Source: an uncultured Bacillota bacterium
Lineage (GTDB): Bacteria > Bacillota > Clostridia > Oscillospirales > Oscillospiraceae
Length of the DNA stretch: 42,151 nucleotides
Assembly: GCA_947649625.1 (NCBI GenBank)
Contig: CANSSJ010000013.1
Coordinates: forward strand, 1 to 42,151
Reading direction: 5' to 3'
Shown: positions 1-42,151 of the stretch, piece after piece
How positions within the stretch are numbered: the first letter of the stretch is position 1
Layout: every line of letters starts with the position of its first letter
Notes under the pieces: generated by a model
Database searches by the model: none
The model's input: the letters and a program-made list of their open reading frames with translations, nothing else
What the model was told of the DNA's origin: nothing
Translations under genes and position numbers: made by a program

Positions 1-2
1 TC

Positions 3-329
3 GACAAATACTGCTCCAGCCTGGACGTGATGCCCACCCTGTCCAACCTCTTCGGCCTGGACTACGACTCCCGGCTCATCATGGGCTCCGACATCCTCTC
101 TCCCGCCGACCCGCTGGTCATCTTCGCCAACTACAGCTTCATCAACGGAGAAGGGTATTACAACTCCATCACCGACCAGTTCACCCGCTGGGACGGGGGG
201 GAGCCCGACCCGGAGGAGGTGGCCGCCATGGTGGCCGAGGTGCAGAACCGGGTGGCCTACTCCGGGGCCATCCTGGACACCGATTATTACCGCCTTGTCC
301 TGGAGCATGCCGGCATGGCCGGCCCGTGA
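3..329 (+). CDS. LTA synthase-like sulfatase family protein, C-terminal fragment
   Basis: Only the last 108 codons are present; the reading frame is open from the window edge to TGA at 327-329. The segment has the end of an alkaline-phosphatase/sulfatase fold as found in clostridial lipoteichoic acid synthase-like proteins: a 'SSLDVMPTLSNLFGL' stretch that normally follows the metal-binding core, then 'MGSDILS' and a 'NYSFINGEGYY' strand. Family members are membrane proteins with an extracellular phosphoglycerol or phosphoethanolamine transferase domain. The catalytic threonine and metal ligands lie outside the window, so the substrate cannot be judged. A strong terminator follows 40 bases downstream. 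Confidence 0.75.
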   Translation, partial: DKYCSSLDVMPTLSNLFGLDYDSRLIMGSDILSPADPLVIFANYSFINGEGYYNSITDQFTRWDGGEPDPEEVAAMVAEVQNRVAYSGAILDTDYYRLVLEHAGMAGP

Positions 330-368
330 GCACAAAAGCAGACCCGCTTTGGAACGGAAAGAAGCGAA

Positions 369-405
369 GGGCAGGGCAGACCGCCACGGTCTGCCCTGCC
401 CTTTT
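369..405 (+). terminator. Rho-independent terminator after the sulfatase gene
   Basis: A perfect 14-bp stem (369-382 with 388-401) and a 5-base loop are followed by TTTT. It lies between two convergent genes and is oriented to stop the plus-strand sulfatase transcript. Confidence 0.85.
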
Positions 406-428
406 GATTCTGTCATGAATCGAATGAA

Positions 429-1019
429 TCAGATCACGTCATGGGAAAGTATCTCAAATTCTATGGGATCATCCGGCTTCAAAAATTCCGCTATCAAGTC
501 CAGACCCATATAATCTTCCTCCTTGCCGCCCTCGTCGCCGGTGAGGCGGAGGGAGAGAAGGATCTGATAATACCGGGTGATCTCCGGGCTGTCCATAGGG
601 AGCCACTCCTCCAGCCACTCCTTCCCGTTGTGGTGCTTGTGCCGCAGGCGCCCGTCCTTGATGTGGTAGGCCCGGCCGCTTTTATCCCGATAGGCGTAGC
701 CATAGGACACATCCCCCACGTAGTAATTCCCGGTGAGGTATTGGATGTCGGGGAAGGAGTCCACCTCGGACATGAGGTCATCGCTGTTGGGGTCCAGATA
801 GTTCCGCCAGAGGATCGCCTCAGCCAGGGACAGCATCTCGTCCCAGCGGGAAGCCAAAGCCTGGTACTCCTCCCGGGTGATGCCGTCATCCAGCTCGATC
901 CGCGGCTTCATCCTGTCCTCCCAGGTGATGTATGTGTTTTCGGTGTTCTCCTTCTTGAAGACGATCTGGCGGGGACGAACCCCCTTCTTCTGACGCCGGG
1001 AACGCTTGAAAAGATCCAT
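429..1019 (-). CDS. Hypothetical protein, 196 aa
   Basis: I do not recognise a family. The start is supported by AAAGGAGG nine bases upstream of ATG. The protein is soluble, with a basic N-terminus (KRSRRQKKGVRPRQ) and then an acidic, tyrosine- and tryptophan-rich body; there is no signal peptide or membrane segment. A central 'YYVGDVSYGYAYRDKSGR' stretch looks like beta-strands and a 'RHKHHNGKEWLEEW' segment follows. It is transcribed alone, convergent with the upstream sulfatase gene. Good RBS and consistent codon use make it a real gene, but its function is unknown. Confidence 0.7.
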   Translation of the reverse strand: MDLFKRSRRQKKGVRPRQIVFKKENTENTYITWEDRMKPRIELDDGITREEYQALASRWDEMLSLAEAILWRNYLDPNSDDLMSEVDSFPDIQYLTGNYYVGDVSYGYAYRDKSGRAYHIKDGRLRHKHHNGKEWLEEWLPMDSPEITRYYQILLSLRLTGDEGGKEEDYMGLDLIAEFLKPDDPIEFEILSHDVI

Positions 1020-1502
1020 GGAAAGCGGCCTCCTTTTTACAGCTTCGGTTCAGATCCCGATCCATTGCTGAACCCATTATAAAACAGCGCCCGCTGAAAA
1101 GCAATTTTTTCGGGACATTTCCCGGCTGGCGGGCGTTTCTTTCCCCATACACCGTCAAAGCCCCCGGTAAGACCGGAGGCTTTGACGGAAAAGAAGAGGG
1201 AATTATGTCTATGATAAACCGTCCGCGGACGGGGGCTTTTGGTCTGCCGCGCCGGAGCGGACGCCCGCGGGGCGGCAGTGGGGCGCGTACCCTGCGCCGG
1301 AGGGGGAAACCCAGATATGTCCGGACCCACGCGTTCTTCCGGACCGTGGGACCGCTTCTGCGGCCCCGGTGAAGGTTCAGATCGGTTCCTTGATCTGCCC
1401 ATAGGATACCACACGCGCCCCCTCCAATCTTCACCAGACTTGGAACTTTTTGTGAAGTTTCTATGAAGACGGCCGGGACAGCCTTCGCTGTCCCGGTCAC
1501 TT
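1020..1502. other. Non-coding stretch with hairpins
   Basis: I see no supported gene here. Two inverted repeats stand out. One spans 1152-1188, with an 11-bp perfect outer stem and a 5-bp inner stem separated by one mismatch. The other spans 1471-1498, with a 12-bp stem, one G-T pair and a CTTC loop. Neither has a convincing U-tract, although the second sits directly after the stop of the minus-strand 55-aa gene and may end its transcript. The rest is GC-rich and unremarkable. Confidence 0.5.
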
Positions 1503-1670
1503 TTACATATCGTGTCCTTCCCGCTTCATCCGCATCTCCAGCGGATCGGCCATGGGGTCCTGGGCGTTGGTGGCGGTGTCGGTGCGGTTCTGACCGGCGA
1601 TGGGGGCGGAGCTCCGCAGGCTCCGGCCGGTGCGCGGGTCCCGGGCCTTCTGGTTTTTCTGCTTGCTCAT
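1503..1670 (-). CDS. Small hydrophilic protein, 55 aa
   Basis: This short gene is chosen by its ribosome binding site: AAGGAGG lies about nine bases before the ATG at 1668-1670. A longer in-frame reading up to 1748 lacks such a site. The product is highly charged and probably disordered, rich in Lys, Arg, Asn, Gln and Ser (starting MSKQKNQKARDPRTGRS), with no membrane segment. Similar small Lys/Asn/Gln-rich proteins of unknown role are common in Clostridia. The function is unknown. It lies downstream of the COG2509 gene on the same strand, separated by a 13-bp hairpin. Confidence 0.55.
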   Translation of the reverse strand: MSKQKNQKARDPRTGRSLRSSAPIAGQNRTDTATNAQDPMADPLEMRMKREGHDM

Positions 1671-1744
1671 GGGGTAAGACCTCCTTGTTTTGGATGGCCC
1701 TAGCATACCCCGAAAGCCGGAAAATATTCCTGAGCGCTCTTTTA

Positions 1745-1779
1745 CCAAACCGCAGCCCAGCGGAGCGGCTGCGGTTTGG
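1745..1779 (-). other. 13-bp perfect hairpin between COG2509 gene and small gene
   Basis: The arms 1745-1757 and 1767-1779 are perfectly complementary with a 9-base loop. It begins nine bases after the stop codon of the minus-strand oxidoreductase. There is no T-run after it on that strand, so it could be an mRNA 3'-end stabiliser or attenuator rather than a classical terminator. Confidence 0.5.
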
Positions 1780-1787
1780 AGAGGACT

Positions 1788-3371
1788 TTACGTCGACGAC
1801 GCAACCGCCTCGGCCACCCGGATGCCGTCCACGGCGGCGGAGATGATGCCCCCGGCGTACCCCGCCCCCTCGCCGCAGGGGTAGAGGCCCCGCAGTGCCG
1901 ATTGGTAATTTTCGCCCCGCAAAATACGCACCGGAGAGGACGACCGGGTCTCCACCCCGGTGAGCACCCCGTCCGGGGCGGCGAAGCCGCGGAGCTTCCG
2001 GTCCAGCAGGGGCAGCGCCTCCCGCAGGGTCCCGGTCACGTAATCGGGCAGGCAGGCGGACAGCCCGGTCCAGGTGACCCCAGGGCGGTAGGTGGGCAGG
2101 ACGGTCCCCGGCCCCTCCGAGGGCCGGCACAGGAGGAAGTCCTCCACCCGCTGGGCCGGGGCGCGGAATCCCCCGCCTCCCAGCCGGAAGGCGGCCCGCT
2201 CCCACTGCTCCTGGAACCGGACCCCGGCCAGCACATCCCCGCCGGAAAAGTCCTCCGGGCCCACCCCCACCAGCAGGCCGCCGTTGATGTTCTCTCCGTC
2301 CCGGGCGCGCAGGCTCATGCCGTTGGTGACCACACCCCCCGTTTCCGAGGCGGCGGCCACCACCTGCCCCCCCGGGCAGACGCAGAAGGTGAAGGCCGAC
2401 CGGCCCGAGGGCAGGTGGCAGGCCAGCTTGTAGTCGGAGGGAGGCAGCTTCTCCCAGGCGGGGCCGTACTGACTCAGGCTGATCTCCTGCTGGCGGTGCT
2501 CGATGCGCACCCCCACGGCAAATTTCTTTTTTTCCATCGGGACTCCGGCCTCCCGGAGCATGGCGAAGGTGTCCCGGGCGGAGTGGCCGGGGGCCAGGAT
2601 CACCGCGTCGGCGGCCAGCAGGTAATGCCCTGACGTCCCCTCCGCCTCCACTCCTGCCACCGCGTCCCCGCTCACCGTCAGCCCGGTGAGCTTGTGGCCG
2701 AAGCGGACGTCGCACCCCAGGGAGATCAGCTCCTTCCGGATGGTCTTCACCACCTCCCGGAGGATATCGGTGCCGATGTGAGGCTTGTGGGAATATCTCA
2801 CGTCGGCGGGGGCCCCCGCCTCCACCAAGGCGTCCAGCACAGCGGAGATGCGCCTGTCGTGGGTGCCGGTGGTCAGCTTGCCGTCGGAGAAGGTGCCCGC
2901 GCCCCCCTCTCCGAACTGGACGTTGGACCCCTCATCCAGCGCCCCCGTGGCCCAGAAGTCTCCCACATCCAGGGTGCGCCGGTCGATGTCTCGGCCCCGC
3001 TCCAGAATGACGCAGGGCAGGCCGTTCCGGGCCAGGAACAGGGCGGCGAAGAGGCCCGCCGGGCCCATCCCCACCACCACCGGGGGCAGGGTCGAAGACC
3101 GCCTCACCGCCGGGAAGGCGTAGGGGGTCCGCTCCGTCAGGGTAATGTTCCGCCCGGGGGCGGTCTTCACCATGGCCCTCTCGTCGGGCATGGACAACTC
3201 CACCGTGTACACATAGCGAACGTCCCCCTTGTTCCGGGCATCGATGGACTGGCGGACGATCTCCAGTTCCTCCAGCGCCCCGGGGCGTACCCCCAGGGCC
3301 CGGGCGGCCCGGCGGCACAGCAGGTCGAAGTCCCCATCCAGGGGCAGAGACAGATTCCCGATCCGTATCAT
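1788..3371 (-). CDS. FAD-dependent dehydrogenase, COG2509 type
   Basis: This 527-aa protein has the layout of COG2509 'uncharacterised FAD-dependent dehydrogenases'. An N-terminal domain of about 90 residues precedes a Rossmann motif 'VVVGMGPAGLFAALFLARNG' near residues 98-117 that binds the FAD ADP moiety, followed by 'LERG'. Further on are 'GEGGAGTFSDGKLTTG', typical of this family, and a C-terminal 'GEGAGYAGGIISAAVDG' FAD motif. No signal peptide or membrane segment is seen, so it is cytosolic. The reaction is not known for the family. The ATG at 3371 was chosen because GGAGAGGA precedes it; an extended reading to 3431 lacks homologous character. Confidence 0.85.
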   Translation of the reverse strand: MIRIGNLSLPLDGDFDLLCRRAARALGVRPGALEELEIVRQSIDARNKGDVRYVYTVELSMPDERAMVKTAPGRNITLTERTPYAFPAVRRSSTLPPVVVGMGPAGLFAALFLARNGLPCVILERGRDIDRRTLDVGDFWATGALDEGSNVQFGEGGAGTFSDGKLTTGTHDRRISAVLDALVEAGAPADVRYSHKPHIGTDILREVVKTIRKELISLGCDVRFGHKLTGLTVSGDAVAGVEAEGTSGHYLLAADAVILAPGHSARDTFAMLREAGVPMEKKKFAVGVRIEHRQQEISLSQYGPAWEKLPPSDYKLACHLPSGRSAFTFCVCPGGQVVAAASETGGVVTNGMSLRARDGENINGGLLVGVGPEDFSGGDVLAGVRFQEQWERAAFRLGGGGFRAPAQRVEDFLLCRPSEGPGTVLPTYRPGVTWTGLSACLPDYVTGTLREALPLLDRKLRGFAAPDGVLTGVETRSSSPVRILRGENYQSALRGLYPCGEGAGYAGGIISAAVDGIRVAEAVASST

Positions 3372-3498
3372 AGCGGCGTCCTCTCCTCTCCGGGGCGCGG
3401 CCCGGACTGTATTCTGTCCGCATTTTACCACAAACCGGGCCGCTCCGGAAGCCCCCTCCCGGCAGTTTGGGCCAAAATTCGACTTTTTTACACTTTTT

Positions 3499-3527
3499 TT
3501 GACAAAATTCCTTGTCCCTCCTTTAAA
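3499..3527 (+). promoter_or_regulatory. Promoter for the integrase gene
   Basis: TTGACA at 3499-3504 and TTTAAA at 3522-3527 are spaced by 17 bases. The leader that follows contains an imperfect hairpin (3549-3562 with 3567-3580, three mismatches) before the GGAGG site. Confidence 0.55.
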
Positions 3528-3606
3528 AATGCTCCATATTGTTTATCAGGGTAATTTTTTCCAAATGGGAAAGAATACCCATACTAAAGATATGGAGGTC
3601 AAAACT

Positions 3607-4737
3607 ATGGCAAGAAAGACTGTGGAGCGCAACATATCCTACGACGACGTCCGGAAAATCTACTACGTGAGCATGGATCTGGGCAAGGACAAGGAGGGCA
3701 GGCGGGTCAAGCGGTATCAGACCTACCGCACCCTCTACGCCGCCCGCATGGGGCTGCGGGGCTTTCTCACCCACCGGGAGGAGGAGATCAACACCCCCAA
3801 GCACGACCTGACCCTGGCCGACTGGCTGGAGAGCTGGATGGACAACATCGTCCGGCCCACCCGGGCGGAGACCACGGTGTACGGCTATCAGAAGATCATT
3901 GACAACCACATCCTCCCCGCCCTCGGGCACATCCCCCTGCTCAAGCTCACCCCCATGGACATCCAGCAGTACTATATCCAGGTCCAGCAGACCGCCAATC
4001 TGTCCTCCAACACCCTGCGCCGGCACCACGATCTGCTGTCCTCCTCCCTGCGGTCGGCCGTGCGGCAGGACAAGCTGCTGGTCTCTCCCATCGACAGGGT
4101 GGAGCCCCCCAGGGCCAAGCAGAAGGAGGCTTCCTACTACCGCCCGGACGAGCTGAAGCGGCTGTACACCCTGGTGGAGGGCCACCCTCTGGAGCTGTGC
4201 GTCAAGCTGGCGGGCAGCCTGGGGATGCGCCGGGAGGAGATCTGCGGCCTGAAATGGGAGTGCGTGGACTACCAGCGCCAGCTGCTCTTCATCCGGGAGG
4301 CCCGCACCGCCTACGGCGCCACCGTGGTCCAGAAGGAGACCAAGACCCGCTCCTCGGTGCGCACCCTGTTCCTCCCCGACGACGTGGCCCGGCTGCTCCA
4401 CATGGAGCAGGTCCGGCAGGCGGACTGGCTGCGGGAGGGCAAACTGACGGAGCCCAGCCAGTTCGTCGTGCTGAATTATCAGGGCCTGCCCTACTCCCCC
4501 AACGCCCTGTCCGTAGCCTTCACCCGATTCGTGCGGAACAACGGCCTGCCCCGGGTCACCCTCCACGGCCTGCGCCACTCCTTCGCGACTGTGGCCTCCT
4601 TCCAGGGGGTGCCCCTCTTCGACATCGGCAAGGCCCTGGGTCACTCCACCCCCGCCACCACCGGCAAGATCTACACCCACCTGGTGGACCACACCCACGA
4701 GGACACCCTCCTCAAGGTGTCCGACGCGCTGAAATAA
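3607..4737 (+). CDS. Tyrosine recombinase / site-specific integrase
   Basis: This 376-aa recombinase has an N-terminal arm-binding-like domain (to about residue 60), a SAM-like core-binding domain (about 60-165, starting 'LTLADWLESWMDNIV') and a C-terminal catalytic domain. The catalytic set looks complete: R208 in 'GMRREEICGLKW', H320 and R323 in 'LHGLRHSF', H346 in 'LGHS' and nucleophile Y356 in 'KIYTH'. GGAGG lies upstream of the ATG at 3607. It resembles integrases of conjugative elements and phages, but no excisionase, relaxase, phage gene or attachment repeat was found beside it. Either the element it moved has decayed, or it acts on another site. Confidence 0.9.
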   Translation: MARKTVERNISYDDVRKIYYVSMDLGKDKEGRRVKRYQTYRTLYAARMGLRGFLTHREEEINTPKHDLTLADWLESWMDNIVRPTRAETTVYGYQKIIDNHILPALGHIPLLKLTPMDIQQYYIQVQQTANLSSNTLRRHHDLLSSSLRSAVRQDKLLVSPIDRVEPPRAKQKEASYYRPDELKRLYTLVEGHPLELCVKLAGSLGMRREEICGLKWECVDYQRQLLFIREARTAYGATVVQKETKTRSSVRTLFLPDDVARLLHMEQVRQADWLREGKLTEPSQFVVLNYQGLPYSPNALSVAFTRFVRNNGLPRVTLHGLRHSFATVASFQGVPLFDIGKALGHSTPATTGKIYTHLVDHTHEDTLLKVSDALK

Positions 4738-4742
4738 CACTA

Positions 4743-4785
4743 ATCCCCCGCCCGATGGGCGGGGGATCGAAAATCACTCTTTTTT
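4743..4785 (+). terminator. Terminator after the integrase gene
   Basis: A perfect 11-bp GC-rich stem (4743-4753 with 4757-4767) with a 3-base loop is followed, after a short A-rich gap, by TTTTTT at about 4780-4785. It lies between the convergent integrase and mtlD genes and may serve both strands. Confidence 0.7.
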
Positions 4786-5937
4786 CGCGATGGCCAGGGC
4801 GCGGTACACGTCCAGGATGCGGCCGAACAGGGCGTCCCCGGGCTTCAGGCCGGTGTACTTCTCCAAAGCCTTCTCCACGCCCTCGGCCTGGATGGCCTTC
4901 ATCAGCTCCACGCTCTGCTCGTCCTCGGGGCAGTTGAAGCGGAGGGCGGCGGCCGCCCCGAAGATCAGGTGGTCTACGGGGAGTCCGTAGCCGTAGGCGG
5001 TCATCAGGGGCTTCATCAGCCGGTCGGAGGGGGCCAGCTTGCGGATGGGCTCCCGGGCCACACGCTGGGTCTCGTCGGCCAGGAAGGGGTTCTGGAACCG
5101 GGCGAAGATGCGCTCGATATAGGCGTGGTGGGCGTCGGGGTCGAAGCCGAACTTCTTGATGAGACCCTCGCCGCTCTCATACATGGCCTGGTGGACCAGG
5201 TGGCCGATGGCCGGGTCGGCGATGCTCTCCACGATGGTCTTATAGCCCTTCAGGGTGCCCAGGTAGGCGCAGATGGCGTGGCCGCTGTTCAGGGTGAACA
5301 GCTTGCGCTCCAGATAGGCGTCCAGGTTGTCCACCCAGCCCAGGCCCTGGATGTCGGGCAGCTCGCCCTTCCAGCCGCCCTTCTCCACGTCCCACTCGGT
5401 GTACTGCTCCACCGCCACGTCCAGGGGGTTCTCGAAGCTGGCCTTGGGGACGATCCGGTCCACGGCGCAGTCGGCGAAGCCCACATACTCCCCGGCGTAG
5501 GCCCGCTCCTCCTCGCTCAGGTTGGCGTACACCGCCTCCCGCAGCTGGCTGGTGCCCCGGATGGCGTTCTCACAGGCCACCACGTTGAGGATCTGGGTGC
5601 TTCCGGCGGCCTTCCGGGCCCGGATGCCGGCGGCGATGGGCTTGGCCACGATGGGCAGGATGCGCAGGCCCACGGCGGTGGTGATGAGCTCGCAGTCCCC
5701 GGCGATGGCCTCCACCAGCTCGGGACCGGCGGAGGAGATGCCGCTGATGTTGGTGACGGTCCACTGGTCCTGCACCTTGTCCTGGATATGGACGGTGTAG
5801 CTCCTGCGCTCGTTGATGGCGGAGATCAGGTTCTCCGCCACGTCGGCGAAGGTGACATGATAGCCGCTCTTCTCCAGCAGGGCGCCGATAAAGCCCCGGC
5901 CGATGTTGCCCGCGCCGATCATAATTGCCTGTTTCAT
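4774..5937 (-). CDS. mtlD: Mannitol-1-phosphate 5-dehydrogenase
   Basis: MtlD oxidises mannitol 1-phosphate to fructose 6-phosphate with NAD+ in the cytosol, the step after PTS uptake. The 387-aa length matches the family (about 380). The N-terminus carries the NAD-binding motif 'IGAGNIGRGFIGALL' (about residues 7-21). The polyol-dehydrogenase hallmarks follow, including 'NVVACENAIRGT' and 'KLFTLNSGHAICAYLG', whose lysine and histidine belong to the catalytic region. AAGGAG precedes the ATG. The gene is divergent from the DeoR regulator and mannitol permease, so the three form one split mannitol locus. An extended -10 promoter at 5994-6022 reads into it. Confidence 0.95.
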   Translation of the reverse strand: MKQAIMIGAGNIGRGFIGALLEKSGYHVTFADVAENLISAINERRSYTVHIQDKVQDQWTVTNISGISSAGPELVEAIAGDCELITTAVGLRILPIVAKPIAAGIRARKAAGSTQILNVVACENAIRGTSQLREAVYANLSEEERAYAGEYVGFADCAVDRIVPKASFENPLDVAVEQYTEWDVEKGGWKGELPDIQGLGWVDNLDAYLERKLFTLNSGHAICAYLGTLKGYKTIVESIADPAIGHLVHQAMYESGEGLIKKFGFDPDAHHAYIERIFARFQNPFLADETQRVAREPIRKLAPSDRLMKPLMTAYGYGLPVDHLIFGAAAALRFNCPEDEQSVELMKAIQAEGVEKALEKYTGLKPGDALFGRILDVYRALAIAKKE

Positions 5938-5993
5938 GGGATTTTCCGCTCCTTTTCATAATGATTTGTGTGTTCCCGGGTCTCGTTGCCTAT

Positions 5994-6022
5994 AGTATAG
6001 CATTCCGGCCCCGGCTCCGCAA
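5994..6022 (-). promoter_or_regulatory. Promoter for mtlD
   Basis: On the minus strand TTGCGG and TATACT are 17 bases apart, and TGC directly before the -10 gives an extended -10 element. The 384-base region between mtlD and the regulator gene holds this promoter and the divergent one; the AT-rich stretch between them (6023-6236) shows nothing else I can name. Confidence 0.6.
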
Positions 6023-6236
6023 GACGGGAAAATACCGAAAATTTCCGGTAAATATCAGTCATTATCCGTCAAATGAGCGATTCTGACCGTTTCGTCTCCT
6101 CAGCTGGTTTTTCCTGACATTTCAAACCTCTCAAAAGGTTCCCGCTTTTTTATTTTCTGCCCAGTTTCCCTTCTGTTTATACGGATTATACAAAAATAAC
6201 GCCCGTTTTTTGGCTATAAAGCAAAGGAAATCAGGG

Positions 6237-6265
6237 TTGACAGCCCTCCCAGACTGTGGTAAGAT
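6237..6265 (+). promoter_or_regulatory. Promoter for the DeoR regulator-mtlA operon
   Basis: TTGACA (6237-6242), a 17-base spacer and TAAGAT (6260-6265) form a near-consensus sigma-A promoter 58 bases before the regulator ATG. Confidence 0.75.
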
Positions 6266-6274
6266 TTGGTCAGT

Positions 6275-6304
6275 CAAAATCAATCATTTCTACAAAATCA
6301 ATCA
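6275..6304 (+). promoter_or_regulatory. Direct repeat, candidate DeoR-family operator
   Basis: The 12-mer CAAAATCAATCA occurs twice, at 6275-6286 and 6293-6304 (18 bases start to start). The copies lie just downstream of the promoter and before the ribosome binding site of the regulator. The position suits autorepression by the DeoR-type protein encoded next. The assignment of the binding protein is an inference. Confidence 0.55.
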
Positions 6305-6322
6305 AACAGGAGGTGAGACATC

Positions 6323-7072
6323 ATGCTGGCTGAGCAGCGCGCCCGAGCGATTTTGCAGCAGCTCTCTCAGCACCAGACCGTCAGCGTAACGGATCTGTGC
6401 CAGACCACCGGAGCCTCGGAGGCCACCATCCGCCGGGACCTGAACGCCCTGGCCCGCCAGGGAAGGCTGGTAAAGATCCACGGCGGGGCCACCAGCCTGG
6501 AGGAGGAGGAGTTCCTGGCCCGGGAGCCCGACCTGGCCACCAAGCAGCGCTACACCCGGGAGAAGGAGCGCATCGCCCGTTACGCCGCCGGCCTGGTGGG
6601 GGACGACGACGTGGTCTTTCTGGATACCGGGACCACGGCCCGCCACATGGCGGAGTATCTGAAGGACTCCAGGGCGCTGTTCGTCACCAGCAGCATCGAC
6701 TTTGCCGGGCTGCTGTCCGCCCATGAGCGGCACGTCTACGTGCTGGGCGGAACGCTGAAACCGGGCACAGTGGATATTGTAGGTGCCGAGGCGCTGGACG
6801 CTCTGCGGCGGTACAACTTCACCAAGGCCTTTCTGGGCACCAGCGGCGTCAGCGTCAGTCAGGGCTTCACAACCCCCGACCCGCAGGCGGCGGCGCTGAA
6901 AATTCTGGCGGCCTCCAAGGCCCAGTCGGTCTATATGCTGGCCGACTCCAGCAAATTCGGCCGGGTCACCGCCGCCACCATTTTCCCTCTGGAGGAGGCC
7001 CGCATCATCACCGACCGTCCGCCGGACCGGAAGTATCTGGACTGCACGGAGGTCATCGCGGTATCCAGCTAG
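6323..7072 (+). CDS. DeoR/GlpR-family transcriptional regulator
   Basis: This 249-aa protein has an N-terminal winged helix-turn-helix of the DeoR family (about residues 6-57), including 'TGASEATIRRDLNALARQG' and the family signature 'KIHGGA' just after it. The C-terminal sugar-phosphate-sensing domain contains 'FLDTGTT' and 'FLGTSGVS', typical of the ribose-5-phosphate isomerase-like fold. A GGAGGTGA site precedes the ATG. It lies 34 bases before mtlA and divergent from mtlD, so it most likely represses mannitol uptake and oxidation and is relieved by a sugar phosphate. Most mannitol operons use an MtlR activator; none is seen here. Confidence 0.9.
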   Translation: MLAEQRARAILQQLSQHQTVSVTDLCQTTGASEATIRRDLNALARQGRLVKIHGGATSLEEEEFLAREPDLATKQRYTREKERIARYAAGLVGDDDVVFLDTGTTARHMAEYLKDSRALFVTSSIDFAGLLSAHERHVYVLGGTLKPGTVDIVGAEALDALRRYNFTKAFLGTSGVSVSQGFTTPDPQAAALKILAASKAQSVYMLADSSKFGRVTAATIFPLEEARIITDRPPDRKYLDCTEVIAVSS

Positions 7073-7106
7073 ATCCCCAAGAACTGATAGGAAAGGACGA
7101 TTTCCC

Positions 7107-9023
7107 TTGAAAGAACATGTACAGAAATTCGGGCGCTTCCTCAGCGGCATGGTCATGCCCAACATCGGCGCGTTTATCGCCTGGGGCCTCATCGCCGCCC
7201 TGTTCATCGCCGACGGCTGGCTCCCCAACGCCACCATCGCCGAGATGGTCACCCCCATGCTCCGCTACCTGCTGCCCATCCTCATCGCCTACACCGGCGG
7301 CAAGATGGTGGGCGGACAGAAGGGCGCGGTAGCCGGCTCGCTGGCCGCCCTGGGCGCCATCGCCTCCACCGAGAGCACCATGTTCATCGGCGCCATGATC
7401 TGCGGCCCCCTGGGCGGCTGGTGCATCAAGAAGTTTGACGAAAAGATGGAGGGCCACATCCCCGCCGGCTTCGAGATGGTGGTCAACAACTTCTCGGTGG
7501 GCATCATCGGCGGCATCCTGGCCATCCTGTCCATCTTCGCCATCGGCCCCACCTGCGTGGTCCTCACCGACGTGCTGGGCGCAGGCGTGGGCTGGCTGGT
7601 GGACCACAGCCTGCTGCCCCTCACCGCCGTGCTGGTGGAGCCCGCCAAGGTGCTCTTCCTGAACAACGCCATCAACCACGGCGTCTTTACTCCCATCGGC
7701 ACCGAGCAGGTGGAGGCCCTCCGGGCCGCCGGCGAGGTGGGCAAGTCCATCCTCTACATGATCGAGTCCAACCCCGGCCCCGGTCTGGGCCTGCTGCTGG
7801 CCTACTGTGTAGCCGGCAAGGGTGAGACCCGCTCCTCCGCCGGCGCCGCCGCCGTTATCCAGTTTGTGGGCGGCATCCATGAGATCTACTTCCCCTATGT
7901 CCTGATGAACCCCATCGTCATCCTGGGCCCCATGGTGGGCAACGTCGCCGGCATCTTCACCCTGTCCCTGCTGGGCGGCGGTCTGTCCGGCCCCGCCTCC
8001 CCCGGCTCCATCATCGCCGAGATGCTCATGACCCCCAAGGGCTGCTACTTCGCCAACATCGTGGGCATCGCCGTGGCCGGGGCGGTGAGCTTCGCCATCT
8101 CGGTCTTCCTGCTCAAGTTCTTCGGCAAGGACGCCGATCTGGCTGAGGCCCAGGCCCAGGTGGCCGCCTCCAAGGCCGCCAGCAAGGGCCAGGCCGCTCC
8201 CGCCGGAGCCGCCCCCACCGGCGCCTCGGTGAACATGAGCGCCGTGAAGAAGATCGTCTTCGCCTGCGACGCCGGCATGGGCTCCTCCGCCATGGGCGCG
8301 ACTATGCTGCGCAACAAGCTGAAGGACGCCGGCATCACCGACATTGAGGTGGTCCACCACCCCGTCTCCGAAATTCCCTCCGACTGCCAGATCGTGGTCA
8401 CCCACCATGAACTGGCCCACCGGGCGGTAGCCAGCAACCCCAACGCCCGGGTCATCCCCATCCAGAACTTCATGGGCGCCCCCGAGTACGCCATGCTGGT
8501 GGAGGAACTGGTGGCCGCCCGCAGCGGCAAGGCCGCTCCCGCCCCTGCCGCCGCTCCCAAGGCCGCCGAGGCTCCCGCCGCCCCCGCCGCCATCCTGCTG
8601 GAGAAGAAGAACATCGTCCTGAACTGCGCGACCGTCACCCCCGAGGAGGCCATCACCGCCTGCGGCAAGCTGATGGTGGACAGCGGCTACTGCACCGAGG
8701 GCTATGTCCAGGGCATGATCGAGCGCAACGCCGGCTTCCCCGTGGCCATCGGCAGCCATGTGGCCATCCCCCACGGTACCAACGAGTCCCGGGAGTTTAT
8801 CACAAAGACCGGCCTGGTGGTCATGACCTACCCCGAGGGCATCGTCTGGGGCGAGGACGAGGAGCTGGTCCGTCTGGTCATCGGCATCGCCTCCCAGGGT
8901 GAGGAGCACCTGGATATCCTCAACCGCATCGTGGAGGTCTGCGAGACCGAGGAGGACACCGACGCCCTGGTGGACAACGCCACCGTGGAGGACCTGTACA
9001 AGAAGCTGAACGGCCTGTCCTGA
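7107..9023 (+). CDS. mtlA: PTS mannitol permease, fused IICBA
   Basis: This 638-aa membrane protein imports mannitol and phosphorylates it to mannitol 1-phosphate using phosphate relayed from HPr. The order is a IIC membrane domain (about 1-345, starting 'FGRFLSGMVMPNIGAFIAWG'), an Ala/Gly-rich linker, IIB (about 378-475) with phosphocysteine C387 in 'FACDAGMGSS', a second Ala/Pro-rich linker, and IIA (about 497-638) with phospho-histidine H556 in 'AIPHGT'. The start is a TTG with AAAGGA nine bases before it; no ATG is nearby in frame. It is cotranscribed with the DeoR gene and ends at a strong terminator. All three domains look intact. Confidence 0.95.
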   Translation: MKEHVQKFGRFLSGMVMPNIGAFIAWGLIAALFIADGWLPNATIAEMVTPMLRYLLPILIAYTGGKMVGGQKGAVAGSLAALGAIASTESTMFIGAMICGPLGGWCIKKFDEKMEGHIPAGFEMVVNNFSVGIIGGILAILSIFAIGPTCVVLTDVLGAGVGWLVDHSLLPLTAVLVEPAKVLFLNNAINHGVFTPIGTEQVEALRAAGEVGKSILYMIESNPGPGLGLLLAYCVAGKGETRSSAGAAAVIQFVGGIHEIYFPYVLMNPIVILGPMVGNVAGIFTLSLLGGGLSGPASPGSIIAEMLMTPKGCYFANIVGIAVAGAVSFAISVFLLKFFGKDADLAEAQAQVAASKAASKGQAAPAGAAPTGASVNMSAVKKIVFACDAGMGSSAMGATMLRNKLKDAGITDIEVVHHPVSEIPSDCQIVVTHHELAHRAVASNPNARVIPIQNFMGAPEYAMLVEELVAARSGKAAPAPAAAPKAAEAPAAPAAILLEKKNIVLNCATVTPEEAITACGKLMVDSGYCTEGYVQGMIERNAGFPVAIGSHVAIPHGTNESREFITKTGLVVMTYPEGIVWGEDEELVRLVIGIASQGEEHLDILNRIVEVCETEEDTDALVDNATVEDLYKKLNGLS

Positions 9024-9049
9024 CCCGCGCCCTCCCCATAAACCCCATC

Positions 9050-9086
9050 CCCGCCGCGGGAAACCCCGCGGCGGGGCCTTCTTTTG
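9050..9086 (+). terminator. Terminator after mtlA
   Basis: An 11-bp perfect GC stem (9050-9060 with 9067-9077) is followed by CCTTCTTTT, 26 bases past the mtlA stop. Confidence 0.85.
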
Positions 9087-9109
9087 TCCCGAAACCGCCA
9101 GAAATCCCT

Positions 9110-9137
9110 TGCCTTTCCCCAAAACATCCGGTATAAT
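9110..9137 (+). promoter_or_regulatory. Promoter for the aspartate aminotransferase gene
   Basis: TTGCCT and a perfect TATAAT (9132-9137) are spaced by 16 bases. The leader to the ATG is about 45 bases and carries AAAGGAGG. Confidence 0.65.
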
Positions 9138-9191
9138 GTATGGCATCATGCGTACCCGGTCAAGGTTGACGGTAAAAAAGGAGGCAAACCG

Positions 9192-10469
9192 ATGAAACGA
9201 TATCAGGAAATGACCCGTGAGGAGCTCCAGGCCCAGCGGGAGACATTGGAGCAGACCTACTCCCAGCTGAAGGCCAGGGGCCTGAAGCTGAACATGGCCC
9301 GGGGCAAGCCGGGGGCCGACCAGCTGGAGCTGTCCCTGCCCATGCTGGACGCCCTCAACTCCCAGAGCAACTGCATCACCGAAAGCGGCGTGGACTGCCG
9401 CAACTACGGCGAGCTGCTGGGCATCCCGGAGGCCCGGAAGCTCTTTGGGGAATACATGGGCGTATCCCCCGAGGAGACTATCGTGGTGGGCTCCGCCTCC
9501 CTCACCTTCATGTACGACTGCATGGCCCGGGCCATGCTGCTGGGCGTGCTGGGGGGAGATAAGCCCTGGTGCAAATACGACAAGGTGAAGTTCCTCTGCC
9601 CCGTCCCGGGCTACGACCGCCACTTCACCATCTGCGAGACCCTGGGCATCGAGATGGTCAACATCCCCCTCACCGAGTGGGGCCCGGACATGGACCTGGT
9701 GGAGAAGCTGGTCTCGGAGGACGAGACCGTCAAGGGCATCTGGTGCGTGCCCAAGTACACCAACCCCCTGGGCGGCTCCTACTCCGACGAGGCGGTGCGC
9801 CGTCTGGCCTGTCTGAAGCCCGCCGCCAAGGACTTCCGCATCTTCTGGGACAACGCCTACGCCGCCCACTACGTCTACGAGGACACCCCGGTACTCAACA
9901 TCCTGGAGGAGTGCAAAAAGGCGGGGAACCCCGACATGGCCTACATGTTCGGCTCCACCTCCAAGATCACCTTCCCGGGGGCGGGGGTGGCCTTCTTCGC
10001 CGCCTCCAAAGCCAACGTGGACTTCACCGCCAAGCAGCTCAACGCCCAATCCATCAGCTGGGACAAGATGAACATGCTGCGCCACGTTCGGTTCTTCCAG
10101 GACCTGGACGGCATCCGGGCCCAGATGGACCGGCACGCCGCCCTGCTCCGGCCCAAGTTCGACGCGGTGCTCTCCACCCTGGAGTCGGACGTGGGCTCCA
10201 CCGGAGCCGGTACCTGGGTGAAGCCCAAGGGGGGCTACTTTGTCACCTATATGGCCATGCCGGGCTGCGCCAAACGGATTGTCTCCCTGTGCAAGGAGGC
10301 CGGCGTGGTCCTCACCGACGCCGGGGCCACCCACCCCTACCACAACGACCCGGAGGACAGCTATATCCGGCTGGCCCCCTCCTTCCCCTCCCCCGCCGAG
10401 CTGGCCCAGGCGATGGAGGTATTCTGCGCCGCCGCCAAGCTGGCCGCGGTGGAAAAGCTGCTGGCCTGA
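9192..10469 (+). CDS. Aspartate aminotransferase, subgroup Ic (PF12897 type)
   Basis: This 425-aa PLP enzyme matches the subgroup Ic aspartate aminotransferases, the group that includes mycobacterial Rv3722c, rather than the classical AspC/AspB type. Diagnostic features are an N-terminal helix then 'LNMARGKPGADQLELS' (about residues 35-50), 'CRNYGELLGIPEARKLF', the cofactor region 'WDNAYAAHYVYE' and the Schiff-base lysine K258 in 'GSTSKITFPGAGVAF'. It interconverts aspartate and 2-oxoglutarate with oxaloacetate and glutamate in the cytosol. AAAGGAGG decides the ATG at 9192. It is monocistronic, with its own promoter. Confidence 0.88.
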   Translation: MKRYQEMTREELQAQRETLEQTYSQLKARGLKLNMARGKPGADQLELSLPMLDALNSQSNCITESGVDCRNYGELLGIPEARKLFGEYMGVSPEETIVVGSASLTFMYDCMARAMLLGVLGGDKPWCKYDKVKFLCPVPGYDRHFTICETLGIEMVNIPLTEWGPDMDLVEKLVSEDETVKGIWCVPKYTNPLGGSYSDEAVRRLACLKPAAKDFRIFWDNAYAAHYVYEDTPVLNILEECKKAGNPDMAYMFGSTSKITFPGAGVAFFAASKANVDFTAKQLNAQSISWDKMNMLRHVRFFQDLDGIRAQMDRHAALLRPKFDAVLSTLESDVGSTGAGTWVKPKGGYFVTYMAMPGCAKRIVSLCKEAGVVLTDAGATHPYHNDPEDSYIRLAPSFPSPAELAQAMEVFCAAAKLAAVEKLLA

Positions 10470-10485
10470 CCCCATGGAACCTCGT

Positions 10486-10519
10486 GGCCGGTTTTGGCGT
10501 CAAGACGCCAAAACCGGCC
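10486..10519. other. Long perfect hairpin after the aminotransferase gene
   Basis: The arms 10486-10501 and 10504-10519 are perfectly complementary over 16 bp. There is no T-tract on either side, so it is a possible 3'-end stabiliser or weak terminator. Confidence 0.5.
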
Positions 10520-10571
10520 ATATTCTCAGGAAAATTTCATAAAAACTTAATGTTCCAAAGGCGCGCCCCTG

Positions 10572-10580
10572 TGCTATACT
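10572..10580 (+). promoter_or_regulatory. Extended -10 promoter for glf
   Basis: TGCTATACT forms an extended -10 element 63 bases before the glf start codon. The -35 position (TTCCAA at a 16-base spacing) is poor, as is usual for extended -10 promoters. Confidence 0.5.
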
Positions 10581-10643
10581 ATTTTTTGACATACGCGGCG
10601 GAAGGGCCGCTCTGCCCCTTGGGGCCGGAAAGGATGGACAACA

Positions 10644-11843
10644 TTGGAAAAACAGTATGACGTCTGGGTGGCGGGGGCCGGCTATGCCGGCGCGGTGGCC
10701 GCCCGGGCTCTGGCTGAAAAAGGGAAAAAGGTGCTGGTGCTGGAGCGCCGGGACCACATCGGCGGCAACGCCTACGACTGCCTGGACGAGTACGGGGTGC
10801 TGATTCACAAGTACGGCCCCCATATCTTCCACACCAACGATAAAAAGGTCTTCGACTTCCTGTCCCGGTTTACCCAGTGGCGGGACTATCAGCACCGGGT
10901 GGTGGCCAACATCCCCGACGGCAGCGGCAAGCCCAACTGGCGTCTGCAATATCCCGTCCCCTTCAACCTCACCTCCCTGGAAGAGGCCTTCGGCCAGGAG
11001 GAGGGCAAAAAACTGGGGGACAAGCTCATCGCCGCCTACGGGGCCGAGAAGAAGGTCACCATTCTGGAGCTGCGCCAGAACCCCGACCCCGAGATATCCG
11101 CCCTGGCCGACTATGTGTACGAGCACGTCTTTGTCCACTACACCATGAAGCAGTGGGGGCAGAGGCCGGAGGACATCGACCCCAACACCACCGCCCGGGT
11201 GCCGGTATTTCTCTCCCGGGACGACCGCTACTTCCAAGATACCTACCAGGGGATGCCGCTGGAGGGCTACACCAGGATGTTCGAGAACATGCTGGACCAC
11301 TCCAACATCCAGGTCCGGCTGGGGGTGGACGCACGGCCTGTCCTGAAGGAGGCCACAGGCCCCGTCATCTACACCGGCCAGGTGGACGAGCTGTTTGACT
11401 TCCAGTTCGGCCCCCTGCCCTACCGGACGCTGGATTTCAAATTCGAGACCTGGCTGGACCGGAACTACGACGCCCCCGGAATGCCCTACCCGGACCCGGA
11501 TCACCCCCTCCGGGGCGGCGGCTTCTTCCAGACCCACGGCACGGTGAACTACACCGTGGACGAGGATTTCACCCGCATCACCGAATTCAAGCACCTCACC
11601 GGCCAGGATCTGCCCGGGGTGACCACCATTGTGAGGGAGTATTCCAAAGCCTACACCGGCGCGGAGGATGAAATTCCCTACTACGCCATCATCAATCCGG
11701 AAAACAACGCCCTCTACGCCAAATACAAGGCGGAGGCGGACAAATACCCCAATCTTTACCTGCTGGGCCGTCTGGCGGAGTACAAATACTACAACATGGA
11801 CGCCATCGCCGCCCGGGCCCTGGACCTGGCGGCGCGGCTGTAA
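10644..11843 (+). CDS. glf: UDP-galactopyranose mutase
   Basis: This 399-aa flavoenzyme interconverts UDP-galactopyranose and UDP-galactofuranose, the donor for galactofuranose in cell-surface polysaccharides. It starts with the FAD-binding motif 'VAGAGYAGAVAARALAEKG', then 'LERRDHIGGNAYD' and 'YGPHIFHT', all characteristic of the family. The conserved 'EYSKAYTG', 'EIPYYAI' and C-terminal 'LLGRLAEYKYYNMD' follow. The start is TTG with AAAGGATG upstream; the nearby ATG at 10634 is in another frame and stops after eight codons. The glycosyltransferase gene follows after 118 bases, so both probably serve one surface glycan. Confidence 0.95.
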   Translation: MEKQYDVWVAGAGYAGAVAARALAEKGKKVLVLERRDHIGGNAYDCLDEYGVLIHKYGPHIFHTNDKKVFDFLSRFTQWRDYQHRVVANIPDGSGKPNWRLQYPVPFNLTSLEEAFGQEEGKKLGDKLIAAYGAEKKVTILELRQNPDPEISALADYVYEHVFVHYTMKQWGQRPEDIDPNTTARVPVFLSRDDRYFQDTYQGMPLEGYTRMFENMLDHSNIQVRLGVDARPVLKEATGPVIYTGQVDELFDFQFGPLPYRTLDFKFETWLDRNYDAPGMPYPDPDHPLRGGGFFQTHGTVNYTVDEDFTRITEFKHLTGQDLPGVTTIVREYSKAYTGAEDEIPYYAIINPENNALYAKYKAEADKYPNLYLLGRLAEYKYYNMDAIAARALDLAARL

Positions 11844-11850
11844 CGCCTTA

Positions 11851-11935
11851 TGTAGGGGCCGCCCCCCTGGACGGCCCGTGCCGCTCAATAAAACGCGTCT
11901 ATAAAAGCGGGCCGCCGAGGGCGGCGGCCCCTACA
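11851..11935. repeat. Palindromic REP-like element
   Basis: An 85-base element is bounded by perfect 13-bp inverted repeats (11851-11863 and 11923-11935). Each half also contains its own GGCCGCC-type inverted repeat, so the region could form a long stem or a pair of small hairpins. It lies between glf and the glycosyltransferase gene. The plan fits extragenic REP/MITE-like elements of GC-rich Clostridia. No second copy is seen in this window. Confidence 0.65.
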
Positions 11936-11961
11936 AAAAATAAAACAGGAGAATTAAGCCA

Positions 11962-12990
11962 ATGGAAAAGCTGATTACTTTTGCCGTCCCCTGTTACAAC
12001 TCGGCGGCCTATATGGAGCACTGCGTGGACACCCTGCTCCAGGGCGGGGACGACATTGAGATCATCCTGGTGGACGACGGCTCCACCAAGGACGACACCC
12101 CCGCCATCTGTGACCGGTACGCCGAGCAGTACCCCGACATCGTCCGGGCCATCCACCAGGAGAACGGCGGCCACGGCGAGGGGGTGAACCAGGGCATCCG
12201 GAACGCCAAAGGCGTCTACTACAAGGTGGTGGACTCCGACGACTGGCTGGACGTAGACGCCCTGCACCAGGTGCTGGACAAGCTGCGCCAGTTCCAGCGG
12301 GACGGCAGGCCCATCGACCTGATGATCGCCAACTACGTCTACGAGCACGTGGAGGACAACACCCAGCGGCCGGTGAACTACCGCAACGTATTCCCCGTAG
12401 GCCGGGTGTTCAACTGGCGGCACATTGGCCGGTTCAGGCCGGGGCAGTACCTGCTGATGCACTCCGTCATCTACCGCACCCAGATTTTGCGGGACTGCGG
12501 GATGGAACTGCCCAAGCACACCTTCTATGTGGACAACATCTTTGTGTACGAGCCCCTGCCCCATGTGAAGAACATCTACTATATGGACGTGGACCTGTAC
12601 CGCTACTTCATCGGCCGGGCGGACCAGAGCGTCAACGAGAGCGTGATGATGGGCCGGGTGGACCAGCAGCTGCGGGTGAACTACCACATGATCGACTGCT
12701 GGGACCTGCGGGAGGTAGCAAAAAAGGACAAGAAGCTGGCCCGGTATATGTACAACTATCTGGCCATCATGATGTCCATTTCTTCCATCTTCCTCACCAT
12801 GGAGGGCAGCCCCGAGTCCCTGGGCAAGCGGACCCGGCTGTGGGAGTACCTGCGGGCGGTGAACAGCCGGCTCTACGCCCGGATGCGCTACTTCGCCATC
12901 CCCGCCGCCACCAATCTCCCCACCCTCCCCGGACGGAAGCTGTCGGTGGCCCTGTACCGGCTGGCCCGGAAGATCTATAAGTTCAATTAG
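11962..12990 (+). CDS. Glycosyltransferase family 2
   Basis: This 342-aa enzyme has a GT-A fold of family 2: 'ITFAVPCYNSAAYMEHCVDT' at the N-terminus, the nucleotide-binding 'ILVDDGSTKDDT' (about residues 34-45), 'QENGGHGEGVNQGI' and the metal-binding DxD-like motif 'KVVDSDDWLD' near residue 90. No membrane segment is obvious, so it is cytosolic or peripheral and transfers a sugar from a nucleotide donor to a surface-glycan precursor. Sitting beside glf, a galactofuranosyl donor is plausible but unproven. AGGAG precedes the ATG. Its TAG stop overlaps the TAA stop of the opposing small gene by two bases. Confidence 0.88.
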   Translation: MEKLITFAVPCYNSAAYMEHCVDTLLQGGDDIEIILVDDGSTKDDTPAICDRYAEQYPDIVRAIHQENGGHGEGVNQGIRNAKGVYYKVVDSDDWLDVDALHQVLDKLRQFQRDGRPIDLMIANYVYEHVEDNTQRPVNYRNVFPVGRVFNWRHIGRFRPGQYLLMHSVIYRTQILRDCGMELPKHTFYVDNIFVYEPLPHVKNIYYMDVDLYRYFIGRADQSVNESVMMGRVDQQLRVNYHMIDCWDLREVAKKDKKLARYMYNYLAIMMSISSIFLTMEGSPESLGKRTRLWEYLRAVNSRLYARMRYFAIPAATNLPTLPGRKLSVALYRLARKIYKFN

Positions 12991-13244
12991 AGCCGCCCCA
13001 GCTCCAGGCCGATGGAGATGCCGGAGAGGAGAAGGGCCGTCTCATGGCCGTCGTTCATTTCGTCCCACTGGATTTTGAGCTCCTCAAGCCATTGCTCCGC
13101 CTCCGGACTCAGGGCGTTCAGCCGGCCGGTTAGCACGTCCGCCTTTTGCTGCGCCAGGCGGGTCTTGCCGGCGGTTTCGCGCAGAAAGCGGGTAACCAGG
13201 TTTTCTTCTGTGTATTGCATGAGAACATCCGGTAGGGTTTTCAT
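12987..13244 (-). CDS. Small protein of unknown function, 85 aa
   Basis: A strong GGAGG site and a consensus promoter (13292-13320) show this is expressed. The protein is mostly helical and charged, for example 'QQKADVLTGRLNALSPEAEQWLEELK', with a C-terminal hydrophobic 'TALLLSGISIGLELGRL' segment too short to be a sure membrane helix. I recognise no family. It is divergent from a small XRE regulator, with an inverted repeat over its promoter, so it is probably repressed by that regulator. A toxin-antitoxin-like pair is conceivable, but nothing in the sequence proves it. Confidence 0.7.
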   Translation of the reverse strand: MKTLPDVLMQYTEENLVTRFLRETAGKTRLAQQKADVLTGRLNALSPEAEQWLEELKIQWDEMNDGHETALLLSGISIGLELGRL

Positions 13245-13269
13245 TGTGATTCCTCCAAAAATAATGTAG

Positions 13270-13314
13270 ACGACCGTTTGAGCGTATATCTATTATATAT
13301 GCTCGTTTGGTCGT
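13270..13314. promoter_or_regulatory. Inverted-repeat operator between small gene and XRE regulator
   Basis: The segment 13270-13283 is mirrored by 13301-13314: ACGACC and GAGC on the left pair with GCTC and GGTCGT on the right, with CGTTTG in both halves. The right half fills the spacer of the minus-strand promoter. It is the likely binding site of the XRE protein encoded next to it. Confidence 0.6.
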
Positions 13315-13320
13315 TGTCAA
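13292..13320 (-). promoter_or_regulatory. Consensus sigma-A promoter for the 85-aa gene
   Basis: On the minus strand TTGACA and TATAAT are separated by exactly 17 bases, a perfect consensus. Transcription would start near 13285, leaving a leader of about 40 bases. Confidence 0.85.
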
Positions 13321-13334
13321 GAGGAGATTTCCAA

Positions 13335-13544
13335 ATGTCTGTTTTTTCTGAACGATTAGCAGAACTGCGAGACAGCCGCAATTTATCGCAAAAGGAAGTT
13401 GCGAGAGAGTTTGGCGTTGTTGTCCGCGCTTATCAGCGATATGAATATGGAGAGCGCGAGCCTCAGTTGTCCGTTTTGATTCGGATGGCCGATTTTTACA
13501 ACGTCTCCCTGGACTATCTGGCCGGGCGGACGGATACGCCATGA
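13335..13544 (+). CDS. Small XRE-family regulator, 69 aa
   Basis: The protein is almost entirely one Cro/CI-type helix-turn-helix: 'LAELRDSRNLSQKEVAREFG' then 'YQRYEYGEREPQLSVLIRMA' and the common tail 'YNVSLDYLAGRTD'. The ATG at 13335 follows GAGGAG; the upstream extension has no RBS. Codons are clearly more AT-rich than in the flanking genes, which suggests acquisition. It probably binds the 13270-13314 inverted repeat and controls the divergent 85-aa gene and itself. Its stop codon overlaps a terminator that works on the opposite strand. Confidence 0.85.
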   Translation: MSVFSERLAELRDSRNLSQKEVAREFGVVVRAYQRYEYGEREPQLSVLIRMADFYNVSLDYLAGRTDTP

Positions 13545-13576
13545 AAAAACCTGTTTTGCCGTCTTGACAAAACAGG
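13544..13576 (-). terminator. Minus-strand terminator facing out of the non-coding locus
   Basis: A 9-bp perfect stem (13550-13558 with 13568-13576) is followed on the minus strand by TTTTTT (13549-13544). No minus-strand protein gene precedes it, so it must end a non-coding transcript. Confidence 0.7.
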
Positions 13577-13593
13577 GAGCAGTTCGATATAAT
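13564..13593 (+). promoter_or_regulatory. Plus-strand promoter of the non-coding locus
   Basis: TTGACA (13564-13569), an 18-base spacer and a perfect TATAAT (13588-13593) are seen. No supported protein gene follows before the terminator at 13803. Confidence 0.75.
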
Positions 13594-13765
13594 AAAAACA
13601 GAAGGGTGCTTGCTGCTTTAGCGGTCAGCCCACTTTATAGGATCAACGAAAACCGTTGACCGCTCGGGAGCAGCCGGGCGGTCAACAAGCATTTATGGCT
13701 GACAGATACATAAGTATCGCTGTACCTGCCAGAAATCTGGCCTCGCCATTCGGCTCGGTGTGTCT

Positions 13766-13794
13766 ATCATACCCGATTTGACGTTTTATGTCAA
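13766..13794 (-). promoter_or_regulatory. Minus-strand promoter of the non-coding locus
   Basis: On the minus strand TTGACA and TATGAT are spaced by 17 bases. The -35 forms one arm of a short palindrome (TTGAC, seven bases, GTCAA). Confidence 0.7.
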
Positions 13795-13802
13795 TTATTC
13801 CG

Positions 13803-13823
13803 CCGCCCGCTGGGCGGTTTTTT
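13803..13823 (+). terminator. Plus-strand terminator of the non-coding locus
   Basis: A 6-bp all-GC stem (13803-13808 with 13812-13817) with a GCT loop is followed by TTTTTT. Confidence 0.8.
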
Positions 13824-13837
13824 CTTTGAAAAAGGAA

Positions 13838-13866
13838 TTGATTTCGGAAAACCTTGGTGCTAAACT
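13838..13866 (+). promoter_or_regulatory. Promoter for the membrane protein/Sel1 pair
   Basis: TTGATT, a 17-base spacer and TAAACT lie 39 bases before the GTG start of the next gene. Confidence 0.5.
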
Positions 13867-13904
13867 AAAGGTGCCTTTCGGCATGTAGACTGGAGTATAA
13901 GGAT

Positions 13905-15515
13905 GTGGGAAGCGTGGATGGAAAGAAGAAGTTTTATCTGAAATGGCCTGTTAACCTGATTGTCTATATCCTGCTGGTGGTTCTGCTGCGGGTCTTTGCC
14001 ATTCCGGTCATTCTGCTGATCATGTGGTGGAACAAAAAGCAGCAGCCCGACGGCCCCGACGGAGGCTACTGCCTGGACCGGACCCGGAAGCGGCTGGCCC
14101 GGCTGGTGTGGGCGCTGCTGTACTTACTGCTGGCCGCCGGCTGCGGCGTGGTGTTCTTCATGGGCTTCGGGGAGGAGAAGGAGGAGATCGCCGACTGGGC
14201 CGTGTGGATCGTCAGCGGCGGCGGCTTCGTACTCTTTACCGGCTGCTGCCTGTATGAGACCGTCACCGACCTGCGGGACGCCCTGTTCCCCGCCAAGAGC
14301 CGGCTGGCCAGGTCCATCCGTTCCCAGCTGCCCTACCCCGACGAGGCTCCGGATGTGACCGAGCTCTTCGCCATGGTGGACAGGGACATCCGGGAGAACG
14401 GGCAGTGGTTTGACCGCCTCGCCATCGGCAAGGAGTGGGTCTTTGGGGACGAGGCGACCTCTATCCCCCGCATTCGGGGGGTATTCCCCCGGGACGAGAT
14501 CAAGGTCCGCTACACCAACGGCCGCCGACAGTCCGCCCGAATCGTTGAGCTGTACATCGTGGACGACCGCCGGCAGGTCCAGGCCACCGGCCTGCGCAAG
14601 CCCGCCGAGCTCCAGGCGGCGGTGAACTGCCTGCGGCTGCGGGCGCCCGAGGCCTTTTTTGACGACTATAAAAACATGTCCGACTTCACCGGCCAGTCCG
14701 AGGAGGAGTGGCAGGCGGTGGAGCGGTCGTTCCAGCGCCGCCGGGAACAGCGCCTGGCCCAGAGGGAGGAGCAGGAGCGGTACAGCGCCGGAAATAACAC
14801 CGATTTTGTGCTGATCGACCTCCAGGGCCGGCGGACCTCCCGCTTTGACCGCAAGACGGTGGAGGACCAGCTCACCGGCCTGAACGGCCAGGGGACCCAC
14901 TTCGCCCTGGAGCCGGTGGAACTCATTCCCATGCCGGGGCTGAGCGGGGTGAACTTCTCCCGGCTGGAGTGCGGCATTACCAACCAGGGGCTGACCCTGA
15001 TCGCCGTGCTGAAAATGGCGGGCGGGCAGTATCAGGCCCTTGCCAGACCGGCCAGCGAACAGGAGGTCTGGACCGCCTTCGCCGATCTGCTGGAGCGGAA
15101 GCAGGTCCCCGACACGGCGGGCTGGCAGCTCCTCCAGGCGGTGGAGCAGCCCCGGCAGCAGGCCCGGGCCCGGCTGTCCATCAGCGACCGCACCGGGGCC
15201 ACCCGGGACTACGACTCCTTCTCCCGCCGGGATGTGGAACTGGCCGGAGAGGGGCTGGCCGAGGGTAAATATACCGTGGTGGCCCTCTTCGCCGGACCCA
15301 GGTATCTGTACCTGAAGGCGGGGGACAAATCGGACGGCCGTATTACCGTCAACGCCAGCCGCCCCGACCCGGACAAGCTGCGGATCTTCGAGACCAAATG
15401 CACCGACCGCCAGGCCCAGGAGTGGCTTTTGCAGATGTCTGAGGGCATCTTCGACCCGGATTTCTCCCAGTGGAAGGATATCACCAGGCAGTTGGAGAAA
15501 AAGACTAAATCATAA
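13905..15515 (+). CDS. Membrane protein of unknown function, 536 aa
   Basis: Three hydrophobic segments lie near the N-terminus: about residues 14-42 ('LIVYILLVVLLRVFAIPVIL' region), about 65-87 ('LVWALLYLLLAAGCGVVFF') and about 97-120 ('WIVSGGGFVLFTGCCLYETV'). The remaining 400 residues are soluble, with a charged helical stretch around 265-285 (QRRREQRLAQREEQER) and beta-rich repeats after it. I recognise no enzyme motif. The start is GTG at 13905 with GGAG upstream; GTG at 13914 is an alternative. The Sel1-repeat gene starts 16 bases after the stop, so the two are cotranscribed and may work together, for example in envelope signalling; that is only a guess. Confidence 0.75.
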   Translation: MGSVDGKKKFYLKWPVNLIVYILLVVLLRVFAIPVILLIMWWNKKQQPDGPDGGYCLDRTRKRLARLVWALLYLLLAAGCGVVFFMGFGEEKEEIADWAVWIVSGGGFVLFTGCCLYETVTDLRDALFPAKSRLARSIRSQLPYPDEAPDVTELFAMVDRDIRENGQWFDRLAIGKEWVFGDEATSIPRIRGVFPRDEIKVRYTNGRRQSARIVELYIVDDRRQVQATGLRKPAELQAAVNCLRLRAPEAFFDDYKNMSDFTGQSEEEWQAVERSFQRRREQRLAQREEQERYSAGNNTDFVLIDLQGRRTSRFDRKTVEDQLTGLNGQGTHFALEPVELIPMPGLSGVNFSRLECGITNQGLTLIAVLKMAGGQYQALARPASEQEVWTAFADLLERKQVPDTAGWQLLQAVEQPRQQARARLSISDRTGATRDYDSFSRRDVELAGEGLAEGKYTVVALFAGPRYLYLKAGDKSDGRITVNASRPDPDKLRIFETKCTDRQAQEWLLQMSEGIFDPDFSQWKDITRQLEKKTKS

Positions 15516-15531
15516 AAAGGAGCGGATCACA

Positions 15532-16782
15532 ATGGGCAAGTATTTTAGCGACGCGGTAGACAACGCCATCGAGGCCATCTACTACACCTACGACCGGGAG
15601 AAGGCGGCGGCAGCCGTCCAGCCCCTGGCCGACGCGGCCAACGCCGGGGACGGCGACGCGGCCTACATCCTGTCCCGGTGCGTCTCCGGGCCCCAGTACA
15701 GCTGGGATTACCACCCCTTCCAGGCCAACGACGAGGCGGTGGAGCATCTCATCCGCCAGAGCATCATCAACGGCAGCGCCATGGGGGTGCTGGGGGCCAT
15801 GCGGTGCGGGATGCTCACTCCGGAGATGGAGGAGGCCATGAAGCAGCACTACTCCGGCCTCCAGGAGGTCTGGAACGTGGTCTACGAGAAAGCCCAGGCG
15901 GGCTGCCTCTTCGCCATGAACATGATCGGCAACACCTATTTCTGGCTGGATATCGTGCGCATCGAGAACAAGGGCCCCGAGGACTTCCCCTCCAAGGCGG
16001 CCTTCGGCCAGTGGCTGCGGGAGAACGAGCTGAAATGCCTGCCCTGGTTCGAGCGGGCCTTTGAGGGGGGCATGGGCTTTGCCGGCCGGAACATGTATAA
16101 CCTGTACAACGACGGCGAGGAGGGGGTCATGGAGCCCGACAAGTCCAAGGCCGAGGCCATCGCCCGCCGGGGCGCCGAGCTGGGATATCCCGACTGGCAG
16201 GAGCGGTACGCCGGCTTTTTGCTGAACCGGGAGGGCCGTGCCCAGGAGGCCCTGGATCTGTACTTCGCCGCCGCCAAGCAGGGCCAGCTGTCCAGCTGGT
16301 TCTATATCGGCAAGACCTTCCAGGAGGGCAAGCTGGTGCCCAAGGACTGCGTGCAGGCCATGAAGTGCTACGAGCTGGGCCTCCAGGACCCGGATCAGAT
16401 CGGCTGCGCCAACCGGGCGGGTGAGCTGCTGTTCCACGGTAAGGACGGCATCCCCCAGGACTACGCCCGGGCGGTACAGCTCTTCGAGCAGGCCCACGGC
16501 CACAAGAACACCTGGGGCAACGACATGCTGGGCACCTGCTACCTCTTCGGCTACGGCTGCCAGAAGGACCCTCAGCGGGCTTTGATGCTCTTCCAGGAGG
16601 TGGATTACAGCACAAATCTGCTGAATTACGGCCTGGGCACCATCTATACCGAGGGCCTGGGCGTCCCGGAGGATATCAAAAAGGGTGTGGAGTATTTCCA
16701 GAAGTGCAAGAACTACGCCCCCGCCCAGGAGGCCATGCTCAAGTTTAAAAAGACTCTCTTCGGCAAGTGGGTCCGCCGGTAA
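15532..16782 (+). CDS. Sel1/TPR-like repeat protein
   Basis: This 416-aa soluble protein is built from helical repeats of the Sel1 type (about 36 residues, A-x-x-x-L-G/Y-x-x-Y/F-x-x-G pattern). Clear units include 'SSWFYIGKTFQEGKLVPKDC', 'CANRAGELLFHGKDGIPQDY', 'GNDMLGTCYLFGYGCQKDPQ' and 'LLNYGLGTIYTEGLGVPEDI'. Sel1 repeats are protein-binding scaffolds; no catalytic domain or signal peptide is visible. AAAGGAG precedes the ATG. It is the second gene of the operon with the 536-aa membrane protein, a likely partner by position. A terminator follows. Confidence 0.85.
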   Translation: MGKYFSDAVDNAIEAIYYTYDREKAAAAVQPLADAANAGDGDAAYILSRCVSGPQYSWDYHPFQANDEAVEHLIRQSIINGSAMGVLGAMRCGMLTPEMEEAMKQHYSGLQEVWNVVYEKAQAGCLFAMNMIGNTYFWLDIVRIENKGPEDFPSKAAFGQWLRENELKCLPWFERAFEGGMGFAGRNMYNLYNDGEEGVMEPDKSKAEAIARRGAELGYPDWQERYAGFLLNREGRAQEALDLYFAAAKQGQLSSWFYIGKTFQEGKLVPKDCVQAMKCYELGLQDPDQIGCANRAGELLFHGKDGIPQDYARAVQLFEQAHGHKNTWGNDMLGTCYLFGYGCQKDPQRALMLFQEVDYSTNLLNYGLGTIYTEGLGVPEDIKKGVEYFQKCKNYAPAQEAMLKFKKTLFGKWVRR

Positions 16783-16801
16783 GCACCCTCAACGCCGCAC
16801 C

Positions 16802-16832
16802 GCCTTCCCCCTCAAAGGGGGAAGGCTTTTTT
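16802..16832 (+). terminator. Terminator after the Sel1-repeat gene
   Basis: A 10-bp perfect stem (16802-16811 with 16817-16826) and a TCAAA loop are followed by six T. It overlaps by two bases the end of the opposing regulator gene. Confidence 0.85.
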
Positions 16833-17049
16833 ATCGAAATAATTCGTGGAGCTCACGGCCGAAAACCCCCGCCAGCTTCCAGGCGTCGGCCACCATCATG
16901 CGTTTTGGGACTATGCCTCGTTCAAGCTCCTCCAGCATTGCCAGAGACAGCCCGCTGCGCCGGGCCAGTTCCGGCAAAGAAAGCTCATTCTCTGTGCGCA
17001 GGTCAAAAATCCTTTTGCAAAATTGTATTTTCATCTCAAAAGCCGTCAC
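16831..17049 (-). CDS. XRE-family regulator, 72 aa
   Basis: A small helix-turn-helix protein: 'KRIFDLRTENELSLPELARR' followed by 'SGLSLAMLEELERGIVPKRM' and a C-terminal 'AWKLAGVFGRELHELF' dimerisation-like helix. The GTG at 17049 was chosen because GAGAGGTG lies six bases before it; GTG 17058 and ATG 17034 are alternatives. It is divergent from a second XRE gene, with a 44-base palindromic operator between them. Such face-to-face regulators often repress each other, as in phage switches, although no phage genes are near. Confidence 0.75.
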   Translation of the reverse strand: MTAFEMKIQFCKRIFDLRTENELSLPELARRSGLSLAMLEELERGIVPKRMMVADAWKLAGVFGRELHELFR

Positions 17050-17067
17050 TTTAATCACCTCTCAATC

Positions 17068-17096
17068 AATATGCCAGAATTTGTGCCAAAAATCAA
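17068..17096 (-). promoter_or_regulatory. Promoter for the minus-strand XRE gene
   Basis: On the minus strand TTGATT and CATATT are spaced by 17 bases. The left half of the operator fills the spacer, so bound protein would block it. Confidence 0.5.
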
Positions 17097-17114
17097 TGGC
17101 ATAAATTCTGGCAT
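17071..17114. promoter_or_regulatory. Near-perfect 18-bp inverted-repeat operator
   Basis: The arms 17071-17088 and 17097-17114 match with one mismatch across an 8-base AT spacer. Each arm itself contains two TGCCA/TGGCA boxes 12 bases apart, giving four boxes in the order two forward, two reverse. It lies between two divergent XRE genes and abuts the TATAAT at 17116-17121 of the plus-strand gene. Confidence 0.75.
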
Positions 17115-17115
17115 T

Positions 17116-17121
17116 TATAAT
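17116..17121 (+). promoter_or_regulatory. -10 box for the plus-strand XRE gene
   Basis: A perfect TATAAT lies 18 bases before the ATG. No good -35 is present at the expected distance, where the operator sits, so the promoter may be weak or need help. Confidence 0.5.
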
Positions 17122-17139
17122 AGAATCGAGGTGAATATT

Positions 17140-17358
17140 ATGATTTATTACAATATTCGCAATCTTCGGGAGGATAACGACTGGACGCAGCAGTATGTGG
17201 CGGATTTTTTGGGCGTCAACCGCCGCACTTACTCCGCCTATGAGACAGGGACCAACTCCATGACCCCCGAGACATTGGTCCGGCTGGCGGAGCTGTACAA
17301 TACCAGCGTGGATTATCTGCTGGGGCTGACAAAAGAGAGGTCGCCTTATCCCAGGTAG
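17140..17358 (+). CDS. XRE-family regulator, 72 aa
   Basis: This is a Cro/CI-type helix-turn-helix protein: 'IRNLREDNDWTQQYVADFLG' then 'VNRRTYSAYETGTNSMTPET' and 'LVRLAELYNTSVDYLLGLT', the standard small-regulator tail. GAGGTG precedes the ATG at 17140. It probably binds the adjacent 44-base operator. Like the regulator at 13335 its coding sequence is less GC-rich than its neighbours. It ends at a bidirectional terminator. Confidence 0.85.
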   Translation: MIYYNIRNLREDNDWTQQYVADFLGVNRRTYSAYETGTNSMTPETLVRLAELYNTSVDYLLGLTKERSPYPR

Positions 17359-17371
17359 CCGCGCCAATCAT

Positions 17372-17407
17372 AAAAAATCCGGTTCCAGACAGGAACCGGA
17401 TTTTTTT
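17372..17407. terminator. Bidirectional terminator
   Basis: A stem of up to 15 bp (17372-17386 with 17392-17406) has runs of A and T at its base, giving a U-tract on both strands. It ends the XRE gene on the plus strand and the deacetylase operon on the minus strand. Confidence 0.85.
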
Positions 17408-17408
17408 A

Positions 17409-18749
17409 TCACAGCAGCGGGGCAGCCAGCAGGAAGAACTCCCCGTGGGTGAGGGTCTGGGGGACCCCCTCCGGGGCCCTGCCCAGACGGGCGGAGAGGA
17501 ACCGCTTCACCTCCTCCCCTGTGATGGGGGCGTCGGGTGCGGTCTCGTCCCCCCGGTCGGACAGGCACCCGTCCAAATAGGCCAGGAGCAGCGGGGCGGC
17601 GTAGGGGTGGTCGGGCCTCAGGTCGTCCCAGGGCGGCTGCTCCTCCCTCCGGAGCAGGGCGATGCGGGCATCCACCGCCTTCCAGCCGAAGGCCATCATG
17701 GCCAGCTCCCCACGGGTGAGGGGATTGTCCAAACGCAGGGTGTTGTCACGGTAGGCGGGGCACCAGCCCGCCTCCAGCAGCTTTTTCGCCGCCGCCCCAC
17801 GGGGATCGGTCTGGGGCACGTCCAGGAAGGGGGACAGCTCCATCAGCCGGGACACGGTGACCACCCGGTACCCCTGGGCGGTGAGCAGCTCCAGCTGCTT
17901 TTCCAGCCCGTGGGCGATGGGGGAGCGGCGGGCCATGTTATAGCCGTCCTTCTGGAAGATGATCTGACCGCAGAAGTAGTCGGGATTTTCTGCCAGCCGC
18001 TGGGCGATGGGCTTCCAGGTGGCCTCCACCTCCGCCTCGTAGGAGGCCAGAGGGAGCCAGCCCGCCCCGTCGAAGCTGGCCGCCATGTACTGGTAGCCCA
18101 GTTTGGCGTAGGCGTCGTAGCTGGAAAAGCCTCCGGCGATGCCGTCCACATAGTGGGGCGGGCGGGAGAGCCTGATCTCGTAATTGTGGCGCTCCTTCAC
18201 CAGGGCGTGGAGCTTCTCCAGATCGGCCACCGCCTCGTCCAGGCCGGACAGGGTGTGCCGCTTGCCGTAGACCAGATTCTTTTTGCCGAAGAGGACGTGG
18301 GAGTAGGTATGGCTGGTGAGCTCATGCCCCCCCTGGAGCAGGCGGTCCACCAGCTCCGGACAGTGGAGGACGCCGCCCTCAGAGTCCTTGCCGAAGTCGG
18401 GGTAGTGGTCGTAGGCGATCCCGCCCCAGGAGGCCTCCCCCTCCTTCCCCGGCTGGTCGGGGTAGTTGCCCGAGGTGTCCCCCACCACGTCGAAGGTGCC
18501 CGCCGCGCCGTACTTCTCCAGAATTTCCGCCAGCACCAGGGTGAGAGGCTTTCCCCCGAATTCGTCCGGGTTGGCAGGCAGGCGGCAGGGGCCGTCGTCA
18601 AAGGTCATGGCGCAGATGCGCTCACCCAGCACCACCCGCTCGATGCGGCGGACGGGGGAGAGATACACCGGGGTGCGCTCCCGGATCTGATCCTGAAAAT
18701 GGTGCTTTACTTTTTTTGCTGTGCCGATGGCTTTTGTCATGAGAGACAT
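17409..18749 (-). CDS. Polysaccharide deacetylase with SLH-like C-terminus
   Basis: This 446-aa protein has a NodB-type deacetylase domain: the metal/catalytic motif 'MTFDDGP' with D51-D52 and the second motif 'HTYSH' with H147 and H151. The family removes N-acetyl groups from chitin- or peptidoglycan-like polymers. From about residue 335 the sequence resembles S-layer homology repeats ('YRDNTLRLDNPLTRGELAMM', 'YAAPLLLAYLDGCLSD'). No signal peptide is visible, which is odd for an SLH protein. AGGAGG selects the ATG at 18749. It is the third gene of a minus-strand operon, 11 bases after the PHP gene. Confidence 0.8.
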   Translation of the reverse strand: MSLMTKAIGTAKKVKHHFQDQIRERTPVYLSPVRRIERVVLGERICAMTFDDGPCRLPANPDEFGGKPLTLVLAEILEKYGAAGTFDVVGDTSGNYPDQPGKEGEASWGGIAYDHYPDFGKDSEGGVLHCPELVDRLLQGGHELTSHTYSHVLFGKKNLVYGKRHTLSGLDEAVADLEKLHALVKERHNYEIRLSRPPHYVDGIAGGFSSYDAYAKLGYQYMAASFDGAGWLPLASYEAEVEATWKPIAQRLAENPDYFCGQIIFQKDGYNMARRSPIAHGLEKQLELLTAQGYRVVTVSRLMELSPFLDVPQTDPRGAAAKKLLEAGWCPAYRDNTLRLDNPLTRGELAMMAFGWKAVDARIALLRREEQPPWDDLRPDHPYAAPLLLAYLDGCLSDRGDETAPDAPITGEEVKRFLSARLGRAPEGVPQTLTHGEFFLLAAPLL

Positions 18750-18760
18750 GGGAGGTCCTC

Positions 18761-19492
18761 CTATTTTCGTAAAATATCCAGTCCGGCGCACCAGGCCACA
18801 TAGGCCGCGCCCACCGTCAGGTTTTTCAGGCCGCCGAGGCGGCGGCGCTGGGCGAACTGGGACAGGCCCTTGCGCAGATGTGGGGTGTTTTTCACCAGGA
18901 CGGGGGCACAGTTCCCCGTCAAAACAGCCTCCCTCAGCGCCGGCAGGGTGAGATCGGCGGCCTCCACCCGGGTATAGGCGTTCCCCGCCTCATGGCGGGA
19001 ATGGGCGTCGCTCCCCCCTACCGCGGGCAGGCCCCAGCTCTGGGCCAGGGCGGCGGCTTTTTTGTTGGCATCCCGCACCTTGAGGGCGGCCCGGGCGTTG
19101 GCCCCCTCCACGCAGTCGGGGCGGAAGTCGAAGGCAGAGGGGTCGGCCCCCGGTTTTTGATAGGGGTGGGCCAGGACGGCCACGCCCCCCCGGCGGTGAA
19201 TTTCCGCTATGGCGTCCGCCCCGTCGGGCAGGCCGTTTTTTCTCAGAGCCTCCAGGTCCAGAGGCCCGTCCAGAAACAGGCCGGTGATGTGGCCCTGTCG
19301 GGTGGACACCTCACAGCCGGGGATGAGAAGCACCCCGTTCAGCTCCCGGGGCACGGGGGTGCAGAGGTTGTGGTCGGTAATGGCGATCCCGTCCAGTCCC
19401 GCCGCCTTGGCCGCAGTGGTCAGCTCCTCCAGGGAGGACAGGCCGTCCAGGGACGCGGCGGTGTGGGCGTGGAGGTCGATGTGAAAGGTCAT
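18761..19492 (-). CDS. PHP-domain phosphoesterase
   Basis: This 243-aa protein carries the PHP metal-binding set: 'HIDLHAHTAASLDG' at the N-terminus, 'GIAITDHN' near residue 38, 'AVLAHPYQ' mid-protein and 'GGSDAH' near residue 170. PHP proteins hydrolyse phosphoesters, for example histidinol phosphate, nucleoside phosphates or cyclic nucleotide phosphates; the substrate is not evident. A short C-terminal hydrophobic segment (LTVGAAYVAWCAGLDIL) is present. The ATG overlaps the TGA of the ATP-grasp gene by four bases, implying translational coupling, and GGAG lies upstream. Confidence 0.85.
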   Translation of the reverse strand: MTFHIDLHAHTAASLDGLSSLEELTTAAKAAGLDGIAITDHNLCTPVPRELNGVLLIPGCEVSTRQGHITGLFLDGPLDLEALRKNGLPDGADAIAEIHRRGGVAVLAHPYQKPGADPSAFDFRPDCVEGANARAALKVRDANKKAAALAQSWGLPAVGGSDAHSRHEAGNAYTRVEAADLTLPALREAVLTGNCAPVLVKNTPHLRKGLSQFAQRRRLGGLKNLTVGAAYVAWCAGLDILRK

Positions 19493-20664
19493 GATTTCTC
19501 CTTTTTCAGCAGAGAGCGGCAGTACATCAGCCCCGGTTTGGGGTCGCCCCACTCCCACAGGCCGTCTTTGACGGCGGGGTTGAGGAAGTCGGCCAGGGCA
19601 CCCAGGGTCCGGTCGGGCCGGCCCTCTTTCAAATAGCCCAGGCCGGCCATCAGGTCGGAGGGGCCGAACTGCATTTTGCAGGACCGGAAGGGGGACATCT
19701 CCGGCAGCGGAAGGGCCCGGTCCGGGTTGCCCCGGTTCCAGCTCAGGGTGTGCCACAGCAGGGGGATACCGCTCTTTGAAGCCCGGGTCAGGGGGAAGGT
19801 GCCCCACACCCGGGGGTTGACCTCCAACAGGCGGGGCTGTCCGTCCACCCCCTCCTTGAACTCGAACATGGCCAGCCCGGTGTACCCTGTTTCCGATACC
19901 AGCCGGGCGGCAAAGGCCTCCAGATCGGGCCTGTCCACCCGGACACAGCAGGAGGATGGCCCGCCGGACACCGGGTACTCCCGCACCCGGCGGTGGCACA
20001 GGGAGGCGCGTATGATCCCCTCCTCCGCCAGGACGGAACAGCCCAGGCCGCCTCCGGGGAGGTACTCCTGCACCATGGGAAGCTCGCCGGTAAGACTTCG
20101 GAAACGCTCGAAGGCCGCCGCCCCCTCCTCCGGGGTGCGGGCAATGACGTACCGCCGGGCGGCGGACAGGCCGAATTTCTCCCCGCACAGGGGTTTCACT
20201 ACGCAGGGCAGAGGAAGACGGGCGAAGAAAGCGGCGGGGGCCTCCCCCGGTTGGGGGGTATACCGCGCCGGGACGGGGACGCCCAGCTTCTCCCCCAGTT
20301 GAGCCACTGTTTCCTTGCTGTTGAAGGCGTCCAACTGGGCCGGGGCGGGAATACACAGGCCGCAGACCGCGGCGAAACGCCCCCGCTCCGCCGACAGGGC
20401 GGTCAGGGTGGCCGCCCCCACGGGCAGCAGGGCAGGGCGCTCCCCCTCTCCCTCCGCCAGCCGGGCGCACAGGTCGTAGAGGGCATCCAGCCAGCCCTCC
20501 CGGGGCAGGAGGACGGTCTCCCCCGCATATTTTGAGACAAATCCCAGGGGAGCCGGGACCCCCTCCCGCTCACAGCACACCGTCCGGACCCCGGCCCGGG
20601 ACAGGTCCCGGATCAGCGCCAGCGACATGCGGTAGTGTACGTCGGTTATAACGGCAGTCACCAT
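19489..20664 (-). CDS. ATP-grasp carboxylate-amine ligase-like protein
   Basis: This 391-aa protein has the ATP-grasp architecture. It opens with a pre-ATP domain ('AVITDVHYRMSLALIRDLSR'). 'DAFNSKETVAQLGEKLGVPV' marks the start of the grasp domain. 'PCVVKPLCGEKFGLSAARRY' includes an ATP-binding lysine, and 'LLEVNPRVWGTFPL' carries the Mg-binding Glu/Asn. Relatives activate a carboxylate as acyl phosphate and join it to an amine or alcohol, often in peptide or surface-polymer modification. The start may be ATG 20664 or GTG 20661; AAGGGGGGAG precedes both. It leads the operon with the PHP and deacetylase genes, which suggests envelope modification, but the substrate is unknown. Confidence 0.8.
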   Translation of the reverse strand: MVTAVITDVHYRMSLALIRDLSRAGVRTVCCEREGVPAPLGFVSKYAGETVLLPREGWLDALYDLCARLAEGEGERPALLPVGAATLTALSAERGRFAAVCGLCIPAPAQLDAFNSKETVAQLGEKLGVPVPARYTPQPGEAPAAFFARLPLPCVVKPLCGEKFGLSAARRYVIARTPEEGAAAFERFRSLTGELPMVQEYLPGGGLGCSVLAEEGIIRASLCHRRVREYPVSGGPSSCCVRVDRPDLEAFAARLVSETGYTGLAMFEFKEGVDGQPRLLEVNPRVWGTFPLTRASKSGIPLLWHTLSWNRGNPDRALPLPEMSPFRSCKMQFGPSDLMAGLGYLKEGRPDRTLGALADFLNPAVKDGLWEWGDPKPGLMYCRSLLKKEKS

Positions 20665-20684
20665 TCTCCCCCCTTCGCGGTTCA

Positions 20685-20713
20685 AATATAGCACGCTTTG
20701 GGAAAAAATGCAA
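20685..20713 (-). promoter_or_regulatory. Promoter for the ATP-grasp operon
   Basis: On the minus strand TTGCAT, a 17-base spacer and TATATT with a preceding TGC form an extended -10 promoter 20 bases upstream of the start codon. Confidence 0.6.
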
Positions 20714-20727
20714 TGGAAAGAAAGGGC

Positions 20728-20756
20728 TTGACATACCTAGAGATTCAAGGTATACT
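20728..20756 (+). promoter_or_regulatory. Promoter for the PadR operon
   Basis: TTGACA (20728-20733), a 17-base spacer and TATACT (20751-20756) are seen. The ATACCT...AGGTAT inverted repeat spans the spacer. Confidence 0.8.
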
Positions 20757-20776
20757 ATACCTAGAAGTTCGAGGCA
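20733..20776 (+). promoter_or_regulatory. Tandem operator, probably for PadR
   Basis: ATACCTAGAGATTCAAGGTA at 20733-20752 is echoed by ATACCTAGAAGTTCGAGGCA at 20757-20776, 24 bases downstream. Each is an imperfect palindrome. The first overlaps the -10 box and the second covers the transcription start, so occupancy by the encoded PadR protein should shut off its own operon. Confidence 0.65.
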
Positions 20777-20799
20777 ATGTGCAGAAAGGATGGTATACT

Positions 20800-21144
20800 A
20801 TGAAATTTGACAAGGGCCTGATGGCGGGCAGCGGCACCATGCTGATCCTGTCGCTGCTGGAGGGGAGCGACATGTACGGCTATCAGATGATCGAGGAGCT
20901 GGCCCGGCGGTCCAGCGACCTGTTCCAGATGAAGGAGGGCACCCTGTACCCCATCCTCCACGCCCTGGAGAAGGACAAATGCCTGTCCTCCTACCAGCAG
21001 GAGGCCCCCACGGGGCGGGTGCGGAAGTACTACAAACTCACCCGGCGGGGGAAGAAGCTGCTGGACGACAAGCGGGCGGAGTGGGCGGCGTTCCACCAGG
21101 GGGTGGAGCAGGTGCTGTCGGGCGGGGCAAACGCCCTGGCGTGA
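20800..21144 (+). CDS. PadR-family transcriptional regulator
   Basis: This 114-aa protein is a typical short PadR repressor. The winged-helix domain runs from 'LILSLLEGSDMYGYQMIEEL' through 'FQMKEGTLYPILHALEKDKC' and the wing 'GRVRKYYKLTRRGKKLL', with a C-terminal helix for dimerisation. The ATG at 20800 follows AAAGGA by nine bases; upstream in-frame codons overlap the promoter. It leads an operon with four membrane-protein genes. PadR proteins next to helical-prefix membrane proteins are a recurring arrangement in Firmicutes, and the inducing signal is usually unknown. Confidence 0.92.
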   Translation: MKFDKGLMAGSGTMLILSLLEGSDMYGYQMIEELARRSSDLFQMKEGTLYPILHALEKDKCLSSYQQEAPTGRVRKYYKLTRRGKKLLDDKRAEWAAFHQGVEQVLSGGANALA

Positions 21145-21156
21145 GGAGGCCCATCC

Positions 21157-21939
21157 ATGAAGAGCATTATGGGGATGTACTCCTGGCTGAGCATCGCCAC
21201 CTCGGGCATCCGGTTCGGCCCGGACCAGGAGGCGGTGCGCGATGAACTGCGGGAGCACATCGAGGACAAGGCCGCCGACCTCATGCGCATCTTCCCTGAT
21301 ATCCCGGAGGAGGAGGCGGGACAGCGGGCTCTGGCCGCTATGGGGGACGCCTGGGAGCTGAAAAAGGAGCTGGCCCGGGTCCACTCGCCCTGGCTGGGGT
21401 ATCTCTGGCGTTTGACCCAGGTGCTGGTGTGGGGGCTGCTGGCCCTGAGCCTGATCGCCGCCCTGGGCAGCGGCGCAAGCCTCCTGGAAGGTCAGGCATA
21501 CCGCTGGGAGGAGGCCCGGAAGGCCCGGGCGGTGGGCCGGGCCCTCTATGAGGACGGCACCCCCGACTGGGAAGGGGAACGGCTGGCCGTCTACGAGGCG
21601 GACGAAACGGCCCGGCTGGGCCGGGCGGTCATCTCGGTATCCAGGGGCGCCCGGTGGCGGGAGCCTGAGGGGGACTGCCTCTATCTCCGGCTGCGCATTA
21701 CCTGGGACCGGCCCTGGGAGGTCAACCCAATGACCGTCAGTTGCCTGTTCGCGGAGGACGACCTGGGCAACACCTATGAGATCAATACCGCCCGGGCCTT
21801 CCGGGAGGGCTGGAACTGGTACCAGCTGGACCTGGCCCTGGAGGGCGTCCCCCTCTCGGCCAGGGAGCTGCGCGTCCACCACGAGCTGCGGGACGGGCTG
21901 GACCTGGCGGTGGACCTGACGAGGGAGGTGGTCCCATGA
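21157..21939 (+). CDS. PadR-linked membrane protein A1 (HAAS/permease-prefix-like N-terminus)
   Basis: Residues 1-75 form a helical domain with 'TSGIRFGPDQEAVRDELREH' and 'FPDIPEEEAGQRALAAMGD', resembling the HAAS or 'permease prefix' domain commonly encoded beside PadR. One membrane helix follows (about 88-110, 'LVWGLLALSLIAALGSGASL'), then an extracellular-type beta-rich domain with 'PEGDCLYLRLRITWDRPWEV'. GAGGAGG precedes the ATG, 12 bases after the padR stop. It is paralogous to the gene at 22722, so this is the first copy of a duplicated two-gene module. It probably senses or buffers an envelope signal; its function is not established. Confidence 0.75.
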   Translation: MKSIMGMYSWLSIATSGIRFGPDQEAVRDELREHIEDKAADLMRIFPDIPEEEAGQRALAAMGDAWELKKELARVHSPWLGYLWRLTQVLVWGLLALSLIAALGSGASLLEGQAYRWEEARKARAVGRALYEDGTPDWEGERLAVYEADETARLGRAVISVSRGARWREPEGDCLYLRLRITWDRPWEVNPMTVSCLFAEDDLGNTYEINTARAFREGWNWYQLDLALEGVPLSARELRVHHELRDGLDLAVDLTREVVP

Positions 21940-22709
21940 GAATACCGGATTTTGTGGAAAAGCGGTGGGACCGGGTAAAAAAATGGTGGGACCGTCTGCC
22001 CAAACTGCCCCGAAAATGGCGGATCGTCCGCAACCTGGCGCTGGCGCCGGCGCTGGCCGTGCTGGTCCTGGGGCTGCTGGAGTGGCCCGCCCTCAGCCCC
22101 TACAGGGCCTTCCAGCGGTTGGAGGGGGCCTATCTCCTCACTCCCTCCCGGCTGGTCCTCCAGGTGGAGCGAGGCAGGACAGCCGCTTATCTTACCGAGG
22201 GGGACAGCTGGGTCACGGTGGGCAGTGTGGAGACATACAACGACGCGGGCAAGCCCCTGAACATTGATAAAAATGTCGCCATCCTGCACCAGGTCCTGCC
22301 CAAGGAGGGGATTGTGGTGGTGCTTCTCCCCGCGAAAAACGGGAGTGACGGCGCGGTAGCTGCCGTCTGGGGCGGACCGGAGGAGGGGGTCTCCGGCACC
22401 CTGGAGCTGGACCTGAAAGGCATCAGCAGCAGCCATCCCTGGACCGGCCGTGTGCCCGGACTGGAGACCTTTACCGCTCAGGCGGAGCGGCGGGAGGATG
22501 GCTGGTTTATCTTCCAGTTTGTCCCCCATGACGGCCACCTGGAGAACACCAGCTGCGCCATGGAGATGCTGCTGGCCCGGGGTCCTTTCTTCAGCACCTT
22601 CGGCGACCTAGAGCAGCCCTACCGGCTGACCCTGACCGACAGTCAGGGGAACACTGTGGCCCAGCAGTCCGGGACTACGCCCCCGGACCAGCGGTTACAG
22701 AAGTGGTGA
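21936..22709 (+). CDS. PadR-linked membrane protein B1
   Basis: This 257-aa protein has a short basic cytoplasmic start, one membrane helix at about residues 33-50 ('LALAPALAVLVLGLLEW'), and a beta-rich outside domain. It overlaps the previous gene by ATGA, so the two are translationally coupled. It is paralogous to the gene at 23615: both have 'KWRIVRNLAL' or 'RWKIIRNLAL' just before the helix, then an 'F(Q/R)RLE' and 'PPS/TPS' motif after it. I do not recognise a family. The A-B pair probably forms a complex in the membrane. Confidence 0.7.
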   Translation: MRIPDFVEKRWDRVKKWWDRLPKLPRKWRIVRNLALAPALAVLVLGLLEWPALSPYRAFQRLEGAYLLTPSRLVLQVERGRTAAYLTEGDSWVTVGSVETYNDAGKPLNIDKNVAILHQVLPKEGIVVVLLPAKNGSDGAVAAVWGGPEEGVSGTLELDLKGISSSHPWTGRVPGLETFTAQAERREDGWFIFQFVPHDGHLENTSCAMEMLLARGPFFSTFGDLEQPYRLTLTDSQGNTVAQQSGTTPPDQRLQKW

Positions 22710-22721
22710 AAGGAGAGGGTC

Positions 22722-23622
22722 ATGGATCAAAAGAGCTGGCTGGACACAGCTGTCTCCGGCATCCGGTTCGGCCCTGACCGGCGGGCGGTGCGGGAAGAGC
22801 TGGAGGGCCATTTTGAGGATAAAATTGCCGATCTGCGGCGGGTCTTTCCCGATATCCCCGAGGCAGAGGCCCGGGAGCGGGCGCTGAGGGGCATGGGGGA
22901 CCCAGAGGAACTGAAAATTTTGCTGGCCCGGGTACATAAGCCCTGGCTGGGATATCTGTGGCGGGCCAGCCAGGTGCTGGCGGCGGTGACGCTGGCGCTG
23001 GCCCTGCTCCTGTGGGGAGGCAGGGCGCTGGAGGACTGGGCCAGACAGCGCAAGCTGGAACGGGAGATGGAGAATATTCCCCACGACGTCGGCTACAGCG
23101 CCTATGTCACGGACTGCTATCAGGCCGGAATCGACCCCTTCCGGGCCGACGGGCCCTACCCCAGCACGGGGGAAGACGTCATCCGCACCCCGCTGGCCGC
23201 TCTGCGGCCGGAGGACAGCGCCAAAACGGGCAATTACCGCTTCCGGGTGAAGCGGGCCGGGCTGTTCCTCTTTCAACACAGCCCGGAGGCCCCGGGGGGA
23301 CTGCCGGCTGTTCTGCGAGCTGCGGGCATCGGGACCGCCCTGGGAGCTGGACGTCCAGAGCAGCCTGTGGCATCTCCGGGCGGTGGACAGCAATGGCAGG
23401 GAGTACGCCAGCTCCTATGAGGTGTACGAGCTGAGGCAGGAGCACGAGGGCTATGTGATGGTCAGCCAGGGCAGGGGAAGCTGGCTGGAGAACCGCTTTG
23501 ACCTGACCATTGATGTTATTCCGCCGGGTACGGAGTGGATCAGGCTGGAGTACGACTGGCTGGGGGTGCGGTGGTCGCTGACCATACCGCTGGAGACAGA
23601 GGAGGGCGGTCAGAATGGCTAA
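22722..23622 (+). pseudogene. PadR-linked membrane protein A2, frameshifted
   Basis: The second copy of the A gene. It starts at ATG 22722 with AAAGGAGAG upstream and shows 'VSGIRFGPDRRAVREELEGH', 'FPDIPEAEARERALRGMGD' and one membrane helix, closely matching A1. The frame then runs to a stop at 23418-23420 with low-complexity nonsense after residue 195. Skipping one base in the G6 tract at 23294-23299 restores the family sequence 'GDCRLFCELRASGPPWELD', which aligns with A1, and continues to TGA at 23620-23622 (about 299 codons). It may be a sequencing error, a phase-variable tract or a true mutation. Confidence 0.8.
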
Positions 23623-24346
23623 AAGAAAGCTGCCCCGGCTGAGCCGAAGGTGGAAGATTATCCGCAATCTGGCTTTGACACTGGTGTGCCTGTACGCCCT
23701 GTGGGCTTGGGCGGGCTATCCCCTGCCCACGGCGGAGATGGAGTTCCGCCGCCTGGAGCGTCAGAGCCTGATGCCGCCCTCCCAGATCCAGGGGGTGTTC
23801 CGGCTGGACCAGGAGCGGGTCGTCGCGGGCGTTCTGGAGGACAGGGTGATCTTCTCTGAGGGCCACTCCCTGGACGAGTGGCCCCGGAGCGAAGAGGGGA
23901 CCACGCTGGTCCCCATCGGGCACTGGATGCAGACCGAGCTGGCCGTGATAGCAGTGGACGTCCCCCCGGAGACCCGGTCCGCCCAGCTGGATATGTCGCT
24001 GGACTGCTGGTATTGCCCCTACGACAACGGCTGGAGCGCCAGCGGAAAGCGGGGCGGCGTGCTGGGGGAGGATCTGGACAGCTGGACGCTCTGGACTAAG
24101 GAATTCCATATTGAGGGGGAGCCGCTGAAGGAGGGCGGCGTCCTGTTTCGGGTCCCTGTGGACGACCGCGCGTCAATGGAGGGCACGCTGCTCAGGCAGC
24201 TGGCCCGCAGATACACCTATGAGCAGTCCGCCGCCCTGCGGGGACTGAACTGCCGCATGGAGGCCGTCTTCTACGGGGAGGACGGCCGGGAGCTGGGCCG
24301 GGCGGAGCTGGCCACTCCGGAGGACGGGGAGCACGCCGTCAGCTGA
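23615..24346 (+). CDS. PadR-linked membrane protein B2
   Basis: This 243-aa protein is the second copy of the B gene. It has a basic N-terminus, 'RWKIIRNLALTLVCLYALWA' leading into one membrane helix, 'MEFRRLERQSLMPPSQIQ', then a beta-rich domain. It begins eight bases before the end of the restored A2 frame, which supports A2 having been read in that frame. No signal peptidase or lipobox site is clear. The function is unknown; it presumably pairs with A2 as B1 does with A1. A terminator follows the stop. Confidence 0.7.
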   Translation: MAKRKLPRLSRRWKIIRNLALTLVCLYALWAWAGYPLPTAEMEFRRLERQSLMPPSQIQGVFRLDQERVVAGVLEDRVIFSEGHSLDEWPRSEEGTTLVPIGHWMQTELAVIAVDVPPETRSAQLDMSLDCWYCPYDNGWSASGKRGGVLGEDLDSWTLWTKEFHIEGEPLKEGGVLFRVPVDDRASMEGTLLRQLARRYTYEQSAALRGLNCRMEAVFYGEDGRELGRAELATPEDGEHAVS

Positions 24347-24356
24347 CCATTTTAAA

Positions 24357-24390
24357 GGGGACGCCGGACAGGCCGGCGTCCCCTCTTTAT
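24357..24390 (+). terminator. Terminator of the PadR operon
   Basis: An 11-bp perfect stem (24357-24367 with 24373-24383) is followed by TCTTTATT. Confidence 0.8.
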
Positions 24391-24636
24391 TGTATAAAGA
24401 AAACCTCGTCGGGCCTTGACCTGACGAGGTTCTCTTCTGGCGGGAGCGCCCCGGGGTTCCATAGCTGTCCGCCGCCGGGCTCACCGTCACGGCGCAGGCG
24501 GTACCCGCCCGTGCGCAATGGTCAGGCTGCCGTTTTTCAACAGGTTGAATCGTTCTCTCAAGAATCCCGCGATTATTTTGTCATTTTATACAAGTTCTTT
24601 TGCCAAAAATGGTGCAGAACGTCAAGGAAAATTTCA
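24391..24636. other. Intergenic stretch with an inverted repeat
   Basis: No gene is supported here. A 9-bp perfect inverted repeat (24402-24410 with 24423-24431) is followed on the minus strand by TTTTCTTTAT, so it looks like a terminator for a minus-strand transcript. I could not find a matching promoter or gene. The GC-rich part (24430-24540) gives way to AT-rich sequence before the next promoter. Confidence 0.4.
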
Positions 24637-24665
24637 TTGACAATCTCCCCTGATTTTGATAATAT
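24637..24665 (+). promoter_or_regulatory. Promoter of the sugar-acid operon
   Basis: TTGACA (24637-24642), a 17-base spacer and TAATAT (24660-24665) are seen. AAGCGTTACGTTTAC follows directly (from about 24674), a weak candidate for a LacI-type site. Confidence 0.75.
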
Positions 24666-24746
24666 TTCATCATAAGCGTTACGTTTACAATTTCAAAGAA
24701 AAATAAGACAATTGAATTGAAAACGAATTGCAAAAGGGGGAGCAAG

Positions 24747-25514
24747 ATGAACGCATTAGAGAAATTCAGCTTAGCGGGAAAGGTCGCCATTGTCACAGGC
24801 GCGACGCGCGGACTGGGACAGGGGATCGCGGTCGGACTGGCGGAGGCTGGCGCCGATATTGTATGCGTCGGCCGCTCTGACGACAGCGAAACCCGCAGCA
24901 AAGTGGAGCGCCTGGGCCGCCAGTACCTGAATCTGCGGATGGATGTGGGGGAAGAGTCGGCCCCTGAGCGGATCGTGGCGGAAACCGCAGCGCGCTTTGG
25001 GAAAGTAGATATCCTGGTCAACGCGGCGGGCATTACCCGGCGGGTCATGGCCATCGACATCGACCGCAAAGACTGGCAGGACGTACTTGATGTGAACCTG
25101 ACCGCCCTTTTCTTCATGTGTCAGGCGGCGGCCCGTCAGTTCGTCAAGCAGGGCAACGGCGGAAAGATCATCAACATCGGATCTATGACTTCCTATCAGG
25201 GCGGAATCAAGGTGATCCCTTACACCGCCAGTAAGGCCGCCGTCCGGAACATCACCATGCACATGTGCAATGAGTGGGCCAAACACGGCATCCACATCAA
25301 CTGCATCGCCCCTGGATATATGATCACCGATATGACGGCTCCCATGCGTTCCGAGCCCGCACGGATGGCCGAGACCAACACCCGTATCCCCATGGACCGC
25401 TGGGGCAAGCCAGAGGATCTGGCCGGCGCGGCGATCTTCCTGGCCTCTGACGCGTCCGACTATGTAAACGGCTTTACGATTGCTGTGGACGGCGGCTTCC
25501 TGGCCAAATCCTGA
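24747..25514 (+). CDS. SDR oxidoreductase, KduD-like
   Basis: This 255-aa short-chain dehydrogenase has 'GATRGLGQGIAVGLAEAGAD' as nucleotide motif, 'NAAG', the catalytic Ser in 'INIGSMTSYQGG', and Tyr-x-x-x-Lys in 'PYTASKAAVR'. Overall it follows 2-deoxy-D-gluconate 3-dehydrogenase KduD closely ('NEWAKHGIHINCIAPGYM', 'DYVNGFTIAVDGG'). KduD acts on 2-keto-3-deoxy sugar acids from uronate breakdown. It is first in a nine-kilobase operon with a carboxylate transporter, aldolase and kinase. AAAGGGGGAG sets the ATG at 24747. The exact substrate is unproven because SDR specificity drifts. Confidence 0.85.
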   Translation: MNALEKFSLAGKVAIVTGATRGLGQGIAVGLAEAGADIVCVGRSDDSETRSKVERLGRQYLNLRMDVGEESAPERIVAETAARFGKVDILVNAAGITRRVMAIDIDRKDWQDVLDVNLTALFFMCQAAARQFVKQGNGGKIINIGSMTSYQGGIKVIPYTASKAAVRNITMHMCNEWAKHGIHINCIAPGYMITDMTAPMRSEPARMAETNTRIPMDRWGKPEDLAGAAIFLASDASDYVNGFTIAVDGGFLAKS

Positions 25515-25540
25515 TTCACAGCGGGAAGGAAGGTTGTTTT

Positions 25541-26485
25541 ATGGAAAAGAAATACCGCGTTGGGCTGATTGGCGTGGGTTCCATCGCCCACATTGCCCAT
25601 CTGCCTGCTCTTTCGGCCCGCACAGATGTGGAACTGGTGGGCGCCTTCGCCGAGCATATTGAGAGCGTGCAGCGCACCCAAAAGAGCTATGCCATCCAGA
25701 AGGCAGTCCACAATATGGACGAACTGCTGGATATCGGTTTGGACTGTGCCTTTGTGCTCTCTCCCAAAACGGTTCACGCGGAGCAGGTTATTCGTCTGCT
25801 GGAAGCCAAAGTGGATGTGTTCTGTGAAAAGCCTATGGGCATGACACTGAAAGAGGCCTATGACATGGCGGACGCCTCTGCCCGCACCGGTAAAAAACTG
25901 ATGATCGCCTTTAATCGCCGGTATGCTCCCGTCTATCGGAAGGCGAAAGAGGTCTACGGGGAATTGGCGCCGGATGTCCTCATCGCCCAGAAAAACCGTC
26001 CTGCCAGCGAGTACCGGGCCACGCTGGAAAACGCCATCCATATGGTGGACATCCTGCGTTACTTCTGCGGCGAGTGCACGAAGGTAGACGCCTGCTCCAA
26101 ATTCACCGATCCCCTCTATGAGACGCTGGCTACTGCCCAGCTCCAGTTTGAAAACGGCTCTGTCGCCATGCTGGTGGCCGACCGGGCCTCCGGCCAGTGG
26201 GTGGAGACCCTGGAGATGCACGGGCACAACAGGAGTGTGCTGGTCAACTGCCCGGACACCATAACAATCACCGACAATGAGCAGTCCCACACCACGTCTA
26301 TGACTCCGCTTGCTTACGGCTGGGCCAGGGTGATCGACAAGATGGGCTTTACCCAGGAAGTGGACCACTTCTTTGATTGCCTGAAAAATAATCAGGAGCC
26401 CCTGACCAGCGGCGCTGACGCCTATAAAACCCAGGAGCTGATGCACCGCATCCTGACCGCCGCCGGACTACCTGGCCTGGAATGA
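25541..26485 (+). CDS. Gfo/Idh/MocA-family oxidoreductase
   Basis: This 314-aa protein has the N-terminal Rossmann motif 'VGLIGVGSIAHIAHLPAL' and the family signature 'DVFCEKPMGMTLKEAYDM' around residues 90-107, where the lysine of EKP contacts substrate and cofactor. The C-terminal alpha/beta domain includes 'HMVDILRYFCGE', matching the usual H-x-x-D substrate residues. The family oxidises or reduces sugars, inositols and sugar acids with NAD(P). AAGGAAGG precedes the ATG, 26 bases after the SDR gene. In this operon it probably handles the first or second oxidation of the imported compound. Confidence 0.9.
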   Translation: MEKKYRVGLIGVGSIAHIAHLPALSARTDVELVGAFAEHIESVQRTQKSYAIQKAVHNMDELLDIGLDCAFVLSPKTVHAEQVIRLLEAKVDVFCEKPMGMTLKEAYDMADASARTGKKLMIAFNRRYAPVYRKAKEVYGELAPDVLIAQKNRPASEYRATLENAIHMVDILRYFCGECTKVDACSKFTDPLYETLATAQLQFENGSVAMLVADRASGQWVETLEMHGHNRSVLVNCPDTITITDNEQSHTTSMTPLAYGWARVIDKMGFTQEVDHFFDCLKNNQEPLTSGADAYKTQELMHRILTAAGLPGLE

Positions 26486-26495
26486 GGTGAATACT

Positions 26496-27389
26496 TTGTT
26501 TCAGATTGCGGGGCACACCATGGGCACGCCGGAGTATACCGTGAGGGAAGCGCTGGAGCTGTTTCGAGAAATCGGACTGGACGGCGCGGAGATCGTGGTG
26601 CAGGACGGCTACCGCTGCGCCATCCCCCAGCAGGCGGGACGGCAGGAGCTGGCGGAAATTCGGAATACGGCCGACCGTCTGGGCCTGAAAATCGTCGCCC
26701 TGACGCCCTATTATTCCCGGTTTAACGATTTGGACGCCGGGGTGCGGGAGGCGGAGATCCAGGGGATACACAGGGTGATTGAATACGCCGGCGTCCTCGG
26801 GGCAAAGTATATCCGAATTTATGCCGGGAACTACGCCCAGACGGACACCGATCCGGACGGCAAAAAGCGGGGCTGTCTGGTAGACAGTATGCGCCGCCTG
26901 GGAGACGACGCGCAGCAGACCGGCGTGACACTGGTCATGGAGAACCATTTCAATACCATGACCGTCTCCGCCGCCGACAGCATCTCGGTGGCACGGGAGA
27001 TCGGCCACCCGGCGGTGGGCATCCTCTACGATCAGGCAAATCTGACCTTTACCGGGAAAGAGGCCTGGGAAGAGGCCTTGGAGCTTCAGTTTTCAAAGGT
27101 CTGCTATACCCATGTAAAGGACCTGGTGTTCCGCGGCGGGAATACAGGCTTTACCTCCTCCGATGTGTCCCACCCCAAGGAGGAGGAGCGGAACGTAATC
27201 ACTAAAATTGTGGGGGAGGGCGTGATCCCCTGGCCCGCGATCCTTCAGGCGATGAAGGACCGGGGTTACACGGGCTGGCTCTCTCTGGAGTATGAACGGA
27301 GATGGCACCCGCAGGATATCCCGGACGCCTGTATCGGCATGAAGCGCTCTGCGGCTTACCTTCGGTCTTGTTTCAAGCAATTGACATAG
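26496..27389 (+). CDS. Sugar phosphate isomerase/epimerase (xylose isomerase-like TIM barrel)
   Basis: The protein of about 297 aa is an AP-endonuclease-2/xylose-isomerase-like barrel. Likely metal ligands are seen at strand ends: a Glu in 'MENHFNTMT', 'ILYDQANLTF', His in 'YTHVKDL' and Glu in 'LSLEYERRW'. Relatives epimerise or isomerise keto-sugars and sugar acids, or act as dehydratases such as IolE. The start is uncertain. TTG 26496 has GAGGTGA at good spacing, while GTG 26487 lies right after the previous stop with no RBS. It follows the oxidoreductase by ten bases, a pairing typical of sugar or inositol catabolism. Confidence 0.85.
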   Translation: MFQIAGHTMGTPEYTVREALELFREIGLDGAEIVVQDGYRCAIPQQAGRQELAEIRNTADRLGLKIVALTPYYSRFNDLDAGVREAEIQGIHRVIEYAGVLGAKYIRIYAGNYAQTDTDPDGKKRGCLVDSMRRLGDDAQQTGVTLVMENHFNTMTVSAADSISVAREIGHPAVGILYDQANLTFTGKEAWEEALELQFSKVCYTHVKDLVFRGGNTGFTSSDVSHPKEEERNVITKIVGEGVIPWPAILQAMKDRGYTGWLSLEYERRWHPQDIPDACIGMKRSAAYLRSCFKQLT

Positions 27390-27419
27390 ACAACCATATT
27401 TTTAAGGAGGGCTTAACAC

Positions 27420-28466
27420 ATGAAAAGAACGAAAAAGGCTCTGGCTCTGGCTCTGTCGGCCGTAATGCTCCTGGCTGTCATGACCGGCTGCCAAAACAAC
27501 AGCAAACCCAGCGGCGGCTCCTCTTCCGGGAATGGGACATCCTCTGGAAACGGGACCACTTCCTCCGGTACGACTACCCCCAGCCTTGACTATCCCAAGC
27601 AGAACATCAATGTGGTGGTGCAGTATTCCGCCGGCGGCGGCACCGACCTGTCTGTCCGCGGCGTTCTGGACGGCGTGACCGGCGTCCCCACCAACTTCTC
27701 CGTGTCCAATGTGACCGGAAACGGCGGCCTCATCGGCCTGACCCAGGTGGCGAACTCCGCCGCAGACGGTTATACTCTGGGCGTTGTCAACACAGACTTC
27801 GTCATCAACATTGTGCTGGGGAATACCGACCTGACCCTGGACTCCTTCTCTCCGCTGGCCTGCGCCCTGCGGGACCCCTTCGTGCTGATCATCGGCAACA
27901 ATGAGAACTACTCCACCCTGGAGGAGTTTGTGGCCTACGCCAAGGCGAACCCCGGCAAAATCGTGGTAGGCGAAACCGGCACCGGCGCCGCCCCCACCGT
28001 AGCCATCACCGCTATGGAGAACGCCCTGGGGATCGACGTGTCCAACGTGACCTATGAAGGCAGCGCAGACTGCGTCACCGCCGTGGTGGGCGGGCACATT
28101 GACGCCACCTTTGCCCAGGCCTGCAACGCTACCGCGCAGGTCGAGGCTGGCAACGCCAAGATTATCGGCGTTCTGGCCAACGACCGCCTGGAGGCCTTCC
28201 CCGACGTGCCTACCTTCGCGGAGATCTACCCCGATGAGATCGACTTTGAGTTCATGGGCTTCTGCATCATCTCCAGCCAGGCCGACGTGGACCCCGCCAT
28301 CCAGAGCTACCTGTCCGAGAAACTGCGCGGCGGGATTGACAGCGACAGCTTTGCCTCTACGCTGAAGACCCTGGGCATGCAGACCAACAATCTGACGCCG
28401 GACGAGCTGAAGCAGTTCCTTCAGGATCAGCTGGAGATCTACACAGAGATTCTGGGCAAGCAGTAA
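27420..28466 (+). CDS. Tripartite tricarboxylate transporter solute-binding lipoprotein (TctC)
   Basis: This 348-aa protein has a lipoprotein signal: 'MKRTKKALALALSAVMLLA' then 'VMTGC' with the lipidated Cys at 24, followed by a Ser/Gly-rich tether. The mature part is a TctC/Bug fold with 'INVVVQYSAGGGTDLSVRG' and 'VSNVTGNGGLIGLTQVANS', the regions that bind the carboxylate. It captures a carboxylated substrate outside the membrane and hands it to TctAB. AAGGAGG precedes the ATG. A strong hairpin between this gene and tctB probably allows more binding protein than membrane subunits to be made. Confidence 0.93.
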   Translation: MKRTKKALALALSAVMLLAVMTGCQNNSKPSGGSSSGNGTSSGNGTTSSGTTTPSLDYPKQNINVVVQYSAGGGTDLSVRGVLDGVTGVPTNFSVSNVTGNGGLIGLTQVANSAADGYTLGVVNTDFVINIVLGNTDLTLDSFSPLACALRDPFVLIIGNNENYSTLEEFVAYAKANPGKIVVGETGTGAAPTVAITAMENALGIDVSNVTYEGSADCVTAVVGGHIDATFAQACNATAQVEAGNAKIIGVLANDRLEAFPDVPTFAEIYPDEIDFEFMGFCIISSQADVDPAIQSYLSEKLRGGIDSDSFASTLKTLGMQTNNLTPDELKQFLQDQLEIYTEILGKQ

Positions 28467-28530
28467 TCCACGGCTGAAGATTCCGGGGATTCCGCTCCGG
28501 AGACCCGGATAAGACCAACTTCTGCGATCT

Positions 28531-28564
28531 GGGGCGCCGGAATGACAACACGTTCCGGCGCCCC
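28531..28564 (+). terminator. Intra-operon hairpin between tctC and tctB
   Basis: A perfect 12-bp GC stem (28531-28542 with 28553-28564) with a 10-base loop is followed by AATCTT, a poor U-tract. It probably acts as a partial terminator or as protection for the upstream mRNA. The tctB ribosome binding site begins 13 bases later. Confidence 0.65.
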
Positions 28565-28592
28565 AATCTTAACCCCAAAAGGAGGCTTGCAC

Positions 28593-29063
28593 ATGAGAAA
28601 GTACAATGCGATCATATCGATCATCCTGATCGTGTTTGGGGCGGTCGGTATCTTTCTGTCCCTGAACTTTGAGGCCCGCGGCGGCAATGTCGGGGACCCC
28701 GGCGCGGCCTTTTGGCCCATCCTGCTTTGCTGCGGCCTGATCTTCACCTCGGGACTGCTGCTGGTTCAGACAATGCTCCAGGGCAGAAAGGCGGCGGAGC
28801 CGGAGGAACCGCTGATTGATTACCGCTCCGCCGGCGTGCGCTGCGTGTTCATCATCTTCGGCATTATGATCGCCTACGCCATTCTGCTGTATTATTTTGG
28901 ATTTATCCCCGCCACCCTGGCCTTCGTGGTCGCCACCATGCTGGCCATGGGGGAGCGCCGGCCGGTGTGGATCGGGCTGACCACGGTTGGGATCACCGGC
29001 TTCATTTATGTACTGTTCGCGCTGATCATGAATGTAGTCCTGCCCAAGGGCATCTTTTTGTAA
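28593..29063 (+). CDS. Tripartite tricarboxylate transporter small membrane subunit (TctB)
   Basis: This 156-aa protein has four predicted membrane helices: about 4-24, 42-60, 82-105 and 125-150. TctB is the small, poorly conserved subunit needed for transport with TctA. The 'DPGAAFWPILLCCGL' segment after helix 1 is typical of the family. AAAAGGAGG sets the ATG at 28593; an upstream in-frame start would lie within the hairpin. It is 12 bases from tctA. Confidence 0.9.
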   Translation: MRKYNAIISIILIVFGAVGIFLSLNFEARGGNVGDPGAAFWPILLCCGLIFTSGLLLVQTMLQGRKAAEPEEPLIDYRSAGVRCVFIIFGIMIAYAILLYYFGFIPATLAFVVATMLAMGERRPVWIGLTTVGITGFIYVLFALIMNVVLPKGIFL

Positions 29064-29075
29064 GGAGGGACCAAC

Positions 29076-30590
29076 ATGTTATCTGCAATTACTGCCGGTC
29101 TTGCCCTGGTAATAACGCCTATGGGTCTGCTTTCCATCCTCGGTGGTGTGCTGTGCGGGATATTTGTCGGCGTCATGCCCGGCCTGTCCTCCGTGATGGG
29201 CATGTCCATCATGCTGCCGGTGGCCCTGTCCATGAAGGGTAACCTGGGTGTGCTGATGATGCTGGGTATCTTCTGCGGCTCCATCTACGGCGGCTCTATC
29301 ACCGCCATTATGATCAACACCCCCGGCACCGCCAACTCCGCCGCCACCTGTCTGGACGGCTATCCCATGGCCCACAAATACCACCAGCCGGGCCGGGCCA
29401 TCTCCATCTCCACCACAGCCTCCACCTTCGGCGGGCTCTTTTCCGCCCTGATGCTGCTGTGGACCTCCCCGATCCTGGCCAGCTTTGCCCTGAAGTTCAG
29501 CGCCCAGGAGAGCTTTGCCCTGGCCCTGTTCGGCATCAGCGTGGTGGCCAGCGTGTCCAGCGGGAACGTGCTGAAGGGCGTGATTGGCGCCTTTGTGGGC
29601 CTGCTGCTGGCGACGATCGGTGTGGACATTACCACCGGCGCCTATCGCTTCACCTTCGGCACGGTCTACCTGACCGGCGGTATCTCCAATATCCCGGTGC
29701 TGATCGGCCTGTTCGCTTTCTCTCAGGGGCTGATCAACATTCAGGAGAATTTCGGCGTGGAGCGGGCCCGGGTCAGCCAGAAGCTGGAGCGGGTCCTCCC
29801 CACCAGGGAGGATGTCCGCACGATTTTTCCCACGCTGATCCGCTCCAGCCTGATTGGAACCGTGATCGGCGCCATCCCCGGCACCGGCGGCGATATTGCC
29901 GCGTGGGTGGGCTATAACGAGGCCAAGCGCTGGTCAAAGCACCCCGAGAAGTTCGGCGACGGCGCCCCCGACGGCATCGCCGCCCCCGAGGCCGCCAACA
30001 ACGCCATCTCCGGCGGCGCGCTGATCCCCCTGCTGTCCCTGAGCATCCCGGGGGACGCCTGCACCGCCATCATGCTGGGCGCGCTGATGATGCTGGGCAT
30101 CACGCCCGGGCCTCTGCTGATGAGCGAGTCGCCGGATAAGGTCTACATGATCGTGCTGGGCCTCTTCTTTGCCAACGTTTTCATGGGGCTGTGCGGCTTC
30201 AGCGGCATCAAGCTCTTTGCGAAAATTTCCTCCGTGCCCAACATTATCCTGACCCCCCTCATCTTTGTGTTCTGTTTTGTCGGGACCTATGCGGTCAACC
30301 ACACCGTTCAGGACATCTATCTGATGATCGTCTGCGGTATTTTGGGCTTCTTCATCATCAAGGCGGGCTTTTCCATTCCGCCCATCATCCTCGGCCTGAT
30401 CCTGGGCGGTATTCTGGAGAAAAATTTCCGCCGCTCCCTGGTGCTGTCCGCGGGCGACTGGACAACCTTCTTTACCCGTCCCATCTCCTGCACATTTATT
30501 GTGATCGCCTTCCTCTCCCTGTTTGCGCCCCTGATCCTGTCCACGTTCAAAAAACGCAGGGCGGATCAGGCGGGCAGAGGTGCGGAGTGA
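29076..30590 (+). CDS. Tripartite tricarboxylate transporter large membrane subunit (TctA)
   Basis: This 504-aa integral membrane protein has about 11-12 helices and the TctA signatures 'GVMPGLSSVMGMSIMLPVAL' near residues 30-49, 'YGGSITAIMINTPGTANSAA' near residues 71-90 and 'IPGTGGDIAAWVGYNEAKR' near 268-286, the repeated inverted-topology motifs of the transport site. It is driven by an ion gradient and carries di- or tricarboxylates, or sugar acids in some operons. The mixture of sugar-acid enzymes here favours a sugar acid, which is inference. Its TGA shares a base with the ATG of the next gene. Confidence 0.95.
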   Translation: MLSAITAGLALVITPMGLLSILGGVLCGIFVGVMPGLSSVMGMSIMLPVALSMKGNLGVLMMLGIFCGSIYGGSITAIMINTPGTANSAATCLDGYPMAHKYHQPGRAISISTTASTFGGLFSALMLLWTSPILASFALKFSAQESFALALFGISVVASVSSGNVLKGVIGAFVGLLLATIGVDITTGAYRFTFGTVYLTGGISNIPVLIGLFAFSQGLINIQENFGVERARVSQKLERVLPTREDVRTIFPTLIRSSLIGTVIGAIPGTGGDIAAWVGYNEAKRWSKHPEKFGDGAPDGIAAPEAANNAISGGALIPLLSLSIPGDACTAIMLGALMMLGITPGPLLMSESPDKVYMIVLGLFFANVFMGLCGFSGIKLFAKISSVPNIILTPLIFVFCFVGTYAVNHTVQDIYLMIVCGILGFFIIKAGFSIPPIILGLILGGILEKNFRRSLVLSAGDWTTFFTRPISCTFIVIAFLSLFAPLILSTFKKRRADQAGRGAE

Positions 30591-31030
30591 TGGATAATGT
30601 CTGCAAATTCTGCGGCGGCGCGCAGCTTCGCCCGGATATGGTGGAGGTGGGCCCCCTCCCCGGCGGAACGCTCTATCTCCACCGGGACCAGACCCACCCG
30701 GGCCGGCTGTTGATGGTCTCCGCGCGCCATGTGCGGAAAATCACCGATCTGTCCCCGGAGGAGTACGCGGCCCTTATGGAAAGCGTTTACCGGGCGGCCC
30801 AGGCGGTGACCGCGCTGTATAAGCCGGATAAGATCAATTATCTGGTTTTCGGTGATACCAGCACCCACCTCCATGTCCACATTGTCCCCAAATACCAGCA
30901 GGGAAAGGATTGGGGCAGGGTGTTCCTGACGGACGAGCCCAACCCTGTCTATTTGACACAGCAGGAATATCAGGACGGTGTGTCGGCCCTGCGCCGCCAG
31001 CTGGGCCTGGGGGAAAGTGAGGGCATCTGA
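30590..31030 (+). CDS. HIT-family nucleotide hydrolase/transferase
   Basis: This 146-aa protein has the histidine triad 'THLHVHIVPK' near residue 95, where the middle His is the nucleophile, and a preceding strand 'HPGRLLMVSARHVRKITDLS' usual in HIT proteins. 'CKFCGG' at the N-terminus looks like part of a zinc site, as in some HIT proteins. HIT proteins hydrolyse AMP- or acyl-adenylate conjugates. It begins by TGATG overlap with tctA and ends by TGATG overlap with the next dehydrogenase, so it is tightly built into the operon. A HIT protein is unexpected in a sugar-acid pathway. Confidence 0.88.
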   Translation: MDNVCKFCGGAQLRPDMVEVGPLPGGTLYLHRDQTHPGRLLMVSARHVRKITDLSPEEYAALMESVYRAAQAVTALYKPDKINYLVFGDTSTHLHVHIVPKYQQGKDWGRVFLTDEPNPVYLTQQEYQDGVSALRRQLGLGESEGI

Positions 31031-31989
31031 TGGGAAATATTCTGGTTACCGCCTCTCATTTCCAAACCCTGTGCCAGGACGCGATCGGGCTGCTGGAGCG
31101 CAGCGGACACCATGTCATTCTGAATGACCACGACATGCCCTATTACTCCTTTGACGAGCTGGCGGTCTGGGCCCCCGAAATTCACGGGGCCATTATCGGA
31201 ATGGACCGGTGGGACGAAGCCGTCTTCCAGCTTGCGCCAAACCTGAAAATACTGGCCCGGTTTGGCGTGGGAGTAGACAATATCGACCTGGAGGCGGCGA
31301 AGCACCATGGCGTTCAGGTGGTCAACGCAGCGGGTATGAACGCCAACGCCGTGGCGGAGCTGGGTGTGGCCATGATCCTGAACTGCCTGCGCGGTATTCC
31401 CCAGCTCCACCAGAAGCTGGCGGCGGGAGAGTGGGCCCGGGCCGTTGGCCACGATATTCAGGGAAAAACCGTAGGTCTGCTGGGCTTTGGCGACATCGGC
31501 GGACGGGTAGCCCGGAAGCTGTCCGGCATGGACGTCCGGCTGTTGGCCTACGACCCTTACCCCAACCAGGAGAAAGCGCGGTCTCTGGGCGTCACACTGG
31601 CGGACATGGACACAGTTCTGTCCCAAAGTGATATTGTGAGCATTCACATGCCCAGTATTCCGTCCACCTATCACGTGATGGGCCGGGAGGCCTTCCGTCG
31701 GATGAAGTCCGGTTCCTGGCTGATCAATACCGCCCGCGGAGCGCTGGTGGACACCGAGGCCCTGATCGAGGCCGTCACCTGCGGGCACCTGGCCGGAGCC
31801 GCGCTGGATGTGTTTGAGCAGGAGCCCCTCCCCGCGGACGCGCCTGTGCTCCATACGCCGGGAATCCTGTGTACGCCCCACGCGGGCGCGGAGACAGTGG
31901 AAACGTATCAAAATATCAGCATGATGGCCGCCCAGGCGGTAATTGACAGCCTGAACGGCCTGGAGCCCAAAAACTGGCTGAATAAATGA
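31030..31989 (+). CDS. D-isomer-specific 2-hydroxyacid dehydrogenase
   Basis: This 319-aa NAD-dependent enzyme has 'ILARFGVGVDNIDLEAA' and the Rossmann motif 'VGLLGFGDIGGRVARKLSG' (about 149-167). The catalytic Arg lies in 'INTARGALVDTEAL', Glu in 'DVFEQEPLP' and the proton-transfer His in 'CTPHAGAET'. The family reduces 2-keto acids such as hydroxypyruvate or glyoxylate, and includes phosphoglycerate dehydrogenase; the length is that of the short form without a regulatory domain. In this operon it may reduce the C2-C3 keto acid released by the aldolase, or oxidise a hydroxyacid substrate. Confidence 0.9.
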   Translation: MGNILVTASHFQTLCQDAIGLLERSGHHVILNDHDMPYYSFDELAVWAPEIHGAIIGMDRWDEAVFQLAPNLKILARFGVGVDNIDLEAAKHHGVQVVNAAGMNANAVAELGVAMILNCLRGIPQLHQKLAAGEWARAVGHDIQGKTVGLLGFGDIGGRVARKLSGMDVRLLAYDPYPNQEKARSLGVTLADMDTVLSQSDIVSIHMPSIPSTYHVMGREAFRRMKSGSWLINTARGALVDTEALIEAVTCGHLAGAALDVFEQEPLPADAPVLHTPGILCTPHAGAETVETYQNISMMAAQAVIDSLNGLEPKNWLNK

Positions 31990-32003
31990 GGAGTGAGCAA
32001 GCG

Positions 32004-32894
32004 ATGAAAAAGATGAAAGGCGTTATCACCGCAATGACGACACCTTTTGACGAGCACGATCAGGTGGATGTAAACGCCCTGGAGGAGCAGGTGGATTTCC
32101 TGATCGAAAAGGGCGTAAACTGCCTGTACCCCTGCGGGACCACCGGGGAGATGTTCAACATGACCCCAGAGGAGCGGGAACTGGTGGCGGAAACCGTATT
32201 CCGGCGGGCCGCCGGCCGCGTTACCGTGTACATCCATGTGGGGGCCATGACTTTGAAAGAGACCATCCGTCTGGCCCGGCACGCGGAGAAGCTGGGCGTG
32301 GATGGCATCGGCGTGGTGACGCCGGGCTTCTTCGGGATCAAGGACAAGGCCATGATCCGCTATTACCAGCAGGTCTCGGCCAGCGTGTCCCCGGACTTCC
32401 CCATTTATCTCTACGCCATTCCCCAGTGTGCCGCCAATGATCTACAGCCCGAGGTGGTGGCGGAGCTGATCAAAACCTGCCCCAACATCATCGGGATCAA
32501 GTACAGCTACGCGGACATGATCCGGTTAAAAAATTATCTGAATCTGAACGACGGCAATTTCTCCGTACTGTTTGGCCCGGACCGGCTCTTTCTGCCCGCC
32601 ATGGCCATGGGCTGCGACGGCACGGTGTCCGGGTGCTCCGGCCCCATGCCGGAACACTTTGTCAACGTCTATCGGGCTTATCTGGCCGGCGATATGGACA
32701 CCGCCCGGAAGGAGCAGAAAATCGCCAACGAGATATGCGAGATCTTACAGAGCGGCGCTGACATGGGTATATTCAAGGCGGCGCTCCAGCTCCGGGGCCT
32801 GACCGGCGGCCACATGCGCGCCCCCCTCATCGACCTGGATGAAGACGAAAAACAGGCGCTGTACAGACAGCTCACCCCCTATTTAAGCGTATGA
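32004..32894 (+). CDS. DapA-family aldolase (dihydrodipicolinate synthase/N-acetylneuraminate lyase superfamily)
   Basis: The protein of about 296 aa is a class I (beta/alpha)8 aldolase. It has the pyruvate-binding 'PCGTTGEMFNMTPEERE' near residues 44-60, the catalytic Tyr in 'IYLYAIPQC' and the Schiff-base Lys in 'IIGIKYSYAD'. In sugar-acid operons such enzymes cleave 2-keto-3-deoxy acids or their phosphates to pyruvate and an aldehyde. Genuine DapA is less likely, since lysine genes are absent. The ATG at 32004 follows GAGGAG; an earlier ATG at 31986 overlaps the previous stop. Its stop overlaps the kinase start by four bases. Confidence 0.88.
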   Translation: MKKMKGVITAMTTPFDEHDQVDVNALEEQVDFLIEKGVNCLYPCGTTGEMFNMTPEERELVAETVFRRAAGRVTVYIHVGAMTLKETIRLARHAEKLGVDGIGVVTPGFFGIKDKAMIRYYQQVSASVSPDFPIYLYAIPQCAANDLQPEVVAELIKTCPNIIGIKYSYADMIRLKNYLNLNDGNFSVLFGPDRLFLPAMAMGCDGTVSGCSGPMPEHFVNVYRAYLAGDMDTARKEQKIANEICEILQSGADMGIFKAALQLRGLTGGHMRAPLIDLDEDEKQALYRQLTPYLSV

Positions 32895-33775
32895 GAGTGC
32901 TATGTTTTGGTTCGCTGAACCTGGACCACATTTACAATGTCCAGGAGTTCGTCAGACCGGGCGAGACCTGCAAGGCCCTGTCGGTGGAGGAACACTGCGG
33001 CGGCAAGGGCTTTAATCAGGCCGCCGCCGCCGCAAAGGCGGGCCTGCCCGTCTCACTGGCGGGCTGTATTGGTGAAGACGGCGGGGTGTTTTTGGACAAA
33101 TGCCGTCAGGCCGGCGTGGATACCGCTCATCTGTCCCGTGTGGAGGAGCCCACCGGAAGCGCGGTGATCCAGGTCAATCAGCGAGGGGAAAATTGTATCC
33201 TGCTGTATGGCGGGGCCAATCAGTTGGTTACCAGGGCACAGATCGATCAGGTGCTGGCCGCCTTTGAACCTGGCGACGTACTGATGCTGCAAAACGAAAT
33301 CAGCGAGCTGGCCTATTTAGCGGAAGAAGGCGCCCGCCGGGGGCTGCGCATCGCGCTGAATCCGTCCCCCATGAACAGCCAGATTACCCCGGCCATCCTG
33401 GAAAAGGCGACCTGGCTGTTTGTCAACGAGGTGGAGGCGGAGCAGCTGTGCGGCGCCTCAGAGCCGGGGGTCTGCCTTCAGCGGCTGGGCCGGATGTGCT
33501 CCGGAGGCTCCGTGATCTTGACGCTCGGAAGCGCCGGTTCCTGTTACGGCGGACCGGAGGGAACATTTGAGCAGCCCGCTTTTCCCGTCTCCGTGGTGGA
33601 TACCACCGCAGCGGGGGACACCTTTACCGGGTATTTCCTTGCGGATATCCTGAGAAATGGCGATCCGGCGAGTGCGCTGCGTATGGCCGCCAAGGCTGCG
33701 GCCCTGGCAGTTACCAGAAAGGGAGCGTTTGACTCCATCCCCTGGTTAAATGAGGTGGAGGCCGCACAGATGTAA
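32891..33775 (+). CDS. PfkB-family sugar kinase (ribokinase-like)
   Basis: This 294-aa kinase has 'CFGSLNLDHIYNV' at the N-terminus (substrate Asp), 'HCGGKGFNQAAAAAKAG' as in ribokinase, and the catalytic motif 'DTTAAGDTFTGYF' with the base Asp intact. ATP phosphorylates a sugar or keto-sugar acid; after a KduD-like enzyme and beside an aldolase, 2-keto-3-deoxygluconate is one plausible substrate and ribose or a similar sugar another. It is translationally coupled to the aldolase by an ATGA overlap and is last in the operon. Confidence 0.88.
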   Translation: MRVLCFGSLNLDHIYNVQEFVRPGETCKALSVEEHCGGKGFNQAAAAAKAGLPVSLAGCIGEDGGVFLDKCRQAGVDTAHLSRVEEPTGSAVIQVNQRGENCILLYGGANQLVTRAQIDQVLAAFEPGDVLMLQNEISELAYLAEEGARRGLRIALNPSPMNSQITPAILEKATWLFVNEVEAEQLCGASEPGVCLQRLGRMCSGGSVILTLGSAGSCYGGPEGTFEQPAFPVSVVDTTAAGDTFTGYFLADILRNGDPASALRMAAKAAALAVTRKGAFDSIPWLNEVEAAQM

Positions 33776-33835
33776 ACTGCGCCGGCAGAACAGAGGAGCG
33801 CAAGGCCTTATCGCAGATAAACAAGATCCGCAGCG

Positions 33836-33877
33836 GGGAGAGGACTTTATTATGAAGTCCTCTCCCGCATCTTTTTT
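33836..33877 (+). terminator. Terminator of the sugar-acid operon
   Basis: A 12-bp perfect stem (33836-33847 with 33855-33866) with a 7-base loop is followed by GCATC and TTTTTT. Confidence 0.85.
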
Positions 33878-33898
33878 AAGACCAGTCAAATACGGGTG

Positions 33899-33950
33899 GA
33901 TCTGTCGTTTTTTGACAGATCATCGCCTGTGAATCAGGCGGAAGCGTTTG
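33899..33950 (+). promoter_or_regulatory. Two short hairpins and a cre-like site before lacI
   Basis: The pairs 33899-33906 with 33914-33921 (8 bp) and 33924-33929 with 33935-33940 (6 bp) form two small hairpins. GGAAGCGTTTGC just after them resembles the LacI/CcpA operator class (central CG). It is 40 bases before the LacI promoter and could be a control site for it. The binding protein is inferred. Confidence 0.4.
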
Positions 33951-33990
33951 CTGTTCTCTGTTTACCAATGCGGAAAGGGAACGATTTCAA

Positions 33991-34019
33991 TTGACGTGAG
34001 AAATAAAACATGTTATGAT
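33991..34019 (+). promoter_or_regulatory. Promoter for the LacI regulator
   Basis: TTGACG, a 17-base spacer and TATGAT (34014-34019) lie 32 bases before the ATG. Confidence 0.7.
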
Positions 34020-34050
34020 TTTGTTAAAATGGAACAGGGGTGAAACTATT

Positions 34051-35058
34051 ATGGCTGCGACCTTAAAGGATGTTGCGGAGCAGGCGGGCGTCAGTATTGC
34101 GACGGTATCGCGGGTGCTGAATGATCCGGAAAAAGTGGCGGAACAATCGCGGCGCAAAGTTTTGGATGCTATTGACACACTTGGATACTCCTCCAACCTG
34201 CTGGCCAAAAGTTTGCGGCAGGACGGCCTGAACGCGGTTTATGTCCTTTTGCCCAGTTTGAGCGACCCCTTTTTTGCGCAGATGCATCAGGGAATTTCAG
34301 ATGTGCTGTCCGCCTATAATTATTTCATGCTGTCCGTCACTACAGAGGGCGACAGCGTGCTGGAGCAGGAGTGCCTGCTGAAAGCGAAGACCATGGGCGC
34401 CTCCGGCGTACTGCTCTATACGCCTAACGACCCGGTACCGGAGGCGTGGAGCGCCTTTGGCAGCAGCTTTCCTATTCTGCTTCTTTCCGGCAATTCGGTG
34501 GAAGGGAAAGCCCGTATGACAAGCCTGTTCATGGACCGCACAGGGGTGGGAAAACAGGCGGTGGATATTCTTTTTGAGAGAGGAAAACGAAACATTCTTT
34601 ACCTGTGCAGCCGCCCGGACAGCCTGGACGGCGAATGCTGGAGCGGAATCCAGCAGGCCGCAGAAGCCCATGGCCTTACCTGTCAGCTGTATCAGGCGGG
34701 CCGCTCACCCGGAGATGCAGCCAGGGAGCTGGAAAAATTCTGGGAAAAAGCGGATGTCCTTCCAGACAGCATTTTGACGCAGAGCACCGCGCAGGCGGCG
34801 GGTGTCCTCTCCTTCCTGCGGGAGCGGGGCATCCAGGTTCCGGAACAGACGGCAGTTATGAGCTTTGAAAATACAGAGCTGGCCTGTCTGCTGACCCCAC
34901 AGGTTTCTGTTATAGGTCCGGCGGGTTATCAGGTGGGGATGATAGGAGCCAAACGCCTGCTGGAGTGGATCCATACACCGGAGGAGAAAATTTCCTGCTG
35001 GCAGGAGGGCGTGGATCTGACCTATATTCCGAGGAGGTCAACGGATGTTAGAGTGTAA
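34051..35058 (+). CDS. LacI-family transcriptional regulator
   Basis: This 335-aa protein has the LacI headpiece 'TLKDVAEQAGVSIATVSRVL' with the hinge 'YSSNLLAKSLRQ', then a periplasmic-binding-protein-like sensor domain. AGGGGTGA precedes the ATG. It lies between the sugar-acid operon and the acyl-CoA dehydrogenase operon, whose promoter carries two AAAACGTTTT palindromes of the LacI class, so it may control either or both. Its last 14 bases overlap the PfkB homologue downstream, an unusual regulator/kinase-like pair. Confidence 0.92.
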   Translation: MAATLKDVAEQAGVSIATVSRVLNDPEKVAEQSRRKVLDAIDTLGYSSNLLAKSLRQDGLNAVYVLLPSLSDPFFAQMHQGISDVLSAYNYFMLSVTTEGDSVLEQECLLKAKTMGASGVLLYTPNDPVPEAWSAFGSSFPILLLSGNSVEGKARMTSLFMDRTGVGKQAVDILFERGKRNILYLCSRPDSLDGECWSGIQQAAEAHGLTCQLYQAGRSPGDAARELEKFWEKADVLPDSILTQSTAQAAGVLSFLRERGIQVPEQTAVMSFENTELACLLTPQVSVIGPAGYQVGMIGAKRLLEWIHTPEEKISCWQEGVDLTYIPRRSTDVRV

Positions 35059-35968
35059 AATGCCGGCAATTGTGTCCCTGGGCGTGCTGAATGTGGACTT
35101 TGTTATGGAAGTGGGCAAGGACCTGATTGGAAAAAAACGCCTGGGCAAGCGGATATCCATCAGCGCCGGCGGCTATGGCGGTTGTCAGGCGGTTGCGGCC
35201 GTCCGCTGCGGCGTTCCAACCGCCGCGGTAGGCCGGGTGGGAACGGATATCTTCAGCTATCAGATCGAAAAAACGCTCCAGGAGGAGCAGGTGGACTGCC
35301 AGTTCTTGCAGGAGACAGAAGGGGACAACACCGGCCTGTCTGCCATCATCGCGGAGGAGGGCAAGGAGAGCGTCTCCATTGATTTCCTGGGAACAAATTT
35401 TCAGATCACCAAGCAGGATATCGACCAGTGCCGCGAAGCGATTCAACAGGCTAAGCTGGTGATGATCTATATGGGACCGGCGATGATGGAGGCGTCCGCC
35501 CATATGGTTGAGGTGGCCAATCAGAGCCGTACACCGGTGCTGCTTACCCCTACCCTGTTCACAGGTATACAGACGGGATTATGGCAGAAGGTGGACTATT
35601 TGGTCATGAATCTGACCCAGGCCGCGGATTTATGCGGCCTTACGGAGGAGAGCGTCAGAACGGCCCGAATTGCCGCCGGTATGTTGTCCGGTCAGGTCAG
35701 AAAGGCCATCGTGATCCACATGGACAAAGGCGGAGTCCTGGTTGCCGAAAATGGCATCCTGACCACGCTGGACGTGATGCCGGAGAGCAAGGTGGTGGAT
35801 TACTCCGGTGCGACAGCCTTCTTTACAGGGGTGTTTGGTGCGGAGCTGGTTAAAGGAAACACCATCCAGAAGGCTGCGATAAAGGCCCATCGCGCCGCAA
35901 TGCTCTGCATGGAAAAGGTCGGCACTTATGCCTCTTTCCCAACGGCAGAGCAGCTGAAACGGTTATAA
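35045..35968 (+). CDS. PfkB-like protein lacking the catalytic aspartate (probable pseudokinase)
   Basis: This 307-aa protein has the ribokinase fold: 'SLGVLNVDFVMEVG' at the start and a sugar-kinase lid. The catalytic motif, normally G/A-A-G-D, reads 'DYSGATAFFTG' (residues 252-262) with Ala258 in place of the base Asp. The substrate motif GGKG-x-N is also altered to 'GGYGGCQA'. It is therefore unlikely to phosphorylate sugars. It overlaps lacI by 14 bases, with GAGGAGG inside lacI, so the two are coexpressed. A ligand-binding or regulatory partner role is a reasonable inference. Normal length and full frame argue against a decayed gene. Confidence 0.82.
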   Translation: MLECKMPAIVSLGVLNVDFVMEVGKDLIGKKRLGKRISISAGGYGGCQAVAAVRCGVPTAAVGRVGTDIFSYQIEKTLQEEQVDCQFLQETEGDNTGLSAIIAEEGKESVSIDFLGTNFQITKQDIDQCREAIQQAKLVMIYMGPAMMEASAHMVEVANQSRTPVLLTPTLFTGIQTGLWQKVDYLVMNLTQAADLCGLTEESVRTARIAAGMLSGQVRKAIVIHMDKGGVLVAENGILTTLDVMPESKVVDYSGATAFFTGVFGAELVKGNTIQKAAIKAHRAAMLCMEKVGTYASFPTAEQLKRL

Positions 35969-36015
35969 ACAGGAGATTTCCGGTATTATCTCATATCATT
36001 GACACTGAGACACTG

Positions 36016-36053
36016 ACAGCCTCACGCGGTATCCCGCGGCAGGCTGTTTTTTA
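36016..36053 (+). terminator. Terminator of the lacI operon
   Basis: A stem of 7 bp (36016-36022 with 36041-36047) plus an inner 5-bp GC stem (36025-36029 with 36034-36038) is followed by TTTTTT. The remaining bases up to 36178 show nothing I recognise. Confidence 0.8.
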
Positions 36054-36178
36054 TGCCTTGACGAAGATAAGTTTTCATAACAAAGTCGGGAAAGGGGCAA
36101 AGACATACAGCAAATCTCACAAAACTGCGCCATGCTGATTGGTGAAAAGCCAGAAGATCAAAAACCTCAAAATAATAC

Positions 36179-36207
36179 TTGACTTTCATGAGAAAACGTT
36201 TTATCAT
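36179..36207 (+). promoter_or_regulatory. Promoter of the acyl-CoA dehydrogenase operon
   Basis: TTGACT (36179-36184), a 17-base spacer and TATCAT (36202-36207) are seen. The leader to the ATG is about 85 bases and AT-rich. Confidence 0.75.
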
Positions 36208-36227
36208 TACGCCAGAAAACGTTTTCT
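36193..36227. promoter_or_regulatory. Two LacI-type operators
   Basis: AAAACGTTTT at 36193-36202 sits between the -35 and -10 boxes. A second site, the perfect 14-bp palindrome AGAAAACGTTTTCT, lies at 36214-36227, just past the -10. The centres are 23 bases apart. Such central-CG palindromes are the LacI/CcpA binding class; the protein at 34051 is the obvious candidate, with CcpA as an alternative. Confidence 0.75.
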
Positions 36228-36298
36228 CGTATTTCTTTATATTCTCTCCGTCAAGAAAATCCCCCCAAATAATCAAGCGATAAGGAAGTGAACGCGAA

Positions 36299-37438
36299 AT
36301 GGATTTTGGGTTCAGCGGCGAATACACAATGGTACAAAAAATGTATCGTGACTTTGCGGAAAAAGAAATTAAACCAATCGCATCGGAAATTGACGAGGCA
36401 GAGCGGTTTCCAAAGGAAAATGTAGAAAAAATGGCCAAAATGGGAATGCTTGGCATTCCGTTTCCCGAGGCATACGGCGGAGAGGAAGGCGATTATCTCT
36501 CCTATGTGTTTGCCGTAGAAGAGTTATCCAAGGTGTGCGCATCCACCGGCGTAACACTGTCCGCGCACACATCTCTGTGCGCCGCACCTGTTTATGATTG
36601 GGGCACAGAGGAGCAAAAACAAAAATATCTGACCCGGCTGGCCAGCGGAGCGTGTCTGGGCGCCTTTGGCCTGACGGAGCCCAATGCGGGGACGGACGCA
36701 TCCCGGCAGAGGACTACGGCTATCCGTGAAGGCAGCCATTACATACTCAATGGCTCCAAATGCTTTATTACCAATGCGGGCGAGGCAGACATCTATGTCA
36801 TTATGGCCATGACGGATCCGGAAAAGGGAAGCCGGGGCATTTCCGCTTTCATTGTGGAGAAAGATTTCAGCGGCTTCTCTGTTGGAAAGCATGAAAAAAA
36901 GATGGGTATCCGGGGTTCGGCTACCGCCGAGCTTATTTTTGAAAAATGTATCGTGCCGGCGGAAAATCTGCTGGGTGAAGAAGGTCAGGGCTTTAAAATT
37001 GCGATGCATACCCTTGACGGCGGGCGGATCGGAATTGCAGCCCAAGCTCTGGGCATTGCGGAGGGCGCTCTCAACGAGGCGGTTGCCTACGTAAAGCTGC
37101 GGGAGCAGTTCGGCCGAAATCTGGCCAGCTTTCAGAATACCCAGTTCGTAATTGCCGACATGGCCAATCAGATCGAAGCGGCCAGGCTGCTGGTCTATCG
37201 AGCCGCCTGGTGCAAGGACAACCGCCAGCCCTATTCCACTGCTTCTGCCCATGCAAAACTGTTTGCAGCGGAGACCGCTATGTCGGTTGCCACCCGGTGC
37301 GTACAGCTCCTGGGGGGATATGGATATACCAGGGAATATCCCCTTGAGCGCATGATGCGCGACGCAAAAATAACTCAGATATATGAAGGGACCAGTGAAG
37401 TACAGCGCATGGTCATTTCCCGAGAAGTTCTGAAATAA
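36299..37438 (+). CDS. Acyl-CoA dehydrogenase (butyryl-CoA type)
   Basis: This 379-aa flavoprotein matches short-chain acyl-CoA dehydrogenases. It has '[20 protein letters not shown]' early, '[17 protein letters not shown]' at the FAD/substrate site, '[17 protein letters not shown]' and the catalytic Glu363 in '[20 protein letters not shown]'. It oxidises an acyl-CoA at the alpha-beta position, or runs in reverse in anaerobes, passing electrons to ETF. AAGGAAG precedes the ATG. It is the first gene of an operon with EtfBA, a second dehydrogenase and CoA-transferases. The coding sequence is visibly less GC-rich than the genes left of 24 kb. Confidence 0.93.
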
Positions 37439-37481
37439 CACGCTGGATACATCTGTAAAAGAGATTGGACGGGCGGTAAAT

Positions 37482-38261
37482 ATGAATATCATGGTATGTA
37501 TTAAGCAGGTATTGGACAATGCATCTGTCCCAAAGCTGGACCCGGCGACAGGACGGGTCGTGACAGAAGGCGTTGAAACAATAGCGAATCCTTTCGACCT
37601 GAATGCTCTGGAAGGGGCGCTGAGGCTGACAGATGTCCACGGCGGCGAAGTGAGCGTCATTACCGTTGGAAATGAGGAATGCAAAACAGTGCTGAAGCTG
37701 GGCCTGGCGATGGGCGCGGCACACGCCTATCTGGTCAAGGCGCCGGATGGACAGGAACAAGATTCCTGGTCCGTATCCTATCTCCTGTCAAGGGCCATCA
37801 CATCACTCGGTCCCTTTGATTTAGTCCTTTGCGGCAAACAGGCGATTGACGATGACTCCGCCCAGGTGGGCGGCAGTATTGCCCGGTTGTTAAATATGAC
37901 CCAAGTTACTTATGTGGAAGAGATCCAGGAGGTATCCTCGGAGAGCATCACTGTGAAGCGGGCCGGCAACAGCGGCAGTGAGATAATTGCGGCCAGACTT
38001 CCTGCGTTGCTGACCTGTGAAAAATCTCTTGGCGAGCCGCGCTATCCTACCCTGAAGAGGACAAGAATGGCAAACCGTGTTGATATCCCCGCCCTGGATT
38101 GTACGGAGATCGGCGCGGACCCGGACAGGGCGGGCGCGCTGGTAAAGGTACAGATGGTCTATGCGCCTGAGCCCCGCCAGCGCGGCGAGCTGCTGAGAGG
38201 TGAGCCGGAAGAAATTACAAGATTGGCAGTTGCCAGGCTCGTGGAACAGAAAATTATTTGA
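37482..38261 (+). CDS. etfB: Electron transfer flavoprotein, beta subunit
   Basis: This 259-aa EtfB begins 'MNIMVCIKQVLDN', has 'NPFDLNALEGALRL', and contains the signature 'LVLCGKQAIDDDSAQVGGSI' near residues 111-130. It forms a heterodimer with EtfA and shuttles electrons between acyl-CoA dehydrogenases and another redox partner. Some clostridial ETFs bifurcate electrons with NADH and ferredoxin, but this cannot be decided from the sequence alone. The RBS before the ATG is weak. It lies 43 bases after the first dehydrogenase. Confidence 0.93.
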   Translation: MNIMVCIKQVLDNASVPKLDPATGRVVTEGVETIANPFDLNALEGALRLTDVHGGEVSVITVGNEECKTVLKLGLAMGAAHAYLVKAPDGQEQDSWSVSYLLSRAITSLGPFDLVLCGKQAIDDDSAQVGGSIARLLNMTQVTYVEEIQEVSSESITVKRAGNSGSEIIAARLPALLTCEKSLGEPRYPTLKRTRMANRVDIPALDCTEIGADPDRAGALVKVQMVYAPEPRQRGELLRGEPEEITRLAVARLVEQKII

Positions 38262-38278
38262 TCAGAGGGGGGATGGAG

Positions 38279-39286
38279 ATGCCAAATCCGGATTATCAGG
38301 GCGTATGGGCCTGTTTAGATCAGGCAGATGGAAAGATCAGCGGTGTTTCATTGGAGGTTTTAAGCGCGGCCAGGCGTTTGGCAGATATGCTCTCCGTGCA
38401 GGCCAGCGCCGTGCTGCTGGGACATAGCGTGGACGGGTTGGCAGCAGAGGCGTTTGCCTATGGTGCGGACCGCGTTTACGTCTGTGATGATGAAAAATTA
38501 AAGGATTATCGCGCCGCAACCTATGGGAAGGCGCTTGAGTCGCTGATTAGATCATACCGGCCGGCCATTATTCTGTTTGGCGCGACCAACAATGGGCATG
38601 ATCTGGCCTCCCGGCTTGCCGGCAGCCTGGGGACGGGGCTGTGTACCAATTGCGTCCGTCTGCAGCAGAATGAGGAGGGCATGTTGATCGCTTCCAGACC
38701 GGTCTACGGGGGCAGCCTGATGGAGAATGTGGCGTGCGGAGGGGCCAGACCCTGGCTGTACACCATCCATCAGAACGCGATGGAGCCGCTGGAACCGCAA
38801 GACGGTAAAACCGGGGATATTATCCCAGTCAAAATGGAATTAGAAGAGGAGGACGCCTGTGCAAAGGTGCTCAAGATCATTCCCGCGATACTTGGAGAGA
38901 TCAGCTTAACTGACGCTCAGATCATTGTGTCCGGTGGACGGGGGCTGGGAGACGCCAAAGGATTTACCCTCATCCAGGAATTGGCGGACACACTCCACGC
39001 GGCGGTGGGCGCTTCCCGCGCGGCGGTGGACGCGGGATGGATCCCCTATGCCCATCAGGTGGGGCAGACGGGAAAGACCGTCAGTCCCAGGCTGTACATC
39101 GCCTGTGGGATATCCGGCGCACTGCAGCATTTGGCGGGAATGAAAAATTCGGATGTAATTGTCGCTGTCAACAGGGACGAGAACGCGCCCATTTTCTCCG
39201 CTGCCAACTATGGCATTGTGGGGGACTTGTATCAAGTGATCCCCGTGATGATAGAGGAATTTAAAAAGGTCATGGCAGGGCGCTGA
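38279..39286 (+). CDS. etfA: Electron transfer flavoprotein, alpha subunit
   Basis: This 335-aa EtfA has an N-terminal domain similar to EtfB and a C-terminal FAD-binding domain with 'IIVSGGRGLGDAKGFTLIQE' and the FAD motifs 'HQVGQTGKTVSPRLYIACGI', 'SGALQHLAGM', 'AVNRDENAPIFSAANYGIVG'. The ATG at 38279 follows AGAGGGGGG at good spacing; TTG 38258 and ATG 38273 are in frame but worse placed. It follows etfB by 17 bases. Confidence 0.93.
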   Translation: MPNPDYQGVWACLDQADGKISGVSLEVLSAARRLADMLSVQASAVLLGHSVDGLAAEAFAYGADRVYVCDDEKLKDYRAATYGKALESLIRSYRPAIILFGATNNGHDLASRLAGSLGTGLCTNCVRLQQNEEGMLIASRPVYGGSLMENVACGGARPWLYTIHQNAMEPLEPQDGKTGDIIPVKMELEEEDACAKVLKIIPAILGEISLTDAQIIVSGGRGLGDAKGFTLIQELADTLHAAVGASRAAVDAGWIPYAHQVGQTGKTVSPRLYIACGISGALQHLAGMKNSDVIVAVNRDENAPIFSAANYGIVGDLYQVIPVMIEEFKKVMAGR

Positions 39287-39353
39287 CTTGCGCGGCGATG
39301 GCCGGACCGCAGCCGCACCGTTGTACAATTTATATGAAAGGAAGTCTATGGGA

Positions 39354-40499
39354 ATGGATTTCAAGCTGACAGAAGAGCAGATTCAAATAAGAGATATCGC
39401 GAGAAAGTTTGCTGTACAGGAGATCGCGCCTCTGGCCGCGGAGATTGACGAGAGCTCTAAATTTAACTGGCCCCTGCACAAAAAAATGGGAGAGCTGGGT
39501 CTGATCGGCATGACGGTTCCGGAGGAGATGGGCGGCGGCGGTCTGGATACGCTGTCCTGGTGTCTGGTCATTGAAGAGATCGCCAAAGCGTCCACCGCCG
39601 TGTCCAATTACCTTACCCTGTCAGAGTCCATGCTGAACTATATCTCTCACCTGGGCTCGGAGGATCAGAGAGAAAAATACCTCGCTCCGATTATAGACGG
39701 CGAACTGGTGTGCTCCTTTGCCATGACAGAGCCGAACGCCGGCTCCGACGCCGGCGCCATCCAGGCGACTGCCAAACTGGAAGGAGACCACTATGTTCTC
39801 AACGGCCAGAAAATGTTTATTACCATGGCGCTGCAGGCCGGCCTGTTTGTGGTGGTCGCAAACGTGAATCCCGGCCTCGGGAAAGACGGTATCCGCACCT
39901 TTCTGGTGCCTAAGAACACGCCCGGCCTCAGTCTGGGCAAACAGCTGGACCTGATGGGCATTCGCGGAACCGAGGCCGCGCCGGTCTATCTGGAAGATTG
40001 CAGGATTCCCAAAGAGAATCTGCTGGGTTCCGCAGACGGGTTTGAAAACGTCATGAAAGGCATGGACGGCCCTGGCCGCCTGGGCGCCGCCTCCCAGGCC
40101 CTGGGTCTGGCGGAGGCAGCTTTTGACGCGGCGATGGCCTATGCTCAGGAACGCAGCCAGTTTGGACGCGTCATCTACACATTCCAGGACATCAAATTTA
40201 TCCTGGCTGAGATGTCAACAGAAATTGAGGCGGCCCGCGGGCTGATCTGCAAGGCGGCCTGGCGGCGTGACCACGGGCTGAGCTATACAAAAGAGACCTC
40301 TCAGGCGAAGCTGTTTGCGGGTAAGATGTGCGTGCGTCAGGTCAGCAACGCTATGCAGATCTTGGGCGGGTACTCCTACAGCAAGGAGTATCCCATGGAG
40401 CGGTTTTACAGAGACGCTAAGATCCACCAGATTTGGGACGGAACAGACCAGGTTCAGAAGATCATCATTGCCAAGGAGCTGTTGAAGGAGATGAAGTAA
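39354..40499 (+). CDS. Second acyl-CoA dehydrogenase with Asp in the catalytic-base position
   Basis: This 381-aa enzyme shares the family layout: 'MDFKLTEEQIQIRDIARKFA', 'FAMTEPNAGSDAGAIQAT', 'MGIRGTEAAPVYLEDCRI' and 'MQILGGYSYSKEYPMERFYR'. Where the first dehydrogenase has YEGT, this one has 'IWDGTDQVQ', with Asp362 instead of the catalytic Glu. That may slow or alter the reaction, or the base may come from another position as in some branched-chain enzymes. The start 39354 has AAAGGAAG nine bases upstream; ATG 39348 is too close. Its stop overlaps the next start by one base. The pair with a CaiB-type transferase resembles CaiA-CaiB, a CoA-dependent reduction system. Confidence 0.9.
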   Translation: MDFKLTEEQIQIRDIARKFAVQEIAPLAAEIDESSKFNWPLHKKMGELGLIGMTVPEEMGGGGLDTLSWCLVIEEIAKASTAVSNYLTLSESMLNYISHLGSEDQREKYLAPIIDGELVCSFAMTEPNAGSDAGAIQATAKLEGDHYVLNGQKMFITMALQAGLFVVVANVNPGLGKDGIRTFLVPKNTPGLSLGKQLDLMGIRGTEAAPVYLEDCRIPKENLLGSADGFENVMKGMDGPGRLGAASQALGLAEAAFDAAMAYAQERSQFGRVIYTFQDIKFILAEMSTEIEAARGLICKAAWRRDHGLSYTKETSQAKLFAGKMCVRQVSNAMQILGGYSYSKEYPMERFYRDAKIHQIWDGTDQVQKIIIAKELLKEMK

Positions 40500-41725
40500 T
40501 GGAGAACAGGCACGAAACTCCCGCCCCGCTCGACGGCATTCGAGTCGTCGCCTTTACCCACTTCGCCGCGGGTCCGGTCACTGCACAGTATTTGGGCGCC
40601 CTGGGCGCGGACGTGGTCAAGATCGAAGGCCCCAACCAGGACACGGAACGGGTCTCCGTCAGGATGTCCAAGCCCGGCTATGACGGATGCAGCCCCTACT
40701 TTTTCGCCGTCAACCGCAACCAGCGGGGAATCGGGGTCAATCTGAAGAGTCAAGAGGGCTGCGAGGCGGTGCACAAGCTGGTGGAGCAGGCGGACATTAT
40801 CGTTGAAAACTTCCGCCCCGGCGTTTTGGATAAACTCGGCCTGGGTTACGAGGGCGTAAAAAAGTTCAATCCGGGAATCATTTACTGCACCATTTCCGGT
40901 TATGACCTCATGGGCCCCAGCAGGGACGACCCAGGGCAGGATCTGTTGATTGAAGCCCTGAGCGGCCTGGCTTCCATGGGCGGCTGGGAGGACACCCTGC
41001 CGGTGCCGGCCGGCACCTATGCCATTGACTCCTACACCACAATGAACGCTGTGGTCGGCGTGCTGGCGGCCCTGCGCCACCGGGACCGTACCGGCGAAGG
41101 ACAGTGGGTGCGGGTCGATATGATGTGCTCTGCTCTGCACATGATGGCAGCAGAGGCCTCTTATGTCATGAATGGCGACCCCGCCATCCATCGCAGCAAA
41201 AACAATATTGCTCATGTACACCAGGGCGCCCCCTATGGCATCTACAAGACCTGCGATGGCGCGGTAGCGCTGAGCAGTCAGCCCTCGCCGGAAGTAGTGG
41301 GAATTTTGGCTGAAGAGTTAGGGGTATTGGACGAGATGAGGCCCTATCTCAGCGAGAAAGCTCTGCGGGAACAGCGCGATGAGGTAGCCGCGGTGTTGGC
41401 CAGGCCTCTCTCCAAGCTGACGAAGGAAGCGGCAGTTCAGCGCCTGACCGGCAAGCGCTACTGGGTTGTGCCGGTAAACAGCCTGCCCGAGGCGTTGGAG
41501 CACCCGGCCGTCAAGGCAGCAGATGTGATCCGCACTTCCCAGTCCAAGCTGGCTGGTACGCACCGGGTCGTGGTAGAGCCGCTGAAAATGGATAAAACCC
41601 CCATTCGCTTCTCCCGCCCCGCGCCTGATGTAGGTGAACATACGGTTGAAGTGCTGCGGGAACTTGGTTATTCCGAAGAAAAAATTCAAAAGATGATGGA
41701 CGAAGGCGCAGTATTTACTTTATAA
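40499..41725 (+). CDS. CaiB/BaiF family (class III) CoA-transferase
   Basis: This 408-aa protein has the family start 'PLDGIRVVAFTHFAAGPVTA', 'YLGALGADVVKIEGP', 'NRNQRGIGVNLKSQEG' and 'ENFRPGVLDKLGLG'. The probable catalytic Asp148 lies in 'GQDLLIEALSGLASMGGW'. Family III enzymes move CoA between carboxylic acids through a mixed anhydride on that Asp. It is probably the activating step for the dehydrogenases. AAGGAG precedes the ATG, which overlaps the previous stop by one base. Confidence 0.92.
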   Translation: MENRHETPAPLDGIRVVAFTHFAAGPVTAQYLGALGADVVKIEGPNQDTERVSVRMSKPGYDGCSPYFFAVNRNQRGIGVNLKSQEGCEAVHKLVEQADIIVENFRPGVLDKLGLGYEGVKKFNPGIIYCTISGYDLMGPSRDDPGQDLLIEALSGLASMGGWEDTLPVPAGTYAIDSYTTMNAVVGVLAALRHRDRTGEGQWVRVDMMCSALHMMAAEASYVMNGDPAIHRSKNNIAHVHQGAPYGIYKTCDGAVALSSQPSPEVVGILAEELGVLDEMRPYLSEKALREQRDEVAAVLARPLSKLTKEAAVQRLTGKRYWVVPVNSLPEALEHPAVKAADVIRTSQSKLAGTHRVVVEPLKMDKTPIRFSRPAPDVGEHTVEVLRELGYSEEKIQKMMDEGAVFTL

Positions 41726-41824
41726 GGCTGGTCCTCCGTATTGCAGCGGACGCAGAGGGCCTGATGAGAGTTTTACCGAAACAAAGGCCGAAGTTTAAGT
41801 AAGATATATTGGGAGGTATACAGC

Positions 41825-42151
41825 ATGGACGAAAAACTTCAACATACCGCCGAGGATGCCGCTTCTCCCCCAAAAATGAAAGGCCCTCTGTCCGGGGTCG
41901 TTGTGTTGAGCCTGGCGGAGCAGTATCCCGGTCCCTATGCCACCCTTCTGCTGGCAGACATGGGTGCCGATGTGATTCTGGTAGAGCGTCCGGGGGAGGG
42001 TGATCCGGCCCGCAGATATCCAAAGTTTTATGAATCCCTGAACCGCAATAAGCGGAGCATTGTCCTGAATCTGAAAGAGAAAGACAATGTGGCCAGCTTC
42101 AAGGAATTGGTAAAAAAGGCCGACGTTCTGCTGGAAGGCTACAGGCCCGGC
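41825..42151 (+). CDS. Second CaiB/BaiF CoA-transferase, N-terminal part
   Basis: The first 109 codons are open to the window edge. The motif 'GVVVLSLAEQYPGPYATLLL', 'ADMGADVILVERPGEGDPAR' and 'LNRNKRSIVLNLKEKD' mark the start of a class III CoA-transferase. An N-terminal extension of about 20 residues precedes it. GGGAGG is seen upstream. It lies 99 bases after the first transferase and is probably in the same operon. Two different transferases suggest either two substrates or a heteromeric enzyme. Confidence 0.88.
   Translation, partial: MDEKLQHTAEDAASPPKMKGPLSGVVVLSLAEQYPGPYATLLLADMGADVILVERPGEGDPARRYPKFYESLNRNKRSIVLNLKEKDNVASFKELVKKADVLLEGYRPG

Follow-up and report, generated by a model that had tools for sequence, protein, structure and literature searches.

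The window considered here, a stretch of 42,151 nucleotides from an uncultured Bacillota bacterium, contains beside a small XRE gene a locus with a promoter and a terminator on each of its two DNA strands, which raises the question of what two such opposed and overlapping transcripts might be for. The first-pass annotation had likened the arrangement to an antisense pair such as a type I toxin-antitoxin locus, and that likeness is borne out by relatives of the locus, which encode a hydrophobic peptide of 24–34 amino acids on the strand equivalent to the window's minus strand. The locus itself is very probably what remains, after decay, of a type I toxin-antitoxin-like element that is dispersed among Oscillospiraceae-type bacteria, and would now be an orphan antitoxin. 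Read in this way, its parts are:

13544..13576, minus strand: former toxin mRNA terminator, an 11-pair stem and T6, enclosing the −35 box of the plus-strand promoter
13564..13593, plus strand: promoter of the antisense (antitoxin) RNA, TTGACA-18-TATAAT, 12/12 to consensus
13600..13632, plus strand: 5′ leader of the antisense RNA, half of an inverted leader pair in intact relatives (from the R1 model match described below and the covarying panhandle of the relatives)
13655..13686, plus strand: central 13-bp stem-loop, within which lies, on the minus strand, the stop codon of the toxin-like peptide
13682..13735, minus strand: remnant of the toxin-like ORF, the last 17 of 28 codons, FLAGTAILMYLSAINAC, and the stop TGA (from the frame 2 translation and alignment of the orthologous site)
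13736..13765, minus strand: deletion junction and residue of the toxin mRNA 5′ end (from anchor spacing and alignment)
13766..13794, minus strand: former toxin mRNA promoter, TTGACA-17-TATGAT, 11/12 to consensus
13802..13823, plus strand: terminator of the antisense RNA, a 7-pair GC stem and T run (a like stem aligns in two orthologues, L003 and L005)

Both promoters are thus present as first annotated. The plus-strand GC stem with its T run, originally placed at 13803–13823, was found as a stem at 13802–13818 followed by the T run; for the minus-strand terminator, the stem (13576–13550) and the TTTTTT (a T run to 13544) were confirmed, but the stem has 11 pairs, not the 9 bp given originally. 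Between 12000 and 16000 there are seven promoter-like sites against 1.1 expected, and six terminator-like sites against 3.4 expected, so that terminators alone do not clearly exceed chance in this region. Among 2000 dinucleotide shuffles of 13540–13830, none had a 12/12 promoter on either strand and none had promoters of at least 11/12 on both. Both strands also fold more stably than shuffled sequences (z −4.87 and −4.21). A covariance-model search of the window against Rfam gave 0 matches at the gathering score; a one-sided match to a known family, the outcome that had been named as speaking against an antisense pair, is thus absent.

The same site is present in four other genomes (G015, G033, G007 and G048), with the order glycosyltransferase, small gene, XRE, element and downstream gene. 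An ORF preceded by a good ribosome site is present in two of the four, G015 (L003) and G007 (L005). G033 (L004) has a changed ribosome site, and in G048 (L009) the element breaks off at the central stem. The distance between the same anchors is 70 nt in the window, compared to 162 in L003 and 182 in L005. A deletion of approximately 90–110 nt has therefore removed the leader, the ribosome site, the start and the first 11 of the 28 codons of the toxin mRNA from the window copy, which means that the toxin cannot be made there. A start codon and a ribosome site were sought for the ORF remnant at 13682..13735 on the minus strand and neither was found, and the small hydrophobic ORF with ribosome site that is found in the relatives is absent from the window copy. 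The earlier statement that no hydrophobic toxin peptide is visible thus holds for this copy, where only the back 17 codons are left on the minus strand. What has been retained is the antisense promoter, the RNA body (leader and stem) and the terminator. Loss of the toxin first would be the expected order of events for a toxin-antitoxin pair, and the window would represent a natural case of antitoxin retention after toxin loss.

The evidence for a toxin-like peptide comes from the relatives. In a set of 110 distinct elements, a ribosome site and a hydrophobic ORF of 22–40 amino acids ending in or near the central stem were found in 87, with 0/110 on the opposite strand. As orientation in this set was partly chosen by the ORF, the count was redone with 63 elements oriented by the leader alone: 49 have a ribosome site and a hydrophobic ORF of 22–40 amino acids on the strand equivalent to the window's minus strand, and the same test gave 0/63 on the opposite strand and, in the 200 nt upstream, 0/63 on each of the two strands. 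By the ribosome-site and ORF test, 23 of the 110 elements lack the ORF, and it is likely that some of these calls reflect contig ends, wrong orientation or a failed ribosome-site test. Ten of the 23, the window among them, have kept the antisense promoter at 11/12 or better; of these ten, L043 and L108 are cut by a contig end, and L095 still has its ORF, having failed on the ribosome site. Wrong orientation is the probable explanation for several others of the 23.

With an earlier choice of start, 72 of 81 ORFs were either 28 (32 ORFs) or 31 (40 ORFs) amino acids long. The peptide ends in -Ala-Cys (-AC) in 63/87 ORFs, whilst some rumen copies end in -AY just ahead of the stem. Synonymous changes made up fractions of 0.565 (85 pairs) and 0.447 (228 pairs, with pairs that are not independent in either case) of the changes in the ORF against an expectation of 0.24–0.25, and the fraction exceeded that of all three opposite-strand frames, which indicates that the ORF evolves as coding sequence. 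Scans of the -AC-type peptides against Pfam and NCBIfam matched no toxin family, Fst/Ldr and other small toxins included; against PF16935 (Hol_Tox) there was no match at E ≤ 1 for seven peptides and none at E ≤ 10 for two more (ending -AC and -AK). The RNA signature can thus find such loci where a 28-residue peptide alone escapes the protein families.

That signature was examined next to the coding evidence. The antisense promoter is present at 11/12 or better in 80/86 toxin-bearing relatives and the toxin-side promoter, at the same threshold, in 59/86. A perfect inverted repeat of at least 6 bp lies across the antisense −35 box in 31 of the 90 elements with a promoter of at least 11/12, compared to 7.9% of shuffled flanks. 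The leaders at the start of the two RNAs are similar and form an inverted repeat at the DNA level, so that the 5′ end of each RNA can pair with its own 3′ end. For 56 non-redundant elements (80 full elements, less 16 in which the leader pattern failed and 8 near-duplicates), the RNAalifold consensus contains three structures: this panhandle, the central stem and a further stem that covers the ribosome site. In 16 copies from the genus, double-sided changes were observed in 12 of 47 pairs, a number reached in 0/500 shuffles, and 88.8% of cells were paired against 31–42% in slid controls; among the five measures used, the number of further pair types did not exceed that in shuffles (226/500). 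Every cell of the central stem was paired in these 16 copies, and two of its pairs showed double changes. This covariation supports a structured toxin mRNA, from which we infer a translational lock.

The strand on which the structure was selected can be approached through G-U pairs, which turn into A-C mismatches when read on the opposite strand. In the panhandle, with leader columns 1–5 excluded as fixed by the leader search pattern, the toxin mRNA had G-U in 87 cells and the antisense RNA in 18; of 17 pairs one was a tie, and 14 of the remaining 16 informative ones favoured the mRNA. These sequence comparisons suggest that the panhandle lock was selected in the toxin mRNA. In the central stem the G-U pattern tends instead towards the antisense RNA, by 17 to 0 cells at the 16 loci first found by similarity; overall, with the pair whose base the search pattern had fixed dropped from the count, the preference was 14 to 2 cells with all 14 from one pair, a weaker result than that for the panhandle. 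A leader-swap test gave a modest effect: pairing of a leader with its own 3′ end gave −57.8 kcal/mol, compared to −49.8 kcal/mol when swapped, and a copy's own leader was the best in 11/80. Eight relative loci compared with Rfam at E ≤ 1 yielded only MIR1858, far below cut-off; in L005 these matches fell on both strands and the identity was rejected. By eye, the segment of around 20 nt between leader and central stem is strongly variable among copies and often contains TCAAC. Pairing of TCAAC with the GTTGA of the stem is possible, forming an alternative hairpin or a specificity segment.

A dispersed, multi-copy element with inverted repeats might also be a miniature transposable repeat, whose ends are the inverted leaders and whose transcripts are incidental. 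We regard this as highly improbable, however, since the inverted leaders do not include the conserved promoters, the ORF evolves under coding selection, and the panhandle pairs obey the G-U rules of RNA on one strand.

Reading the locus as a decayed toxin-antitoxin element, we can ask how widely its relatives occur. A blastn search with 13540–13830 found similar DNA in 18 of 99 genomes, one of them the window's own, and thus in 17 of 98 others, often in several copies each; these comprise 16 of the 60 other genomes of the same genus and one genome of another genus. A pattern search of species genomes with the central stem gave 91 stretches, some of which are the same places. The matches listed belong mostly to Oscillospiraceae or similar groups (Oscillospiraceae, Ruminococcaceae, Oscillibacter, Lawsonibacter, Pseudoflavonifractor, Colidextribacter and Flavonifractor); the rest bear various other names from Clostridia or unspecific MAG labels. 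Records titled Pseudoflavonifractor sp. 60 and Colidextribacter sp. OB.20 are among the carriers.

A covariance model, R1, built from 41 copies matches the window's plus strand at 13602–13701 with 75.9 bits; a second plus-strand match in the window, at 24355–24443 (E 0.02), was taken as chance. With the window's own genome included in each count, R1 matches 28 of 64 genus genomes, with up to 10 matches per genome; at the level of the order it matches 11 of 197 and at that of the phylum 4 of 398. Together with the stem pattern, the order-level matches take conservation past close relatives, the lack of which had been named as a refuting outcome. The other three phylum matches are L173, which is false, and L135 and L172, which carry other peptides; the weak match in L173 (1380–1900) lies in a CRISPR-like repeat array. 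Within its own genome the window copy is accompanied by an ORF-bearing copy on contig C61 and a copy with a TTG start on C11, and matches on C113 (L125 and L126) are without a peptide, look like coding sequence and were likewise taken as chance.

Tandem copies, two or three in a row, occur in L091 (5136–5924), L075 (1343–1718), L088 (2145–2386) and L053 (2903–3096). The stem was also found in 14 viral-contig stretches; every one of these stretches has the ORF, and some are identical to each other or to genome copies. The neighbours were scanned on three of these contigs: a phage tail protein adjoins L175, a weak match to a phage hemolysin or lysis protein lies near L181, and the one neighbour of L177 scanned gave no match. 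At five hand-chosen chromosomal loci the neighbours are unrelated, and include diaminopimelate epimerase, adenylosuccinate lyase, YmdB and a Mur-ligase-domain protein. Phage and plasmid records searched with the DNA of the window element gave no match, nor did either collection when searched with one consensus-like peptide. The element would represent a large type I-like toxin-antitoxin family of Oscillospiraceae-type gut and rumen bacteria. Among the titles listed by full-text literature searches, none pointed to a described type I system of these bacteria.

The window copy may still be useful, with its orphan antisense RNA silencing other copies, whether those on C61 and C11 or incoming, phage-borne ones. 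The 12/12 promoter, the leader, the stem and the terminator have all been retained, there are two further ORF-bearing copies in the same genome, and copies are carried on viral contigs. There is also a partial parallel in E. coli, in the expressed orphan type I antitoxin orzP, an antitoxin gene retained after loss of the toxin ORF (PMC11264685); it is a different system, and expression has been shown for orzP whereas for the window it is predicted. The predicted pairing of the window RNA with the C61 mRNA (−220) is, however, no better than that with an unrelated copy (−233), and only the orthologue does better (−296), so the pairing energies give no support for action in trans on the C61 copy. 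On balance a continuing role of this kind seems unlikely.

The layout, the conserved ORF with its coding-type evolution, the covarying pairs and the orthologous site, as legible in the sequence, fit a scheme for intact copies of the toxin-antitoxin element as follows. A strong promoter, on the plus strand in the window, would drive a constitutive antisense RNA, and a second, opposed promoter would produce an mRNA for a hydrophobic peptide, mostly of 28 or 31 residues and usually ending -Ala-Cys, which is presumably a single-helix membrane peptide that inserts into the membrane and is toxic. Base pairing between the 5′ leader and the 3′ end, together with a stem that covers the ribosome site, probably keeps the full-length mRNA locked, and processing or opening would render it translatable. 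The fully overlapping antisense RNA would capture and silence any mRNA that escaped the lock, with RNase III as the probable agent. An overlapping antisense RNA gene with its own promoter, by which a type I system is recognised, is thus predicted from the sequence. In the window, the deletion would have abolished the toxin and left the antisense RNA gene as an orphan antitoxin.

Known type I systems offer several parallels. For aapA/IsoA of Helicobacter pylori, PMC6733600 describes a 30-amino-acid peptide (AapA3) with an antisense RNA on the opposite strand, a long-distance 5′–3′ lock of the full-length mRNA, and hairpins at the ribosome site, all of which resemble the present element. IsoA3 is given there as 80 nt against a 225-nt mRNA, whereas the predicted RNAs of the window element both span nearly all of it; the host differs and, as far as can be compared, so does the peptide. 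The modules of Clostridioides difficile (CD2517.1-RCd8 and others), as presented in a review (PMC6563280), are alike in having a small hydrophobic peptide and an overlapping, convergent antisense RNA, in belonging to Clostridia and in occurring also in prophages. According to the same review, their toxins are 34–59 amino acids long with a charged, lysine-rich C-terminus, unlike the -AC element, and neither ‘Oscillo’ nor ‘Ruminococc’ appears in its text.

A close likeness was found with loci encoding holin-like (Hol_Tox, PF16935) peptides in Clostridia. Three R1 matches, L135, L169 (same genus) and L172, have two leaders, a ribosome site and a stop-codon stem but encode a different peptide with a basic-residue end; PF16935 matches L135 weakly (E 0.095) and did not match L169 or L172. 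In L169 and L135 (around 1400–1750) the same RNA chassis is seen with a peptide ending KRK instead of -AC. With the window's own genome included in both searches, PF16935 was found in 13 of 64 genus genomes at E ≤ 0.1 (one over cut-off) and in 8 of 147 order genomes at E ≤ 0.01 (five over cut-off). Together these searches gave 26 loci, for 19 of which an ORF reading was tried: 14 were used, seven of them over the Pfam cut-off, five could not be resolved, and the remaining seven loci were not tried. The 14, with L135, L169 and L172, make 17 holin-like loci. The stop codon lies inside a stem of at least 7 bp in 15 of these, the exceptions being L204 and L211, against 24% at random positions, and the leader pairs better with its own 3′ end (−63.7) than with a swapped one (−49.2). 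R1 matches the expected place at E < 0.01 in L191, L207 and L201, and more weakly in L200, L190 and L195; the R1 match in L205 and L210 is at one other place on the contig that they share.

The Hol_Tox loci thus have the same RNA layout as the -AC element, with a stop-codon stem and pairing of the leader with the 3′ end, but their peptides have a TYxxLF-type start and a basic Lys/Arg tail where -AC peptides have a W- or G-rich basic start and the -AC end. Profiles of the two showed no similarity (hhalign probability 1.1%), although profiles of 30 columns give this comparison little power.

These loci bear on a further alternative, that the peptide, rather than a toxin, is a small membrane peptide with a regulatory or signalling role, its expression held down by the antisense RNA. 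Toxicity is a property that we infer from sequence, and an -Ala-Cys C-terminus as strongly kept as this one, in those 63 of 87 ORFs, would suit a signal. The ending is explained in part, however, by the position of the stop codon within the stem, the RNA layout is that of the holin-like loci, a named kind of toxin, and tandem and viral-contig copies suit toxin-antitoxin elements. We therefore judge a regulatory peptide to be quite unlikely, and a toxin the better description.

The type I toxin BsrG, of BsrG/SR4 in Bacillus subtilis, is one that we take to be linked to PF16935. Conserved bsrG/SR4 loci with a different toxin are mentioned in a review of B. subtilis systems (PMC6562991), which would provide a precedent for toxin exchange. 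It is tempting to suppose, though we do so tentatively and consider it the less probable case, that there is a portable RNA chassis, made up of opposed promoters, inverted leaders acting as a 5′–3′ lock, a ribosome-site stem, a stop-codon stem and a full-length antisense RNA, that has come to carry two or more unrelated membrane peptides, among them the -AC and the holin-like. The RNA circuit would then be the unit of selection and the toxin exchangeable, with decayed copies persisting as orphan antitoxins that blunt incoming copies, for example phage-borne ones. As an RNA signature is common to the -AC element and to holin-like loci with unrelated-looking peptides, whether the RNA circuit or the toxin defines the family becomes testable.

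The XRE neighbour pointed out in the first-pass annotation is conserved at the orthologous site in the four other genomes; as a general partner of the element it is at most a candidate. Outside that site, tblastn with the window XRE matched seven collected loci at 38–44% identity; in two or three of these (L081, L051/L144) a match and an element are no more than about 0.4 kb apart, and in the rest at least 0.7 kb. A divergent 85-amino-acid gene beside the XRE (12987–13244) matched no Pfam family, and shows 43–44% identity at the orthologous site against approximately 90% for the glycosyltransferase before it. Between this gene and the XRE gene, a further 12/12 promoter (13320–13292) overlaps an imperfect 20-nt inverted repeat (13270–13314), which looks like the operator of an XRE repressor.
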